Shown: positions 1 through 64,000 of the stretch, in pieces | Position numbering within the stretch: the stretch's first letter is position 1 | How the letters are laid out: every line of letters begins with the position of its first letter | NCBI GenBank assembly: GCA_902555435.1 | Contig: CACDRL010000007.1 | Coordinates: forward strand, 1 to 64,000 | Length of the DNA: 64,000 bases | From: an uncultured Pelagibacteraceae bacterium | GTDB taxonomy: Bacteria > Pseudomonadota > Alphaproteobacteria > Pelagibacterales > Pelagibacteraceae | Reading direction: 5' to 3' | Made by a program: the position numbers and the translations under genes | The notes under the pieces: generated by a model | The model's input: only the letters and a program-made list of their open reading frames with translations | Databases searched by the model: none | What the model was told of the DNA's origin: nothing

Positions 1-993
1 AGTTTTCTTTTAAAGATAATAAATTTTCAAAATTCTTTAAAACCTGAGATAAAATTAAAAATAAATCTTAAAATAGAAAAATATATCCAAGCTTTTTTTG
101 ATAAAATTTCTGAAACAATCAGTAACTATAAGGTTCTTAAAAAAGATGAACAAAGAAGAATTAAACTCGAAAAACAGGAGCAAGAAAGACAGGAAAAGCT
201 AGCTTTACAGGAAGCAAAGCAGAAGGAGCGAGAACTAAAATTAAAACTAAATGAACAAGTATTAAAAGAAGAGATAAGATTAGAAAAACAAAGAACAAAG
301 GAAATTAAATTATTTTTAAGAAAAGAGCAGGCTTTATTAAGAATTGAACAAGCTGAAAAGCAAAAGAAATTTTTACAACAATTAAAATTAGAAAAACAGA
401 TTGAAAAATTCAGAGTAAGGGAAGTTAAAGAATTAGAAAAATTAGAAAAAATTTCATTAAAAGAAAAAAGAGAAGATTATGCAGGACTTCAACAGAGAAT
501 TGAGAAGTTAAAAGATAAATATCGAATAATAAGAGATCAAAAAATAAGAGAGAGAGTAGAGGCATTAGGAGTAAAAATTCAAGGTGATGAAGACAGGGAA
601 ACATTATTAAGGAAAGAAAAAGAATATACATTGGCAAGACAAAAAATTGAGTTTGCCCTTGAAAGTTTTTATAGAAGCGCCAGTAGTTTAGTTTTTCAGT
701 TAAATAAGAGACATATTACTAGACATATGTCTATTTTTAGATGTATCGATAGAAGATTTGAGACAGGAGAAATATTTATAAAGTGGGATGAAGCTCCTGA
801 TGAGGAATGGCTATTGTTAATTTATATTAAAAATAATTCTCCAGATGAAGGAATAGTCATTGAAGATAAAACCAATCCTGAGAAAAATATATCTCACGAA
901 TTTAAAAATAATGAAATATTCAAAGCTTCTGACACTATGGTGGATTCGTTAACCCAATTAATTGCAAAAAAAAGAGAAAAAAATAACAATTAA
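1..993 (+). CDS. Coiled-coil protein of unknown function, 5' end outside window
   Basis: The frame is open from the first base to the TAA at 991-993, giving at least 330 residues, so the gene begins before the window. Roughly residues 45-205 of the visible part are a charged, Glu/Lys/Gln-rich stretch with regular Leu/Ile spacing, typical of a long alpha-helical coiled coil. It is followed by a compact, non-repetitive C-terminal domain of about 120 residues with aromatic and acidic positions (WDEAPDEEW). A TTG at 631 could be taken for a start but is internal to the open frame. I do not recognise the family; a structural or envelope-associated role is only a guess. A small membrane protein follows 30 bp downstream on the same strand. 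Confidence 0.8.
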   Translation, partial: SFLLKIINFQNSLKPEIKLKINLKIEKYIQAFFDKISETISNYKVLKKDEQRRIKLEKQEQERQEKLALQEAKQKERELKLKLNEQVLKEEIRLEKQRTKEIKLFLRKEQALLRIEQAEKQKKFLQQLKLEKQIEKFRVREVKELEKLEKISLKEKREDYAGLQQRIEKLKDKYRIIRDQKIRERVEALGVKIQGDEDRETLLRKEKEYTLARQKIEFALESFYRSASSLVFQLNKRHITRHMSIFRCIDRRFETGEIFIKWDEAPDEEWLLLIYIKNNSPDEGIVIEDKTNPEKNISHEFKNNEIFKASDTMVDSLTQLIAKKREKNNN

Positions 994-1023
994 TTATTAG
1001 ATCTAAATTAAGTATTATTAGTT

Positions 1024-1317
1024 ATGTTTTTTGGAATAATTGGGATGTTGATTTTGTATGTGCTGTTAAAGTATATACTTGCTTGGATTAGATACTTCAA
1101 TAGTCAGGATGAAAGATTAGGACAATCAACTTGGAGATGGAGTTATGATTATGAAGTTGATGGTGAAAGAGATATATCGGATTTAGATGACAAAAATTTT
1201 GTAAGATTGAGAAGAAAAAGAAATAAAATTATTACTCTTATGTACTCTGTAGTTTTAATTATGTTTATTCTTTCAATGTCTTTATTAAGTCAGATTTTAA
1301 TATTTTTTCTAAATTAA
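1024..1317 (+). CDS. Small two-helix membrane protein, unknown function
   Basis: This 97-residue protein has a hydrophobic segment at about residues 3-20 and a second at about 72-95, joined by a polar loop with a Trp/Tyr/Asp-rich patch (STWRWSYDYEVDGE) and a basic stretch (RLRRKRNK) just before the second helix. It is predicted to sit in the inner membrane. It follows the coiled-coil gene by 30 bp and is probably co-transcribed with it. Its stop codon interlocks with that of the convergent DCC-family gene on the tetranucleotide TTAA at 1314-1317. I do not recognise the family. Confidence 0.7.
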   Translation: MFFGIIGMLILYVLLKYILAWIRYFNSQDERLGQSTWRWSYDYEVDGERDISDLDDKNFVRLRRKRNKIITLMYSVVLIMFILSMSLLSQILIFFLN

Positions 1318-1661
1318 TTTTTTAATTGTTTTTTATTTTTCAAATATAGAAAATACGCAGCTATTTCATATCCATATTTAAAAATAGTAAATATGACTGG
1401 CAATTTAAAAAAATTATATAAGAATTTATATTTTGGTATCTTCTTCCAAACATAAAGAAAAGCCTCTGCACCTTCAATCACTTGGTCGTTTTCTTTGATG
1501 TGCAATCTTCTTAAAAGCTCTTTATCATTTTTAGAAGTTTCTTTTTCTGCATCTTTGTTATCGGTAATATCTATCCAATCAATATCCTCAATATTTTCTT
1601 TTTTATACATATTGATTTCTGATCTGCAGATTTTGCATGAGTTATTAAAATAAACTTTCAT
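1314..1661 (-). CDS. DCC-family (DUF393) thiol-disulfide oxidoreductase-like protein
   Basis: The N-terminus MKVYFNNSCKICRSEI carries the beta-strand plus CxxC arrangement (Cys9, Cys12) of the DCC/YuxK family (DUF393), a small thioredoxin-like fold. The family is usually 110-140 residues and this one has 115. A downstream EGAEAF motif, where the family has a conserved G-x-x-A-F/L segment, supports the call. Substrate and redox partner are unknown in general. It is monocistronic on the minus strand, divergent from tldD, and overlaps the preceding plus-strand gene by 4 bp at its 3' end. Confidence 0.72.
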   Translation of the reverse strand: MKVYFNNSCKICRSEINMYKKENIEDIDWIDITDNKDAEKETSKNDKELLRRLHIKENDQVIEGAEAFLYVWKKIPKYKFLYNFFKLPVIFTIFKYGYEIAAYFLYLKNKKQLKN

Positions 1662-1711
1662 AAATTTATACTAACTTTAAAAATAAACATGTAAATGCGC
1701 CAAATGATTAG

Positions 1712-1739
1712 TTGAAAATTAATAATTAACTACTATTTA
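1712..1739 (+). promoter_or_regulatory. Possible tldD promoter giving a near-leaderless mRNA
   Basis: A TTGAAA at 1712-1717 and a TATTTA at 1734-1739 are separated by 16 bp. A start about 7 bp beyond the -10 would fall at the GTG start codon of tldD (1746), so the transcript would have almost no leader, and no Shine-Dalgarno sequence is visible before that GTG. In DNA this AT-rich, chance matches to promoter boxes are common, so this is a weak call. Confidence 0.3.
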
Positions 1740-1745
1740 AACCAA

Positions 1746-3158
1746 GTGAGTAATTTTTTTGATAAATCCGATCTATCCAGAAAAGATGCTGATAAAATAG
1801 TATCTGATACCTTGCAAAATTGCGATGATGGTGAACTATACTTAGAGGACACTAAATCCGAATCAATTTTATTGGATGATAATAAAATTAAAAGCTCAAG
1901 TTATAGCTCAGATTTAGGTTTTGGATTTAGAGCAATTACAGGAGAGGTAGTTGCTTATTCTCACTCTAATGAAATATCAAAAGATTCACTAAAAAAATCT
2001 TCTGAAAATTTAAAATCTACTCTGAAGTCGATGAAAGGTACGTATAATCATGATATTTCAAGATCTAATAAAAAATTTTATGAAGATATTAATCCATTAG
2101 AGCAAAAAACATTAAATTCAAAATTAGAAGTTTTAAATAAAGTAAATGAATATTTAAGAAAAAAAGATAATTCAGTAAAGCAAGTTACTACAAGTTTTGC
2201 AGGTGAACAAAAATCTATCGAGATTATCAGATCAGGTGGTGAAGTATTAACGGATGTCCGACCATTAATTAGATTTAATGTATCTGTGATGTTAGAGAAA
2301 AACGGAAGAAAAGAAACTGGCGTATATGGAATAGGTGGAAGACAATCTTATGATGAATATTTAAAAAATGATAATTGGAAAACAGTATGTGAGGAAGCCT
2401 TTAGAATTGCGTCAGTCAATTTAGAAAGTAAACCTGCACCAGCAGGAGAAATGAAGGTGGTTCTAGGTCCTGGATGGCCAGCTATTTTAATTCATGAAGC
2501 AATTGGACATGGTTTAGAAGGAGATTTTAACAGAAAAAAAACATCCGCTTTTCATGATCTTATGGGCCAAAAAGTTGCTAGTGAAGGAGTAACGATTGTT
2601 GACGACGGAACAATTGATAATAGAAGAGGTAGTTTAACTATTGATGATGAAGGTACACCAACAGAAAAAACAGTATTAATTGAAAATGGGATATTAAAGA
2701 ATTTTATGCAAGATAGATTAAATGCAAGATTGATGAATACAAAATCCACTGGTTCAGGGAGAAGAGAAAATTATAGACACGTTGTTTTGCCAAGAATGAG
2801 AAACACTATGATGTTGAGTGGAAATCAAACCCAAGAAGAAATGATTAAATCAGTAGATAAAGGAATTTTTGCAGTAAGTTTTGGAGGAGGACAAGTTGAT
2901 ATTACATCTGGAAAATTTGTTTTTAATTGTACTGAGGCATACGAAATCAATAATGGAAAAATTGGTTCACCAATAAAGGGAGCTACATTAATCGGAGATG
3001 GTCCATCAATTCTAAAAGAAGTTTCAATGGTTGGAAATGATATGATGTTAGATCCTGGTATTGGAACTTGTGGTAAAGCTGGACAAGGTGTACCCGTTGG
3101 AGTTGCTCAGCCCTCAATCTTAATCGATAAAATGACTGTTGGTGGAACTAAACTTTAA
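1746..3158 (+). CDS. tldD: Metalloprotease TldD
   Basis: TldD is the catalytic subunit of the TldD/TldE (PmbA) heterodimer, a zinc protease that digests unfolded peptides and matures certain ribosomally made peptides. The HExxxH zinc motif is present as HEAIGH at about residues 250-255, followed by GLEGDFNRKKTSAF as in the family. The N-terminus (DDGELYLE, GFGFRAITGE) and the C-terminus (CGKAGQGVPVG) also match, and the 470-residue length is normal. The GTG at 1746 is chosen because it gives the family's usual N-terminus. pmbA follows after 3 bp, so both subunits are expressed together. Confidence 0.95.
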   Translation: MSNFFDKSDLSRKDADKIVSDTLQNCDDGELYLEDTKSESILLDDNKIKSSSYSSDLGFGFRAITGEVVAYSHSNEISKDSLKKSSENLKSTLKSMKGTYNHDISRSNKKFYEDINPLEQKTLNSKLEVLNKVNEYLRKKDNSVKQVTTSFAGEQKSIEIIRSGGEVLTDVRPLIRFNVSVMLEKNGRKETGVYGIGGRQSYDEYLKNDNWKTVCEEAFRIASVNLESKPAPAGEMKVVLGPGWPAILIHEAIGHGLEGDFNRKKTSAFHDLMGQKVASEGVTIVDDGTIDNRRGSLTIDDEGTPTEKTVLIENGILKNFMQDRLNARLMNTKSTGSGRRENYRHVVLPRMRNTMMLSGNQTQEEMIKSVDKGIFAVSFGGGQVDITSGKFVFNCTEAYEINNGKIGSPIKGATLIGDGPSILKEVSMVGNDMMLDPGIGTCGKAGQGVPVGVAQPSILIDKMTVGGTKL

Positions 3159-3161
3159 ATT

Positions 3162-4478
3162 ATGGTTAAGGATCAAGAATATTTAAGATCAAAAGCTTCA
3201 TATTGTTTAGATTTAGCTAAAAAATTGGGTGCAACTGGATCAAGCGTGACAGTTGGTCATTCAATTTCAGAAACAGTCAATTTTAGAAATAATACTTTAG
3301 ACGAGTCAAATAGATCTGATGGATTAGCAATAAGCATTGAAACTTATTTAGGAAAAAAAAGATCATCAATTTCTTCGTCAAACTTGTTAGATGATAACAT
3401 TAAAACCTTAATAGAAAAATGTTTTGAAACAACCAAAAATACCCCTGAGGATGAATTTAATTCTTTACCAGATAAAGAACTTTTAGCTAAAGAAATTAAA
3501 AATTTAAATTTATATGACGAAACACACTTTGATAATGAAAAAAAAATTGAGTATTTAAAAGAGCTTGAGAGTGTTGCATCTTCAGAAGAAAAAATTGTAA
3601 ATACAGAATCTAGTTTTACTGAAAATAAATCTAATTTTATTTTAGCTAATAGTGATGGATTTTGTAATGGATATAAATCATCTTCATTTAGCGCTTCTTG
3701 CGTTACGGTTGCTAAAGATGAAAATAGTATGGAGAGAGATTATGAATTTACAAGCAAACGTCATTTATCAGACATTAAAAGTGCAAAAGAACTTGGTGAA
3801 AAAGCTTCTGAGCAAACTATAAGAAAATTAAGCCCGAACAAAATTGGCAGTGAAAAAATAAGCATTATATTTGACAAAAGGATAGCAAAAGGAATGCTAG
3901 GTGCATTTGCAGGCGCGATATCTTCAAATGCCATTGCAAGAGGAACTTCTTTTCTTAAGGATAAAATAAATGAACAAATATTTTCAGAAACAATAAATGT
4001 AATTGATAAACCAGACATGAACAAAGGAGTTGGATCTCAAATTTTTGATTCTGAAGGAGTAAAATCAGATACTTTAAATCTTATACAAAATGGTATTTTA
4101 AAAAATTATTTAGTCGATACTTACAATGGAAAGAAACTTAATTTAAAATCAAATGGAAGATGTGGCGGTACAACTAATTTATATTTTGATAATGGAAAAA
4201 TTAGTTTCGAAGATTTACTAAACACTAACTCAAAACATATTTATGTAACTGAAACAATAGGCCATGGAAGTAATTTGGTTACTGGAGACTATTCAGTCGG
4301 TGCAACAGGATTCTTAATTGAAAATGGCGAATTTAAATTTCCCGTAAATGAAATAACAATTGCTGGAAATTTTAAAGATATGTTCAAAAATATAACTTTA
4401 GCTAGTGATTTAGATTTTGAATATTCTGTCAACTCACCGACTATGATGATAGAGGGAATGACAGTTGCAGGTAAATGA
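3162..4478 (+). CDS. pmbA: TldE/PmbA protease subunit
   Basis: This 438-residue protein is the non-catalytic-looking partner of TldD. It shares the overall fold but has no HExxxH motif, as expected for TldE. Family signatures include the N-terminal GATGSSVTVG region, GRGTSFLKDKI-like central residues, and the C-terminal VTGDYSVGATGFLIENGE and MMIEGMTVAG stretches. It starts 3 bp after tldD and its own stop overlaps the next start by 4 bp (ATGA), forming a three-gene operon. No peptide precursor gene that would be an obvious maturation substrate is visible nearby. Confidence 0.93.
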   Translation: MVKDQEYLRSKASYCLDLAKKLGATGSSVTVGHSISETVNFRNNTLDESNRSDGLAISIETYLGKKRSSISSSNLLDDNIKTLIEKCFETTKNTPEDEFNSLPDKELLAKEIKNLNLYDETHFDNEKKIEYLKELESVASSEEKIVNTESSFTENKSNFILANSDGFCNGYKSSSFSASCVTVAKDENSMERDYEFTSKRHLSDIKSAKELGEKASEQTIRKLSPNKIGSEKISIIFDKRIAKGMLGAFAGAISSNAIARGTSFLKDKINEQIFSETINVIDKPDMNKGVGSQIFDSEGVKSDTLNLIQNGILKNYLVDTYNGKKLNLKSNGRCGGTTNLYFDNGKISFEDLLNTNSKHIYVTETIGHGSNLVTGDYSVGATGFLIENGEFKFPVNEITIAGNFKDMFKNITLASDLDFEYSVNSPTMMIEGMTVAGK

Positions 4479-5446
4479 GCACTTACTGTGTCATTGGATC
4501 GGGAATATCTGGAGCTACAATTGCAAACCTATTAAATAAGAAACATTCTGTAGATCTCTATGATAAAGCAAGAGGTCCTGGTGGCAGATCATCATTTAAA
4601 AGGTTAGATCAAAAAATTGGGTTTGATCATGGTGTTCAATATATATCCCCTAAGAGTGATGAATTTAAAAAATTTACAACAAAACTTTTAGCAAAAAAAA
4701 TATTAAAAAGTTGGAAAGGCCGACATATTTTTAAAAATAAAAAAATAAAAGAAAACAAAAACCATCAAAAAATTATTGGTAGACTAGGTAATAATGATAT
4801 TAGCAAGTTTTTATTAAAAAAAATTAATTGTAATTTTCAAAAAGAATTAAAAAAAATTGTTTACAATAAAAACAAATGGAAACTTACCTTTTCTGATGGT
4901 GACAATAAATCTTATGATAATCTTATTTTAACATGTCCGTATCCTCAATTAGTTAAATTAGCAAAAAAATTTATTAATCATTCATTTATCAAAAAAAAAA
5001 TTAAAATGGATGCAAATATTACAGTCATGATAAAAATAAAAAAAACTGGAAAAAACATAAGTAGTTTTTTATTTGATGATGAAATTTTGGGTTGGGCTGC
5101 TAAAGAAAATAGTAAGTTAAGATTTAAAAGTATTTATGATCTATGGACACTTCAAAGTACATCAAAGTGGGCAAATAAAAAAATAATGAAAAACAAAGAA
5201 AATAAAGATTTGAATTCAAAAATTTTAATTAATAGATTTTTTGATCTTACTGGTATTAAAAAAACTAATATTCTATTTTCTTTAAATCATGGATGGATGT
5301 ATTCATCAAATTCAAAATCTTTAAAAATTAAAAGTTATTGGAACAAAAAAATTAATTTAGGAGTATGTGCTGATTGGTTTGTGGGACCTAGGTTGGAGGC
5401 AGGATGGATAAGTGCAAACGATCTTTTTAACAAAATTAGTAAATAA
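4475..5446 (+). CDS. FAD-dependent amine oxidase/renalase-like oxidoreductase
   Basis: The N-terminus CVIGSGISGATIANLL is a classic Rossmann dinucleotide-binding GxGxxG motif at residues 7-12, ending in an acidic residue at the end of beta-2 (DLYDKARGPGGR). The GPGGRS stretch is typical of renalase-like and amine-oxidase-type NAD(P)/FAD proteins. The C-terminus has an FAD-contacting region (GVCADWFVGPRLEAGWISANDL). At 323 residues it is close to that family's length. The substrate is unknown. It overlaps pmbA by 4 bp, so it is translationally coupled to the TldD/TldE protease genes, which is suggestive but not proof of a shared role. Confidence 0.75.
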   Translation: MSTYCVIGSGISGATIANLLNKKHSVDLYDKARGPGGRSSFKRLDQKIGFDHGVQYISPKSDEFKKFTTKLLAKKILKSWKGRHIFKNKKIKENKNHQKIIGRLGNNDISKFLLKKINCNFQKELKKIVYNKNKWKLTFSDGDNKSYDNLILTCPYPQLVKLAKKFINHSFIKKKIKMDANITVMIKIKKTGKNISSFLFDDEILGWAAKENSKLRFKSIYDLWTLQSTSKWANKKIMKNKENKDLNSKILINRFFDLTGIKKTNILFSLNHGWMYSSNSKSLKIKSYWNKKINLGVCADWFVGPRLEAGWISANDLFNKISK

Positions 5447-5448
5447 AA

Positions 5449-6129
5449 TTATTCAATATTTTTAAGCCTATACTCCCAATTTCCCATTCTTTGATAAGTA
5501 ACTTTAACTATTACCGAAGTTTTCTTATCAAGCCATATATCAAAATTAAGTCTTTTGTCTTCTGGAAGTGACATATCTTTAGAAGTAAGTTTAAAATGAT
5601 CAGTTTCAAATTCTTTTCCATTGATAGCGACGTTTTCCTTACCAATAAATGTAACTAATTGTTCTTTTATGCTTCCAGAAATAGGACTTATTTGACTTTC
5701 TGCTTGTAAAATTTTGTGACTCCACCAATTTCCAATAATACTTTTTAGAGAAGCTTCACCCGAATATGAAGATCCTTTAATATTAAATTTTTTATTACTA
5801 TTATCTAATTTTAAGCTTACAAATTTTTCTTTTTTATTTTGAAGTGTTTTTGATTGAAATGAAATTAAACGATCATTTAAATATATTTCTTCTCCATATC
5901 CCTCCACTTTAAAAATTGTTGCAGATAGTAATTTTACTTCAAATTTATATTGATTTTTAACTGTTGTTGTTTCACCGTCTCTCTCAAAAAAATAATTATT
6001 ATATCCAATTACTTCATTATTTCTCAAGATCTCCATTTCTATTTTATCAAATTTGTTATAATGACCTATATGAGCAAAAGAAATTGATGAGAAAAATATA
6101 GCAAGTAAAACAACTAAAAACTTTTTCAT
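5449..6129 (-). CDS. Exported protein, DUF6134-like
   Basis: Residues 1-19 form a signal peptide with cleavage expected after SISFA, so the 226-residue product is periplasmic. The mature part is beta-rich and reads like the DUF6134 family: an N-terminal strand with I/L-R-N-N-E-V-I-G-Y, then V-K-L-L-S-A-T-I-F and a late WLDKK segment with paired strands. No catalytic residues can be assigned. It is transcribed alone, with 24 bp separating its start from the divergent YczE-type gene. Family assignment is from pattern recognition only. Confidence 0.55.
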   Translation of the reverse strand: MKKFLVVLLAIFFSSISFAHIGHYNKFDKIEMEILRNNEVIGYNNYFFERDGETTTVKNQYKFEVKLLSATIFKVEGYGEEIYLNDRLISFQSKTLQNKKEKFVSLKLDNSNKKFNIKGSSYSGEASLKSIIGNWWSHKILQAESQISPISGSIKEQLVTFIGKENVAINGKEFETDHFKLTSKDMSLPEDKRLNFDIWLDKKTSVIVKVTYQRMGNWEYRLKNIE

Positions 6130-6153
6130 TAATAGATATAGTTTATCATATTT

Positions 6154-6801
6154 ATGTTTTTAAAAATAAAAAAAATTCCAAAAGTTAACTGGAGCTCAGA
6201 AAAACCATTAAATTTTAAACCAAAATTTTCTACATTTTTTTTCTTATGTTTTGGTTTATCTTTGTTTGGATTAGGTGAAGGTTTGTTAATTGTTTCTTTC
6301 ACAGGAGCTTCTCCCTGGAGTGTTTTAGCTCAAGGTATTTCCTTAAATGTTAATTTAAGTATTGGAACTATCACGTTATTAATAAGTATTGTTGTTTTAC
6401 TTTTATGGATACCACTTAGACAAAAACCAGGAATGGGAACAATTCTTAATGCTTTGATAATTGCAATTATGATTGATCTTTGTATTAAGTATGTTCCAAC
6501 ACCTTCAAATTATATATATCAATTAATTTTAGCTGTAATCTCTGTCATTATGGTTGGAATAGGTGGGGGTATATATTTAGTTTCAAATTTAGGAGCTGGT
6601 CCTAGAGATGGGCTTATGATAGGATTACAAAAAATAACAAATTTTCCTATAGCTGTTGTGAGAGCAACATTAGAAATTTCTGTAGTTAGTATTGGATGGT
6701 ATTTAGGAGGAACAGTAGGTGTTGGAACTTTATTATTCGCATTCGGAATAGGTCCTTGCGTTGCTTTAGGTTTATTTTTAGTTGATAAAATTTTTAACTA
6801 G
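6154..6801 (+). CDS. YczE/YitT-family inner-membrane protein
   Basis: The 215-residue protein has about five or six hydrophobic segments from residue 25 onward. Two internal repeats contain the family-like glycine-rich pattern: GASPWSVLAQGI near residue 50 and GAGPRDGLMIGLQK near residue 150. This G-x-x-P-x-D/S-V/G-L signature is typical of the YczE/YyaS membrane family, whose transport substrate is unknown. The gene ends in a TAG that interlocks with the typA stop on CTAG (6798-6801). Confidence 0.72.
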   Translation: MFLKIKKIPKVNWSSEKPLNFKPKFSTFFFLCFGLSLFGLGEGLLIVSFTGASPWSVLAQGISLNVNLSIGTITLLISIVVLLLWIPLRQKPGMGTILNALIIAIMIDLCIKYVPTPSNYIYQLILAVISVIMVGIGGGIYLVSNLGAGPRDGLMIGLQKITNFPIAVVRATLEISVVSIGWYLGGTVGVGTLLFAFGIGPCVALGLFLVDKIFN

Positions 6802-8624
6802 GCAGCCGCACTATTTTTTTCGTTTCTTTTTCTTTCGTGGGGGTCAAGAATTCCTTTTCTCAATCTACAAGAATCAGGTGTAATTTCTAACGCCTCATCA
6901 GTATTAAGCATACTTAGTTGTTCAGCTATTGACATTTTCCTTACAGGAGTAAGAACTACATTTTCATCTGTTCCTTGCGTTCTCATATTTGTTAATTTTT
7001 TTCCTTTCATGACATTAATTATCATATCCCCTGGTTTTGGTGATAATCCAACAATCATACCTGGATAAACTGGATCATTATGTTTAACGAACATTTCTCC
7101 TCTTGCCTGAAGGTTGAAAATTGCAAAAGCTACCGCTTTTCCTTGTTCCATTGCAATTAACGCACCATTTCTTCTACCTTCCATTTCTCCTTCAAAAGGA
7201 CCGTAGTCGTGAAAAATTCTATTTATTACACCTTCACCTTTAGTAAGAGTTAGAAATCTACTTGTGTATCCCATTAAACCTCTCGTAGGTGCATGAAATA
7301 TTAATCTTTTCTTATTGGTTCCTGTATCTTTTAACTCAATTAATTTACCTTTTCTTCTATTCATGGAGTCAATTACTTTTGAAGAGTGCTCCTCATCTAA
7401 ATCCATCGTAATTTCTTCAATTGGTTCAAGTTTGTTTCCTTGATTATCTGTTTTATATAAAACTTTTGGAGGACTCACTGTCATTTCAAAACCTTCTCTT
7501 CTCATTTGCGTAAGAAGTATTTCCAACATTAATTCACCTCTTCCACTTACAACGAATGAATCTTTACCCTCATTTTCTGAGAAAGTTATCCCAACATTGT
7601 TTTGTGCCTCTTGAACTAATCGTTCTCTTATTTGTGTACTAGTAAGTTTTTTACCTTCGGTACCTGCTAACGGAGAAGTATTAACAGTTATAGTAATCGA
7701 CATCGTCGGAGGATCTATAGGAGTTGCTGGTATAGGGTCATTTACTTCCATATTACAAATTGTATCTGCAACATTTGCTTTTTCTAATCCTGCCACAACA
7801 ACAATATCTCCTGCTTCTCCAATTTCAATTGGGACTTTTTTAGTTCCTTCATATCTAAAAATTTTTGTTAATTTTCCTTCATCAACTTTTTCGCCATTTA
7901 AATTAATAGCTTTGATTGGTTGATTTGCTTTTGCTGTACCTTGTGCAATTCTACCTACTAAGCTTCTTCCTAAAAAACTGTCTGAATAAAGTAATGTTGA
8001 TAACATTGCAAAAGGTTTAGTCTTATCTAAATCTGCTGGTTTAACGTGTTCCACTATTAAGTCTAATAAAGGATTTAAATTTTCTCTTGGTCCATCAACT
8101 TCATGATCTGCCCAACCAGATCTTCCACTTGCATACAAAACAGGAAAATCTAATTGTTCTTCGTTAGCATCTAAACTTACAAACAGATCAAAAGTTTCAT
8201 CCAAGACTTCATTGGCTCTTTGATCTGCTTTGTCTAATTTATTAATAACTACGATTGGCTTTAAACCTTGTTTTAATGCTTTCGATAAAACAAATTTTGT
8301 TTGAGGCATTACTCCTTCTGCTGAGTCGATTAATAAAAGAGCTCCATCAGCCATACTCAAAACTCTTTCAACTTCTGCTGCAAAATCTCTGTGGCCAGGT
8401 GTATCAATTATATTTATTCTTGAATTATTCCAGTTTATAGATGCAGGTTTTGCAAGAATTGTAATTCCTCTTTCTTTTTCAAGTTCTCCAGAATCCATTA
8501 ACCTTTCATCGACAACTTCATTTTCTCTAAATGATCCACTTTGTTTCATTAAATTATCAATTAAAGTAGTTTTACCATGGTCAACATGGGCTATGATTGT
8601 GATGTTTCTTATATTGTTGCTCAT
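6798..8624 (-). CDS. typA: Ribosome-associated translational GTPase TypA/BipA
   Basis: TypA is an EF-G-like GTPase that binds ribosomes under stress or cold. All G motifs are visible: AHVDHGKT (residues 12-19), the RGITI switch, DTPGH, and NKLD. The C-terminal part has the TypA-specific region with GRGELMLEIL, TRGLMGYTSRF and the closing KMSIAEQLSMLNTDEALEI-like segment. The length (608) is normal for TypA. It is transcribed alone or together with a small basic ORF just upstream. No Shine-Dalgarno sequence is obvious before the ATG. Confidence 0.96.
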   Translation of the reverse strand: MSNNIRNITIIAHVDHGKTTLIDNLMKQSGSFRENEVVDERLMDSGELEKERGITILAKPASINWNNSRINIIDTPGHRDFAAEVERVLSMADGALLLIDSAEGVMPQTKFVLSKALKQGLKPIVVINKLDKADQRANEVLDETFDLFVSLDANEEQLDFPVLYASGRSGWADHEVDGPRENLNPLLDLIVEHVKPADLDKTKPFAMLSTLLYSDSFLGRSLVGRIAQGTAKANQPIKAINLNGEKVDEGKLTKIFRYEGTKKVPIEIGEAGDIVVVAGLEKANVADTICNMEVNDPIPATPIDPPTMSITITVNTSPLAGTEGKKLTSTQIRERLVQEAQNNVGITFSENEGKDSFVVSGRGELMLEILLTQMRREGFEMTVSPPKVLYKTDNQGNKLEPIEEITMDLDEEHSSKVIDSMNRRKGKLIELKDTGTNKKRLIFHAPTRGLMGYTSRFLTLTKGEGVINRIFHDYGPFEGEMEGRRNGALIAMEQGKAVAFAIFNLQARGEMFVKHNDPVYPGMIVGLSPKPGDMIINVMKGKKLTNMRTQGTDENVVLTPVRKMSIAEQLSMLNTDEALEITPDSCRLRKGILDPHERKRNEKNSAAA

Positions 8625-8709
8625 AAATTGTGGCTCTTATACATATTTAATTTGATATTAAAACTTAAAAAAACTCATGACTGGCTTGATTAATTTAAAT
8701 AACTTGTGA

Positions 8710-8826
8710 TTAATTAGACTTTTTTTGTTTATATTTTTTAATTTTTCTTTTTTCTTTCAAACTTAATTTAGGTTTCTTTTTTACACTCGAATCTTTAAAT
8801 GATTTTCCACTATATCTTTTTGACAT
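8710..8826 (-). CDS. Small Lys-rich basic protein (38 aa), hypothetical
   Basis: On the minus strand an ATG at 8826 opens a 38-codon frame ending in TAA at 8710. The product begins MSKRYSGKSFKDSS and continues with a highly basic, Lys-rich tail (KEKRKIKKYKQKK). It lies 85 bp upstream of typA on the same strand. A nucleic-acid- or ribosome-binding role is conceivable from the charge but unproven. In AT-rich DNA a Lys-rich frame can arise by chance from T-tracts, so this call is tentative. Confidence 0.45.
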   Translation of the reverse strand: MSKRYSGKSFKDSSVKKKPKLSLKEKRKIKKYKQKKSN

Positions 8827-8841
8827 AATTAATTTTCACAT

Positions 8842-8875
8842 AAAAAAAAGGCCATCTTGAGATGGCTTTTTAATT
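8842..8875. terminator. Bidirectional-looking hairpin terminator between divergent genes
   Basis: The inverted repeat GCCATC (8851-8856), loop TTGA and GATGGC (8861-8866) is flanked by A8 on the left and T5 on the right, so it looks like an intrinsic terminator on both strands. It lies between two divergently transcribed genes (the small minus-strand ORF and the plus-strand acyltransferase). It therefore cannot end either of them, and would instead stop antisense read-through or act as a 5' leader attenuator. Confidence 0.7.
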
Positions 8876-8893
8876 GTTTTTTTGTTTATTTTT

Positions 8894-8928
8894 GTATGTA
8901 ATTAGAAAAATAAATAGTATGTAATTAG
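8894..8928 (+). repeat. Tandem 12-bp direct repeat upstream of the acyltransferase
   Basis: GTATGTAATTAG occurs exactly at 8894-8905 and again at 8917-8928, a 23-bp centre-to-centre spacing of about two helical turns. The second copy ends 3 bp before the GTG start at 8932. The arrangement resembles a pair of regulator binding sites, but the sequence is simple and AT-rich, so chance is possible. Confidence 0.4.
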
Positions 8929-8931
8929 CAA

Positions 8932-10797
8932 GTGAAACTTACATACCGCCCAGAAATAGATGGTTTACGAGCAATAGCTGTTATTGCTGTAATTCTTTAT
9001 CACGCTCAAAATACTATTTTAGATCATCTACCTTTTAAAGGTGGATTTATTGGGGTCGATATATTTTTTGTTATCTCCGGTTATTTAATTACCTCTATAA
9101 TTTTAAAAGAATTAATCAAAACTGGAGGATTTTCATTTAAACATTTTTATCAGAGACGAGTAAGACGATTACTTCCAGCAATGTTGTTTGTAATGTTAGT
9201 TTCAATCCCCTTTGTTTGGTTATATTTATTTCCAATTTTATTAATCGATTTTTCAAAATCTATTCTTTATTCACTTGGATTTAGTTCTAATTTTTATTTT
9301 CACTACTCTGGTCAGACATATGACGCTATTAATGCTTTTTATAAACCATTTCTTCATACCTGGTCTTTATCTGTTGAAGAGCAATATTATATTTTATTTC
9401 CAATATTTTTATTAATAATATTTAAATATTTTAGAAAATATCTAATTCATTTTATAATTCTAGGGTTTTTAATTAGTTTAGGATTAGCAGAATGGGGCAG
9501 TAAAAGTCATCGATCATTTACTTTTTATGTTTTGCCAACCAGAGGATGGGAACTATTGGCAGGATCAATTTTAGCATACTTTGAAATTAAAAATAGTTAT
9601 AGAAGTAGAAATAAATTTCTTAACCTTACATTATCAACTATAGGATTGTTATTAATAGGACATTCTATTTTATTCTTTAGTGATAAAATGTTTCATCCTT
9701 CTTTTTATACACTATCTCCAATAATAGGAGTTTGTTTAGTTATTTGGTTTTCAAATAAAAATGGAATTATTACAAAAATACTTTCAACTAAATTATTTGT
9801 AGGAATTGGTCTAATCTCGTACTCCTTATATCTTTGGCATTATCCTATTTTTTCTCTATTAAAAATAAATGAATTTACTACCGAAAACTTTTTTTTGAAT
9901 GTTGCTATTATTATAGTCATATTTATTTTATCTATTTTAACTTATTACTTTATAGAAATACCTTTTAGAAATAAAAAAATAAGCTTTAAAAGAGTCATAA
10001 CTATAATCACTATTTCATATATTTTATTAATTTTTGTAAATTTGATAATCTTATCAAAAAAAGGCTTCCCTCATAGATTCGAGTCATTAAAAAAAACTAA
10101 TTTATTTTATAATCCTGATAATTATTTTCTTGGTATTAATAGATATAACGATATCAATCTTAATAAAAAAAAATTTGATGAAAATAAATATAAGATATTG
10201 GTTATAGGTGATAGTCTTGGACAAGATTTGACAAATGCTTTAATTCAATCTAGTGATTTTTATAAGAAACCTTTAGATGTTTTATATATAAATAGGTCAT
10301 TCTACAACTCAATAAATAAATATAAAAAATTAATAAAAAATTCTGATATGATTATTTTTTCACATAAATTTACGAACGATGATAAATTTTTTTTAGAGAA
10401 TAATATAAAAAGATTAAATGAAATTAATAAAAATATTTATTTAACATCAAATGTAAATGAATATAAAACTTATGGTAACCTTTATACACTTTTAGATTAT
10501 CAAATAATTTTTGATAAGTCTTTTTCTGATTATTTTGGTTTAAAAAAACACTATTATGATAATAGAATTGAGCATTCAAGTTCAAAAAAAAATATCTTAA
10601 TTAAAAAGTTTTCTAAAGATCTTAATATCAAATACTTAAATAAAGAAGATTTTATGTGTGAAATTAAAAAAAAAGAATGCTTTTATGTAGATGAAGAAGG
10701 AAACAAACTTATGTTTGACTCTCGTCACTTTACTAGATTAGGAGCAAAGTTTTTTGGTAAAAAAATTTTTGAAATTAATTGGTTAAAAATAAAGTAA
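8932..10797 (+). CDS. Acyltransferase-3/SGNH two-domain O-acyltransferase (OafA-like)
   Basis: The N-terminus has the acyltransferase-3 signature: YRPEIDGLRAIAVIAVILYH at residues 4-23, followed by about ten membrane segments up to about residue 370, with HTWSLSVEEQYY in the middle as in the OafA/YrhL group. The C-terminal about 220 residues form a periplasmic SGNH-hydrolase-like domain with GDSLG (block I) and a late D-x-x-H (DSRHFT). Such proteins O-acylate surface polysaccharide or O-antigen. The length of 621 is typical of the fused form. The start is a GTG. It stands alone between divergent and convergent neighbours, consistent with a surface-decoration gene of accessory character. Confidence 0.88.
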   Translation: MKLTYRPEIDGLRAIAVIAVILYHAQNTILDHLPFKGGFIGVDIFFVISGYLITSIILKELIKTGGFSFKHFYQRRVRRLLPAMLFVMLVSIPFVWLYLFPILLIDFSKSILYSLGFSSNFYFHYSGQTYDAINAFYKPFLHTWSLSVEEQYYILFPIFLLIIFKYFRKYLIHFIILGFLISLGLAEWGSKSHRSFTFYVLPTRGWELLAGSILAYFEIKNSYRSRNKFLNLTLSTIGLLLIGHSILFFSDKMFHPSFYTLSPIIGVCLVIWFSNKNGIITKILSTKLFVGIGLISYSLYLWHYPIFSLLKINEFTTENFFLNVAIIIVIFILSILTYYFIEIPFRNKKISFKRVITIITISYILLIFVNLIILSKKGFPHRFESLKKTNLFYNPDNYFLGINRYNDINLNKKKFDENKYKILVIGDSLGQDLTNALIQSSDFYKKPLDVLYINRSFYNSINKYKKLIKNSDMIIFSHKFTNDDKFFLENNIKRLNEINKNIYLTSNVNEYKTYGNLYTLLDYQIIFDKSFSDYFGLKKHYYDNRIEHSSSKKNILIKKFSKDLNIKYLNKEDFMCEIKKKECFYVDEEGNKLMFDSRHFTRLGAKFFGKKIFEINWLKIK

Positions 10798-10853
10798 CCT
10801 TTAATCTCCATGTATCGTAAAATTAACTTTATCTATTCATAGAAATTATAACA

Positions 10854-10888
10854 TAAAAAAACCCCCAGAAATTTCTTTCCGAGGGTTT
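10854..10888 (-). terminator. Rho-independent terminator of groES-groEL
   Basis: Read on the minus strand, AAACCCTC (10888-10881) pairs with GGGGGTTT (10866-10859) in an 8-bp stem with one T-G wobble. The loop carries a small internal AGAAA/TTTCT palindrome, and a T-run follows at 10858-10855. It lies 50 bp beyond the groEL stop and also 60 bp after the convergent acyltransferase stop, so it may serve both strands. Confidence 0.8.
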
Positions 10889-10937
10889 CTAATTAGTTTA
10901 ACTCTTGTATGAAGAGTGTTTTGTTTGGGGAACCGTA

Positions 10938-12617
<1,680 letters not shown>

Positions 12618-12622
12618 TTAAA

Positions 12623-12913
12623 TTACTTACTTGAAATACCCATAATGTCTGACTCTTTCATTATGCTATATTCTTTGCCATCTATTTTGACTTCAGTGCC
12701 TGACCATTTGCCAAATAAAACTTTGTCACCAACCTTAACATCCATTGGAATTTTTTTTCCATCTTCTGTTTTAGCTCCACCACCAACAGCAACAACTTTT
12801 CCTTCTTGAGGTTTTTCTTGAGCTGAGTCTGGTATAATTATTCCACCAGCAGTTTTTTCAGTGCTGTCTAAAACTTCGATTAATACTCTATCATGTAACG
12901 GTTTAAACTTCAT
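12623..12913 (-). CDS. groES: Co-chaperonin GroES (10 kDa)
   Basis: The 96-residue protein starts with [21 protein letters not shown], which contains the mobile loop that contacts GroEL, and includes the [19 protein letters not shown] signature. It forms the heptameric lid for GroEL. The ATG is preceded by an AAGGAG Shine-Dalgarno at a good distance. The upstream region carries a heat-shock-type promoter, so the operon is probably driven by RpoH-like sigma factor; no CIRCE inverted repeat was seen. Confidence 0.98.
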
Positions 12914-12949
12914 AAATCTCCTTTATAATTCTATATAAATATGAGCTTC

Positions 12950-12977
12950 ATATAGATATTTCGCAGCCTATTTCAAG
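12950..12977 (-). promoter_or_regulatory. Heat-shock (sigma-32-type) promoter of groES-groEL
   Basis: On the minus strand CTTG (followed by AAA) at 12977-12974 is separated by exactly 17 bp from TCTATAT at 12956-12950. This closely matches the published alphaproteobacterial heat-shock consensus CTTG-N17-18-CYTAT-T, missing only its first -10 base. The predicted start is about 30 nt before the groES ATG, leaving room for the visible Shine-Dalgarno. Confidence 0.7.
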
Positions 12978-13043
12978 ATTATAGATTCTTTTCAGAGTAA
13001 TTATGTTAGGAAATTCCAAATATTATGGTTTATAGGTAAAATA

Positions 13044-13862
13044 ATGACTAAAAATTTAGACTTAGATGGCCTTCAGTCAATTGCTGATAATTATGACCTT
13101 TTTTATATAGATTTATGGGGGGTTATTCATAATGGTATCAAACTACACTATTCAGCAATAGCAACCCTAAATGAACTAAAGAAAAAAAATAAAAGTTTCG
13201 TGTTATTAACCAATGCTCCTAGACCAAATTCTACAGTTAACAAATTTTTAGAAAAAATGGGCATGAGTGAAGATTTGAGAGAGCATGTTTTTACTTCAGG
13301 AGAGGCAGCTTTAAAATTTTTAAAAACATCATTCAAATCTAAAAATTTTTTCCATATTGGTCCTCCAAGGGACTTTGATTTATTTAATGAATTTAAAAAT
13401 AATAAATCAACCGAACTAAATGAAAGTGAATATTTACTCTGCACAGGATTATTCGATGAACATGAGGATGATTTAGGTTATTACAAAAACTTACTTGAAA
13501 AACAAATAAAAAAAAAAATGATTTGTACTAATCCTGATTTAATTGTTGATCGTGGAAATATTAGAGAATTGTGTGCAGGTTCAGTTGCTATGGTTTTTGA
13601 AAAAATGGGTGGAGAAGTTATTTATTTTGGCAAACCTCATGCAGAGGTTTATAATCAATCTATAGATAATGTTGGTAAGAAAGTTTTAGCAATTGGTGAT
13701 AATTTAAATACAGATATAAAAGGTGCTAATTTATTAAATTACCATTCCTTGTTGGTTTGCAATGGAATTCATAAAGAAGAGATAAATAAAAAAGGAGTTG
13801 GTGAAGTTTCAAAGGAATATGAAGCTATTGTTAATTTTACTCAAACAGAATTAAAATGGTAA
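13044..13862 (+). CDS. HAD-superfamily class IIA hydrolase (TIGR01459-type)
   Basis: HAD motif I appears as FYIDLWGVIHNG with the nucleophile Asp23. The usual second Asp is replaced by Trp, as is normal for this subfamily. Motif II is LLTNAPRP, the Lys motif is FGKPHAEVY, and the acidic motif is IGDNLNTDIKGAN. The 272-residue length fits class IIA (NagD-like cap) enzymes. The substrate is unknown, probably a small phosphorylated metabolite. It overlaps ribF by 7 bp, the first link of a plus-strand run through pgi. Confidence 0.82.
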   Translation: MTKNLDLDGLQSIADNYDLFYIDLWGVIHNGIKLHYSAIATLNELKKKNKSFVLLTNAPRPNSTVNKFLEKMGMSEDLREHVFTSGEAALKFLKTSFKSKNFFHIGPPRDFDLFNEFKNNKSTELNESEYLLCTGLFDEHEDDLGYYKNLLEKQIKKKMICTNPDLIVDRGNIRELCAGSVAMVFEKMGGEVIYFGKPHAEVYNQSIDNVGKKVLAIGDNLNTDIKGANLLNYHSLLVCNGIHKEEINKKGVGEVSKEYEAIVNFTQTELKW

Positions 13863-14779
13863 AGTTATATAAAAATTTCAATATTAATAATCACCATAAA
13901 AATTCAATTATATTAATTGGAAATTTTGATGGTCTTCATTTAGGACATCAAAAATTATTTAAATTAGCTCTATCATATAAAAAAAAATATAATTCAAAAA
14001 TTGGTGTGATTAATTTTGATCCAATGCCCAAGATGTATTTTAACAATTCATTGAAGAATTTTAAAATTTCGTCTGTAAATCAAAAATTAGAATTGCTTAA
14101 AGAATTAAAAGTAGATTTTATAATTACAAAAAAATTTGATAAAAATTTCTCTAAAATAAAATCAATTAAATTTATAAAAGAAATTTTATATAAAAAACTC
14201 AATTGTAAGTTTATATTTGTAAGTAATAATTTTAGATTTGGAAATAAAAGAGAAGGTGATGTTAAATTACTCTTACAAAATGAAAAAAATTATAATTATA
14301 AAGTTATTAAACCAAAGCCACTTATAAAAAGTAAAAAAATAGTATCTTCAACGATAATAAGAAACTTATTAGAAAAAGGTAATTTAAATAGAGCTAATAA
14401 ATTTTTAGGTAGAGAATGGACTATTGATGGAATAGTTCAAAAGGGCAGACAAGTTGGAAAAAAAATTGGTTTTCCAACATGTAATATAGATATTAAGGAT
14501 TATGTCCTAGCACAGCCAGGAGTTTATGCGGTAAGAGTATTAAGAAAAAAAAATCAAAAAAAATTGAGGGGTATAGCAAATCTTGGCTATAGACCTACAT
14601 TTAATCAAAAAAAAATCTTACTTGAGGTGCATTTGTTTAATTTTTCTGGAAATCTTTATAATAAACTTTTATCAGTGCAGTTTTTAAAGTTTATAAGAAA
14701 AGAAAAAAAATTTAAGAATGTTGATCAACTTAGAAGACAAATTAAATCTGATTTAAATATTGCAAAAAAAACTAAATGA
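13856..14779 (+). CDS. ribF: Bifunctional riboflavin kinase/FAD synthetase
   Basis: RibF makes FMN and then FAD from riboflavin. The N-terminal nucleotidyltransferase motif GNFDGLHLGHQKL (residues 22-34) and the C-terminal flavokinase motifs (GKKIGFPTCNI, PGVYAVRV, RGIANLGYRPTF, LEVHLF) are clear. At 307 residues it is complete. It overlaps the upstream HAD gene by 7 bp and the downstream ileS by 4 bp (ATGA), a ribF-ileS-lspA order common in proteobacteria. Confidence 0.95.
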   Translation: MVKLYKNFNINNHHKNSIILIGNFDGLHLGHQKLFKLALSYKKKYNSKIGVINFDPMPKMYFNNSLKNFKISSVNQKLELLKELKVDFIITKKFDKNFSKIKSIKFIKEILYKKLNCKFIFVSNNFRFGNKREGDVKLLLQNEKNYNYKVIKPKPLIKSKKIVSSTIIRNLLEKGNLNRANKFLGREWTIDGIVQKGRQVGKKIGFPTCNIDIKDYVLAQPGVYAVRVLRKKNQKKLRGIANLGYRPTFNQKKILLEVHLFNFSGNLYNKLLSVQFLKFIRKEKKFKNVDQLRRQIKSDLNIAKKTK

Positions 14780-17505
14780 GTAAATCTGATATAAATCTAC
14801 CCAAAACAGCTTTCTCAATGAAGGCAAATTTACCAATCAGAGAACCTGAAATTCTAGATTATTGGCAAAAAATAAATCTTTATGATGAATTGAGAAAATT
14901 AAGTAAAGGCAAAGAAAAATTTGTCTTACATGATGGCCCGCCATATGCAAACGGCAATATTCATATGGGGACAGCATTAAATAAAATTTTAAAAGACATA
15001 ATTGTAAAATTTCATCAAATGGATGGCAAAGACTCAATTTATGTCCCTGGATGGGATTGTCATGGTTTACCGATCGAATGGAAAATAGAAGAGGAATATA
15101 AAAAAAATAAAAAAAATAAGAACGATGTTCCTATAGTTGAGTTTAGAAAAGAGTGTAGATCTTTTGCAGAAAAATGGATTGAAATTCACAAAGCTCAATT
15201 CAAAAGATTGGGTGTAGTTGGTGATTGGGAAAATTATTATTCTACAATGAGTTTTGATGCAGAGGCTCAAATAGTAAGAGAGCTTGGAAAATTTCTTAAA
15301 GAAGGAAGTTTGTATAGAGGTTACAAACCAGTTTTATGGTCAACTGTTGAAAAAACTGCTCTTGCTGATGCTGAGGTAGAATATCAAGATCACAAGTCAG
15401 ACACTATATATACATCATTTTCAGTAAGATCCTCGAAAATTAAAGAGTTGGAAGAAAGTGAAATTATAATTTGGACTACAACTCCATGGACTATTCCTGC
15501 TAACAAAGCCTTAGCTTATAACGAGGCATTAGAATATATTATATTGCAAGTTAATGATGACGGAGATTTTAAAAATAGAAAAATAGTTATTGCAAAAGCT
15601 TTACTTGAGTCAGTCATTAATGAATGTGGAATTAAAAATTATAAAGAAATTAAAAAGTTTAAAGGAAAAGAGTTTAAGGATACCATTTGTAACCATCCTT
15701 TTTTAAATTTAGGTTACAAATTTGAAATCCCAATGTTAGAGGCAAGATTTGTAACCACTGAACAGGGTACAGGAATAGTTCATTGTGCACCGAGTCATGG
15801 GCCTGACGATTTTAATTTATGTTTGAATAATGGAATTAAAGCAATTGAAACTGTTGATGGTGATGGGAAGTATACAAATAATGTAAAATTGTTTGAAGGA
15901 ATTCATATTTTTAAAGCTAACCCAATAGTAATTGAAAAACTTAAAGAACAAAAAAATTTATTATCAAATGGGGCACTAGTTCATTCTTATCCTCATTCTT
16001 GGAGGTCAAAGGCACCATTAGTGCATAGAGCAACACCTCAGTGGTTTATTTCTATGGAAAGTCACAAATTGAGAGACAAAGCTTTAAAAGCTATTGATGA
16101 TACAACATTTTATCCAAGCAAGGGAAAAGAAAGATTAAAATCTATGATCGAAACTAGACCTGACTGGTGTGTTTCTAGACAAAGGGTATGGGGTGTGCCT
16201 TTACCTATTTTTGTAAATAAAAAAACTAAAGAAATTTTAGTTGATGATGAAGTTAATGAAAATATTGCATCAATTTATGAAAAAGAGGGATCTGATTGTT
16301 GGTTTTCAGATGATCCTCAAAGATTTTTAGGCGATAAGCATAAAGCACAAGATTATGATAAATTAAGTGATATTGTTGAAGTTTGGTTTGATAGTGGCTC
16401 AACTCACTCATTTGTATTAGAGAAAAGAGAAGACCTTAAATGGCCAGCATCAATGTATTTAGAAGGTTCAGATCAGCATAGAGGTTGGTTTCATTCATCA
16501 CTATTAGAATCATGTGGAACTAGAGGTAGGGCTCCTTTTGAATCTATTTTATCTCACGGTTTTGTCGTAGATGGAAAAGGTTTAAAAATGTCTAAATCAT
16601 TAGGAAATGTGATTGCTCCAGAAGACATTTTAAAAAAATATGGAGCAGATATTTTGAGAATTTGGGTAGCATCCTCAAATTATTCAGAAGATCTAAGAAT
16701 AGATTATTCAATCTTAGATCAACATGCAGACTCTTATAGGAAGATTAGAAATACATTTAGATATTTATTAGGAAATCTTAACGACAATTTTGAGACAATT
16801 GATCTTGAAAAAATAGAATTAAATAAATTACCTGATTTAGAGCAGTACATGCTGCACAAATTGTATTCTTTAAACAATAATTTCAAAAAATATTTTGAGA
16901 ATTATGATTTTCACAATTTGTATAAAGAATTATTAAATTTTTGTACTGTTGACTTGTCAGCTTTTTATTTTGATATAAGAAAAGACACTTTATATTGTGA
17001 CTCTTTAGATGACCCTAAGCGAAAATCAACTATCTTACTGTTAAATATAATCCTAAACTCTCTACTTAGATGGTTTGCTCCAATTTTGTCTTTCACAACT
17101 GAGGAAATTTATCAATTATTATTTAAAAACCAGAAAAGTATTCATTTGGAAAATTTTTTAACTTTTCCAAAAAGTTTTCATAATGAAAAATTAAATAATA
17201 AATGGATAGAGTTAATTAAAATTAGAAATTTATGTAATATTAGTATTGAGGAAAAAAGATCATCTAAAGTAATAGGTTCAAGTTTAGAAGCTGAAATTAA
17301 AATTCATTTAGATCAAAATTTAGAAAGTATCACCAAGGACATTGATTTTTCAGAGCTTTGTATAACTTCTAAAGCTGAAGTTAATTATGAAAATAACATA
17401 GATGTAAAAGTTCTTACAGAAAAAGCAAAAGGCACGAAATGTTCAATGTGTTGGAAAATAAATGAAAAAGGATGTGATAGATTTAATTGTCCTCAAAGTT
17501 CTTAA
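14776..17505 (+). CDS. ileS: Isoleucyl-tRNA synthetase
   Basis: A class I synthetase of 909 residues with the HIGH-type motif PPYANGNIHMG near residue 60 and KMSKS in GLKMSKSLGNVIAP near residue 603. The editing-domain TTTPWTIPANKALAY and the SHGFVVDG region fit IleRS. The C-terminus carries a cysteine cluster (KCSMCW...CDRFNC) as in the zinc-binding tail of bacterial IleRS. Its stop overlaps the lspA start (TAATG). The length is slightly shorter than the roughly 930-940 of enterobacterial enzymes. Confidence 0.97.
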   Translation: MSKSDINLPKTAFSMKANLPIREPEILDYWQKINLYDELRKLSKGKEKFVLHDGPPYANGNIHMGTALNKILKDIIVKFHQMDGKDSIYVPGWDCHGLPIEWKIEEEYKKNKKNKNDVPIVEFRKECRSFAEKWIEIHKAQFKRLGVVGDWENYYSTMSFDAEAQIVRELGKFLKEGSLYRGYKPVLWSTVEKTALADAEVEYQDHKSDTIYTSFSVRSSKIKELEESEIIIWTTTPWTIPANKALAYNEALEYIILQVNDDGDFKNRKIVIAKALLESVINECGIKNYKEIKKFKGKEFKDTICNHPFLNLGYKFEIPMLEARFVTTEQGTGIVHCAPSHGPDDFNLCLNNGIKAIETVDGDGKYTNNVKLFEGIHIFKANPIVIEKLKEQKNLLSNGALVHSYPHSWRSKAPLVHRATPQWFISMESHKLRDKALKAIDDTTFYPSKGKERLKSMIETRPDWCVSRQRVWGVPLPIFVNKKTKEILVDDEVNENIASIYEKEGSDCWFSDDPQRFLGDKHKAQDYDKLSDIVEVWFDSGSTHSFVLEKREDLKWPASMYLEGSDQHRGWFHSSLLESCGTRGRAPFESILSHGFVVDGKGLKMSKSLGNVIAPEDILKKYGADILRIWVASSNYSEDLRIDYSILDQHADSYRKIRNTFRYLLGNLNDNFETIDLEKIELNKLPDLEQYMLHKLYSLNNNFKKYFENYDFHNLYKELLNFCTVDLSAFYFDIRKDTLYCDSLDDPKRKSTILLLNIILNSLLRWFAPILSFTTEEIYQLLFKNQKSIHLENFLTFPKSFHNEKLNNKWIELIKIRNLCNISIEEKRSSKVIGSSLEAEIKIHLDQNLESITKDIDFSELCITSKAEVNYENNIDVKVLTEKAKGTKCSMCWKINEKGCDRFNCPQSS

Positions 17506-17993
17506 TGTCTTTAAATAAAATATTTAAAAATTATTATTTGGAAACGGTTATTATTTTAGTCATTTTTTTTTTAGATAGAATATCAAAACTATATGTAATT
17601 CATCAGGATAAACTTAATTTTAATTCTGAAATATATTCATCAAAATTTTTGAACATTCATCTTATTTGGAATGAAGGAATTGCTTTTGGACTCTTTTCAT
17701 TTAATGAAGATTATTTATATAATTTTCTCACTATTTTAATATTGATAGTAATTATTTTTATTATTTTTATGATACGGAAAAGTGATCTTTTAAGAAAATA
17801 TGCACTTTTATTAGTATTGGGTGGTGCTTTAGGAAATTTTTTAGACAGATTGATCTATAAAGGGGTTCCTGACTTTATTGATTTTCATGTAGGCAATTTT
17901 CATTGGTTTATTTTTAATGTAGCAGATATATTTATAACATTCGGTATATTTTTTATGATAATAATTGAATTAACAAGTAAAAATAAAAATTAA
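17505..17993 (+). CDS. lspA: Prolipoprotein signal peptidase (LspA)
   Basis: LspA cleaves lipoprotein signal peptides in the inner membrane. Four hydrophobic segments and both catalytic aspartates are present, in GGALGNFLDRL and FNVADIFI, together with the upstream NEGIAFGLF motif. I choose the ATG at 17505, giving 162 residues, over an in-frame TTG at 17487, because it forms a typical TAATG junction with ileS. A lipoprotein gene follows immediately, sharing the stop/start overlap. Confidence 0.93.
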   Translation: MSLNKIFKNYYLETVIILVIFFLDRISKLYVIHQDKLNFNSEIYSSKFLNIHLIWNEGIAFGLFSFNEDYLYNFLTILILIVIIFIIFMIRKSDLLRKYALLLVLGGALGNFLDRLIYKGVPDFIDFHVGNFHWFIFNVADIFITFGIFFMIIIELTSKNKN

Positions 17994-18310
17994 TGAAAAA
18001 TCTTAAAATTATAATTTTATCAAACCTATTTTTATTTTTGTTGTCTTGTGGGACAGTTAAAGAGGGTTTTTCTAATCAAAAAAAAAATAATTCAGATGAA
18101 TTTCTAGTTGAAAAAAAAACTCCATTAGTAATGCCACCAAATTACAATGAGTTACCAGAACCAAAAATCAGTCAACAAGAAATTAAAAAAGAAAAAAATC
18201 CAATTAAATCTTTATTACTTCAAGAAGATGATGATTTAAATAAAAATGAAATAGATGATAAAGATAAAAAACTTGAGGACTCATTATTAGAAAAAATTAA
18301 AAAAAATTAA
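17993..18310 (+). CDS. DUF3035 (BamF-like) outer-membrane lipoprotein
   Basis: A signal peptide ends in a lipobox (LLSC, Cys19), so the protein is lipid-anchored. Downstream, DEFLVEKKTPLVMPPNY matches the DUF3035/BamF core (D-E-F-x-V-x-x-x-x-P-L-x-x-P-P), known in alphaproteobacteria as a BAM-complex accessory lipoprotein, usually next to lspA as here. It has 105 residues and a strongly acidic/basic, low-complexity C-terminus. It overlaps lspA at its start and pgi at its stop by one base each. Confidence 0.85.
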   Translation: MKNLKIIILSNLFLFLLSCGTVKEGFSNQKKNNSDEFLVEKKTPLVMPPNYNELPEPKISQQEIKKEKNPIKSLLLQEDDDLNKNEIDDKDKKLEDSLLEKIKKN

Positions 18311-19461
18311 TGTTAACTTCAGGTATAAATTTTCTTAATTTTAAAAAGAAAATAAAAGACAAAAAAATTAAAAAACATTTAATTGATTTAATAAATAAAA
18401 ATAGTCCAATTATTCAATCTTTATCTAAAAATTATAAAGATAAATTTAACAAAAGTTTTTTAAATAAAATAAAGAGAAATAAAAATTATAGGTTGTTGGG
18501 CATGGGCGGATCTACTCTTGGTTCGCAAGCAATTTATCAATTTTTTGAAAATACAGTTAAAAATAATTTTGAATTTATAGATAATTTGCAGTCAAAAAAA
18601 AATATTAATAAAAAAAAATATACTAATTTAATTATTTCAAAATCAGGCAATACTATTGAGACAATAGTAAATGCAAATATTTTGATCAAAAAAAAGGATA
18701 CAAATTTTTTTATTACTGAAAATAATAAAAATTACCTACATCTATTGGCTAAACAGCTAAAAGCAGATGTAATTGAGCACAATAATTTTATAGGAGGAAG
18801 ATATTCTGTTCTTTCTGAAGTTGGAATGCTGCCAGCTGAATTGATGGGACTTAAATCTAAAAATTTTAGACAATTTAACTCACTGATAAAGAACAAGAAA
18901 TTTATTAATAATTTAATTAATAATGTTGCTAGCACAATCTATTTCATAAAAAAAAGAAAATTTAATTCTGTGATCATTAATTATGATGAGAGATCTGAGA
19001 ATTTATTTAAATGGTATCAACAATTAATCTCAGAAAGTTTGGGTAAAAATAATAAAGGATTGTTACCGATAGTTTCTACTATGCCAAAGGATAATCATAG
19101 TGTAATGCAATTATATTTAGATGGATTTAAAAATAATTTTTACACCTTTTTTATTGTTAGAGAAAAAAGTTCAGAAAAAATAGATAATAAAAATATTCTT
19201 AAATCACACAATTTTCTAAAAAATAAAAAAATTTCAGACATTGTGTATGCACAAAAAAAAGCTACTGAGACAGTTTTTAAGAAAAAAAATTTACCATTTA
19301 GATCTTTTGAAATAAGGGAAAGAAATGAAAAAACTTTAGGTGAACTTTTTTGTTTTTTTATTTTAGAAACAATTTTATTGGGGAGATCTTTGAATGTTGA
19401 TCCATTTGATCAACCTGCTGTAGAGTTAATTAAAACAGAGACAAAAAAAAATTTGGTTTAA
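18310..19461 (+). CDS. pgi: Glucose-6-phosphate isomerase, short form
   Basis: PGI interconverts glucose-6-P and fructose-6-P. Motifs seen are GMGGSTLGSQAIYQF, the phosphate-binding SKSGNTIET, GGRYSVLSEVGMLPA, DNHSVMQ (catalytic His) and the closing DQPAVELIKTETKK (catalytic Lys). At 383 residues it is markedly shorter than the usual 445-550, mostly through trimmed N-terminal and peripheral regions, but all active-site segments are kept. It ends the plus-strand run and interlocks with the rsmD stop on TTAA (19458-19461). Confidence 0.88.
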   Translation: MLTSGINFLNFKKKIKDKKIKKHLIDLINKNSPIIQSLSKNYKDKFNKSFLNKIKRNKNYRLLGMGGSTLGSQAIYQFFENTVKNNFEFIDNLQSKKNINKKKYTNLIISKSGNTIETIVNANILIKKKDTNFFITENNKNYLHLLAKQLKADVIEHNNFIGGRYSVLSEVGMLPAELMGLKSKNFRQFNSLIKNKKFINNLINNVASTIYFIKKRKFNSVIINYDERSENLFKWYQQLISESLGKNNKGLLPIVSTMPKDNHSVMQLYLDGFKNNFYTFFIVREKSSEKIDNKNILKSHNFLKNKKISDIVYAQKKATETVFKKKNLPFRSFEIRERNEKTLGELFCFFILETILLGRSLNVDPFDQPAVELIKTETKKNLV

Positions 19462-20018
19462 AAAGTTAAAAAAATTATTTTTGATATTCCATATATTTTT
19501 TCTTCAATTATTTTAATTTCATGTGAAAAGTTTTCTTTTTCTTTTTTATGTCTATGTAATATTAAAACTCCATTATTTTTCAAAATATTTGAGGTTTTAA
19601 TTTTTACTAATGTTTTTTCTATGTTTTTATCTTTGTATGGTGGATCAAGGAAAATTATATCAAAAATTTGATTAAAATTTTTAAATATATCTTCATTATA
19701 AATATCTTTTTCAATTATTTCAAAATTGTTTATTGATTTTAAACCAGATAAGTTTTTTTTTAGTATTGGTAAAACATTTTTATAATTTTCAACAAAATAA
19801 ACTTTATCAGCTTTTCTCGACAAACATTCTATTCCGAAAGATCCAACACCAGAAAATAAATCCAATATTACAGATCCTTCAATTTTAACTCTAAATTTGT
19901 TTGAATGATTAATTATATTAAATATAGACTCTTTAGTTAAATCTTTTAGAGGTCTGGTGTAAACATCTTTAGGTTCTAATATTTTTTTACCTTTGAAATT
20001 ACCAGAGATTATTCTCAT
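19458..20018 (-). CDS. rsmD: 16S rRNA (guanine966-N2)-methyltransferase
   Basis: This 186-residue SAM-dependent methyltransferase has the RsmD N-terminus (MRIISGNFKGKKI), the TRPLKDLTKESIFNII motif, the SAM-binding DLFSGVGSFGIECLSR and the catalytic FLDPPYKD. It modifies G966 of 16S rRNA in the small-subunit head. It overlaps purD by 4 bp (ATGA) and would be translated after it. Confidence 0.93.
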   Translation of the reverse strand: MRIISGNFKGKKILEPKDVYTRPLKDLTKESIFNIINHSNKFRVKIEGSVILDLFSGVGSFGIECLSRKADKVYFVENYKNVLPILKKNLSGLKSINNFEIIEKDIYNEDIFKNFNQIFDIIFLDPPYKDKNIEKTLVKIKTSNILKNNGVLILHRHKKEKENFSHEIKIIEEKIYGISKIIFLTF

Positions 20019-21280
20019 TTATTAATAACTTTATAAGCTATATCTTTTCTATAAAAACCAGCTTTCCAATTTAACTTCTCTAAATTTTGATGAATTTTTT
20101 CTCTGGCATCATAATAATCATTTGATAATGATACAAAATTTAAAACTCTTCCTCCAATTGCTATAATTTTTTCTGCTTTTTTTATAGTTCCTGCATGAAA
20201 TAAAAAATTTTTTTCATCTAGAACAACAGAATTAAAATTTTGAATTTCAATATTTTTTTCGTATTTATCCGGATAGCCATTGGAGCACAGTACAACACAT
20301 AAACTTTTTGAATTATGCCATTCCAGGGTAAAATCTTCTAGTTTTTCGTTTATAACTGCCTCAATAACTTCTGTTAGATCTGTTTTTAAAATTGGGAGAA
20401 TTATTTGGCATTCTGGATCTCCCATTCTTACGTTGTATTCTATCAAGAAAGGTTCGTTGTCAACTATCATCAAACCTGCATAAAGAAAACCTTTATATTT
20501 AATGTTGTCATCTGAAAGACCTTTTAAAGTTGGTTTAATTATTTTCTCTATTATTTTTTTTTCCAGTTCATCGTTGATTAATCTTGAGGGATAATAAGCG
20601 CCCATCCCACCTGTATTTTTACCTTTGTCGCCTTCATTTACTCTTTTATGATCTTGTGCTGTTCCAAAATTTTTTATTGTACTGCCATCACTGACTATAA
20701 AATAACTCATTTCTTCTCCTCGAAGAAATTCTTCAATTAATAAATTTTTTGCATTTCCAAATTTTCCATTAAAAATTTCCTCTACGGCTTTACTTGATTG
20801 CTCTATATTTTCACAAATATATACACCTTTTCCAGCAGCTAAATTATCAGCTTTAATTACAATAGGGTGTTTGGCGTTATTAATAAAATCAATTGAATCT
20901 TTTATGTTAGCAAAAACACCAAAATTTGCTGTTGGTATTTTATATTTTTTACAAAGGTTTTTTGTGAATATTTTTGATCCCTCTAGTTGTGAAGCTTTTT
21001 TATTGGGACCGAAAACTTTGATGTTAAAATTTTCCAAGTAATCAACTACTCCATTTACCAATGGATCTTCAGGTCCAACCATTACAAGTCCAATTTCTTT
21101 TTCTATTAAAAAATCTCTAATGTCTTCAAAATTATTGATATCTATATTTATATTTTCAGCAATTTCCTCTGTTCCTGCGTTTCCTGGAATACAATATATT
21201 TTTTTTATTTTTTTTGATTTTGAAATTGAATAAGCAATAGAATGCTCTCTTCCTCCACTGCCAAGAATTGCAATTTTCAT
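20015..21280 (-). CDS. purD: Phosphoribosylamine-glycine ligase (GAR synthetase)
   Basis: PurD catalyses the ATP-dependent second step of de novo purine synthesis. It has the N-terminal MKIAILGSGGREHSIAYSI, the ATP-grasp segments (PIVIKADNLAAGKGV), the DHKRVNEGDKGKNTGGMGAY signature and EYNVRMGDPECQ. It is complete at 421 residues. It is divergent from a DUF2093 gene with only 23 bp between starts. Confidence 0.97.
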   Translation of the reverse strand: MKIAILGSGGREHSIAYSISKSKKIKKIYCIPGNAGTEEIAENINIDINNFEDIRDFLIEKEIGLVMVGPEDPLVNGVVDYLENFNIKVFGPNKKASQLEGSKIFTKNLCKKYKIPTANFGVFANIKDSIDFINNAKHPIVIKADNLAAGKGVYICENIEQSSKAVEEIFNGKFGNAKNLLIEEFLRGEEMSYFIVSDGSTIKNFGTAQDHKRVNEGDKGKNTGGMGAYYPSRLINDELEKKIIEKIIKPTLKGLSDDNIKYKGFLYAGLMIVDNEPFLIEYNVRMGDPECQIILPILKTDLTEVIEAVINEKLEDFTLEWHNSKSLCVVLCSNGYPDKYEKNIEIQNFNSVVLDEKNFLFHAGTIKKAEKIIAIGGRVLNFVSLSNDYYDAREKIHQNLEKLNWKAGFYRKDIAYKVINK

Positions 21281-21303
21281 ATTAATATTTATATATCTTA
21301 TAA

Positions 21304-21498
21304 ATGAAAAATAAATTAGCTAAATTGAAATATTCTCCAAATAACTTTAGTATAATTGAACATGGTGATTATGTCATTTGCGCAGTTTCTGGAAAAAAAA
21401 TACTTTTAGAAAATTTAAATTATTGGAATGTTGATGAACAAGAACCATATTTTTCTTATGTTGAGGCGTCTATTAAAAGAGAGCAATACAAATCTTAA
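21304..21498 (+). CDS. DUF2093 small protein
   Basis: A 64-residue cytosolic protein matching the alphaproteobacterial DUF2093 family: after the N-terminus comes I-E-H-G-D-Y-V-I-C-A-V-S-G-K, then LENLNYWNVDEQEPYFSYVEA. Function is unknown for the whole family; the small fold looks like a metal-ribbon-like or beta-rich domain, although only one Cys is present. It is a single-gene plus-strand unit squeezed between purD and the lipid A genes, ending 3 bp before the convergent acyltransferase stop. Confidence 0.85.
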   Translation: MKNKLAKLKYSPNNFSIIEHGDYVICAVSGKKILLENLNYWNVDEQEPYFSYVEASIKREQYKS

Positions 21499-21501
21499 TC
21501 T

Positions 21502-22356
21502 TTAATTTTTCCACCTATCGTGTGTCCAAATCCACTGATCAATATTTTTTAAAATCATTTTTTCCAAAATTTGATTGACAAATTTAGTTATTTCAAAAGA
21601 TGATTTATTTTTACTGATTTTAATTGGTTTAGATACATACATTTTAAAATAGAATTTATTTTTTCTCTCTATATAGATAGGTACTAAATCGCAGCCATAT
21701 TTTTTTATGAATTGAGCTGGTATTGTTGTTGATGTAGCTAGATGATTGAAAAAAGGTACTTTTTCTCCCTCTCTTACTCTTTGGTCAACCATAAGAGCAA
21801 TTGATGTCCCTTCTTTTATAAGCTTAACCAACTCTCTCGTTCCTGAACGACCTTTTTTAATTTGTTTTTTACAAATGTGTCTCCTTCTCATTTTTTCCAT
21901 TACTTTATTTAAATATGGATTATTTAAAGGTCTGTAAATTGCAGCACAATTAATCCCTCCTTTTTCAATCTGCATTGCCATTAATTCAAAGTTATTAAAA
22001 TGTCCTGAAACAAAAATTACTTTTTTTTTATTTTTTTTGATATGATCTAAATATTCTTTTCCTTCAATTGATATGTATTTTGATAATTTATTGTTTTTAA
22101 ACTTTTTTAAATGAACATATTCAGCGAAGATTCTACCATAGTTACCCAAAACATTTGATGCAATCTTTTCAATATCTCCTTTAATGTTCGCCCTCTTTAA
22201 GTTTTTAATTATTGACGATTTTGATCTAACTATTGGGCCTAAAGTTTTACCTATTACAAAACCTAAATTAGACGAGTTTTTAAATCCAATTATTTTAAAT
22301 ATATTAAAAAGAAACGAAATTAATATAAATTGCACTAGATGGTAAAAACGTTTCAT
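21502..22356 (-). CDS. Lipid A biosynthesis late acyltransferase (LpxL/HtrB family)
   Basis: This 284-residue protein has an N-terminal membrane anchor and the HX4(D/E) acyltransferase motif in VSGHFNNFELMAMQ, then IYRPLNNPYLNK and a SIALMVDQRVREGEKVPFF segment typical of LpxL/LpxM. It would transfer a secondary acyl chain onto Kdo-lipid A at the inner face of the inner membrane. It is the last gene of the lipid A block, overlapping lpxK by 4 bp. I cannot tell which acyl position it serves. Confidence 0.88.
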   Translation of the reverse strand: MKRFYHLVQFILISFLFNIFKIIGFKNSSNLGFVIGKTLGPIVRSKSSIIKNLKRANIKGDIEKIASNVLGNYGRIFAEYVHLKKFKNNKLSKYISIEGKEYLDHIKKNKKKVIFVSGHFNNFELMAMQIEKGGINCAAIYRPLNNPYLNKVMEKMRRRHICKKQIKKGRSGTRELVKLIKEGTSIALMVDQRVREGEKVPFFNHLATSTTIPAQFIKKYGCDLVPIYIERKNKFYFKMYVSKPIKISKNKSSFEITKFVNQILEKMILKNIDQWIWTHDRWKN

Positions 22357-23282
22357 TTAATATTAAGTAATTTTTTTTTAAGTTTATTTAGTTTATTTAC
22401 TTTTAGATTTATTTTCAAAAATTTTATATTTTTTTTTTGTTTAAAATTTAATCTTAAATAGTCTTTTTCTGTTGTGATAATTTCAAGTTTATTTTTTTGA
22501 GCTATTTTTTTTAATGAAATTATCTCCTCATTACCAAATTTATGATGATCAGCAAAAATAAATTTTTTTTTTAATTTAAATTTATGTTTTAACAACGTAT
22601 TTTCAAATTCTTTAGGATTCCCAATTCCACAAAACATTAAATAATTCTTTTTCTTATTAAAAGTGTTTATATTTTGTGGAATATATTCTCCTTCTAGTAT
22701 TTCTATATTTTTATTTAACTCTTTTATTTTTTTATAGATTTTTTTTGAAGATTTAATTGATCCATTAAGAAAAATTATGTCATAATTTTTTATCTCTTTT
22801 ATATTTTCTCTTAAAGGTCCAGCTGGCAAAACAAAACCATTTCCAATAAACTCTGAGGAGTTAAAACATACAATTTTTAAATCATATTTAATATTTTTTT
22901 GCTGCAATCCGTCATCAAGTATCGCAAAATCATATTTCTTTTTTTCCGCAAGTTCCAATGAGTTAATTCTGCTATTTGTGGTAATAATATCACCATTTTT
23001 TTTTAATAAATTTATCTCATCTTTCTGGCTAATATAATTTTTTTTAATAAATACAGTTTTAAATTTTTTCTTTAAAATTTGATTGATCAAAATTGATAAT
23101 GATGTTTTTCCGGTTCCACCAATAAAAACATTTCCTATGCAAATTGTTTTAATCGTAAATTTTTTTTCTTTAGATAACTTTTTAAAAAAATTAATTAAGT
23201 GTGTGATTATGGTTAATGGTAATAATATAAATGATAATGGATTTTTTTTATCCCAAAAATCAGGTTTTTTTAAGTTCATCAA
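22353..23282 (-). CDS. lpxK: Tetraacyldisaccharide 4'-kinase
   Basis: LpxK phosphorylates the 4' position of the lipid A precursor. It has an N-terminal membrane segment, a P-loop (GNVFIGGTGKTS) near residue 54, FAILDDGLQQKNI (the family's DDG-x-Q-x) and PAGPLRE. It is 309 residues, slightly shorter than the enterobacterial protein. It overlaps waaA upstream by 23 bp; a second Met at codon 2 is an equally good start. Confidence 0.93.
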   Translation of the reverse strand: MMNLKKPDFWDKKNPLSFILLPLTIITHLINFFKKLSKEKKFTIKTICIGNVFIGGTGKTSLSILINQILKKKFKTVFIKKNYISQKDEINLLKKNGDIITTNSRINSLELAEKKKYDFAILDDGLQQKNIKYDLKIVCFNSSEFIGNGFVLPAGPLRENIKEIKNYDIIFLNGSIKSSKKIYKKIKELNKNIEILEGEYIPQNINTFNKKKNYLMFCGIGNPKEFENTLLKHKFKLKKKFIFADHHKFGNEEIISLKKIAQKNKLEIITTEKDYLRLNFKQKKNIKFLKINLKVNKLNKLKKKLLNIK

Positions 23283-24507
23283 AAATATGTTTATCTAATA
23301 CTTTTATAGTTTTTTTTAAAATTTTTTCTCCAATATTTTTAATTTTCAATCCTGATTGAACATTTTTTTTAAAACTTATTTCTTTAGAAAGCTGTTTAGC
23401 AGTGTAAATTTTTTTAGAAATTTTTTTAGATTTTAGCAAGTTATATATATCAGTAAAATTACTTACAAACGGCCCGTGTAATATTTTTGCACCATATCTC
23501 GCAGCTTCTAGAGGATTTTGACCTCCTCTATTAATTATTGAGCCACCCAAAAACACAGTAGCACTTAATTTATGAAACTTTTTGGTCTCCCCAAATGTAT
23601 CCACTATATAAATATCAGTATTTTTTAAGTTTTTTGGTCTTAAGCTATGTAAATTAGCCTTAAGTTCTAGCCTCTCTAATTCAGAAACAATTTCCTTCAC
23701 CCTATGTATGTGCCTTGGAATGATGATAGTAATTAAATCATTATATTTACGTTTTAATATCCGGTGAGTTTCTGCAAAAAATGTTTCTTCTGAATTGTGT
23801 GTACTTGAAGCAACCCAAAATTTTCTATTTTTCAGCAAAAGATTTAATTTTTTATCAAGATTTTGATTAGCATCATCATATTCAGCAAATTTTATATTTC
23901 CTATTTGATAATAATTATTAAGTCCTAGTTTTTTTAAGTATAATTTTGTCTCTTTATTTTGAGGATAAGCTATTTTGATATTATTCAAAATTGATTTCAT
24001 AAAATTTTTAAATTTTAACCATCTATTGAATGTTTTTTTTGTAATTCGTGCATTTAGTAGTATTAAAGGTATACCTTTATGCTTTAGGTTATGAAACATA
24101 CATGGCCAAATTTCTGATTCCATAAATATAGAAATATTTGGCTTCCAATAATTTAAAAAAGAATTTACAAAAATAAAATGATCAATTGGATAAAATTGAT
24201 GAACAGTTTTTTTAAATTTAAATTTTTTTAAAACTTTAGATGAGCTAAGTGTACTAGTGGTAACCAATATTTGATTAATATCATTATTTTTTTCATAATA
24301 TTTTATTAAAGGAATTATACTTAGTACTTCACCCACACTACATGCGTGAAACCATATTAATAGTCCATTCTGTCTGCTCTTAGATGGTATAGAAAACTTT
24401 TCAACAAACCTTTTTTCATCTTCTTTATTTTTGAATATTCTTAAAATGATTATGATTGGAGATATCAATAAAATTATTGATAACAATGCTTGATATAAAA
24501 AAAACAT
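23260..24507 (-). CDS. waaA: 3-deoxy-D-manno-octulosonic acid (Kdo) transferase
   Basis: WaaA/KdtA adds Kdo to lipid IVA. A membrane anchor at residues 4-23 is followed by LLIWFHACSVGEV (the family's HA-x-SVGE), PIDHFIFVNSFL, MESEIWP, RITKKTFNRW, a SSTHNSEE region and GGQNPLEAARYGAKILHGPFV near the C-terminus. At 415 residues it is normal. It sits between msbA (2 bp gap) and lpxK (overlap), so lipid A core assembly and export genes are one operon. Confidence 0.93.
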   Translation of the reverse strand: MFFLYQALLSIILLISPIIIILRIFKNKEDEKRFVEKFSIPSKSRQNGLLIWFHACSVGEVLSIIPLIKYYEKNNDINQILVTTSTLSSSKVLKKFKFKKTVHQFYPIDHFIFVNSFLNYWKPNISIFMESEIWPCMFHNLKHKGIPLILLNARITKKTFNRWLKFKNFMKSILNNIKIAYPQNKETKLYLKKLGLNNYYQIGNIKFAEYDDANQNLDKKLNLLLKNRKFWVASSTHNSEETFFAETHRILKRKYNDLITIIIPRHIHRVKEIVSELERLELKANLHSLRPKNLKNTDIYIVDTFGETKKFHKLSATVFLGGSIINRGGQNPLEAARYGAKILHGPFVSNFTDIYNLLKSKKISKKIYTAKQLSKEISFKKNVQSGLKIKNIGEKILKKTIKVLDKHIFDELKKT

Positions 24508-24509
24508 AT

Positions 24510-26246
24510 TTATTTTTGAATTTGCTTCTCATAAAAGTTTTTATATAATTTGGAATTAGTCATTAAATCGTCATGCTTTCCACTATCTATAACTTTACCA
24601 GAATCTATTACATAAATTTTATTTGAATTTAAAATAGTTGATAGTCTATGAGCAATAACTATCGTGGTTTTATTCTTTGTAAGTATTTTGAGAGCCTCTT
24701 GAATTTTTGTTTCTGTCTCACTGTCCAAAGATGATGTTGCTTCATCTAATAATATTATTGAGCTCTTTTTCAACATTGCTCTTGCAATAGCAATTCTTTG
24801 TTTTTCTCCACCAGAAAGTCTTATGCCGTTTTCTCCAATTATTGTTTCGTATTTATTTGGCAGCTTATCAATAAATTCAGCACAATTTGATAGCTCTGCA
24901 ACTTTATAGATTTCATCATTTGAAGCATTTTCATAGGAATATTTGATATTATTTAATATTGTGTCGTCAAAAAGGGTAGTTTCCTGGCTTACCAAAGAAA
25001 TATTTTTCCTCAGAGAATCTATTGTTATTTTGTAGATTGATTGATCATCGATTTGTATATCACCCGCATCAGCATTATAAAATCTAGGGATAAGGTTTAA
25101 TATTGTTGATTTTCCAGATCCACTATGACCAACTAATGAAGTCATTTTGCCACCTTCAAAACTTAAATTTATATTTTTTAAAACCTTGTTTTCCTCTTCC
25201 TCGTAAGCAAAATTTAAATTTATAAATTTTATGTCAGAATTTTTTTTAACCAAAGGTTTTGCATTAATGGTATCAATTATTTTATTTTTATTGTCAATAA
25301 TTGGAAGAATTCTTATTGCAGCTGAAAGACCCTGCTTTAAAGTAATATTTAAAGTAGATAAAGCCCTAACTGGTTGATAAGCCAACATCATTGCTGCTAA
25401 AAATGAAAAAAAGTTGTTAATGTCAAGTTCGCCGTTTGAGATTAAAATTCCAGAATAAAATATTAAAATTGCAATCATTATTCCAGTTAAAGTTTCCATT
25501 ATAGGAGAAACTCTTACGTATACGGTTTGAATCTTTCTATTTTTTTCTTTTAGTTCATCTAAATATTTATCAGCTCTTATATTTTCATAATTTTCTTTTT
25601 GAAAAATTTTTATTAATTTATGATTTTTGAACAATTCAACTAAAAATGTTGTCAAATGTCCTGATTTTTCTTGAGCTTCCGTTGCAACCTTGCTTATTCT
25701 TTTTCCTAAAGATTTAGCCGATAAACTTGCCAAGGGAATCATTATTATAGAAATAAGTGAAAGCTTCCAATTTTGGGTAAACATTACTGTTAGTAGACCA
25801 ATTAAGGTTAAAGAATCTTTGAACAAAGTTAATATAGCAGTACTTAACAAAGAGGTAATATGATTAACGTCATAAATTAAATTTGATATGAACTTACCTG
25901 AATGTTTTTTATCTATTATTTGAGTATCAGCAATCATTAAAGATTTTACCATATCAAATTGTAGATTTTTCTTAATATTTTCCCCTACGCTTATCATGGT
26001 TGCTTTTGCAAAATAAAGAGAAACACCTTTGGTTGTAAAAGCAATTATGATTGCAATTGGTATTAAAAAAATTAATGATTGATCTTGATCAATAAAAATT
26101 TTTTTAATAGCTGGATCTAATAACCATGCAATTGCAGAAGTACTTCCTGCAACTAAAACTGAAAAAAAAACTGATAAAAATATTTTATTTAAAAATTTTT
26201 TTGAGTAGTCTTTATATAATCTTTTATATATTTCAGAATTTTTCAT
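24510..26246 (-). CDS. msbA: Lipid A-type ABC exporter (MsbA-like)
   Basis: A half-size ABC exporter of 578 residues: a six-helix transmembrane domain to about residue 320, then an ATPase domain with Walker A GHSGSGKST near residue 375, signature LSGGEKQRIAIARAML near 478 and Walker B SIILLDEATSSLD near 498. Placement directly before waaA-lpxK-acyltransferase supports a role in flipping lipid A across the inner membrane, although sequence alone cannot exclude another substrate. It shares one base with ubiA. Confidence 0.88.
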   Translation of the reverse strand: MKNSEIYKRLYKDYSKKFLNKIFLSVFFSVLVAGSTSAIAWLLDPAIKKIFIDQDQSLIFLIPIAIIIAFTTKGVSLYFAKATMISVGENIKKNLQFDMVKSLMIADTQIIDKKHSGKFISNLIYDVNHITSLLSTAILTLFKDSLTLIGLLTVMFTQNWKLSLISIIMIPLASLSAKSLGKRISKVATEAQEKSGHLTTFLVELFKNHKLIKIFQKENYENIRADKYLDELKEKNRKIQTVYVRVSPIMETLTGIMIAILIFYSGILISNGELDINNFFSFLAAMMLAYQPVRALSTLNITLKQGLSAAIRILPIIDNKNKIIDTINAKPLVKKNSDIKFINLNFAYEEEENKVLKNINLSFEGGKMTSLVGHSGSGKSTILNLIPRFYNADAGDIQIDDQSIYKITIDSLRKNISLVSQETTLFDDTILNNIKYSYENASNDEIYKVAELSNCAEFIDKLPNKYETIIGENGIRLSGGEKQRIAIARAMLKKSSIILLDEATSSLDSETETKIQEALKILTKNKTTIVIAHRLSTILNSNKIYVIDSGKVIDSGKHDDLMTNSKLYKNFYEKQIQK

Positions 26247-27112
26247 TAGAATGATTTTGCAATTAAAATATTTAACAACACTATTAATCCAAATATGTTA
26301 TTGCTTTTAAATACTGATAGACAACTTGAAGGATCAGCATGATTAAAATTTTTTATTTGGTAAAAAAACAGATGTATCAATGGAATTATTCCAAGAATAT
26401 AATAGCTCGAGTTTAAATTCATATAATACCCCCCCATAGTAAATAGAATTATTAATAACGAATAACATATGAATAAAAATTTTTTTGCATCTCCCTTAAA
26501 CTTAATTGCGGTTGACTTTAATCCAATTATTTCATCATCTTGAATATCCTGGAAACCATAAATCGTGTCATACCCTAGTGTCCAAAATATGGCTCCAACA
26601 TAAAATAGTATTGGTATAATTTCTAAATCGCCTTTTACAGCAGTCCATCCAAGTATTAATCCATAATTAAATGTAACTCCTAAAAAAAGTTGAGGCCAAT
26701 ATGTAAATCTTTTCATTAAAGGATATGTAAATGCTAGGGGCATTGATCCTAAAGCCAATAGAATAGTGAAAAAATTAAAATTAATTAAAACTAAAAAAGC
26801 CAATAAACAAAGAATTGCAGCATAAAATAATCCAAGTTTTATTGAAATTTTACCTGAAGCGATTGGTCGATTTTTTGTTCTAAAAACTTTTGCATCAAAC
26901 TCTTTGTCCAGTATATCATTCACAATACAGCCTGCTGATCTCATTAAGACTGAACCCAAAAAAAATAGAATTAAATAAAAAAAATATTCATTTAAACTAT
27001 TTGAAAAATCATAAGCCAAAGTTAAGCCCCATGCACAAGGCCAAAACAAAAGCATAAAACCTATCGGTTTAGTTAATCTTGTTAATTCGATGAAAAGTTT
27101 TACTTGGTTCAT
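26246..27112 (-). CDS. ubiA: 4-hydroxybenzoate polyprenyltransferase
   Basis: UbiA prenylates 4-hydroxybenzoate in ubiquinone synthesis. Eight or so membrane helices are visible. The first aspartate-rich motif is NDILDKEFDAKVFRTKNRP, and the second is DIQDDEIIGLKSTA. The N-terminus (ELTRLTKPIGFMLLFWPCAWGL) is typical of bacterial UbiA. It is 288 residues and complete. It heads the minus-strand run into msbA and is divergent from a DUF2721 gene. Confidence 0.95.
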   Translation of the reverse strand: MNQVKLFIELTRLTKPIGFMLLFWPCAWGLTLAYDFSNSLNEYFFYLILFFLGSVLMRSAGCIVNDILDKEFDAKVFRTKNRPIASGKISIKLGLFYAAILCLLAFLVLINFNFFTILLALGSMPLAFTYPLMKRFTYWPQLFLGVTFNYGLILGWTAVKGDLEIIPILFYVGAIFWTLGYDTIYGFQDIQDDEIIGLKSTAIKFKGDAKKFLFICYSLLIILFTMGGYYMNLNSSYYILGIIPLIHLFFYQIKNFNHADPSSCLSVFKSNNIFGLIVLLNILIAKSF

Positions 27113-27164
27113 AATATTTTACTTGTAAATAACAAAGGGTGGTTTCATAATCAAATTGATTCGT

Positions 27165-27569
27165 ATGAATATTGATTACACCGTAACAGCGCTAATGTTC
27201 CCGGCAATTCCTTTACTGATGAGTGTTTATAGTAATAGATTTCACTCTTTAAGTATTTTAATTCGTCAGCTTCATGATGAGCATGTTTATGAAAAACATA
27301 TTCCACCAGAATGGAAGAAGCAGTTTATCAATTTAAGTGGCAGAATAACTCTTCTCAGATGGACAATTTTATTTGCTTCATTTGGTTTTTTATTTAACAT
27401 GCTTACAGTTTTTGCACTATATTTAGATGAGGTTTTTGCTGCTAGAGTTATTTTTGGTTCATGTTGCTTATCTATGATTATATCAATTATTTTTTTTATA
27501 AGAGAAATTCAGATTTCAACAAATGCATTAAAATTACATATGTCTGATATGGATGTTGATGTTAATTAG
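27165..27569 (+). CDS. DUF2721 membrane protein
   Basis: A 134-residue inner-membrane protein with three hydrophobic segments (about residues 8-24, 66-90 and 95-115). The polar part RFHSLSILIRQLHDEH between helices 1 and 2 matches the DUF2721 pattern (R-x-x-x-L-x-x-x-I-R-x-L). Function is unknown. I prefer the ATG at 27165 to an in-frame TTG 9 bp upstream. It ends with TAG and overlaps the 3' end of the convergent oxidoreductase by 8 bp. Confidence 0.75.
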   Translation: MNIDYTVTALMFPAIPLLMSVYSNRFHSLSILIRQLHDEHVYEKHIPPEWKKQFINLSGRITLLRWTILFASFGFLFNMLTVFALYLDEVFAARVIFGSCCLSMIISIIFFIREIQISTNALKLHMSDMDVDVN

Positions 27570-28536
27570 GAACTATTACAGCTGGTCCTAAAATTTTTCT
27601 TCCTTCAAGATCTTGATGTGCTTTAACTACTTCCTCTAATTTATATTTTTTAAAAATTTTAATTTTAACTTTACCAGAGCTAATTTTTTCAAACATTGTT
27701 TTTGAAGCTTCATCCAATTCTTCTCTAGTTGAAAGATATTGTTGCATTGAAGGTCTTACCAAGTAAAGACCTTTTGGTTGAATAACTTTTGGTACATTAA
27801 TATCTGATAATGGACCAGATGCATTTCCAAAAGAAACCATCATTCCTCTTATTGCTAAACATTCAATAGATCCATCTAATGTATCTTTACCAACACCATC
27901 GTAGACAACTGGAACTCCCTTACCATTTGTAATTTCCAAAACTTTTTTTGCAAAATCTTCTTTGTTATAATTTATAACATGATCATAACCATTTTCTTTT
28001 GCTATGTTCACTTTTTCATCTGATCCGACTGTGCCTATAACAGTACATCCTAAACTTTTAGCCCATTGACCAAAAATTTGACCGACTCCACCGGCTGCTG
28101 CGTGAAATAATATTGTTTCACCTGATTTAACTGGATAGGTTTTGTGTAAAAGATAAAAAGTTGTTAATCCTTTAGTCATTAAAGTTGCAGCTATCTCAAG
28201 ATCAATACTATCTGGTACTTTTACTAAATTCTTAGTAGGATAATTTCTATGAGAAGCATAAGAACCTAAAGGAATACCTGCATAAGAAATTTTATCACCA
28301 ACTTTAAAATCTTTTACGTTCTCACCAACATGAGTAATAACTCCAGCACCTTCCAAACCTAAACCGATCGGTAGTTTTAAAGGGTACAAACCTGATCTAT
28401 GGTAGGTATCAATATAGTTAAGACCAATTGCTTTTTGCTCAATAGTTACTTGATCAGGACCTGGCTTATCTAAAGTTATATGCTTAACTTCTAAAACTTC
28501 AGGTCCACCAGTTTTATTAATTTCTACAGCCTTCAT
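27562..28536 (-). CDS. NADPH:quinone oxidoreductase (zeta-crystallin type)
   Basis: A medium-chain reductase of 324 residues without the catalytic or structural zinc cysteines of alcohol dehydrogenases. The N-terminal GroES-like domain contains NYIDTYHRSGLYP and GLEGAGVITHVG, and the Rossmann motif is AAAGGVGQIFGQWAK. This pattern is that of quinone reductase Qor. It would reduce quinones with NADPH in the cytosol. The pirin gene is 3 bp upstream, suggesting a two-gene unit. Confidence 0.87.
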   Translation of the reverse strand: MKAVEINKTGGPEVLEVKHITLDKPGPDQVTIEQKAIGLNYIDTYHRSGLYPLKLPIGLGLEGAGVITHVGENVKDFKVGDKISYAGIPLGSYASHRNYPTKNLVKVPDSIDLEIAATLMTKGLTTFYLLHKTYPVKSGETILFHAAAGGVGQIFGQWAKSLGCTVIGTVGSDEKVNIAKENGYDHVINYNKEDFAKKVLEITNGKGVPVVYDGVGKDTLDGSIECLAIRGMMVSFGNASGPLSDINVPKVIQPKGLYLVRPSMQQYLSTREELDEASKTMFEKISSGKVKIKIFKKYKLEEVVKAHQDLEGRKILGPAVIVPN

Positions 28537-28539
28537 AAT

Positions 28540-29388
28540 TTATTTTACAAATGTACCATTATGATAATCTTGAACTGCTTGCAAGATTTCTGCTTTGGTA
28601 TTCATCACAAAAGGTCCACCTCTAGCTATTTCTTCATTAATTGGTTTACCTGAAATCACTAAAAATTTAGCATTTGTTTTTGCGTTCACTTTAAGCTCTT
28701 CACCTTTTGTTAATAGTATTAAAGTACTATCCTTAACATTATCATGTTTTTCACTACCAATTTCTATTTCACCGTCAATTAAATAAATAAATGTATTGTG
28801 AGTTGATGGAATATTAAAATTAAACACTTTATCTTTATTTAGTTCAACATCAAAATAAACTGGCTCAACGTTGTGACCTTTTACTGGTCCTTCAGCTTTT
28901 TCAAATTTTCCAGCTATGACTTTTACTTGTTTTTCATCGTCTTTATGAACACTCATTTTGTCTGCATCAATATAAATGTATTCAGGCTTACTCATTTTTA
29001 ATTTAGCTGGCATATTAATCCATAATTGAAAGCCATGAAGTCTTCCTTCTTTCATTGCAGGCATCTCTGAATGAATAATTCCACTTCCTGTTTTCATCCA
29101 CTGAACATCTCCTGCTGTCATTCTTCCTTCACCACCTGTACTATCTTTATGCTCAAAATCTCCAGCCAACATATAAGTAACAGTTTCAATTCCTCGATGT
29201 GGGTGAGGGGGAAAACCAGCAATATAATCTTCACTATTTTCAGATCCAAATTCGTCTAACATTAAGAAAGGATCAAAGTAATTTGGCTCAACACCAATAC
29301 TTCTTTTTAATTTAACTCCCGCTCCATCTGAAGCAGGGATAGGGTCAATAATTTTGCTTACTTCTATATTTAAATTAGTCATTGCCAT
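28540..29388 (-). CDS. Pirin family protein
   Basis: A bicupin of 282 residues. The N-terminal cupin holds the metal-ligand set HPHRGIETVTYMLAG, with further His and Glu residues in DFEHKDS and GIIHSEMPA. GGPFVMNTKAEI near the C-terminus is also typical. Pirins are iron proteins, some with quercetinase activity and others regulatory; which applies here is unknown. A second Met at codon 3 is an alternative start. It is divergent from the candidate small RNA at about 29465. Confidence 0.9.
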   Translation of the reverse strand: MAMTNLNIEVSKIIDPIPASDGAGVKLKRSIGVEPNYFDPFLMLDEFGSENSEDYIAGFPPHPHRGIETVTYMLAGDFEHKDSTGGEGRMTAGDVQWMKTGSGIIHSEMPAMKEGRLHGFQLWINMPAKLKMSKPEYIYIDADKMSVHKDDEKQVKVIAGKFEKAEGPVKGHNVEPVYFDVELNKDKVFNFNIPSTHNTFIYLIDGEIEIGSEKHDNVKDSTLILLTKGEELKVNAKTNAKFLVISGKPINEEIARGGPFVMNTKAEILQAVQDYHNGTFVK

Positions 29389-29430
29389 GAATTAATCACT
29401 AAATTGCAAAATACAACAATGATTATTCTT

Positions 29431-29460
29431 TTGACAATTCATTTTATTCATGGTGATATT
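29431..29460 (+). promoter_or_regulatory. Sigma-70-type promoter of candidate small RNA
   Basis: A perfect -35 TTGACA at 29431-29436 is followed after 18 bp by GATATT (29455-29460), or after 17 bp by TGATAT. The predicted start falls near 29465-29468, at the base of the first hairpin of the RNA below. A perfect TTGACA is unusual in these AT-rich spacers. Confidence 0.6.
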
Positions 29461-29464
29461 GGTT

Positions 29465-29551
29465 AGCGCCGATTTAAGTTAAATTGCGGGCGCTTAAAAA
29501 ATCCAGCTAAAGCGACATATCAACCACCGCTTCAGCTGGTGGTTTTTTTTT
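29465..29551 (+). ncRNA. Candidate small RNA with terminator, unassigned family
   Basis: Between the pirin gene and the HAD gene there is no plausible plus-strand ORF, but there is an RNA-like unit. Hairpin 1 pairs AGCGCC (29465-29470) with GGCGCT (29489-29494). An intrinsic terminator pairs AACCACC (29522-29528) with GGTGGTT (29538-29544) and runs into T9 (29543-29551). An alternative stem pairs 29503-29514 with 29528-29539 (11 of 12 positions) and excludes the terminator stem. A promoter lies just upstream. No plus-strand gene follows until rsmE at 30364, so it looks like a free-standing RNA of about 85 nt. I could not match it to tmRNA, SRP RNA, 6S RNA or a known riboswitch by eye. Confidence 0.6.
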
Positions 29552-29616
29552 GAGCTCCTCAAAATTGAACCGGGTATTTGAACCGTATTGTGCACCCTGC
29601 ATTTTGCTAAAGCACT

Positions 29617-29675
29617 AAAAAGGAGAAAAGGGTTTTTATTCTGACCCTCTTAGTTGGTTTCAAACTCTTTTCTCC
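29617..29675 (-). terminator. Probable terminator of the haloacid dehalogenase-like gene
   Basis: On the minus strand GGAGAAAAG (29675-29667) pairs perfectly with CTTTTCTCC (29630-29622) around a 36-nt loop that can form an inner GGGT/ACCC stem, followed by T5 (29621-29617). It lies just past the gene's TAA. The long loop makes this weaker than a compact terminator. The spacer between it and the small RNA (29552-29616) shows no gene that I can support. Confidence 0.5.
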
Positions 29676-29684
29676 AATTTAAAT

Positions 29685-30347
29685 TTATAAATTAGTTAAA
29701 AGATCTTTTAAGTTTTTGATTTCTAATTTTGGTTGGTAGTCAAGATTGTCAAATATATTATTATTTCTGTTCACCCAAATAGAATTGTAACCATAATTTC
29801 CACCACCAGAAACATCCCAGGTATTTGAACTTAAAAAAACAACTTCTTTTTTTTGAATTTGATATTTCTTTATTGGAATATCGTAAACTTTGGAGTGTGG
29901 TTTATAAATTCCAACTTCTTCAATTGAAAAAATATCATCAAATATATTTTCTAAGTTATTGCTCTTAACCAATTCATTAAGAAGGGAAGGAGTACCATTC
30001 GAAAGAATTGCAAGTTTAAAATCTTTTTCTTTTAATGATTTTAAAACTTCAGGAACTTCGCTGAAGGGAGAAAGAACTTTATAAAGATCTAATAACTCAT
30101 TTCTCATCGAAGAGTCTATCTCATAAGCTTTCATTGATTTATCCAAACTATCCTCTGTCACTTGCCAAAAGTCCTTATGACGTTTCATTAAACTTCTTAG
30201 CCAAGTATATTCTAATTGTGTTGTTCTCCAATAATTGGCGAAACCTTCCCACTTATCACCTATTTTATCTTTACATTTTTCAGCTGCTGAATTGACATCA
30301 AATAAGGTACCGTAAGCATCAAAAATTATTGCTTTAATATTTTTCAT
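29685..30347 (-). CDS. Haloacid dehalogenase type II-like HAD hydrolase
   Basis: HAD motif I is IIFDAYGTLFDVNSAA with nucleophile Asp10 and Thr14. Motif II is ILSNGTPS, the Lys lies in GIYKPHSKVY, and SSNTWDVSGGGNYGY matches the L-2-haloacid dehalogenase subgroup, which has Asn and Asp at these positions. Arg and Trp residues in the cap (YWRTTQLEYTWLRSLM) also fit. At 220 residues it is full length. It may dehalogenate small 2-haloacids or act on a related substrate. Its start is 16 bp from the divergent rsmE. Confidence 0.85.
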   Translation of the reverse strand: MKNIKAIIFDAYGTLFDVNSAAEKCKDKIGDKWEGFANYWRTTQLEYTWLRSLMKRHKDFWQVTEDSLDKSMKAYEIDSSMRNELLDLYKVLSPFSEVPEVLKSLKEKDFKLAILSNGTPSLLNELVKSNNLENIFDDIFSIEEVGIYKPHSKVYDIPIKKYQIQKKEVVFLSSNTWDVSGGGNYGYNSIWVNRNNNIFDNLDYQPKLEIKNLKDLLTNL

Positions 30348-30363
30348 AATCTAACTTATCAAT

Positions 30364-31062
30364 ATGAGTAACATTAGATTATTTTATTCAAAAAGTTTAT
30401 CTCTTAATTTGACTGACAAACTTGATAAATCTCAATCTCATTATGTTTCTAAAGTTATGAGAATTAAAGAGAATGAAGTTTTTTCTTTATTTAATAATAG
30501 CGGAGAATGGGAGGCAAAAATTTTAAACATATCAAAAAGTATAGTTGAGTTTAATGTTACTAAGCAATTAAGACAAAAAGAAAATCCTAAAGAATTATGG
30601 TTGGGATTTTCTCCAATTAAATCCAATTACTTTAATTTTATGATTCAAAAAGCAACAGAGCTTGGTGTAACTAAGTTTTTACCAGTCATCTTTGAAAGAA
30701 CGATTGTTAGAAAAATAAATAAAGAGAGATTGGAAAAAGTAATTATAGAAGCCGCTGAACAATCAAATAGAATAACTGTTCCAATAATTGAGGAGCCTCA
30801 GAAATTAAAAAATTTTCTAAGGAATGATTTGGATTTAATATTTACTGATCTCAACACTGCTAATACAAAAATTGATCTTACAAAGTTGACAAATAAACCC
30901 ACTTGCGTAATCATAGGGCCTGAAGGAGATTTTTCTGAGGAGGAGAGGGAAGAGATTCTTAAATTTAATGGTGTTCAGCCTATTAAAATCAATGAAAACA
31001 TATTGAGATCTGAAACGGCTGTAATTTCTGCTCTATCGATCATAAATTACGCTATTAACTGA
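30364..31062 (+). CDS. rsmE: 16S rRNA (uracil1498-N3)-methyltransferase
   Basis: A SPOUT-fold methyltransferase of 232 residues. The N-terminal PUA-like part (SHYVSKVMRIKENEVFSLFN) is followed by QKATELGVTKFLPVIFERT and the C-terminal knot CVIIGPEGDFSEEE and LRSETAVISAL. It modifies U1498 of 16S rRNA. It stands alone before the cta operon, with a 61-bp spacer holding no clear terminator. Confidence 0.94.
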   Translation: MSNIRLFYSKSLSLNLTDKLDKSQSHYVSKVMRIKENEVFSLFNNSGEWEAKILNISKSIVEFNVTKQLRQKENPKELWLGFSPIKSNYFNFMIQKATELGVTKFLPVIFERTIVRKINKERLEKVIIEAAEQSNRITVPIIEEPQKLKNFLRNDLDLIFTDLNTANTKIDLTKLTNKPTCVIIGPEGDFSEEEREEILKFNGVQPIKINENILRSETAVISALSIINYAIN

Positions 31063-31123
31063 TATTTTGTCGCTAAAAGTAAAAGTGTATTTTTTTAAAA
31101 GACGCTCTATATAGGGTAAAAAA

Positions 31124-33575
<2,452 letters not shown>

Positions 33576-33607
33576 ATTAGCAAATAAGATTTTTTAACTT
33601 TTAATTA

Positions 33608-34519
33608 ATGATTAAGTCTAAATTAAAAAATAGAAACTTATCTCAAGAAGACGCCTTTAATTTATCTGAATTATTTAAATTAATGAAACCAAGAGTAATG
33701 TCTTTGGTTATTTTTACATGTGCAGTTGGTTTGTTAATGGCCCCAAACATTATCCCAATAAAAGAAGCAATTATTGGAATAATTTTAGTTTCAATTGGAG
33801 CAGGTGCTGCGGGAGCTTTAAACATGTGGTATGAGTCTGATCTTGATGCTTTAATGACAAGAACCTGTCTTAGACCAATACCCACAGGTAAAGTAAATAA
33901 AAATCAAGCTCTAGTTTTTGGAATTTCTCTTTCAATATTCTCTGTAATCGCTCTCGATTTTTACTCTAATAGAATATCAGCTGTTTTATTACTGTTTACT
34001 ATTTTGTTCTATGTTTTTGTTTATACGATTTGGCTGAAGAGAAAAACTCCTCAAAACATTGTTATTGGCGGTGCTGCAGGAGCATTACCACCTGTTATTG
34101 GCTGGACTATAGCTACTAACTCTCTTTCCTTAGAGCCGCTTACTTTCTTTTTAATTATATTTTTTTGGACACCTTCTCATTTCTGGGCTTTAAGCTTGTA
34201 CAAATCTGATGACTATAAGAAAGCAAAAATACCAATGCTTCCACTTACTAATGGTGTGGAGAGCACAAAATTAAATATATTTGTTTATTCACTTACAATG
34301 CTACCAGTCGTAATCTTACCATATGCTATCGGGTTCGTAGGTTTAGTATTTTTAATTCCATCTTTAATTTTGACAATTTACTATAATTATTTATGTTTTG
34401 AACTTTATAAGTTTAAGAAAAACAAATTTGATGCAAAAAAAGCAAAAACAATATTTGGATATTCAATTTTATATTTATTCTTAATATTTGTTTTGTTCTT
34501 AATAGATAAAATTTTATGA
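33608..34519 (+). CDS. ctaB: Protoheme IX farnesyltransferase
   Basis: CtaB/Cox10 converts heme b to heme o, the precursor of heme a for the oxidase. It is a UbiA-superfamily membrane protein of 303 residues. The first polyprenyl-binding motif is NMWYESDLDALMTRTCLRPIP, and the second is in FWTPSHFWALSLYKSDDY. Placement inside the oxidase operon agrees. The stop overlaps the next small ORF by 4 bp (ATGA). Confidence 0.96.
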   Translation: MIKSKLKNRNLSQEDAFNLSELFKLMKPRVMSLVIFTCAVGLLMAPNIIPIKEAIIGIILVSIGAGAAGALNMWYESDLDALMTRTCLRPIPTGKVNKNQALVFGISLSIFSVIALDFYSNRISAVLLLFTILFYVFVYTIWLKRKTPQNIVIGGAAGALPPVIGWTIATNSLSLEPLTFFLIIFFWTPSHFWALSLYKSDDYKKAKIPMLPLTNGVESTKLNIFVYSLTMLPVVILPYAIGFVGLVFLIPSLILTIYYNYLCFELYKFKKNKFDAKKAKTIFGYSILYLFLIFVLFLIDKIL

Positions 34520-34641
34520 TAACACCTGATAAAAAGACGAAGAAAAAAAATATAATCACTGCAATAGCAATTTTAGCTTTTATGGTTTTTTTATTTGTTT
34601 TTACTCTTTATAACGTTGGAGTATTTGATAGGCAGATATGA
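34516..34641 (+). CDS. Small single-helix membrane protein in the oxidase operon
   Basis: A 41-residue ORF, ATG overlapping the ctaB stop and TGA overlapping the ctaG start, fills the gap between them exactly. It has a Lys-rich N-terminus (TPDKKTKKK) and one hydrophobic helix at about residues 13-33. Many alphaproteobacteria carry a short membrane protein at this place between ctaB and ctaG (CoxF-like), so it is probably an assembly or accessory factor; that function is inferred from position only. Confidence 0.75.
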   Translation: MITPDKKTKKKNIITAIAILAFMVFLFVFTLYNVGVFDRQI

Positions 34642-35171
34642 TGAAAGGCAAAACATTAACCCCAATATTGTTAGCAGGAATTTTTGTTCTGATGTTAGGT
34701 TTGTCATTTGCTGCAGTGCCTTTGTACGATTTATTTTGTAGGGTAACTGGATTTGGAGGAACTACACAGGTTTCAAAAGAAGCTCCAAATGTAGTGCTAG
34801 ATAAAGTTGTAAGTGTTAGATTTGATACAAATGTAAACAATTTAGAATGGGATTTTAAAGCAAAATCAAATGTAATTGATGTTAAAGTTGGTCAGGTTAA
34901 CAGAATTGAGTTTGAGGTAGAAAACTATGGTGATGACACTACTTTTGGAGTAGCAAGCTTCAATGTTTCACCCGCTAGTTTTGGAAAATATTATAGCAAA
35001 TTAGGATGTTTTTGCTTTGAAAAACAAGAGTTGAAGGCTGGTGAGAAGGCTACTTACGTTATGACTTTTTATTTAGATCCTGAACTAGTAAACGATCCAA
35101 CAACAAAAAATCTACAAGATGTAACTATGTCGTATACTTTTTTCTCGACAGATTACTATAAACAATCATAA
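34638..35171 (+). CDS. ctaG: Cytochrome c oxidase copper-assembly protein CtaG/Cox11
   Basis: Cox11 delivers copper to the CuB site of subunit I. One N-terminal membrane helix is followed by VPLYDLFCRVTGFGGT and the copper-binding cysteines in KLGCFCFEKQ, then FYLDPEL and TLSYTFF-like strand residues (SYTFFSTDYY). The 177-residue length is normal. The second Met (34641) is an equally good start. The gene is embedded in the oxidase operon. Confidence 0.96.
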   Translation: MMKGKTLTPILLAGIFVLMLGLSFAAVPLYDLFCRVTGFGGTTQVSKEAPNVVLDKVVSVRFDTNVNNLEWDFKAKSNVIDVKVGQVNRIEFEVENYGDDTTFGVASFNVSPASFGKYYSKLGCFCFEKQELKAGEKATYVMTFYLDPELVNDPTTKNLQDVTMSYTFFSTDYYKQS

Positions 35172-35180
35172 TCACGAAAA

Positions 35181-35969
35181 ATGTCAGCAGAAAAAAAACA
35201 CGATTACCACTTAGTTGATCCAAGCCCTTGGCCAATTTATACATCATTTGCATGCTTAGTATTAGCCATCGGTACAATTTTTTATATGCATAATGATGTT
35301 TCCTGGGGAATGTATCTAGGTTTAGCGTTATTGATTTATGGTGCTTATATGTGGTTTAGAGATGTAGTTATTGAAGCTGAGCATCAAGGCCATCATACTC
35401 CAGTCGTTCAAATTCATCATAGATATGGAATGACTTTGTTCATTGCTTCAGAGGTAATGTTCTTTGTTGCCTGGTTCTGGGCATACTTTGATATAAGTTT
35501 GTTTCCAAATGAATTTGTTGGAAATGTTTGGCCTCCACAAGATATAGAAACTTTTGATCCATGGGATATTCCGTTAATAAATACACTGGTTTTATTATTA
35601 TCAGGCACTACAGTAACTTGGGCTCATCATTCATTATTAGAAGACGACAGAAAAGGATTTATTCAAGGATTAACAGCAACTGTTGCTTTAGGTTTCTTTT
35701 TTACTTTATTGCAAGCTTACGAATATCATCATGCTACATTTGATTATTCAGGGCATATTTATGGAGCAGTATTTTATATGGCAACAGGTTTTCATGGTTT
35801 CCACGTAATTGTTGGAACAATCTTTCTTGCTGTTTGTTTATGGAGAGGAAGACTAGGTCACTTTACTAAAGATCATCACTTTGGTTTTGAGGCAGCTGCT
35901 TGGTATTGGCATTTTGTTGACGTTGTTTGGCTATTCTTGTTTGCAGCTATTTACGTTTGGGGAAGTTAA
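35181..35969 (+). CDS. ctaE: Cytochrome c oxidase subunit III
   Basis: The 262-residue subunit III has seven membrane helices. Typical segments are DPSPWPIYTSFA, EVMFFVAWFWAYFD, LLSGTTVTWAHHSL, TGFHGFHVIVGTIFL and the C-terminal AAWYWHFVDVVWLFLF. It stabilises subunit I and helps proton uptake. It follows ctaG after 9 bp and is followed by surf1. Confidence 0.97.
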   Translation: MSAEKKHDYHLVDPSPWPIYTSFACLVLAIGTIFYMHNDVSWGMYLGLALLIYGAYMWFRDVVIEAEHQGHHTPVVQIHHRYGMTLFIASEVMFFVAWFWAYFDISLFPNEFVGNVWPPQDIETFDPWDIPLINTLVLLLSGTTVTWAHHSLLEDDRKGFIQGLTATVALGFFFTLLQAYEYHHATFDYSGHIYGAVFYMATGFHGFHVIVGTIFLAVCLWRGRLGHFTKDHHFGFEAAAWYWHFVDVVWLFLFAAIYVWGS

Positions 35970-35979
35970 CATTTAATCT

Positions 35980-36633
35980 TTGAAGAACAAACTTCTATTT
36001 TCAGTTTTTGTTTATTTTATAATTTTAGTTTTATTATCATTAGGTTTTTGGCAACTGTATAGATTGAGCTGGAAATTAGATTTAATCAATCAAATTGAAA
36101 ACTCTTTAAAAGTTGAACCTATCGAACTTCAAAGTGTAGAAAAAAAAAATTATTTAAGAATAAAGACATCAGGACAAATTGATTTTGAAAAACAAATTTA
36201 TCTTTATAACCTTAATGAAACTGGCAAACCTGGATTTGAAGTTATTAACCCAATTAAAATAGGAAATGAGGATTATTTAATTAATAGAGGTTGGATATCT
36301 TTTGATAAAAAAAATAAACCAGAGATTAATATCATTGATCAAAAAAATATCATTGGCACTTTAATGCTTCAATCAAAATCAAGCTCTTTCAAACCTAAGA
36401 ATGAGATCGATAAAAATTATTGGTTTACACTAAATCGAGAAGATATTTTAAAATTTACAGGAAGAAACTTTTCAAAATATATAATTTATTTAAACGGTAA
36501 TTATGAAAACCCAAGGCCTAAAGTGATTACTGCTAAAATTTCAAACAATCACAAAAAGTACGCAATTACTTGGTTTTCGATGGCGATTTCAATCCTTTTA
36601 ATATATTTATATTTTAGAAAAAAAAATTATTAA
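35980..36633 (+). CDS. SURF1 family oxidase assembly protein
   Basis: The 217-residue protein has the SURF1 layout of two terminal membrane helices and a soluble periplasmic middle. Signatures are LLSLGFWQLYRLSWK near the N-terminus, GFEVINPIKI, and YLINRGWISFDKK, the conserved NRGW motif. SURF1 assists heme a insertion into subunit I. The start is a TTG shortly after ctaE; no better ATG is upstream. thrC begins directly after the stop. Confidence 0.92.
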   Translation: MKNKLLFSVFVYFIILVLLSLGFWQLYRLSWKLDLINQIENSLKVEPIELQSVEKKNYLRIKTSGQIDFEKQIYLYNLNETGKPGFEVINPIKIGNEDYLINRGWISFDKKNKPEINIIDQKNIIGTLMLQSKSSSFKPKNEIDKNYWFTLNREDILKFTGRNFSKYIIYLNGNYENPRPKVITAKISNNHKKYAITWFSMAISILLIYLYFRKKNY

Positions 36634-38016
36634 ATGAGATACGTCAGTACTAGAAATACAACAAAAATATACGAATTTAAGGATGTTTTTATTAAAGGTC
36701 TCGCTGACGATGGGGGACTATTCATTCCTAGTTCACTCCCAAAATATAGTGAAAAAGAAATTCAAGAATTAAAATCACTAAATTATTCAGATTTAGCTAA
36801 AAAAATTATTTTTCCTTTTATAGGAAATTTTATGGATAAAAATGAATTGTCCAAAATAATTGATAAGTCTTATTCTGTTTTTAGAAGAGAAAATGTAATT
36901 GATTTTATTAAAATAGGGGATAGATCAGTTTTAGAATTATTTCATGGCCCAACATTAGCCTTTAAGGATGTTGCCATGCAACTTCTTGGAAATTTTTATG
37001 AATTTTATTTAAGTAAGCAAAATAAAAAAATTAATATCGTGGTTGCTACATCAGGAGATACGGGGGCGGCAGCTATAGATGCAATTAAGGGAAAAGAAAA
37101 TTTAAATATTTTTGTATTACATCCTGATAATCGTGTTTCTTCTGTTCAACGAAAAATAATGACGACTGGAAAACATGAAAATGTATTTAATATTGCTATT
37201 AAAGGAAATTTTGATGATTGCCAAAATTTAGTTAAATCAATGTTTTCTGACAAAAAATTTTCCCAAGATATTAATATGTCAGGTGTAAACTCAATTAACT
37301 GGGCAAGAATTATTGCTCAATGTGTTTACTATTTTTACAGCTATTATTTAATTGAAGATCAGAGTGAGCCGACAAACTTTTCGGTTCCCACAGGAAATTT
37401 TGGAGACGTTTATGCTGGTTATTTAGCTAAAAAAATGGGTTTACCTATTAATAAATTACTTGTGGCAACAAATCAAAATGACATTCTACATAGAGCCATT
37501 TCCAATGGTAATTACGAGGCTGAAACTGTTTCTGAAACTATTTCGCCTAGTATGGATATACAGATTGCAAGTAACTTTGAGAGACTTATTTTTGATTTAA
37601 ATGATAAGAATTCAGAACAAACATCAAAAGACATGATGAAAATTAAAGAAGAAGGAAAATATTCAATTGATCAAGAAAAGCTAAATTTAATTAATCAAGA
37701 TTTCTTATCGGCAAGAATGAGTGAGACTGAAACAATGGATGTGATTAAGTCTGTTTATAAAGAATTTAATATTGTTTTAGATCCACATACTGCAATTGGT
37801 TATGGAGCTTTTGACAAACATGATCTCAAAGGTAATAATATTGTTTTAGCAACAGCACATCCATGTAAGTTTCCTGATGCAATTCAAAGTGCTATAAATA
37901 TCAAAGCGGAGTTGCCGAATGAACTTCAGTATATATTAAATGAGAAAGAAAATTATGACATTATTGAAAATAATATTGAAAAAGTAAAAGAACATATTAA
38001 AGAAAGATCCAAATGA
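36634..38016 (+). CDS. thrC: Threonine synthase
   Basis: A PLP enzyme making threonine from phosphohomoserine. The N-terminus MRYVSTRN is typical, the PLP lysine is in FHGPTLAFKDVAMQ, and phosphate contacts are in ATSGDTGAAAIDA and VPTGNFGDVYAGYLAK. At 460 residues it belongs to the long (fungal/gram-negative) class. It follows surf1 without a gap, so an amino-acid gene is joined to the oxidase operon. Its partner thrB is 1 kb away on the opposite strand. Confidence 0.96.
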   Translation: MRYVSTRNTTKIYEFKDVFIKGLADDGGLFIPSSLPKYSEKEIQELKSLNYSDLAKKIIFPFIGNFMDKNELSKIIDKSYSVFRRENVIDFIKIGDRSVLELFHGPTLAFKDVAMQLLGNFYEFYLSKQNKKINIVVATSGDTGAAAIDAIKGKENLNIFVLHPDNRVSSVQRKIMTTGKHENVFNIAIKGNFDDCQNLVKSMFSDKKFSQDINMSGVNSINWARIIAQCVYYFYSYYLIEDQSEPTNFSVPTGNFGDVYAGYLAKKMGLPINKLLVATNQNDILHRAISNGNYEAETVSETISPSMDIQIASNFERLIFDLNDKNSEQTSKDMMKIKEEGKYSIDQEKLNLINQDFLSARMSETETMDVIKSVYKEFNIVLDPHTAIGYGAFDKHDLKGNNIVLATAHPCKFPDAIQSAINIKAELPNELQYILNEKENYDIIENNIEKVKEHIKERSK

Positions 38017-38498
38017 AAATAAAAGAAAACGATAACCTGCCAAATTCAGAAATTTTTGTACTTCAAGATGGAGAGCCTGAAAAAAAAAATATAGAAGATT
38101 TTTTTAAAGATAAAAAAGTAATAATGTTTGGATTACCTGGGGCATATACTTCTGTATGTTCTGCTAAACATTTGCCGGGATATATTAAGATGCATGATCA
38201 ATTTAAAGAAAAAGGTATTGATCATATAATTTGTATTTCAGTAAATGATCCCTTTGTGATGAATGCTTGGGGAAATCAGAATGATGTAGGTGAAAAAATC
38301 ATTATGATGGGAGACCCATTCCTTAATTTTACAAAAGAAATTGGCGCAGATGTTGATAAAAGTGTTAGAGGTTTGGGAATTAGATCTAATAGATACACAA
38401 TGTATGTTGACAATATGAAGATTATTAAACTTCAAGAAGAAGCAGATACTGGGTCGTGTGAGATCTCAGCTGCAGAAAATTTCTTTAAACTAATCTAA
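38013..38498 (+). CDS. Peroxiredoxin (Prx5-type)
   Basis: The peroxidatic site is in GLPGAYTSVCSAKHLPGY with the P-x3-T-x2-C motif (Cys about residue 49). The following GIDHIICISVNDPFVMNAWG and the later GIRSNRYTMYVD fit the Prx5/AhpC-TSA subfamily. A second Cys occurs near the C-terminus (TGSCEIS), possibly the resolving residue. The 161-residue enzyme reduces peroxides in the cytosol. It overlaps thrC by 4 bp and the convergent rnhA by 9 bp. Confidence 0.9.
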   Translation: MKIKENDNLPNSEIFVLQDGEPEKKNIEDFFKDKKVIMFGLPGAYTSVCSAKHLPGYIKMHDQFKEKGIDHIICISVNDPFVMNAWGNQNDVGEKIIMMGDPFLNFTKEIGADVDKSVRGLGIRSNRYTMYVDNMKIIKLQEEADTGSCEISAAENFFKLI

Positions 38499-38915
38499 GC
38501 TCGCTGCTTTTTTAGCTAACAAATCAACTTCTTCATTTAGTGGATTTCCAGCATGTGCTTTAACCCAGTTCCACTTAATTTTGGAATTATTATTTATCTC
38601 ATGTAATTGAACCCATAAATCTTTATTTTTAACATCTTCTTTATTTGATGTTTTCCAATTATTTTTAATCCAGTTATGGATCCAATCAGTAATTCCATTT
38701 TTAACATATTTTGAGTCTGTGTAGATTTCTATCAAATCTTCTGAATTTACCTCTTTTAGTGCATTGATTGTGGCTAGTAATTCCATTCTGTTATTAGTTG
38801 TATCTTTTTCACTGCCACTTATTTTTTTCATTTCATTTCTAGTGCATATTATAGCCGCCCATCCACCATTTCCTGGATTTTTTAAACATGAGCCATCAGT
38901 ATAAATTTTAATCAT
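38490..38915 (-). CDS. rnhA: Ribonuclease HI
   Basis: RNase HI removes RNA from RNA-DNA hybrids. The catalytic residues can be placed: Asp in KIYTDGSCLKNPG, Glu in NNRMELLATINAL, Asp in IEIYTDSKYVKNGI, and the final Asp in EEVDLLAKKAA. The basic handle WIHNWIKNNWKTSNK is also present. It is complete at 141 residues. It shares one base with thrB and is the last gene of a long minus-strand series. Confidence 0.96.
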   Translation of the reverse strand: MIKIYTDGSCLKNPGNGGWAAIICTRNEMKKISGSEKDTTNNRMELLATINALKEVNSEDLIEIYTDSKYVKNGITDWIHNWIKNNWKTSNKEDVKNKDLWVQLHEINNNSKIKWNWVKAHAGNPLNEEVDLLAKKAASLD

Positions 38916-39880
38916 TAAATCAAATAATCTTTAAAAGTATTTAAATTGTTATGGGTAATTAGTTTTTGATAATATTCGTTTGGATCCTTAATTTTGATTA
39001 AGGCAGTCTTTGGAGTATTAGTATAATCATATAGCCTAGTTAACAAATATCTAAGTGCAGCTCCTCTACATAAAATATTTAAATTATTTTTTTCATTTAA
39101 TTTAATTTTTTTAACACTATTGTAACCCTTGATTAATTTGTTAACTTTTTTTTTATTAATTATAAATTTTTTATTTTTTTCATCAAAACATAGTGCATTA
39201 ATACAGATTGCTATTTCATACATATAGTAATCGTTAGCAGCGAAGTAAAAGTCAATAATTCCAGACAAATTATTTTTATTAAAAAAAATATTATCTATAA
39301 ATAAATCACCATGAATTATTCCAGAGGGAAGTTTTTTTGGCCAATTTTTTTTAATATCATTAAAGTTGTTAAATAAAAATTTTTTCAAATTTGATCTTTT
39401 GTTAGATTTAAATTTAATACTCTGGAGCAAAGGTTTTAAATACCTTATTCCCATTGAATTTTTCCTTGTTAATCTTATTTTTTTTGTAACTAGATGCATT
39501 TTGGCTATTGTTTTTCCAATAGTATAGCAGTCACTTTCATTAACTTTTTTTTTATCTTTTCCTTTTAAAAAAGTAACAATACAGGCAGTCTTATTTTTAA
39601 GTTTAATTAAATAATTTTTACTTTTGGTTTTAAGTGGTCTTGGACAATTAATTTTTGAGTCATTTAAATGATCCATTAGTTTCATAAAAAAAGGGATTTC
39701 CTTTGGAAGAACTCTTTTTTCAAAAATTGTGAGAATAAACTTCTTATTTTTTGAATTTAAAATGTAATTTGTGTTTTCAATTCCCTTAGTAATTCCTTGG
39801 AAAGTTAAAATTTTTTCGATATTAAACTTACTGTTTATTATATCTATATCTCTCTGATTAATTTTTGTATATACAGCCAT
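38915..39880 (-). CDS. thrB: Homoserine kinase (ThrB, APH-fold type)
   Basis: This is the aminoglycoside-phosphotransferase-fold homoserine kinase found in alpha- and gammaproteobacteria, 321 residues. Motifs are GIENTNYIL, the catalytic loop IIHGDLFIDNIFF and the metal-binding SGIIDFYFA. It phosphorylates homoserine ahead of ThrC, encoded nearby in convergent orientation. Its start is separated from the ispH stop by less than one codon. Confidence 0.92.
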   Translation of the reverse strand: MAVYTKINQRDIDIINSKFNIEKILTFQGITKGIENTNYILNSKNKKFILTIFEKRVLPKEIPFFMKLMDHLNDSKINCPRPLKTKSKNYLIKLKNKTACIVTFLKGKDKKKVNESDCYTIGKTIAKMHLVTKKIRLTRKNSMGIRYLKPLLQSIKFKSNKRSNLKKFLFNNFNDIKKNWPKKLPSGIIHGDLFIDNIFFNKNNLSGIIDFYFAANDYYMYEIAICINALCFDEKNKKFIINKKKVNKLIKGYNSVKKIKLNEKNNLNILCRGAALRYLLTRLYDYTNTPKTALIKIKDPNEYYQKLITHNNLNTFKDYLI

Positions 39881-40825
39881 TTAATTTAATTTCTTAGGAA
39901 CTTTGAAAACTACATTTTCTTTTATAATTTCTACTTCCTCGACATTTATAGAAAACTTTTTTTTTAATTCACTAATAAAATTTTCTACTAGAATTTCAGG
40001 TGCTGATGCCCCTGATGATATACCAATTGTATTTGAATTTTGTATTTGATCAAAAGGGATCTCACTTTCAGAATGAAAAAGTTGTGAGTTTTGACAACCA
40101 GATTTTTTTGCTACCTCGACAAGTCTAACTGAATTTGAAGAATTTCTACTTCCTATCACAAAAAATATGTCACACTTTTTTGCAATATTTTTAACTGCCA
40201 TTTGCCTATTTGTTGTCGCGTAACAAATATCCTCTTTTGCTGGTTCTCTAATATTAGAAAATCTATCTTTCAAAATATTTATTATTTCCTTAGTATCATC
40301 AACAGATAATGTTGTTTGAGTTATATAAGCCAATTTTTCGTAATTATCTGTTGTATATTTCATTGCTTCAGCTTCGTTCTGAACCAAATCAATAGATCTT
40401 TTAGGTAATTGGCCCATAGTTCCTACTACTTCTGGATGGTTCTCATGACCAATCAAAACAATATGATAACCAGCTTTATATAAGTTTTCTGCTTCTCTAT
40501 GAACTTTAGAAACTAGTGGGCATGTAGCATCTACATAATTCATTTTATAATTTTTAGCTTCCTCTGGTATTTTTTTTGGAACGCCGTGAGCAGAAAAAAT
40601 AACAGGTCTAGATTTGTCATCAATTTCATCTAATTCTTCAATAAAGATAGCTCCTTTATTTTTTAAATCATCAACAACATGCTTGTTGTGAACGATTTCA
40701 TGTCTGACATAAACTGGTGACCCATATTTTATTATAGATTTTTCTACTATTTCTATGGCTCTTTCAACACCAGCACAAAATCCTCTTGGAGCAGAAAGTA
40801 AAATTTTAATTTGTTTGTTTTTCAT
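39881..40825 (-). CDS. ispH: 4-hydroxy-3-methylbut-2-enyl diphosphate reductase
   Basis: IspH (LytB) is the last enzyme of the MEP pathway and yields IPP and DMAPP. Three cluster cysteines are present: APRGFCAGVERAIE, DATCPLVSKVH and EDICYATTNRQ. The substrate histidines are in RHEIVHNKHVV and IGHENHPEVVGTMGQ. The 314-residue length is typical. Its start overlaps the 3' end of blh by 20 bp, so isoprenoid supply is coupled to retinal formation. Confidence 0.96.
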   Translation of the reverse strand: MKNKQIKILLSAPRGFCAGVERAIEIVEKSIIKYGSPVYVRHEIVHNKHVVDDLKNKGAIFIEELDEIDDKSRPVIFSAHGVPKKIPEEAKNYKMNYVDATCPLVSKVHREAENLYKAGYHIVLIGHENHPEVVGTMGQLPKRSIDLVQNEAEAMKYTTDNYEKLAYITQTTLSVDDTKEIINILKDRFSNIREPAKEDICYATTNRQMAVKNIAKKCDIFFVIGSRNSSNSVRLVEVAKKSGCQNSQLFHSESEIPFDQIQNSNTIGISSGASAPEILVENFISELKKKFSINVEEVEIIKENVVFKVPKKLN

Positions 40826-41753
40826 TTTTCTCTAAAAAATATTCCAGCAATATATGCGGAAAGGTTAAAGACGCCAAACCAATAAAAATTATTTTTAAGA
40901 TTGCATTATCTACATAGTTTACATTATTTAATAAAAACAAAACAATTATTGAAATAAAAATTGTTAAAATAGTTAATGGTAAAGCCTTTATAATAAATAA
41001 TTTAAGACCGTTTTGTAAATTGTTTTCATCAAGTTCTATCGCAAGTGAAATTGAGTGTCTTACTGAATGTAAAAAGCAAAAATAAATTGTAAAAGCTGTT
41101 AAAGGAGCAAAGTAGTAATTTAAAATAATTATTGAGAAATAATCAAAAAAAATTACGAATTTTTTTAATTCAAACTTATCAATAAATAAAAATATACTTG
41201 ATAATGAGCTTAAAATAATTGCTATCTCAATTATCTTTTTTTCCTCTAAAAATTCCAAGAATAAATAAAAATTTTCATTAACAACAAGTAATGATTTGAA
41301 TATTTTTATAGTATCATCAAAATGAAAAAAGAGTGGCGCAAGAATAATAAGCAAACCTTTTAAAAGGTATAATAATTGAATTATATACGATTTTTTGTTT
41401 ATTAAAAATTGAGCATCTTCTTTACCGAAATGAAAAGCTGCAACTGACAGAAAAATTAAAAGTGTAGCTGCAGGAAATAGCAACCAAATAAAAATGACAC
41501 TTAGTGCAATAAAAATATAAATAATATAGAAAATATATATTCCTTCAAAATTAAATATCTTAAGTAGTTTTTTACCTTTAATGTTATCTAATGAACCGTG
41601 TGAAACTCCAATAGTTAAAATTAAAAATAAACATATTGTTGATGAAATATCTAAATAATTAAATTTGAACATGACAACAGAAAATAGGTTAATTAACAAA
41701 AAAAATATAAATGAATGATTAAGGGCAATTTTCTTAATTAATTGATTAGTCAT
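40806..41753 (-). CDS. blh: Beta-carotene 15,15'-dioxygenase (Brp/Blh family)
   Basis: Blh cleaves beta-carotene into two retinal molecules. The 315-residue membrane protein has about eight hydrophobic segments and the family histidines: GVSHGSLDN near residue 52, FHFGKEDAQ, LHSVRHSISL and FPHILLEYFLE near the C-terminus. It directly follows crtY, completing a lycopene-to-retinal unit. The retinal would serve a proteorhodopsin, whose gene is not in the window. Confidence 0.92.
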   Translation of the reverse strand: MTNQLIKKIALNHSFIFFLLINLFSVVMFKFNYLDISSTICLFLILTIGVSHGSLDNIKGKKLLKIFNFEGIYIFYIIYIFIALSVIFIWLLFPAATLLIFLSVAAFHFGKEDAQFLINKKSYIIQLLYLLKGLLIILAPLFFHFDDTIKIFKSLLVVNENFYLFLEFLEEKKIIEIAIILSSLSSIFLFIDKFELKKFVIFFDYFSIIILNYYFAPLTAFTIYFCFLHSVRHSISLAIELDENNLQNGLKLFIIKALPLTILTIFISIIVLFLLNNVNYVDNAILKIIFIGLASLTFPHILLEYFLEKNEKQTN

Positions 41754-42818
41754 TTAAAATAATTCTTTTAAAAACTTCCATTTAGGCATTTTTAAAATTA
41801 TTTCTAAATCTTCCAAAAAATTGCTTTTATTAGATAAGAAATTAATAACAGTCTTAGGCGAAGTATTGAACATTTTAAAGAAAATTTCTCCCATATCTGA
41901 AGAGTTATTTCTTAAAACTTTCAAAAATATATTGTCCAAAAAATCATATTTTTTTTTAATTTTAAACAATTTAGCTTTGGAAATATTTCCAATGTTTTCT
42001 GCTATATATTTGCTGTGTTCCTGAATATTTAAAAATGTATAACCAGTACTTAATCTTGTCATATCACCGGCTGATCCAATATTTATTTCATTTAATTTTT
42101 TAAGATTTTTATTTCTAAATAGAGGTATAGAGCCTTCTTCTTTAAAATTGATTTTATAATTTTTAACATTTAAATGGTTTTTTAAGTATTGATCTATTTG
42201 ATTATTATAATCTTTTATATTTTCATTACTTAAATTTGATATCCAGGTAGTTTCCACAAGTGCATTTTTTTTCGTAAAAGGGAGAGTATAAAAAAAATGA
42301 ACCTCATTTTTCTGATCGCACGCAAAATCCATTAAGTTAAATATTTCGTCATCGAAAAAATCTTTTTCAGTTTCTATTTCTACACCACAAAAATGTTGCC
42401 ACAAATTACTTGGATTATTTTCAAAATTTGGAACGCTATTAAAAATTATTGAATTTGATAATTCAACATCATTAATATTTTTAAAAAATTTTATATTTTC
42501 ATTTAATTTAAGCTTTGAAAGGATTTTGTTATAAAATTTTCCACTATCTATTGATTGATATGGTGTTAGCTCACAATCAATAAACTTCGTATCATTAGTT
42601 ATGTTTATAGAGAAATTATTCCAACTTTTTTTGACACAATCATCAAAATTATGTGGAAATACTTTCCAAAATGACCAAGTTTTATCTCTTTTATATTCAT
42701 CTCTAGGCTCAATTATAGCCAAAGATTTATTTTTTAATTTATCAGAAATTTCAAGTTCATAAGCTAAAGATAAACCCGCACAACCACCACCGATAATTAT
42801 ATAATCAAAATCTTTCAT
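41754..42818 (-). CDS. crtY: Lycopene beta-cyclase
   Basis: CrtY cyclises lycopene to beta-carotene. The N-terminus DFDYIIIGGGCAGLSLAYEL is the FAD-binding GxGxxG region. The family's second part shows DKTWSFWK, TPYQSIDSGKFY and GSAGDMTRLSTGYTF. At 354 residues it is slightly shorter than the enterobacterial form. It overlaps crtB by 14 bp and is followed without a gap by blh. Confidence 0.93.
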   Translation of the reverse strand: MKDFDYIIIGGGCAGLSLAYELEISDKLKNKSLAIIEPRDEYKRDKTWSFWKVFPHNFDDCVKKSWNNFSINITNDTKFIDCELTPYQSIDSGKFYNKILSKLKLNENIKFFKNINDVELSNSIIFNSVPNFENNPSNLWQHFCGVEIETEKDFFDDEIFNLMDFACDQKNEVHFFYTLPFTKKNALVETTWISNLSNENIKDYNNQIDQYLKNHLNVKNYKINFKEEGSIPLFRNKNLKKLNEINIGSAGDMTRLSTGYTFLNIQEHSKYIAENIGNISKAKLFKIKKKYDFLDNIFLKVLRNNSSDMGEIFFKMFNTSPKTVINFLSNKSNFLEDLEIILKMPKWKFLKELF

Positions 42819-43656
42819 TTAAATTTATTTCCTCATTAATTAATGAATGATCATGTTCAATGTTATTATCATTTTTATTTGTAAATGTTAAAACTATTAA
42901 ATCAAAAATTGATAAAAAAGTTTCAATAATTTTTTCAATTTTTGTTACATAAATTTTTCCAGAATTTTTATAATTTTCTAAATTATTTTTATTAAGTATT
43001 TTGTATCCAATTTTTCTATATACTCGTCTTGCAACTAAAATAGAAAATCTGAAACCTAAAGGTATTTCTTTAATTGAGTAAAAAGAATTTTCATAAAATT
43101 TTTCAGATAAAGAAATAGTAGATTTAATGTCGTTGAAATTTTCATTGATATAACTTCTTTTGTTATTTTTATCTTCAATTACATCCCTTGAAATATTGGT
43201 AAGTTGCATTGCTATTCCAAGATCGATAGCTGATTTTAAGGAATTTATCTTATTAACTTTCAAAATTTTTGCCATCATTAAACCAACTGTGCCTGCTACT
43301 CTATAAGAGTATACTAATAATTCTTTTTTTGATTTTAATTCTACTCTTTCTTTTATATCTGAATTGATCCCATCAAATAAATCATTGATTGCTTTTGTTG
43401 AAATATTAAATTCATCTATAAGCTCCCAAATATTTTTAATAACAATGTTTTGAAAGTTTTTATTTAAAAAATCTTTCTTAAAATTTTCAAATTTAATTAT
43501 TTTGTCTTCCAATTTTCCTGGATCATCAGCAATATTATCTGCTTCCCTACAAAAATCATAAAGTGCAGAGCATTTCTCATAAGTTTTTTTTGGTAAAAAA
43601 AAACCAGCCCAGTTAAATGATTTCGCATAAGTTGCTAAATAATTTTTAGTTAACAT
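42805..43656 (-). CDS. crtB: Phytoene synthase
   Basis: CrtB condenses two geranylgeranyl diphosphates to phytoene. Both Asp-rich motifs are visible: YDFCREADNIADD near residue 32 and GIAMQLTNISRDVIEDKNN near 150, with FYENSFYSI-like later helix residues. The 283-residue protein is complete. It is 1 bp downstream of crtI and overlaps crtY. No crtE (GGPP synthase) is adjacent in this window. Confidence 0.94.
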   Translation of the reverse strand: MLTKNYLATYAKSFNWAGFFLPKKTYEKCSALYDFCREADNIADDPGKLEDKIIKFENFKKDFLNKNFQNIVIKNIWELIDEFNISTKAINDLFDGINSDIKERVELKSKKELLVYSYRVAGTVGLMMAKILKVNKINSLKSAIDLGIAMQLTNISRDVIEDKNNKRSYINENFNDIKSTISLSEKFYENSFYSIKEIPLGFRFSILVARRVYRKIGYKILNKNNLENYKNSGKIYVTKIEKIIETFLSIFDLIVLTFTNKNDNNIEHDHSLINEEINLNERF

Positions 43657-43657
43657 T

Positions 43658-45118
43658 CTAAATCAATTTATCTAATACTTTGGCCGAGGAAAGTACTCCT
43701 GGTACCCCTGCACCTGGGTGAGTTCCAGCACCAACAAAATACAGACCATCGTAAATTTCCGATTTATTATGAAATCTAAAATAAGCTGATTGAGTGAATT
43801 TAGGCTGAATTGAAAAACCTGATCCATATTTTGTATTAAGTTCTTTCTCAAAATAATCAGGCGTAAGATAAAAGTCTGATACAATATTACTTCTAAGATC
43901 AGGCATTAAATCGTTTTCCATTTTATCAATTACAAGGTTTTTCATTTTTTCACCTTCTATTTGCCAATCTATATTTGATTGATTATTTGGAACTGGCACT
44001 AATACATAAAAACAATCACTTCCTTCAGGAGCCATACTCTTATCTGTTGCAGAGGGTCTATGAAGATAATAGCTGATATCGTTATTTAATTTTTTATGAT
44101 TAAAAATATCATCTAGATGTTCTTTATATTTGTTTCCAAATTTAATTGTATGATGTTCAACGTTTTCATAGACTTTTTTGGTTCCAAAATAATAAACAAA
44201 TAAACCCATTGAGTAATCCATTCTCTTTTGTTTCCAATCAAACAGCATTGAATTTTTCAGGTTTTTACTAGTCATTTTTTCATAAAAAGCAGGAGGATCT
44301 GCATTACAAATTACGTTATCAGTTTCAATAATCTCTTTATTGTTAACTACAACACCAGTAATTTTATTATTCTTAGTAATAATTTCTCTTACTTCGGTAT
44401 TTTTTATTATCTCAATTTCTATCTCCTCCATTAACTTTTCAAATCCTTTAATTATATTTCCTGTGCCACCCATTGAATAATGAATTCCCCATTTTTTTTC
44501 CAAATAAAGAATTAGTCCATAAATTGAAGTAGTTGTGAATGGATTACCACCAACCAACAGTGGATGCATACTAAGCATCCTTCTTAATTTTTCATTTTTT
44601 ACATAAGACGATACTAATGAATAAACTGATTTATAACTCTTAAGTTTTAATAAAGCTGGAAGCTGTTTTATCATAAAAAAAGGTTTATCAAATGGAACAT
44701 CTGCAAGCTCTAAAAATCCCTTCTCAAAAATTTTTTTGGTAAAACTTACTAAATTCTCGTAACCCATCACATCTTCTTGATTTAAATTTTTAATTTGTTT
44801 TTTCATTTCCATTTCATCACCTGAGTAATTAAATTTAGTTTGGTCTTCGAAAACAAATTGATACCAAATTTTAAGTGGGGTTAGTTTTATATAATCCTCA
44901 GGGTTTCTATTAAACAAACTAAATAATTCGTTAATTAAATATGGAGCTGTTATTACTGTTGGCCCAGCATCAAAAGTAAAACCATCTTTTTTAAAAACTC
45001 TAGCTCTTCCACCAAGATCTGAATGTTTTTCAATTAATTTTACTTTATGTCCTTTAGCTTTCAGTCTTATTGCAGCAGCAATACCACCAAATCCAGATCC
45101 AATAACTATAGAATTCAT
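43658..45118 (-). CDS. crtI: Phytoene desaturase
   Basis: CrtI desaturates phytoene to lycopene with FAD. The N-terminus IVIGSGFGGIAAAIRLKAKG carries the dinucleotide motif, followed by the LGGRARVFKKDGFTFDAGPT segment, and the C-terminus has the carotenoid-dehydrogenase signature YFVGAGTHPGAGVPGVL. At 486 residues it is normal. It is the first gene of crtI-crtB-crtY-blh, 39 bp behind atpF, with a palindrome right before its start. Confidence 0.95.
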   Translation of the reverse strand: MNSIVIGSGFGGIAAAIRLKAKGHKVKLIEKHSDLGGRARVFKKDGFTFDAGPTVITAPYLINELFSLFNRNPEDYIKLTPLKIWYQFVFEDQTKFNYSGDEMEMKKQIKNLNQEDVMGYENLVSFTKKIFEKGFLELADVPFDKPFFMIKQLPALLKLKSYKSVYSLVSSYVKNEKLRRMLSMHPLLVGGNPFTTTSIYGLILYLEKKWGIHYSMGGTGNIIKGFEKLMEEIEIEIIKNTEVREIITKNNKITGVVVNNKEIIETDNVICNADPPAFYEKMTSKNLKNSMLFDWKQKRMDYSMGLFVYYFGTKKVYENVEHHTIKFGNKYKEHLDDIFNHKKLNNDISYYLHRPSATDKSMAPEGSDCFYVLVPVPNNQSNIDWQIEGEKMKNLVIDKMENDLMPDLRSNIVSDFYLTPDYFEKELNTKYGSGFSIQPKFTQSAYFRFHNKSEIYDGLYFVGAGTHPGAGVPGVLSSAKVLDKLI

Positions 45119-45119
45119 T

Positions 45120-45134
45120 GCTATAATTTATAGC
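45120..45134. promoter_or_regulatory. Perfect palindrome abutting the crtI start codon
   Basis: GCTATAATTTATAGC (plus strand) is a 15-bp perfect inverted repeat with 7-bp arms, one base upstream of the crtI ATG (45118). On the coding strand it contains TATAAATT, which can serve as a -10 element. The layout would suit an operator covering a promoter of a leaderless or short-leader transcript. AT-rich palindromes do arise by chance. Confidence 0.4.
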
Positions 45135-45157
45135 TTTTTCAGGAAATTGTAAGCGTA

Positions 45158-45655
45158 TTATGAGTTTATTTTTTTTAGTTGTTCTTTAGTTTCTTCTAAA
45201 TTTTTTTGAAACACAGCATCAAGTTTTGATTTATCAACTGATGTAGTTATGATTTTTTTTACTGAGTCCACCGCTATTTTAATTGAAGCATCTTTTATTT
45301 CTTTCAATGCAGCCTCTTTCATTTGGCTAATCTTATTTTCAGCTAAACTCTTTTTAATCTCTGAGGATTTATGAAATTTGTCATTTAAATCTATAATTAA
45401 TTTATCCGATTCTTTTTTTGCATTTTCCAAAATTTCATTACTTACTGTAGTAGCAGTATCTAATTTTTTTTGTGCATTATCGAGTAAAGTTTTTGCCTCT
45501 GTTCTCAATTTTTCACTTTCATCTATCTCATTTTTGATATCCGAAATCATACCATCAAGCATTTGAGAAACTTTTTGTGGAATTTTAAAATAAATTAAGA
45601 CACCGATAAAGATTACAAATGAAATTGCTACCCAGAAAGTTGCATCAATTGCCAT
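45158..45655 (-). CDS. atpF: ATP synthase F0 subunit b
   Basis: The 165-residue stator subunit has an N-terminal membrane helix (AIDATFWVAISFVIFIGVLIYF) followed by a long charged coiled coil that reaches F1. The ATG at 45655 is chosen over an upstream in-frame start because GGAG sits 9 nt before it and the family begins with a short segment before the helix. It overlaps the end of the b' gene by 11 bp. It is the last gene of the F0 operon; the F1 genes are not in this window. Confidence 0.92.
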   Translation of the reverse strand: MAIDATFWVAISFVIFIGVLIYFKIPQKVSQMLDGMISDIKNEIDESEKLRTEAKTLLDNAQKKLDTATTVSNEILENAKKESDKLIIDLNDKFHKSSEIKKSLAENKISQMKEAALKEIKDASIKIAVDSVKKIITTSVDKSKLDAVFQKNLEETKEQLKKINS

Positions 45656-46235
45656 AATATTTATCTCCATTTCTTTTAGATAGATCGTCAACAATTGCTG
45701 ATATACTGCTATTATTTACTTCAGCACCAATAAGTTTCTGTAGTAACTCAGAAGATGTATCTATAGCAATTTTATTTATTTTATCAGGCGCATTATCTCT
45801 TAAAGCTTGAATTTCTTCCTCTGCTTTAGAAATTTCGTCATCTATTTGTTTATCAAGCACTTCTCTTTTTGCATTTATATCTTTAATCGCTTTCTATCTT
45901 GCTTGATTAAACATATTATTTGCTTCAGTTTTGCTTTTTAAAATTATTTGATCGTACTCTTTAAGTTTGGTCTCACTATCTTCTCTTTGTTTTTCAGCTG
46001 CCTCAATATTTTCTAGAATTTGAGATTTTCTAGACTCTAAGTTGTTACTAATTTTTGGAAGAATTAATTTAGATAAAACTAAATACATTATCCCAAAAGT
46101 AAGTACCAACCAGAAAATCTGAGAAACCCAAAACTCAGGATTTAATTGAGGCATACCTCCACTTTCAGCTGCAAAAGCTTCTTTAATTAAAAAGAAGCTT
46201 AAAAATATTATATGAAGATATATTTTTTTGACCAT
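45645..46235 (-). pseudogene. atpG: ATP synthase F0 subunit b' interrupted by an in-frame amber codon
   Basis: Second stator b subunit (b', also called AtpG or AtpF2) of alphaproteobacteria. The ATG at 46235 gives a hydrophobic leader ending in EAFAAESGGMPQLNPEFWV, a membrane helix (FWLVLTFGIMYLVLSKLILP) and a coiled coil. At plus-strand 45894-45896 the codon is TAG, between ANNMFNQAR and KAIKDINAKRE. The same frame then continues with a normal b' C-terminal coiled coil to a TGA at 45645. Without the TAG the protein would be about 196 residues. TAG is an ordinary stop elsewhere here (for example at 6799-6801 and 62030-62032). It could be a real nonsense mutation, a sequencing or assembly error, or a site of read-through; a GTG at 45860 is the only obvious restart codon for the second half. 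Confidence 0.85.
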
Positions 46236-46239
46236 TAAC

Positions 46240-46467
46240 TTAAAACGCAAATAAAATAATCAATGCAACAACTAATCCAAATAATCCTGTTGCTTCAGCA
46301 AGTGCGAAACCTAAAAGTAAGTTTGGAAATTGTTTCTGAGCTGCTGATGGGTTTCTCATGGCACCTGATAAATAATTTCCGAAAATTATTCCAATACCAA
46401 CACCGGCACCAGCTAAAGCTATTGCTGCTAAACCTGCTCCGATCATTTTTGCTGCTTCTAATTCCAT
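46240..46467 (-). CDS. atpE: ATP synthase F0 subunit c
   Basis: The 75-residue proteolipid forms the rotor ring. Two membrane helices flank a polar loop (RNPSAAQKQ). The ion-binding carboxylate is the Glu in GFALAEATGLFGL of helix 2. The Gln in helix 1 that marks sodium-binding c-rings is absent (GAGVGIGIIFGNYL), so proton coupling is expected. A strong Shine-Dalgarno (GAGGAG) precedes the ATG. It lies between atpB and b'. Confidence 0.97.
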   Translation of the reverse strand: MELEAAKMIGAGLAAIALAGAGVGIGIIFGNYLSGAMRNPSAAQKQFPNLLLGFALAEATGLFGLVVALIILFAF

Positions 46468-46484
46468 TATATCCTCCTCTGTTA

Positions 46485-47219
46485 TTAATGGTGTAAATTT
46501 AATGCATCATTTAAATAGATGCAGGTTAAAATTGCAAAAACATATGCTTGAAGAAAAGCAACTAATATCTCCAAACCAGTTAATGCAACTGAAAAACTAA
46601 GTGGAAGCCATCCACCGACTATTCCAAGACTAATTACAAAGCCTCCGAAAACTTTCATCATTGTATGACCAGCCATCATATTAGCAAATAATCTAACTGA
46701 TAGACTTATTGGTCTACTTAGATAAGAAATAATCTCTATCACTACTATTAAAGGAAGTAGCACAGCTGGTACTCCACTTGGTACAAATAATTTTAAATAT
46801 CCAAAACCATGTTTAATAAATCCTATTACTGTTACGCCGATAAAGATAAATGCAGCAAGAACAAATGTAACAATAATATGACTAGTTACAGTGAACGTGT
46901 ACGGTATCATTCCGAACATGTTGCAAAACAAAACAAACATGAACAATGAAAAAATAAAAGCAAAATATGGTTTTGCTTTAGAACCAGCTGTATCACTTAT
47001 CATTTTGGAAACAAAGGTGTAGCTAAGTTCCGCTAATAATTGAATTTTATTTGGTAAGATTGAATTTTTCTTAGATCCTAAATTAAAAATTAATAAAATA
47101 GAAACTGTACTTATAATCATAAACAAACTTGCGTTTGTAAAAGATATATCAAATGCTCCAACTTTTATTTCAGGTCCAATTCTATAAACATCGAATTGTG
47201 ACATTGGATTTGCTGCCAT
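46485..47219 (-). CDS. atpB: ATP synthase F0 subunit a
   Basis: The 244-residue stator channel subunit has about six membrane helices. The essential Arg is in SLSVRLFANMMAGH, with the following Gln/Glu-type residues in the last helices (ALTGLEILVAFLQAYVFAIL). It carries proton half-channels facing the c-ring. It sits between atpI (9 bp) and atpE (17 bp). Confidence 0.96.
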   Translation of the reverse strand: MAANPMSQFDVYRIGPEIKVGAFDISFTNASLFMIISTVSILLIFNLGSKKNSILPNKIQLLAELSYTFVSKMISDTAGSKAKPYFAFIFSLFMFVLFCNMFGMIPYTFTVTSHIIVTFVLAAFIFIGVTVIGFIKHGFGYLKLFVPSGVPAVLLPLIVVIEIISYLSRPISLSVRLFANMMAGHTMMKVFGGFVISLGIVGGWLPLSFSVALTGLEILVAFLQAYVFAILTCIYLNDALNLHH

Positions 47220-47228
47220 AGTAGTAAC

Positions 47229-47504
47229 TTATTTTTGCATCTTCTTTGCTGATTTAATCACATTCATTATTCCAGCGATCACGCCAACAAAAAAAAATAT
47301 TAATATAAACCAGGGTTTAGTACCAAAGGTCTTGTCAAAAATAAACCCAATAATTGTCCCCACAGCAACTGCAGACACAAGTTCTGTGCTTAATTTGAAT
47401 GCTGTTCCAATAGGTGAGGGATTATCCTTCTTGTTGTAAAGATTTTTCTTAGAAATCTTGCTTTTTGCAATCTCTAAGCGAGTTTTAAAAGGGTCTTTTG
47501 CCAT
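47229..47504 (-). CDS. atpI: ATP synthase accessory protein AtpI
   Basis: A 91-residue protein with two membrane helices (about residues 32-52 and 60-80) joined by DKTFGTKPW. It matches the short alphaproteobacterial AtpI family, believed to help c-ring assembly or Mg2+ handling. It precedes atpB in the F0 operon and follows smc by 9 bp. Confidence 0.87.
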   Translation of the reverse strand: MAKDPFKTRLEIAKSKISKKNLYNKKDNPSPIGTAFKLSTELVSAVAVGTIIGFIFDKTFGTKPWFILIFFFVGVIAGIMNVIKSAKKMQK

Positions 47505-47513
47505 TTATATTGC

Positions 47514-50087
47514 TTAAGCAACCATACTTTCTGCTTTTTGAAGGTCTACAGCAACTAGTTGGCTTATACCTTTTTCAGGCATAGTTACTCCATATAGCCT
47601 GTTCATTTTAGACATTGTTAAGGCGTGGTGAGTAACAATTATAAATTTTGTGTTAGTAATTTTAATTAACTCCTCAAGCAAACTACAAAATCTTGTGACG
47701 TTAGCATCATCAAGTGGAGCGTCTACTTCATCCAAAACACAAATTGGAGAAGGGTTGGTTAAGAATACCGCAAAAATTAAAGATAGAGCAGTTAGAGCTT
47801 GCTCACCACCAGATAATAGAGTTATAGATTGAAGTCTTTTTCCTGGCGGGCTAACCAACATTTCTAAACCAGCTTCCAATGGATCATCAGAGTCTACCAA
47901 TTCAAGTTTGGCATTTCCTCCATTAAAAAGTTTTGTATAAACCTCATTAAATTTTCTATTAACTTTTTCAAATGCTTCAACAAGTCTTTCTCTTCCTTTT
48001 TGATTAAGTTCATCAATACTATCTTTCAGTTTAACAATTGCAGTAACTAGGTCACTACGATCTTGTTCCATTTTTTTTATTTCTTCCTCATACTTACTAG
48101 TTTCTTCATCTGCTTTTAAATTGACAGATCCCAATTGATCTCTTTGTTGTTTTTTTTTATCTAAAGCATCTTCTTGATCTACATGATTTGGAAGTTCTTC
48201 AACTCCAAATAAATTTGAATTCTCTAAAATATTTTCTTCTTTTAAATTTAATTCTGTATTAATTCTATCAAGCAAATCATATTTTCTTTTTTGTAAACCT
48301 TCTATTGTTGCTCCTGAGCTAGCTTTCCGCTCTCTTATTTGAATTGATTGCTCTTGTATTTCATTTAATTGAGTTCTTAATGTTTCAATTTTTTTATCAG
48401 TTTCTTCTATAATTTTTTCATTCTCTATTTTTTCTTCATCTGAAATTCTTAAATTTTCAGAAATTTGACCTTTTCTTTCTGCTTGTACTCTTGGCTGATT
48501 TTCTAAATCATTTAATTGTTGAGATAATTTATTTTTTCTTTCAGTCAATTCATTAACCATTTTTTCTGAATTAGATAAAAGATTTTTCCAGCTTTCTATT
48601 TCAGTTTCTATTGTTTTTATTCTTTCATTTCTTTTTACTGACTCATTCTTTATTGATTGATTTTTGCTATATGCATCAGCATACTTTTCTTGAAGTATTT
48701 TTATATTTTGAGATTTCTCATTTACACTTAATAACTCTGTTCTTGATTTTTCATTTTTTAAATCATTAATAAAATTGTCTAATTCCATATTACATCTATC
48801 GAGTAATGTAACTGCTTGATTTATCTCATTACTATCAATCAATTCTTTTGCTCTAGAAATTGAATTTTTTACATTCTTTATAGGACCAATGCTTATTTTA
48901 ATGGTATCGTCAGCTAGATTGTTAACTACTTCGTCAACTTCCTTTTGCTTTCTTTCAAGTTCATTTTTTGCATTTTCTAAATCTTCGTTAGATAATTTCT
49001 CTGTTTCAAAATATTTTGAATCTATCTCGATTAAGTCTGACTTTTCTTCTTTTAATCTTTTTTCATTAGAGTTAGCATCAATTATAATTCCATTTTCTCT
49101 TGAGATATCTTCATCCAATGTATTTATTGATTTCTTAATTGATTCAATTTCATCTTGAATTCTAGTATTTTCTTCATCTAGTTTCTGTAGTTCTAAATTA
49201 AGTCTCTGTATTCTTGATAAATTCTCAATATTTTTTTCTCTAAGTGGAGCAACTTTATCAGTCGAAGTTTTTATTAAATTTTCAATCTCAGATATCTGAT
49301 TATTGAAACTTTCAACTTCACCTCCTGCCTCTGTATTAATTTCATTTTCTATCCTTATTTCCTTATCGATATCCAATAATCTTAGATAATATAGACCAGC
49401 CTCTATTTTTTTTATTTCCTCTGAAATTAATTTATATTTTGTAGCTTCCTCTGCTTGCTTTTGAAGATTTGCTAATTGTTTTTCTTGTTGTCTTCTTAAC
49501 TCATCAGCTCTTTTTAAATTATTTTCTGCTGCACCAAGTCTGAGTTCAGCTTCATGCCTTCTTACATGTAAACCAGAAATTCCGGCAGCTTCCTCAAGTA
49601 TGGCTCTTCTATCAGTAGGTTTTGCCGTCACTAAAGCCCCAATTCTTCCTTGACTAATCATAGAAGGAGAATGTGCACCTGTTGAAAGATCTGCAAAAAA
49701 CATTTGTGCATCTCTAGCTCTTACCTCTTTGTCATTAATATAAAATTTAGAACCCTTATCTTTTTCAATTTTTCTTCTGACTTGAATATTTTCTAATTCA
49801 CGATATTGAATGGGACCTTCTTTTTCTTTATTCTCTACCTCTATAGAAACTTCAGCAATATTTTTTGATGCTTTATTAGATGTACCTGAAAAAATTACAT
49901 CTTCCATTCCTGAACCTCTCATACTTTTTGCAGAGGTCTCTCCCATTACCCATCTTAAAGATTCTACTATGTTTGATTTCCCACAGCCGTTTGGACCTAC
50001 TATTCCCGTAAGACCTTCCTCTATTAAGAAATTTGTTTTTTCAGCAAATGATTTAAATCCATTTAATTGGATTTTTTTAAACTCCAT
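47514..50087 (-). CDS. smc: Chromosome segregation ATPase SMC, short form
   Basis: The N-terminal Walker A is GIVGPNGCGKSNIVESLRWV (about residues 28-47), with the SARGAHSPSMISQGRI-like Q-loop region. The C-terminal signature is LLSGGEQALTALSLIF near residue 758, with Walker B PICVLDEVDAPLDD near 780. Between them lie two coiled-coil blocks separated around residues 385-450 by a short less-helical patch (KISIGPIKN). At 857 residues it is about 300 shorter than typical bacterial SMC (about 1150), and I do not see the roughly 150-residue hinge with its glycines. No CxxC zinc hook is present either, so it is not Rad50-like. Synteny with mutY, DUF721 and dsbA supports SMC. Confidence 0.88.
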   Translation of the reverse strand: MEFKKIQLNGFKSFAEKTNFLIEEGLTGIVGPNGCGKSNIVESLRWVMGETSAKSMRGSGMEDVIFSGTSNKASKNIAEVSIEVENKEKEGPIQYRELENIQVRRKIEKDKGSKFYINDKEVRARDAQMFFADLSTGAHSPSMISQGRIGALVTAKPTDRRAILEEAAGISGLHVRRHEAELRLGAAENNLKRADELRRQQEKQLANLQKQAEEATKYKLISEEIKKIEAGLYYLRLLDIDKEIRIENEINTEAGGEVESFNNQISEIENLIKTSTDKVAPLREKNIENLSRIQRLNLELQKLDEENTRIQDEIESIKKSINTLDEDISRENGIIIDANSNEKRLKEEKSDLIEIDSKYFETEKLSNEDLENAKNELERKQKEVDEVVNNLADDTIKISIGPIKNVKNSISRAKELIDSNEINQAVTLLDRCNMELDNFINDLKNEKSRTELLSVNEKSQNIKILQEKYADAYSKNQSIKNESVKRNERIKTIETEIESWKNLLSNSEKMVNELTERKNKLSQQLNDLENQPRVQAERKGQISENLRISDEEKIENEKIIEETDKKIETLRTQLNEIQEQSIQIRERKASSGATIEGLQKRKYDLLDRINTELNLKEENILENSNLFGVEELPNHVDQEDALDKKKQQRDQLGSVNLKADEETSKYEEEIKKMEQDRSDLVTAIVKLKDSIDELNQKGRERLVEAFEKVNRKFNEVYTKLFNGGNAKLELVDSDDPLEAGLEMLVSPPGKRLQSITLLSGGEQALTALSLIFAVFLTNPSPICVLDEVDAPLDDANVTRFCSLLEELIKITNTKFIIVTHHALTMSKMNRLYGVTMPEKGISQLVAVDLQKAESMVA

Positions 50088-50095
50088 GCACTAAT

Positions 50096-50674
50096 TTATA
50101 TCATTTTTTCTAGTGCTTTTTTCAAATTTTTATAATTAAGTTTTTTTTCGAATTTTTTGTTGTTAATTATTATCGTAGGAGTTGAGCTTATTTTAAAATT
50201 TTTTGAACCCTCTATTCGGTCATTTAACACAAAATCCTCAATATTTTTGTTGTTCACACAAGACTCAAAATCTATAGAGAAACCCTCGTTTTTTAAAAAT
50301 ATCTGCAGATTTTTATTTGCTTCTTCAACAGAGCTTCCCTTCACCCATTTTTGTTGATTAGCATACAGACTTTCTAAAATATCAGAATTTCCATCATTAT
50401 TACATTGCGCAACTTTCGATGCGTTGAAGGCGGCAATGTCTAAAGGAAAGTGTCTAAACTCTATTTTAGCAAGCCCTGTATCTAAATATTCTTTTTTAAG
50501 TTCTGGATAAACGTTTTTATGGAAATTTGCACAATGGCTACAAGTTAGTGACTCAAACGCAATTATAGTTATTTTTGCGTCTTTATTTCCAACAGTAATT
50601 CTTTTTATTTCTTCAGCATTTAAATTTGAAAAGCTTCCCAAAACAATTATTGCAAGTAATATAATTTTTCTCAT
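50096..50674 (-). CDS. DsbA-like periplasmic thioredoxin-fold protein
   Basis: A signal peptide (residues 1-20, ending LNAEE) precedes a thioredoxin/DsbA domain with the active site SLTCSHCANFH (CxxC near residue 42) and the cis-Pro loop SSTPTIIINNKKF. It is 192 residues. Proteins of this group are the standard neighbour between DUF721 and smc in alphaproteobacteria and probably catalyse disulfide exchange in the periplasm. It overlaps the DUF721 gene by 4 bp. Confidence 0.9.
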   Translation of the reverse strand: MRKIILLAIIVLGSFSNLNAEEIKRITVGNKDAKITIIAFESLTCSHCANFHKNVYPELKKEYLDTGLAKIEFRHFPLDIAAFNASKVAQCNNDGNSDILESLYANQQKWVKGSSVEEANKNLQIFLKNEGFSIDFESCVNNKNIEDFVLNDRIEGSKNFKISSTPTIIINNKKFEKKLNYKNLKKALEKMI

Positions 50675-51159
50675 TTTTTTTTATAAACTTTTGTTAATTC
50701 TGTTAATGATTTTTTAATCTTTTCGTTTCTAACATCTTTGATTTTATCTCGATATCTACTAATTGCCACATTATTTGATTTAGTTTCATTCGAATTGTTA
50801 GTTTTTTGTTCATCATCAAAGCTAATAAATTTAAGCTTTTCAACCACATCATAGCCAAAGAAATTATTCATTTTATATAAAATATTTTTTTTTGAATATT
50901 CCACATCTACTTCATGGCCTCTTTTAACCATTACAACTAAAGTGCTCACACCAAATCGATTTGAGTTTTTGAATGTTTTAGGGAAACAGACTTTAAATAA
51001 TTCATTCCCGACTAAATATTTCCAATTACTGAGTGTTTCTGAATAAATGTGACCTTTTTTATTAATAATTTTTTTTAAATTTTTTGGCAAAGTGTCTTTG
51101 AAAGATCTTAACCCTTGAATGCTAGTATTTCTCTGCTTAGTATTATTTTTAAATTGCAT
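50671..51159 (-). CDS. DciA-like DUF721 protein
   Basis: The 162-residue protein has the DUF721 core: a GHIYSETLSNWKYLVGNELFKV segment (W...VG), then STLVVMVKRGHEVDVEYSKKNIL. DciA-type proteins load the replicative helicase DnaB in bacteria lacking DnaC. The C-terminus is Lys-rich and disordered. Its ATG directly abuts that of mutY (CATATG), so promoters must lie within the opposite gene. Confidence 0.8.
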   Translation of the reverse strand: MQFKNNTKQRNTSIQGLRSFKDTLPKNLKKIINKKGHIYSETLSNWKYLVGNELFKVCFPKTFKNSNRFGVSTLVVMVKRGHEVDVEYSKKNILYKMNNFFGYDVVEKLKFISFDDEQKTNNSNETKSNNVAISRYRDKIKDVRNEKIKKSLTELTKVYKKK

Positions 51160-52146
51160 ATGAAAGATCTAATAATAACAAATAAAATTCTCAATTGGTA
51201 CGATATAAATAAGAGATCTTTACCGTGGAGAAACAAGGTTTCACAAGAAAAGAAACAATACTTTACACTGGTTAGTGAGTTCATGTTGCAACAAACTCAG
51301 GTCGCTACTGTGATACCTTATTTTAATATATTTATAAAAAATATTCCTAATATTGAAAGGTTATCAAAATATAATGATAGAAAATTAATTAAACTTTGGG
51401 AAGGTCTTGGATATTATTCAAGAGTAAGAAATTTAAAAAAAACTGCTCAAATAATTGTTAAAAAATTTAATAAAAAAATACCTAGAGATTTTTATGAATT
51501 AAAATCATTACCAGGCATTGGTGATTATACAGCAAGTGCAATTTCAGCAATTGCATTTAACAAGCCAATAGTTCCTTTGGACGGAAATATTGAAAGAGTA
51601 TTAAAAAGATACCTATATTTAAAAAAACAAAATCAAATTAAAAAAGAATTCTTACAAGATCAAAAAAAAATTTTTGGTATATCGACAAAAAGATCAAGCG
51701 ATTATGCACAAGCTTTGATGGAATTGGGTGCATTAATTTGCAAACCCACAAATCCTAATTGCAAAGAATGTCCATTAGCTCATAATTGCAAAGCTTTTAA
51801 AAATAAAAATTTTGATTTAGTAAAGTTGAAAAAAATTAACAAGGAAACTTACTTTAAATTGAGTGTTTATAAAAAAAATAATCAATATTTATTAATTAAA
51901 AATAATAAATTTAATTTTTTAAAAAATTTGAATATTTTTCCTATGGATCAATTAAATAATCCTAAAAATTTTGATAAAGATTTAAATTTTAAAATATCTA
52001 ATATGAATATGAATATTAAAATTGAATATAAAAAGAAGTACAACTTGGACAAAAATATTAATTGGATAAATCCTGCAAAACTTCAAAATTATGTACTCCC
52101 AACATTTACCAAAAAAATAATAAAATTTTTAGAAAGTCAAAAATGA
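51160..52146 (+). CDS. mutY: A/G-specific adenine glycosylase MutY
   Basis: MutY removes adenine opposite 8-oxoguanine. The catalytic Glu is in SEFMLQQTQVATVIPYF, the helix-hairpin-helix and catalytic Asp region is SLPGIGDYTASAISAIAF followed by VPLDGNIERVL, and the 4Fe-4S cluster is CKPTNPNCKECPLAHNC (C-x6-C-x2-C-x5-C). The C-terminal NUDIX-like recognition domain is short. I place the start at ATG 51160 (328 residues) rather than an upstream TTG because PWRNK then has the usual N-terminal distance. Confidence 0.95.
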   Translation: MKDLIITNKILNWYDINKRSLPWRNKVSQEKKQYFTLVSEFMLQQTQVATVIPYFNIFIKNIPNIERLSKYNDRKLIKLWEGLGYYSRVRNLKKTAQIIVKKFNKKIPRDFYELKSLPGIGDYTASAISAIAFNKPIVPLDGNIERVLKRYLYLKKQNQIKKEFLQDQKKIFGISTKRSSDYAQALMELGALICKPTNPNCKECPLAHNCKAFKNKNFDLVKLKKINKETYFKLSVYKKNNQYLLIKNNKFNFLKNLNIFPMDQLNNPKNFDKDLNFKISNMNMNIKIEYKKKYNLDKNINWINPAKLQNYVLPTFTKKIIKFLESQK

Positions 52147-53288
52147 AAAAAATAGCTATTATTGGTGCAGGTATATCGGGTTTGTATATAGCTAATTTAT
52201 TTCAAGGAAATAAAGATTATCAGGTTACAATTTATGAAAAAAAAACTTCATTACAAATAGAGGAAGGTTATGGAATTCAATTATCTGTCAATAGCGTAAA
52301 GCTATTAAACAAATTAGGGTTTTCCTCTTTGTCGGAGAAAGAGAAGTTTAATCCAAAAAAAATTGATTTTTATGAAATTAAAAATTCAAAGAAAATTTGT
52401 GATTTAGATATTTCAGAATTTAATTCTGATGATTGTAAATACACAACATTGAAAAGATCAAAATTACTTCAGTTTCTAATTGATGGACTAGATAAGAGTA
52501 CAATCCAGTTTAATTGCAGTGTAGATGAGATAAAATACAGCAATGACTCAATAAATTTTAATATTAATAAAGAAAAAATAACTTGTGATTATTTAATTAT
52601 TTCAGACGGTGTATTTTCAAAAGGAAAGTCATTAATTTCAAATAATTATTCAGAACCAATTTATAATAACACTATCGCTGTTAGAGCCAATATATCCAGA
52701 GAAAGTCTTGATAATATTAATGAAGAGAATATTTCTTTATTTTTAGGATCAGAATTTCATTATGTAGTTTACCCGCTTAATAATTATCAAAATTTTAATT
52801 TTATTGGGATATTAAAAAAACAGTTAAATCTTGATCAGCAAAAAAACCATAATCTTTGCAATGAAAGTACATTTATTGAGAGCATCAAACATAAATTGTC
52901 TGAAAAAATTCCATCAAAATTTTTTAATAGTCTTGAAGATATTAAATTGTTTCCGGTATTTGTAAGTAACAATCTATTTAATCCTCCCAAAAATATTTTT
53001 TTAGTTGGAGATGCTTTTTTTGCTTTCTCTCCTTCTTTTGCTCAGGGAGGCTCACAATCAATAGAAGGAGCCAATCAATTGCATGAAACTATTATTAACA
53101 AAAAAAATGATTTTTATAATACTAGATTAGATAGAGTAAAAATGATTAATAGAAGGTCTAATTTTAATCAATTTGCCTTTCATTTATCAAATCCGATTAT
53201 GATATTTTTTAGGAATATTTTTTTAAAGGTTTTGACGAAAAATAAAAAATTTCTACAAAGTTATTTAGGTAAAATTTATAAAAGTTAA
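52143..53288 (+). CDS. FAD-dependent aromatic-ring-type monooxygenase
   Basis: The N-terminus KIAIIGAGISGLYIANLFQG is the FAD Rossmann motif, and the second FAD motif is IFLVGDAFFAFSPSFAQGGSQSIEGA, the GD signature of class A flavin monooxygenases (UbiH and salicylate hydroxylase group). At 381 residues it is full length. The ATG at 52143 overlaps the mutY stop (ATGA), which I prefer to a longer upstream start. A ubiquinone-hydroxylase role is possible but cannot be shown; the substrate is unknown. Confidence 0.8.
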   Translation: MKKIAIIGAGISGLYIANLFQGNKDYQVTIYEKKTSLQIEEGYGIQLSVNSVKLLNKLGFSSLSEKEKFNPKKIDFYEIKNSKKICDLDISEFNSDDCKYTTLKRSKLLQFLIDGLDKSTIQFNCSVDEIKYSNDSINFNINKEKITCDYLIISDGVFSKGKSLISNNYSEPIYNNTIAVRANISRESLDNINEENISLFLGSEFHYVVYPLNNYQNFNFIGILKKQLNLDQQKNHNLCNESTFIESIKHKLSEKIPSKFFNSLEDIKLFPVFVSNNLFNPPKNIFLVGDAFFAFSPSFAQGGSQSIEGANQLHETIINKKNDFYNTRLDRVKMINRRSNFNQFAFHLSNPIMIFFRNIFLKVLTKNKKFLQSYLGKIYKS

Positions 53289-54355
53289 TTTTTAGAAATT
53301 AATCTTTGTCTCAAGTAATCAATTGGATAGGTACGTCCATTTATATCACAATGCCAAAATGTCCAACCATTACAACTTTCAGCTCCTAAAATTGTAGCTG
53401 CAACTTTATGAATTGAACCTTCTGCTTGATTATGCTTGATACTACCATCAGCCATAATTCTTGCTGTTATTTTTTTCTTATTATCAAAAATATTTGTTCC
53501 AGGCTTAATTATTCCAAGCTCTACCAGTGATCCAAAAGGAATTCTTGGTTTTGATCTGTTGTTTTTAAGTGTGTCCAACAAATCATCTTCAATTGGTTTG
53601 GTAGCATTTATACGTTGCTCAGCGGCTTTAAAATAATTTTTTTCTTTTTCTATACCAAAATAATTTCTCCCTAGTTTTTTTGCAACCGCTGCAGAAGTCC
53701 CAGAACCTAAAAAAGGATCAAGAATTAGATCATTTTTGTTTGATGTAGCTAGTAAAATTCTATGTAAAAGTGATTCTGGTTTTTGAGTAGAGTGAATTTT
53801 TTTTCCATTTTTTTTAAGCCTTTCAGAACCACTACAAATAGGAAGATTCCAATTAGATCTCATCTGAAGATCATCATTTAAACATTTTAAAGACTGATAG
53901 TTAAATGTGTATTTTGATTTTTCGCTCTTTGACGCCCAAATTAAAGTCTCATGAGCATTTGTAAATCTTGTGCCCCTAAAGTTAGGCATTGGATTATTTT
54001 TATTCCAGATGACATCATTAAGTATCCAGAAACCTAAATTTTGTATTGCAGTTCCTACTCTAAAAATATTATGATAACTACCTATTACCCAAATAGCGCC
54101 ATCTTTTTTTAAAATCCTTTTGCATTCATTAAGCCATTCATATGTGAACTCATCATATTTTTTAAAATTCTCAAATTGATCCCACTTATCGTTTACAGCA
54201 CTGACTTTTGATCTGTCTGGTCTAGTCAATTCACTTTTTAATTGCAAATTGTATGGAGGGTCAGCGAAAATTAAATCAAAAGTTTCACGTGGAATTTTTT
54301 TTAATTCTTCGAGACTGTCTCCGTTAATAATTTTATTTTTAAAATTAGAAATCAT
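53285..54355 (-). CDS. ccrM: Adenine-specific DNA methyltransferase CcrM (GANTC)
   Basis: A beta-class N6-adenine methyltransferase of 356 residues: the catalytic motif DPPY in FADPPYNLQL near residue 33, the AdoMet FxGxG-like motif in DPFLGSGTSAAVAKKLGRN, and a C-terminal region (ITARIMADGS, CNGWTFWHCDINGR) specific to CcrM. CcrM methylates GANTC and times gene expression in the alphaproteobacterial cell cycle. It is the solitary, restriction-less kind. Three GANTC sites lie immediately upstream. Confidence 0.94.
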   Translation of the reverse strand: MISNFKNKIINGDSLEELKKIPRETFDLIFADPPYNLQLKSELTRPDRSKVSAVNDKWDQFENFKKYDEFTYEWLNECKRILKKDGAIWVIGSYHNIFRVGTAIQNLGFWILNDVIWNKNNPMPNFRGTRFTNAHETLIWASKSEKSKYTFNYQSLKCLNDDLQMRSNWNLPICSGSERLKKNGKKIHSTQKPESLLHRILLATSNKNDLILDPFLGSGTSAAVAKKLGRNYFGIEKEKNYFKAAEQRINATKPIEDDLLDTLKNNRSKPRIPFGSLVELGIIKPGTNIFDNKKKITARIMADGSIKHNQAEGSIHKVAATILGAESCNGWTFWHCDINGRTYPIDYLRQRLISKN

Positions 54356-54371
54356 TTGTAAAAATTAATTA

Positions 54372-54420
54372 GACTCCAAATGGATTCTTCGGTCAACTTG
54401 TGATTGAAAAAATTGGAATC
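54372..54420. promoter_or_regulatory. Cluster of three GANTC methylation sites upstream of ccrM
   Basis: GACTC at 54372-54376, GATTC at 54383-54387 and GAATC at 54416-54420 all lie in the 104-bp gap between the ccrM and rnhB genes, 17-65 bp upstream of the ccrM ATG. GANTC is the CcrM recognition sequence, and in Caulobacter methylation of sites in the ccrM leader controls its own expression. Confidence 0.65.
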
Positions 54421-54459
54421 GATTTGTGTATCGATTTTTAATGATAACTAGATGTAGTA

Positions 54460-55020
54460 TTAAGTTAATCTAGATATGGGAGAGAAAGTTTTTCTATGAT
54501 GCTTGGTTTTGCCTAGTTTTTTTAAAGCTTGTAAATGTTGTTTGGTACCATAACCAAAATTTTTATCCCAATGATAACCTTTGTTTTTTTTTGATAGAGT
54601 AGTAACAAATCTATCTCTTGATACCTTTGCCATTATAGAAGCTGCTGAAATTGATGGAATTTTTCTATCACCCTTTATGATCGATTTTAATTTATAATTT
54701 TTTAAATTTGGAATTTTGTTTCCATCGATCAATACAAGAGTTGGTTTTTTTGTTAATTTCAATATAGCTCTTTTCATTGCCAGTAAACTTGCATTTAGTA
54801 TATTGAGTTTTTCAATTTCACTAACAGAAGCTTTACCTAATGACCAAATTGAATTTTTTTTAATATAATTAAAAAGATATTCTCTCTTATTTTTACTCAA
54901 AAGTTTTGAATCTTTTAAAATTTTTAGATCTGCAGATTTCTTTAGAATGACTGCAGCAGCATAAACAGGACCTATTAAACTACCTCTACCGACCTCATCA
55001 ACACCAGCTATTAATTTCAT
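54460..55020 (-). CDS. rnhB: Ribonuclease HII
   Basis: RNase HII excises ribonucleotides in DNA. The N-terminal AGVDEVGRGSLIGPVYAAAVIL holds the DEGRG-type catalytic pair, with TLVLIDGNKIPNL and GDRKIPSISAASIMAKVSRDR following. At 186 residues it is complete. It overlaps the upstream UDG gene by one base and lies 104 bp before ccrM on the same strand. Confidence 0.95.
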   Translation of the reverse strand: MKLIAGVDEVGRGSLIGPVYAAAVILKKSADLKILKDSKLLSKNKREYLFNYIKKNSIWSLGKASVSEIEKLNILNASLLAMKRAILKLTKKPTLVLIDGNKIPNLKNYKLKSIIKGDRKIPSISAASIMAKVSRDRFVTTLSKKNKGYHWDKNFGYGTKQHLQALKKLGKTKHHRKTFSPISRLT

Positions 55021-55736
55021 TAAATTGTTAATTTTAACTCTTTAACTTTTTCTCTTATTTTTTTTAAATCTTCCCATGAATATTTTTTATTATCTGGATA
55101 TCTAATTAAATAAGAAGGGTTAAAAGTTATCATTAATGGATAAGTATTATTATTTAAAATTATTTCCTTCCATTTACCTCTTTCTGAAGATATTTTTTCA
55201 TTAATCCCAGTAACAGCTTCCATAGCTGTGCTACCCATTAAAATTATAATTTTGGGATTAATAATAGATATATGTTCTTTTAAAAAGTTTGAGTAACGTT
55301 TAATTTCAGGCGAAGTTGGTTTTCTATCTTCTGGTGGTCTAAAATTTATTGCATAACTTGTATAAATATTTTGTCTCTTAATATTTATTGCTATTAACAT
55401 TTTGTCTAAAAGCTCTCCACTTTCTCCCTTAAAAGGTCTCCCAACTTTGTCTTCAATTTCACCTGGAGCTTCTCCAATTAATATTATAGGGCTATCAATA
55501 TTTCCTTCTCCAAGAACAATATTTTTAGAGTTACTTTTTAGTTTACAATTTTCAATTGAATTTAATTGTTTCTTTAGATTTTCTAATAAATCCTGTTTAT
55601 TTCTTTTAATGACATCATTTTCTTTTTTGACTGCAGAAAACCTATTAATAGGCTTTTTATCAAATACAAAATCGGCTTCTATTGTATTTATTAATTCTTC
55701 GTTTAATTTGTCGTTTTGATTTATCAATTTTTTCAC
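55020..55736 (-). CDS. Family-4-like uracil-DNA glycosylase with missing Fe-S cysteines
   Basis: The catalytic core matches family 4 UDG: IILIGEAPGEIEDKVGRPF (motif GEAPGxxE), SYAINFRPPEDRKPT and ILMGSTAMEAVTG. However, only one cysteine (ENCKL) is present in all 238 residues. The family's four Fe-S cysteines are otherwise replaced (NFRPP where CRPP is usual, RYSNFL where C-x-FL is usual), and the HP-x-x-LLR motif is NPSYLIR. An uncharacterised N-terminal 50-residue extension precedes the core. It presumably still removes uracil but with altered chemistry; a related function cannot be excluded. It is 14 bp from the divergent TPR gene. Confidence 0.75.
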   Translation of the reverse strand: MKKLINQNDKLNEELINTIEADFVFDKKPINRFSAVKKENDVIKRNKQDLLENLKKQLNSIENCKLKSNSKNIVLGEGNIDSPIILIGEAPGEIEDKVGRPFKGESGELLDKMLIAINIKRQNIYTSYAINFRPPEDRKPTSPEIKRYSNFLKEHISIINPKIIILMGSTAMEAVTGINEKISSERGKWKEIILNNNTYPLMITFNPSYLIRYPDNKKYSWEDLKKIREKVKELKLTI

Positions 55737-55750
55737 CTTACAAGGATTAA

Positions 55751-57439
55751 ATGATGTCTAAAATATTTAAAATCATATTATTAGTAGTGTTATCCTATCA
55801 GACACCTGTTTATTCTAAAAGCACAAGTTTTAATGATTTCAACTCAAGAGATTTATCTAATTATTTTTCAGGTATTATAGCTTATGAAAATAGAGATAAT
55901 TCAGAAGCTTTAAAATATTTTAATTTAAGCAAAGTTTTACTAAACAGCCATGACAATTATTTAAAAAGATATGTTAATTCGCTTGTACTGGAAAACAAAG
56001 TCGCGCAAGCAATTAACGTTGTAAAAAATAACTCAAAAAAAAGTAACTCAGATTTTTTTGATGCGTATATTTTGTTAATAATTGATAGTTTGAAAAAAAA
56101 TGATTTTGATAAAGCTGATGTTTACTTAGATCAAAGTTTGAGATTTCAGGAAGAAAACAGAATTAATTTAGTAATTTTTGAGACTTTAAAGCAGTATATT
56201 TACACTTTTAAAAATAAAAAACTTTTACCTAATAAGAAAAATTTTGGAAACTTATCATTAATAGCTGAGGCATTTCAAAGATGTTATTATAATGATCAAA
56301 GAACCAGCTCTTTATTTTTAAATTTAATTAATAGTCAACAAGGTGATTATTCAAGATATATATTTTTTTATATAAATTATTTTATTCAGAATAAGGAGTT
56401 TGAACAGGCAAAGTCAGTAATTGATCAAATTGATTATATTGGCTCAACACTTTTGTTAACCCAAACCAAAAGCTGGATAGATAATAATAAGTTTAAAAGT
56501 TTTGAAAAAATTTTCTCTTGTAAGAACCACAATGATATAATTAGTGAATTTTTATTTTTGATATCAAATCTTTATTCATCACAAGATAATTTTGAAAAAT
56601 CAAATTTTTATTTAAATTTATCAATATATTTAAATCCAAAATTTGAATTTAATTTATCACTTGTTGCAGAAAACTTCTTTGCAGATGGTGAATATAACAA
56701 GGTAAAAAAAATAGTAACAAAATTTAAAGAGACTGATGAATTTTATTATTGGTTTAGAGTTAAAAAAGAAGCACAAATAATAGTGAAAGAACAAAATTAT
56801 GAAAAAGGCACAAGCTATATTGAGTCTAAGTTTAAAAATATTAAAAAACCTAATCCAAAGATAATTTTTGATTTAGCAAATTTTTACAAAAACTCTAAAA
56901 ATTATGAACTTGCAATTGATTATTACTCAAGATTAATCTCATCACTAGAGGATACCTCTGTAATTAAATCAGATATTTTATATCGAAGAGGTGGAAGTTA
57001 CGAAAGATTAGGTAATTATGAGAAGTCAGATGAGGATTTACTTCATGCTCTTCAGATAAGACCTGATGATGCATATGTACTAAATTATCTTGCTTATTCT
57101 TGGTTAGAACGTGATTACAAAATAGATGAAGCGATGGAAATGTTAAAAATAGCTTATAATTTAAAAAGTAATGATCCCTATATTATTGACTCCATTGGTT
57201 GGGCATTTTTTCTGATTGATGAGTATGAAGAGGCAGAAAAATATTTAAAAAGAGCTGTTGAATTAATGCCAGATGATCCAATAGTAAATGATCATTACGG
57301 AGATATATTGTGGAAGCTAGATCAAAAAATTCAGGCAAGATATTTTTGGAATAGTGTGTTGAGCTTTGATGATGCTGAAGATGATATGAGAGAAAATATA
57401 AACAAAAAATTGATTACTGGCTTAAAATCTATTCAATGA
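55751..57439 (+). CDS. Exported TPR-repeat protein
   Basis: A signal peptide (about residues 1-22, VLSYQTPVYS) is followed by about 540 residues of helical repeats. The clearest tetratricopeptide units are at the C-terminus: LYRRGGSYERLGNYEKSDEDL, SIGWAFFLIDEYEEAEKYL and VNDHYGDILWKL. TPR proteins act as scaffolds for protein complexes; here that would be in the periplasm, possibly at the outer membrane. The precise role is unknown. It overlaps ispE by 4 bp. Confidence 0.82.
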   Translation: MMSKIFKIILLVVLSYQTPVYSKSTSFNDFNSRDLSNYFSGIIAYENRDNSEALKYFNLSKVLLNSHDNYLKRYVNSLVLENKVAQAINVVKNNSKKSNSDFFDAYILLIIDSLKKNDFDKADVYLDQSLRFQEENRINLVIFETLKQYIYTFKNKKLLPNKKNFGNLSLIAEAFQRCYYNDQRTSSLFLNLINSQQGDYSRYIFFYINYFIQNKEFEQAKSVIDQIDYIGSTLLLTQTKSWIDNNKFKSFEKIFSCKNHNDIISEFLFLISNLYSSQDNFEKSNFYLNLSIYLNPKFEFNLSLVAENFFADGEYNKVKKIVTKFKETDEFYYWFRVKKEAQIIVKEQNYEKGTSYIESKFKNIKKPNPKIIFDLANFYKNSKNYELAIDYYSRLISSLEDTSVIKSDILYRRGGSYERLGNYEKSDEDLLHALQIRPDDAYVLNYLAYSWLERDYKIDEAMEMLKIAYNLKSNDPYIIDSIGWAFFLIDEYEEAEKYLKRAVELMPDDPIVNDHYGDILWKLDQKIQARYFWNSVLSFDDAEDDMRENINKKLITGLKSIQ

Positions 57440-58278
57440 AATTAAATTTAAAGTCTCATGCTAAAATCAATTTAGCTCTCAATGTAACAGGTAAAAATAA
57501 ATCATTACATAAAATAGAGAGCATCATTGGTTTTATCGATTTGTATGATGTTATTTCAATCAAAAAAATAAGAGGTGAAAAACATAATATTTTTTTTCAA
57601 GGGAAATTTGCGAAAGGTATTGGAAAAAAAAATACTGTTCAAAAACTTTTTGAAATTCTAGATCGAGAAAGGTTGTTACAAAATCAAAAATTAAAAATTT
57701 CTATAACAAAAAATATTCCTCAAAAAGCTGGACTTGGTGGAGGCTCAATAAATGCTGCAAGTATTTTAAATTTTTTAAATAAAAAAAAGGTAATTAAAAT
57801 TAGTAAAAAAAAAATTTTGAAGGTTTGCTCTGAAATAGGTTCTGATGTTATTCTAGGTATAGAACCGTCTAGCTCAGTTTTACTTTCAAACAATAAAATT
57901 AAGAAATTTTTCAATTGTCCAATTCTAAATATGCTTTTAATAAAGCCCAATTTTGGTTGTGCGACAAAAAAAATTTATTCTAACGTTAGAAATTTTACAA
58001 AACCAAAATTTAATAACCCAAAAAAGAATATGTTTGGTTATAAATTTTTAAAAAATCAAAGTAATGCCCTGGAGGATATTGCTATTTCAAAATACCCACA
58101 ACTGAAAAAGATTAAGTTATTTTTAGAAAAGACTAATAATCCTGAGTTTGTAAGAATGACTGGGTCTGGATCTACAGTTATTGCATTCTATCAATCAGTC
58201 AAAGACTGTAATTTAGCGAAAGTACAATTTAAGAGGAAATTTAATAATTGTTGGTTGAATGTATCAAAAACTATATAA
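57436..58278 (+). CDS. ispE: 4-diphosphocytidyl-2-C-methyl-D-erythritol kinase
   Basis: IspE is a GHMP kinase of the MEP isoprenoid pathway. The N-terminus SHAKINLALNVTGKN is typical, the ATP-binding motif is IPQKAGLGGGSINAAS near residue 95, SEIGSDV follows, and the third motif is MTGSGSTVIAF. It is 280 residues and complete. With ispH in this window it shares the pathway that feeds the carotenoid genes. tRNA-Gln follows 34 bp downstream. Confidence 0.94.
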   Translation: MKLNLKSHAKINLALNVTGKNKSLHKIESIIGFIDLYDVISIKKIRGEKHNIFFQGKFAKGIGKKNTVQKLFEILDRERLLQNQKLKISITKNIPQKAGLGGGSINAASILNFLNKKKVIKISKKKILKVCSEIGSDVILGIEPSSSVLLSNNKIKKFFNCPILNMLLIKPNFGCATKKIYSNVRNFTKPKFNNPKKNMFGYKFLKNQSNALEDIAISKYPQLKKIKLFLEKTNNPEFVRMTGSGSTVIAFYQSVKDCNLAKVQFKRKFNNCWLNVSKTI

Positions 58279-58312
58279 ATTTATTTTTTTTGTGTTATAG
58301 GAATTATTATAT

Positions 58313-58386
58313 TGGGGCGTAGCCAAGCGGTAAGGCACGGGTTTTTGGTACCTGCATCCTAGGTTCGAATCCTAGCGCCCCAGCCA
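58313..58386 (+). tRNA. tRNA-Gln (anticodon UUG)
   Basis: A full cloverleaf can be drawn: acceptor TGGGGCG pairs with CGCCCCA, the D-arm is AGCCAAGCGGTAAGGC, the anticodon stem CGGGT/ACCTG encloses loop TTTTGGT with anticodon TTG, and the T-arm is CTAGG-TTCGAAT-CCTAG. Discriminator G and an encoded CCA complete the 74-nt gene. The leading U at position 1 is characteristic of tRNA-Gln. It reads CAA and probably CAG. Confidence 0.96.
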
Positions 58387-58391
58387 TACAT

Positions 58392-59666
58392 ATGGATAAA
58401 TTTTTAGATAAAATTTTTTTTAGATCCAAAAACCTTAATTATATCAGTGAAAATATAAAAAATATTTCAGAGAATACTCCTGCAAAAAAAATTTTTGATG
58501 CAATCAACAATTATTCTGAAAATAGCGAATTAAGATTTGTTGGTGGATGTATTAGGAAAATTATAAATCGAGAAGAGGTAGATGACATTGATTTAGCAAC
58601 TAACCTGACCCCAGATGAAGCTTGTGAGGCATTAAATAAACATCAAATTAAATTTTTTGAATCTGGTAAAGAACACGGCACGATAACTGCAGTAATAAAT
58701 GAACAAAATTACGAAATTACTTCACTTAGAAAAGACGTTGCGACAGATGGAAGGCATGCAAAAGTTGAATTTACTTCAGATTGGAAAGAAGATTCAAAAA
58801 GAAGAGATTTTACTATTAATGCTATTTACTCTGATAATTTAGGAAATTTATTTGATCCACAAAATGGTAAGCTAGATTTAGAGAAAGGTGTTTTAAAATT
58901 TATTGGAGATCCTGAAAAAAGAATTCAAGAGGATTATTTAAGAATATTAAGATACTTTCGCTTTCATATTAATTACTCAAATGAAAATCATAAAATAGAG
59001 ATAATTAAAATATTTAAAAAAAATATCAAAGGCATTTCAAACTTATCTTCTGAAAGATTATTGGATGAATTTAAAAAGATAGTTAAATCAAAAAATTTTC
59101 TCAAATTACTTGAGAATCAGCAAAGTTTAGAAATATTAGAAATAGTATTTCCACAATTTAAAAATATTAATCATTTTAAGAAGCTAAATTCATTCAGTTC
59201 TAAAGTTATTAGCAACTTTGACTTTATTTTTGTAATTGCATTACTGATTATTGATGAAACAGACAATACTGATTATTTTATTTACAAATTTAAAATCTCA
59301 AAAAAAGATCAAAAGAGGCTCAAATTAATTCATTATTTTTTCAAAGAAAAAGTGAATATTAAAAGCTTTACAGAAAAAAACTTTAATAAAATATTTTACT
59401 ATAATGGTAGACAAGCTGTAATTGATATAATTAATTTTAAATTGTTCTATTTAAGCAAGGTAGAGAATAAATTATTAAAATTACTTAAAATTTATAAAAA
59501 TAAAACTTTGCCTGAATTAAAAATCGGAGCAAATATTTTAATGTCTAAGTATAAAATTCCTGAGGGTAAAATTTTAGGTAATAAGTTAAAACTTATAGAA
59601 GAAACCTGGGTTCAAAATGGATTTCAAATTTCAGATAAACAGGTTGAAAAAATTGTAAAAAGTTAA
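58392..59666 (+). CDS. cca: CCA tRNA nucleotidyltransferase/poly(A) polymerase family
   Basis: A class II nucleotidyltransferase of 424 residues. The head has [23 protein letters not shown], with the catalytic DxD and a Lys where the family's GGxVRD has Asp. Then come the [10 protein letters not shown] and [10 protein letters not shown] motifs, [10 protein letters not shown] and the [12 protein letters not shown] helix. It repairs or adds the CCA end of tRNAs. It starts 5 bp after tRNA-Gln, whose CCA is encoded, so both may share a transcript. Its stop interlocks with greA on TTAA (59663-59666). Confidence 0.9.
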
Positions 59667-60139
59667 ATATATTTAACGTCTTTAATTTCAAAATTCTTTG
59701 TCCCAGATGGGGTACTTATTTCTACAAGATCACTTTTATTTTTGCCTATTAATCCTTTTCCAATTGGGGACTGAAAGAAAATTAATTTTTGTTTTAAGTC
59801 AGCTTCATCTTTTCCAACAATTTTATAGTTTATTTTTTCCCCACTATCTAAGTCTTCTAAATGTACAGTTGATCCAAAAATTACTTTACCCTCATTATTT
59901 AATTTAGTTACATCAATTACATTAGCTCTGGCTATTATGTCGTTTATTTCAGTAATCCTACCTTCATTATGAGACTGTTCTTCCTTTGCAGCATGATATT
60001 CGGCATTTTCTTTTAGATCTCCATGTGATCTTGCTTCAGCAATTGCGGCAACTATTTCAGGTCTTTTCTTTTCTTTTAAAAAAATAAGCTCTTCCTCTAA
60101 TTTTTTTAAACCATTTAAAGTTATAGGTTCTTTTTCCAT
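59663..60139 (-). CDS. greA: Transcription elongation factor GreA
   Basis: GreA rescues backtracked RNA polymerase by stimulating transcript cleavage. The N-terminal coiled coil holds the acidic tip pattern in [21 protein letters not shown], and the C-terminal domain has [15 protein letters not shown]-type residues ([14 protein letters not shown]). The 158-residue length is standard. It lies 3 bp after hemF on the minus strand. Confidence 0.96.
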
Positions 60140-60142
60140 TTT

Positions 60143-60970
60143 TTATTTCCATTTTGCTAAAGGAGGTAACGACATTAAAATTCCTTCAACATTACCACCA
60201 GTTTGTAATCCAAATTTAGTTCCTCTGTCATACAGTAAATTAAATTCTGCGTAACGACCTCTCTTAATATACTGCTTCTCTTTTTCTTTTAAAGACCATT
60301 TTTTCTTAATTTTTTTTCTAATAATTTCATTAAAGATCATTTGAAAGGTAATCCCAACATCTCTTACAAATTTAAAATCTTTTTCGAAATTATTATCTTT
60401 GTAATCAAAAAAAATTCCCCCAATTCCTCTAGCTTCTTTTCTGTGGGGTAAATAAAAATATTCATCGCACCATTTCTTATATTTTTTATAATAATTTTTA
60501 TTATGTTGATCACACATTAACTTCAAAGTTTTATGAAATTTATTCTTTTCATTATCATCTTTGATGGTTGGGGTTACATCCATTCCCCCTCCAAACCAGT
60601 TTTTTTGAGTACTGATATATCTTGTATTAAAATGCATAGCAGGAATGTGTGGATTTTGCATATGCATAACTATTGAAATTCCTGAAGCCCAAAATCTAGG
60701 GTCTTTCTCAGCTCCTGGTATATTTTTTTGAAATTTTTTAGGAAATTTTCCATATACTTTTGAAAAATTTACTCCAACTTTTTCAAAAATTTTTCCATTT
60801 TTTAAAATTCTATATTCACCACCACCTTCATCTTTTTTAGAGTTTCTTTTCCAAGAAGTTGATTCAAATTTAATTTTGTTATTTTCCAATTCAAGTATGT
60901 CATTACAAATTGCATTTTGTAGTAATTTGAACCAATTGCTTGTTAGGTCTTTTTTAATTGAATTGTTCAT
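60143..60970 (-). CDS. hemF: Oxygen-dependent coproporphyrinogen III oxidase
   Basis: HemF converts coproporphyrinogen III to protoporphyrinogen IX using oxygen. Motifs are GGGEYRIL, GISIVMHMQNPHIPAMHFNTRY, WFGGGMDVTP, the KKWCDEYFYLPHRKEARGIGG signature, and a C-terminal NLLYDRGTKFGLQTGGNVE. It is 275 residues, complete. It supplies heme to the bc1 and oxidase systems encoded nearby. It begins 2 bp after trmL. Confidence 0.96.
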   Translation of the reverse strand: MNNSIKKDLTSNWFKLLQNAICNDILELENNKIKFESTSWKRNSKKDEGGGEYRILKNGKIFEKVGVNFSKVYGKFPKKFQKNIPGAEKDPRFWASGISIVMHMQNPHIPAMHFNTRYISTQKNWFGGGMDVTPTIKDDNEKNKFHKTLKLMCDQHNKNYYKKYKKWCDEYFYLPHRKEARGIGGIFFDYKDNNFEKDFKFVRDVGITFQMIFNEIIRKKIKKKWSLKEKEKQYIKRGRYAEFNLLYDRGTKFGLQTGGNVEGILMSLPPLAKWK

Positions 60971-60972
60971 AT

Positions 60973-61431
60973 TTATATAAAATTATTTTGTCTTAAACTT
61001 TCAGACAAAACTATTGCAACTGAGGACGCTATATTTAAAGATCTTGCTTTTTCACTCATGGGAATTTTTAAACGATCACTAATTAGCTTATGAACCTTTT
61101 CAGGGACCCCAGCGCTCTCTCTTCCAAATAAAATCGTATCATCGGCTTTAAAATTAAATTTAGTATAATTTATAGAACCCTTGGTTGTCATTAAAACAAT
61201 CCTTTGATTCTTTTTTTCTTCAAAAAAATGTTCTGCACTTTGGTAAAATTTTATTTTATTATAGTCCATGTAATCCATGACAACTCTTTTAAACCTTTTG
61301 TCAGTTAATAAAAATCCACATGGCTCAATAATTTCTAATTCAGCTCCTAAACAGGCGCATGTTCTTATAATCGCAGCTGTATTCTGTGGAATATCAGGCT
61401 CGTATAGTGAAATTTTAGGTCTAGGTTTCAT
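60973..61431 (-). CDS. trmL: tRNA (cytidine34-2'-O)-methyltransferase
   Basis: TrmL is a small SPOUT methyltransferase that modifies the wobble base of tRNA-Leu. The N-terminus reads LYEPDIPQNTAAIIRTCACLG, the middle FGRESAGVPEKVH, and the C-terminal knot is IPMSEKARSLNIASSVAIVL. It is 152 residues. It is divergent from petA across a 91-bp spacer that must hold both promoters. Confidence 0.93.
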   Translation of the reverse strand: MKPRPKISLYEPDIPQNTAAIIRTCACLGAELEIIEPCGFLLTDKRFKRVVMDYMDYNKIKFYQSAEHFFEEKKNQRIVLMTTKGSINYTKFNFKADDTILFGRESAGVPEKVHKLISDRLKIPMSEKARSLNIASSVAIVLSESLRQNNFI

Positions 61432-61522
61432 CCTTAATGTGTCATTCTTTCAGTAGAAAAATTACTTTTATCTTATAAGAAATCGTATATTAAATTAATT
61501 TTTTAACAAAAAATTATTAAAA

Positions 61523-62032
61523 ATGTCAGATAAAAAGCCAAAAAGAAGAGAGTTTTTATTTACAGCAACCACAGCTGTAGGTGCCGTTGGAGCAGCAGCA
61601 GTAGTGTGGCCCATGGTAGATCAAATGAACCCAGATGCTTCAGTTAAAGCATTAGCAAGTACAGAGGTTGATGTAAGTTCAGTTAAACCTGGAAATACAA
61701 TTACAGTTCTGTGGAGAGGAAAACCAGTTTTCATTAGAAGAAGAACAAAAGAAGAGATCGAAGAAGCAAGATCTGTAAAAATGGAGGAATTAATTCATCC
61801 AGAAAAAGATGAGGATAGAGCAAAAAATCCTGAATGGTTAGTGATGGTAGGAGTCTGTACTCATTTAGGATGTGTACCTTTGAATGACAAAGGTGATTAT
61901 AATGGATGGTTTTGTCCATGTCACGGTTCTCACTATGATACATCTGGAAGAATTAGAAAAGGACCAGCTCCTTGGAATATGGAAGTTCCTAAATATGAAT
62001 TCGTGAATGCAAACACAATTAAAATAGGATAG
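61523..62032 (+). CDS. petA: Ubiquinol-cytochrome c reductase Rieske iron-sulfur subunit
   Basis: The 169-residue protein has a twin-arginine type leader ([12 protein letters not shown]) and one membrane anchor. The 2Fe-2S ligands are in CTHLGCVPL and [10 protein letters not shown] (two Cys and two His). It passes electrons from ubiquinol to cytochrome c1 in the bc1 complex. It ends in TAG and is 7 bp before petB. Confidence 0.97.
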
Positions 62033-62039
62033 TAAATTT

Positions 62040-63302
62040 ATGAGTGATCACGATTATAAACCTAAATCTAAAGTTGGTCAGTGGTTTAATGATAGATTAC
62101 CGTTACTAACTCTTGCAAATCATTTAACAGATTATCCTACTCCAAAAAATTTAAATTACTGGTGGACATTTGGTGGAATTTTGACTTTTTGCCTAATCAC
62201 ACAAATCATAACAGGATTAACTCTAGCTATGCATTACATTGCTCATGCTGACATGGCATTTGAAAGTGTTGAACATATAATGAGAGATGTGAACTACGGA
62301 TGGTTAATTAGATATATACATGCAAATGGTGCATCAATGTTTTTTCTTGCAGTTTATATTCATATTTTTAGATCGTTATTTTATGGATCTTACAAATCTC
62401 CAAGAGAAATTATTTGGATTTTAGGAATAGTAATTTACCTGTTAATGATGGCAGCTGCATTCATGGGTTATGTTTTGCCTTGGGGACAAATGAGTTTCTG
62501 GGGAGCAACTGTTATTACAAATTTATTTAGTGCAATACCATTAGTAGGAGAGGGAATTGTAACATGGTTGTGGGGTGGGTACTCAGTTGATAACCCAACT
62601 TTAACAAGATTTTTTACTTTGCACTACTTAATTCCTTTTTTAATTTTAGGTCTTGTAGTTTTACATATATGGGCTCTGCATGTTCCTGGAAATAATAATC
62701 CAGTTGGTATTGATATTAAAAAACCTTCTAAGGATACTGTCCCATTCCATCCATACATTGTTATTAAAGATGGTTTTGCATTACTAATGTTCATGATTGT
62801 TTTTGCATTTTTTGTTTTTTATACGCCTAATATTTTAGGACATGCAGATAATTACATAGAGGCAAATCCTATGGTAACTCCAGCTCATATAGTTCCAGAA
62901 TGGTATTTGTTACCTTTTTATGCAATATTAAGATCAGTGCCAGATAAACTTCTTGGAGTAGTTGCAATGTTGTCTGCAATTTTAATACTTGCAGCTTTAC
63001 CTTGGTTAGATACTTCAAAAATTAGATCAGCAGTGTTTAGACCGTTATACAAACAATTTTATTGGATTTTAGTAGCAGACGTTTTAATTTTAGGTTACGT
63101 AGGGGCAATGCCTGCAGAAGGCCTTTATTTATTAATAGCAAGAGTAGCCACTGCCTATTATTTCTTACATTTTTTAGTTATTCTCCCTGTGCTAGGATTT
63201 AAAGAGAGAACATTACCTGTTCCACTAAGTATAACGGAACCTATTTTAGGTGGATCACCAAACTTAGCAGCAGCAAGACACAGAGAAAGTAAAATAAAAT
63301 AA
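62040..63302 (+). CDS. petB: Cytochrome b of the bc1 complex
   Basis: The 420-residue membrane subunit has eight helices and four heme-ligating His, with segments [53 protein letters not shown] and the Qo-site [13 protein letters not shown] (PEWY motif). It is the ubiquinol oxidation/reduction core. It lies between petA and petC in the order usual for alphaproteobacteria. Confidence 0.98.
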
Positions 63303-63303
63303 A

Positions 63304-64000
63304 GTGAAAAAGTTATTTAAATTAATTTTAATACTTTCATTTTTTTCTCTAAATAGCTCTCAAACTTTTGCTGCAGAAAAAGTAGATTATCTTAAAACAG
63401 ATTGGAGTTTTAAAGGTCTTTTTGGAAAATTTGATAGGGCAACTCTTCAAAGAGGATATCAAGTTTATACTGAAGTTTGTGCTTCTTGCCATTCAATGAA
63501 ATATTTGAGCTACAGAAATTTATCAGAAGAGGGTGGGCCAGAGTTTTCAGAGGCAGCTGCAAAAGCAATTGCTGCTTCTTTTGAGGTTAAAGACGGACCA
63601 AATGCTGATGGTGAAATGTTCACTAGACCTGGAAAGCTTTCAGATAAATTTGTAATGCCATACGACAATGTCAAAGCTGCGCAAGCAGCCAATGGAGGAG
63701 CGTATCCACCAGACATGTCTGTTTTAGTTAAAGCTAGAGGCGGTGGAGTTGATTATATTTATTCTTTACTTCAAGGTTATGAAGATCCACCAAGTGGAGT
63801 AACTTTGGATGATGGAGTTTACTATAACAAATATATGTATGGTAATAAGATTAGAATGGCAGCACCATTATCAGATGGAATAGTAGAGTATGGCGATGGC
63901 ACTAATGCGTCTGTTGAGCAGATGTCAAAAGATGTAACAACATTTTTAATGTGGGCCGCAGAGCCTCACTTAGAAGCAAGGCACCAAATGGGATTTAAAG
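63304..64000 (+). CDS. petC: Cytochrome c1, 3' end outside window
   Basis: Starting from GTG 63304 (1 bp after the petB stop) the frame is open to the window edge, 232 residues so far. A signal peptide (to about residue 22, QTFAAEK) precedes the heme-binding VCASCHSMKYLSYRN (CxxCH near residue 60). GAYPPDMS, DYIYSLLQGYEDPP and MAAPLSDG (a candidate Met ligand) match cytochrome c1. The C-terminal membrane anchor is not yet reached. Confidence 0.95.
   Translation, partial: MKKLFKLILILSFFSLNSSQTFAAEKVDYLKTDWSFKGLFGKFDRATLQRGYQVYTEVCASCHSMKYLSYRNLSEEGGPEFSEAAAKAIAASFEVKDGPNADGEMFTRPGKLSDKFVMPYDNVKAAQAANGGAYPPDMSVLVKARGGGVDYIYSLLQGYEDPPSGVTLDDGVYYNKYMYGNKIRMAAPLSDGIVEYGDGTNASVEQMSKDVTTFLMWAAEPHLEARHQMGFK

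Follow-up and report, generated by a model that had tools for sequence, protein, structure and literature searches.

The window, by which we mean the whole stretch of 64,000 nucleotides analysed here, carries the F0 operon of an ATP synthase on its minus strand, in the order I-a-c-b'-b (Table 1). The feature that will occupy us is the b' gene, which translates as one continuous frame made of 113 codons, a TAG, 82 further codons and a TGA. The genes for c and b were assigned by Pfam; the names given to a and I are presumptive. The delta subunit (OSCP family), which is the partner of the stalk, is also present and has no internal stop.

Table 1. Features of the F0 operon and of its interrupted b' gene, in window coordinates.
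Feature	Position	Strand	Basis or remark
ATP synthase subunit b, intact, 165 aa	45158..45655	-	Pfam
ATP synthase F0 subunit b' gene	45645..46235	-	196 codons + TGA, broken by a single TAG
b' portion downstream of the TAG	45645..45893	-	82 codons + TGA
GTG, codon 126, suggested restart	45858..45860	-	GTG in 25/80 relatives
In-frame TAG, codon 114 of 196, private to the window	45894..45896	-	Translation and relatives
b' portion upstream of the TAG	45897..46235	-	113 codons; leader, membrane helix, first coiled-coil part (labels by eye)
ATP synthase subunit c, intact	46240..46467	-	Pfam
ATP synthase subunit a, intact	46485..47219	-	Name presumed from position and sequence
AtpI-like ORF, intact	47229..47504	-	Name presumed from position

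As a member of the subunit b' family, the gene matches PF00430 and lies between c and b, and its frame is interrupted at codon 114. In the whole-genome profile search, the PF00430 match runs across the stop ('1 TAG' inside) and reaches 64.4 bits, against a curated cut-off of 28. The portion upstream of the TAG scores 47.7 bits by itself; a Pfam search with only the 82-residue downstream portion gives no family at E 0.001. The NCBIfam scores fall below the curated cut-offs both for the read-through b' and for the adjacent intact b, which points to divergence of the clade and not of the b' gene. A preliminary description of this DNA had reported one in-frame TAG at this place, with no frameshift, and its coordinates and its account of the gene are right: the frame is continuous, the profile match crosses the stop, and no private insertion or deletion is seen.

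The b' frame was aligned to 142 loci, of which 113 matched, four of them being the window itself, so that 109 non-self loci can be compared (some genomes enter twice, the named contigs and the genomes overlapping). The 29 loci with no b' match are the tRNA and release-factor loci (L032-L058, L061 and L062). Codon 114 was found to be a sense codon in all 109 non-self loci (88 GAA, 8 GAG, 6 CAA, 5 AAA, 1 GCA and 1 GGA), and it encodes glutamate, through GAA or GAG, in 96 of them; no stop occurs in the aligned b' portion of any of the 109. Among the best 80 of 531 confirmed loci, glutamate stands at residue 114 in 79 and alanine in one, and all 80 genes are open to their normal stop. When 399 genomes of the genus were scanned, 291 gave a b' match and 108 (many of them incomplete) did not, and among the matches listed no stop in b' was found beyond the window's own genome. 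The three closest relatives, whose DNA over 6.3 kb around b' is 97.55% (L063, AG-439-D13), 97.78% (L064, AG-914-B03) and 97.17% (L070) identical to that of the window, all carry GAG at codon 114, so a single G-to-T change suffices to give TAG. It had been proposed in the preliminary description that sense codons in close SAR11 relatives would make the stop an error or a private mutation; the comparison gives precisely this outcome, and it speaks against a biological novelty.

The eight nearest relatives align over these same 6.3 kb, where the window has no private insertion or deletion, and they allow one to see which base differences are its own. Within b' there are five: two change an amino acid, one creates the TAG and two are silent. 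Both amino-acid changes lie upstream of the TAG and both silent ones downstream, where no private amino-acid change is seen in comparison with these eight relatives. By its sequence, then, the downstream portion shows no apparent decay, although at so small a divergence an error and a real mutation of very young age would look alike in this respect. In the relatives, this portion is under purifying selection (for instance, dN 0.048 and dS 0.256 between L065 and L070), so its loss is not normally tolerated. Over the whole 6.3 kb the window has 28 private substitutions, of which 16 are silent, 6 change an amino acid, 1 is the stop and 5 are intergenic (hand sums). The TAG is the sole G>T among them; G>T and C>A together account for 3 of the 28, against 15 of 263 in the eight relatives (hand count), and three such changes are too few for a signature. 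Protein-altering changes make up 7 of the 23 private coding changes in the window, the stop included, and 64 of 226 in the relatives (hand count), a similar share, and thus no general error load is seen.

The quality of the assembly was examined by matching ORF queries from the genomes of relatives to the window, the matches being counted above 60% identity. From the closest relative (G285), 48 queries matched, over 36,380 window bases, and only two had an internal stop, both of them pieces of b'. From G106, 74 queries matched (56,034 bases) and ten were flagged for stops, b' (L174_31) being one of them. The nine others were rejected as interruptions: in L174_40 the stop lies before the ATG of an intact 271-aa ORF, presumably COX2; L175_66, L175_67 and L176_100 are antisense to a 553-aa ORF that we take to be GroEL; L174_41 is out of frame within a 544-aa ORF, presumably cox1; L175_65 has a Met directly after its stops; and L173_22, L175_72 and L176_75 are antisense to ORFs of 356, 421 and 215 aa. 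From G295, 62 queries matched (49,022 bases) and five were flagged, namely b', L182_71, which is antisense to a 220-aa ORF, and L181_47, L182_74 and L183_94, which fall at places already flagged with G106. On contig C1 (160 kb), 147 of 166 G106 queries matched, over 138,690 bases, and three of the 147 had stops; these all lie within the first 36 residues, and an intact ORF follows in each case. In the relatives themselves, eight genes around the site were followed in 80 loci (473,370 aligned bases), and none of the 624 gene copies gave a match that was stopped, split or cut short. In all, the comparisons of window genes with G106, G285 and G295, and those over the 138,690 bases of C1, turned up b' as the sole interrupted gene. 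We reject the idea of an error-ridden assembly, as every other flagged query is explained by an intact ORF that it runs antisense to, overlaps out of frame or precedes. In a clean assembly the TAG stands as one isolated change; this counts equally for a real mutation and for an error, and for that reason we do not hold the error reading more firmly.

If the TAG were real and tolerated, an alphaproteobacterial ATP synthase could run on one full-length stalk subunit, with a bearing on the origin of mitochondrial ATP8. As matters stand the case is mainly a caution: one stop codon met in a normally essential gene, in the draft genome of an uncultured cell, is likelier to be an error than biology. 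A reassignment of TAG is rejected, since RF1 of the window's own genome is intact and TAG is in use as a stop. Indeed, RF1 is full length (357 aa) and above the prfA cut-off, RF2 is present and above the prfB cut-off, and TAG terminates 4 of the 56 mechanically called window ORFs of at least 150 aa, in agreement with the earlier remark that TAG is a real stop elsewhere in the window and that wholesale recoding is unlikely. The 27 tRNA matches of this genome consist of 25 ARAGORN calls with a normal anticodon, a His tRNA (L055, anticodon GUG read by eye from the alignment) and a truncated copy (L058). The latter (C12:6685-6742) repeats the 5' portion of an intact tRNA gene with anticodon CAU that lies about 3.1 kb away (L045, C12:3517-3590), but its 3' end is replaced, which resembles the trace left by an insertion or a duplication. 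A stretch of N beside the 16S rRNA gene, on contig C6 of the same genome (G000), may hide the Ala and Ile tRNAs.

Programmed or suppressor-mediated read-through of the TAG, which would yield a full-length b', could draw on the intact frame on both sides of the stop. A suppressor tRNA could also have been overlooked, given that N stretch and a tRNA set that lacks Ala, Ile, Lys, Pro and Ser-UGA. E. coli reporters moreover have read-through hotspots, with up to 79% at one TGA site, according to PMC11126739; the same study, however, puts the mean TAG signal, over the temperatures and media used, at 0.01-0.80% of the wild-type level. Against read-through there are also the intact RF1, the lack of any CUA anticodon among the 26 intact tRNAs of this incomplete set, a site that is not conserved (none of the 109 non-self loci has the stop that a programmed event would be expected to conserve) and an RNA structure after the TAG that does not go beyond chance (z -0.32). 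We therefore regard read-through or suppression, one of the options raised at the outset, as very improbable. No better are the prospects of a split b', in which the second half would be restarted at the GTG and would join the first half non-covalently. This GTG lies 36 bases past the first base of the TAG and is the sole in-frame ATG, GTG or TTG downstream of it, but in the 80 relatives with an open b' codon 126 is mostly another Val codon (36 GTT, 25 GTG, 12 GTA, 4 ATA, and 1 each of GTC, ATG and ATT), with nothing that marks a start, and the downstream portion, as we have seen, finds no Pfam family by itself; in the relatives the suggested restart is an ordinary Val codon. A promoter ahead of the second half was considered and rejected, promoter-like matches of the region being at the level of shuffled sequence (13 against 12.8). 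Terminator-like sites number 3 in the region against 0.9 after shuffling, and none is within b'. The suggestion that a second b had replaced b' did not hold up either: in this assembly, which is 94% complete, PF00430 finds only the b and the b' of the window, with no second b' and no extra b.

A stable and functional stub, in which the 113-residue b' would act like mitochondrial ATP8 and b alone would carry the stalk, deserves a separate look, because the TAG falls just past an ATP8-like part of the protein. Residues 29-110 of b' match positions 1-81 of the 84 of the YMF19 model (E 2e-12), and the portion upstream of the TAG scores above the cut-offs of PF02326 and PF05933 and just below that of PF00895. 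In SAR11 b' more widely (this portion, L063 and L071), the matches to YMF19 range from 2e-12 to 1.4e-11 and those to Fun_ATP-synt_8 are about 2e-6; the motif MPQLNPEFW is found in b' of all 80 named loci. According to the review PMC6131620, A6L/ATP8 has been proposed to derive from a truncated bacterial b subunit, and the matches of SAR11 b' to ATP8 models fit this proposal. The full-length b' of two relatives matches the same ATP8-type models about equally well, however, and the match thus says nothing special about the truncation; the downstream portion is undecayed, and the TAG is in no relative. Mitochondria, furthermore, have additional stalk subunits that SAR11 is not known to possess. 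A functional stub is accordingly very improbable to us, and that a SAR11 lineage should be living with a tolerated ATP8-like stub of 113 residues and a single full-length b, re-enacting in nature the origin proposed for ATP8, would be more improbable still.

What the sequence shows is a TAG that is private and a single base removed from the GAG of the closest relatives, and the search for recoding machinery found none. Most likely the TAG reflects either an error at one base or a mutation private to this genome, and not a new decoding trick. Of these, we consider it probable that the TAG is an isolated one-base error, arisen in amplification, assembly or consensus, in what would be a normal SAR11 b' gene. 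The true codon 114 would then most likely be a glutamate codon, and the cell would make an ordinary b' of 196 residues, which together with b would form the peripheral stalk of the ATP synthase. The preliminary description had listed a sequence error among its options; what stands is its wider wording, error or private mutation, given the sense codon in 109 of 109 loci, while the error itself, and with it the wrong base, is what we infer. We favour an error over a real mutation because of error and mutation rates that are assumed from general knowledge. With an error rate of 1e-5 per base and a nonsense share among random substitutions of 5.7% (686 of 12069, in four window genes), a 1.3-Mb assembly would be expected to contain a little under one nonsense error, and this expectation would, at these assumed rates, far exceed the expected share of cells in which an essential gene has newly acquired a null mutation. 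For single-cell amplification, the main text of PMC5519541, in the part available, offers no usable error rate.

A real private nonsense mutation of very recent date, in the cell or clone that was sequenced, would leave a 113-residue stub; this seems unlikely to us, though it is the next most likely reading. It would go well with the clean assembly elsewhere and with private substitutions of the window that look natural. The stub would keep the membrane part: by hand count from the alignment, residue 114 of b' falls near residue 81 of the 156-residue subunit b of 6oqr chain X, presumably that of E. coli, a place that we take to lie in the dimer domain, ahead of the delta-binding part. Judging from this alignment, the stub could sit in the membrane and would not be expected to reach delta. 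Work in E. coli with b subunits of unequal length has reportedly suggested that some function can be sustained by a single full-length copy, so that under a real mutation the ATP synthase might be lost, impaired or partly working with one full-length b. Stator subunits of F0 are normally needed for ATP synthesis, however, and such cells would be very rare; the lost portion is under purifying selection in the relatives and undecayed in the window, and the TAG is seen in none of the 109 loci. Our search of the literature found nothing relevant on nonsense mutations in the SAR11 ATP synthase, and the part of PMC6377231 at hand contains nothing on a truncated b.

It remains to set the gene beside the systems that it recalls. 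It resembles mitochondrial ATP8 and YMF19 through the matches upstream of the TAG, and differs from them in that the full-length b' of relatives matches too, a cut form that is made and used being only hypothetical. With alphaproteobacterial subunit b' (PF00430; NCBIfam NF009988 and NF006612) it shares the c-b'-b place in the F0 operon, the leader, the membrane helix, the coiled coil and, if read through, the length of 196 residues, and it is set apart by the in-frame TAG at codon 114. Compared with private nonsense calls in draft genomes, which are errors or single-lineage pseudogenes, it is unusual in that the TAG sits in a normally essential gene of an otherwise clean assembly, and alike in that the TAG occurs in no other locus examined, the frame is intact on both sides, and near-identical relatives are one base away.
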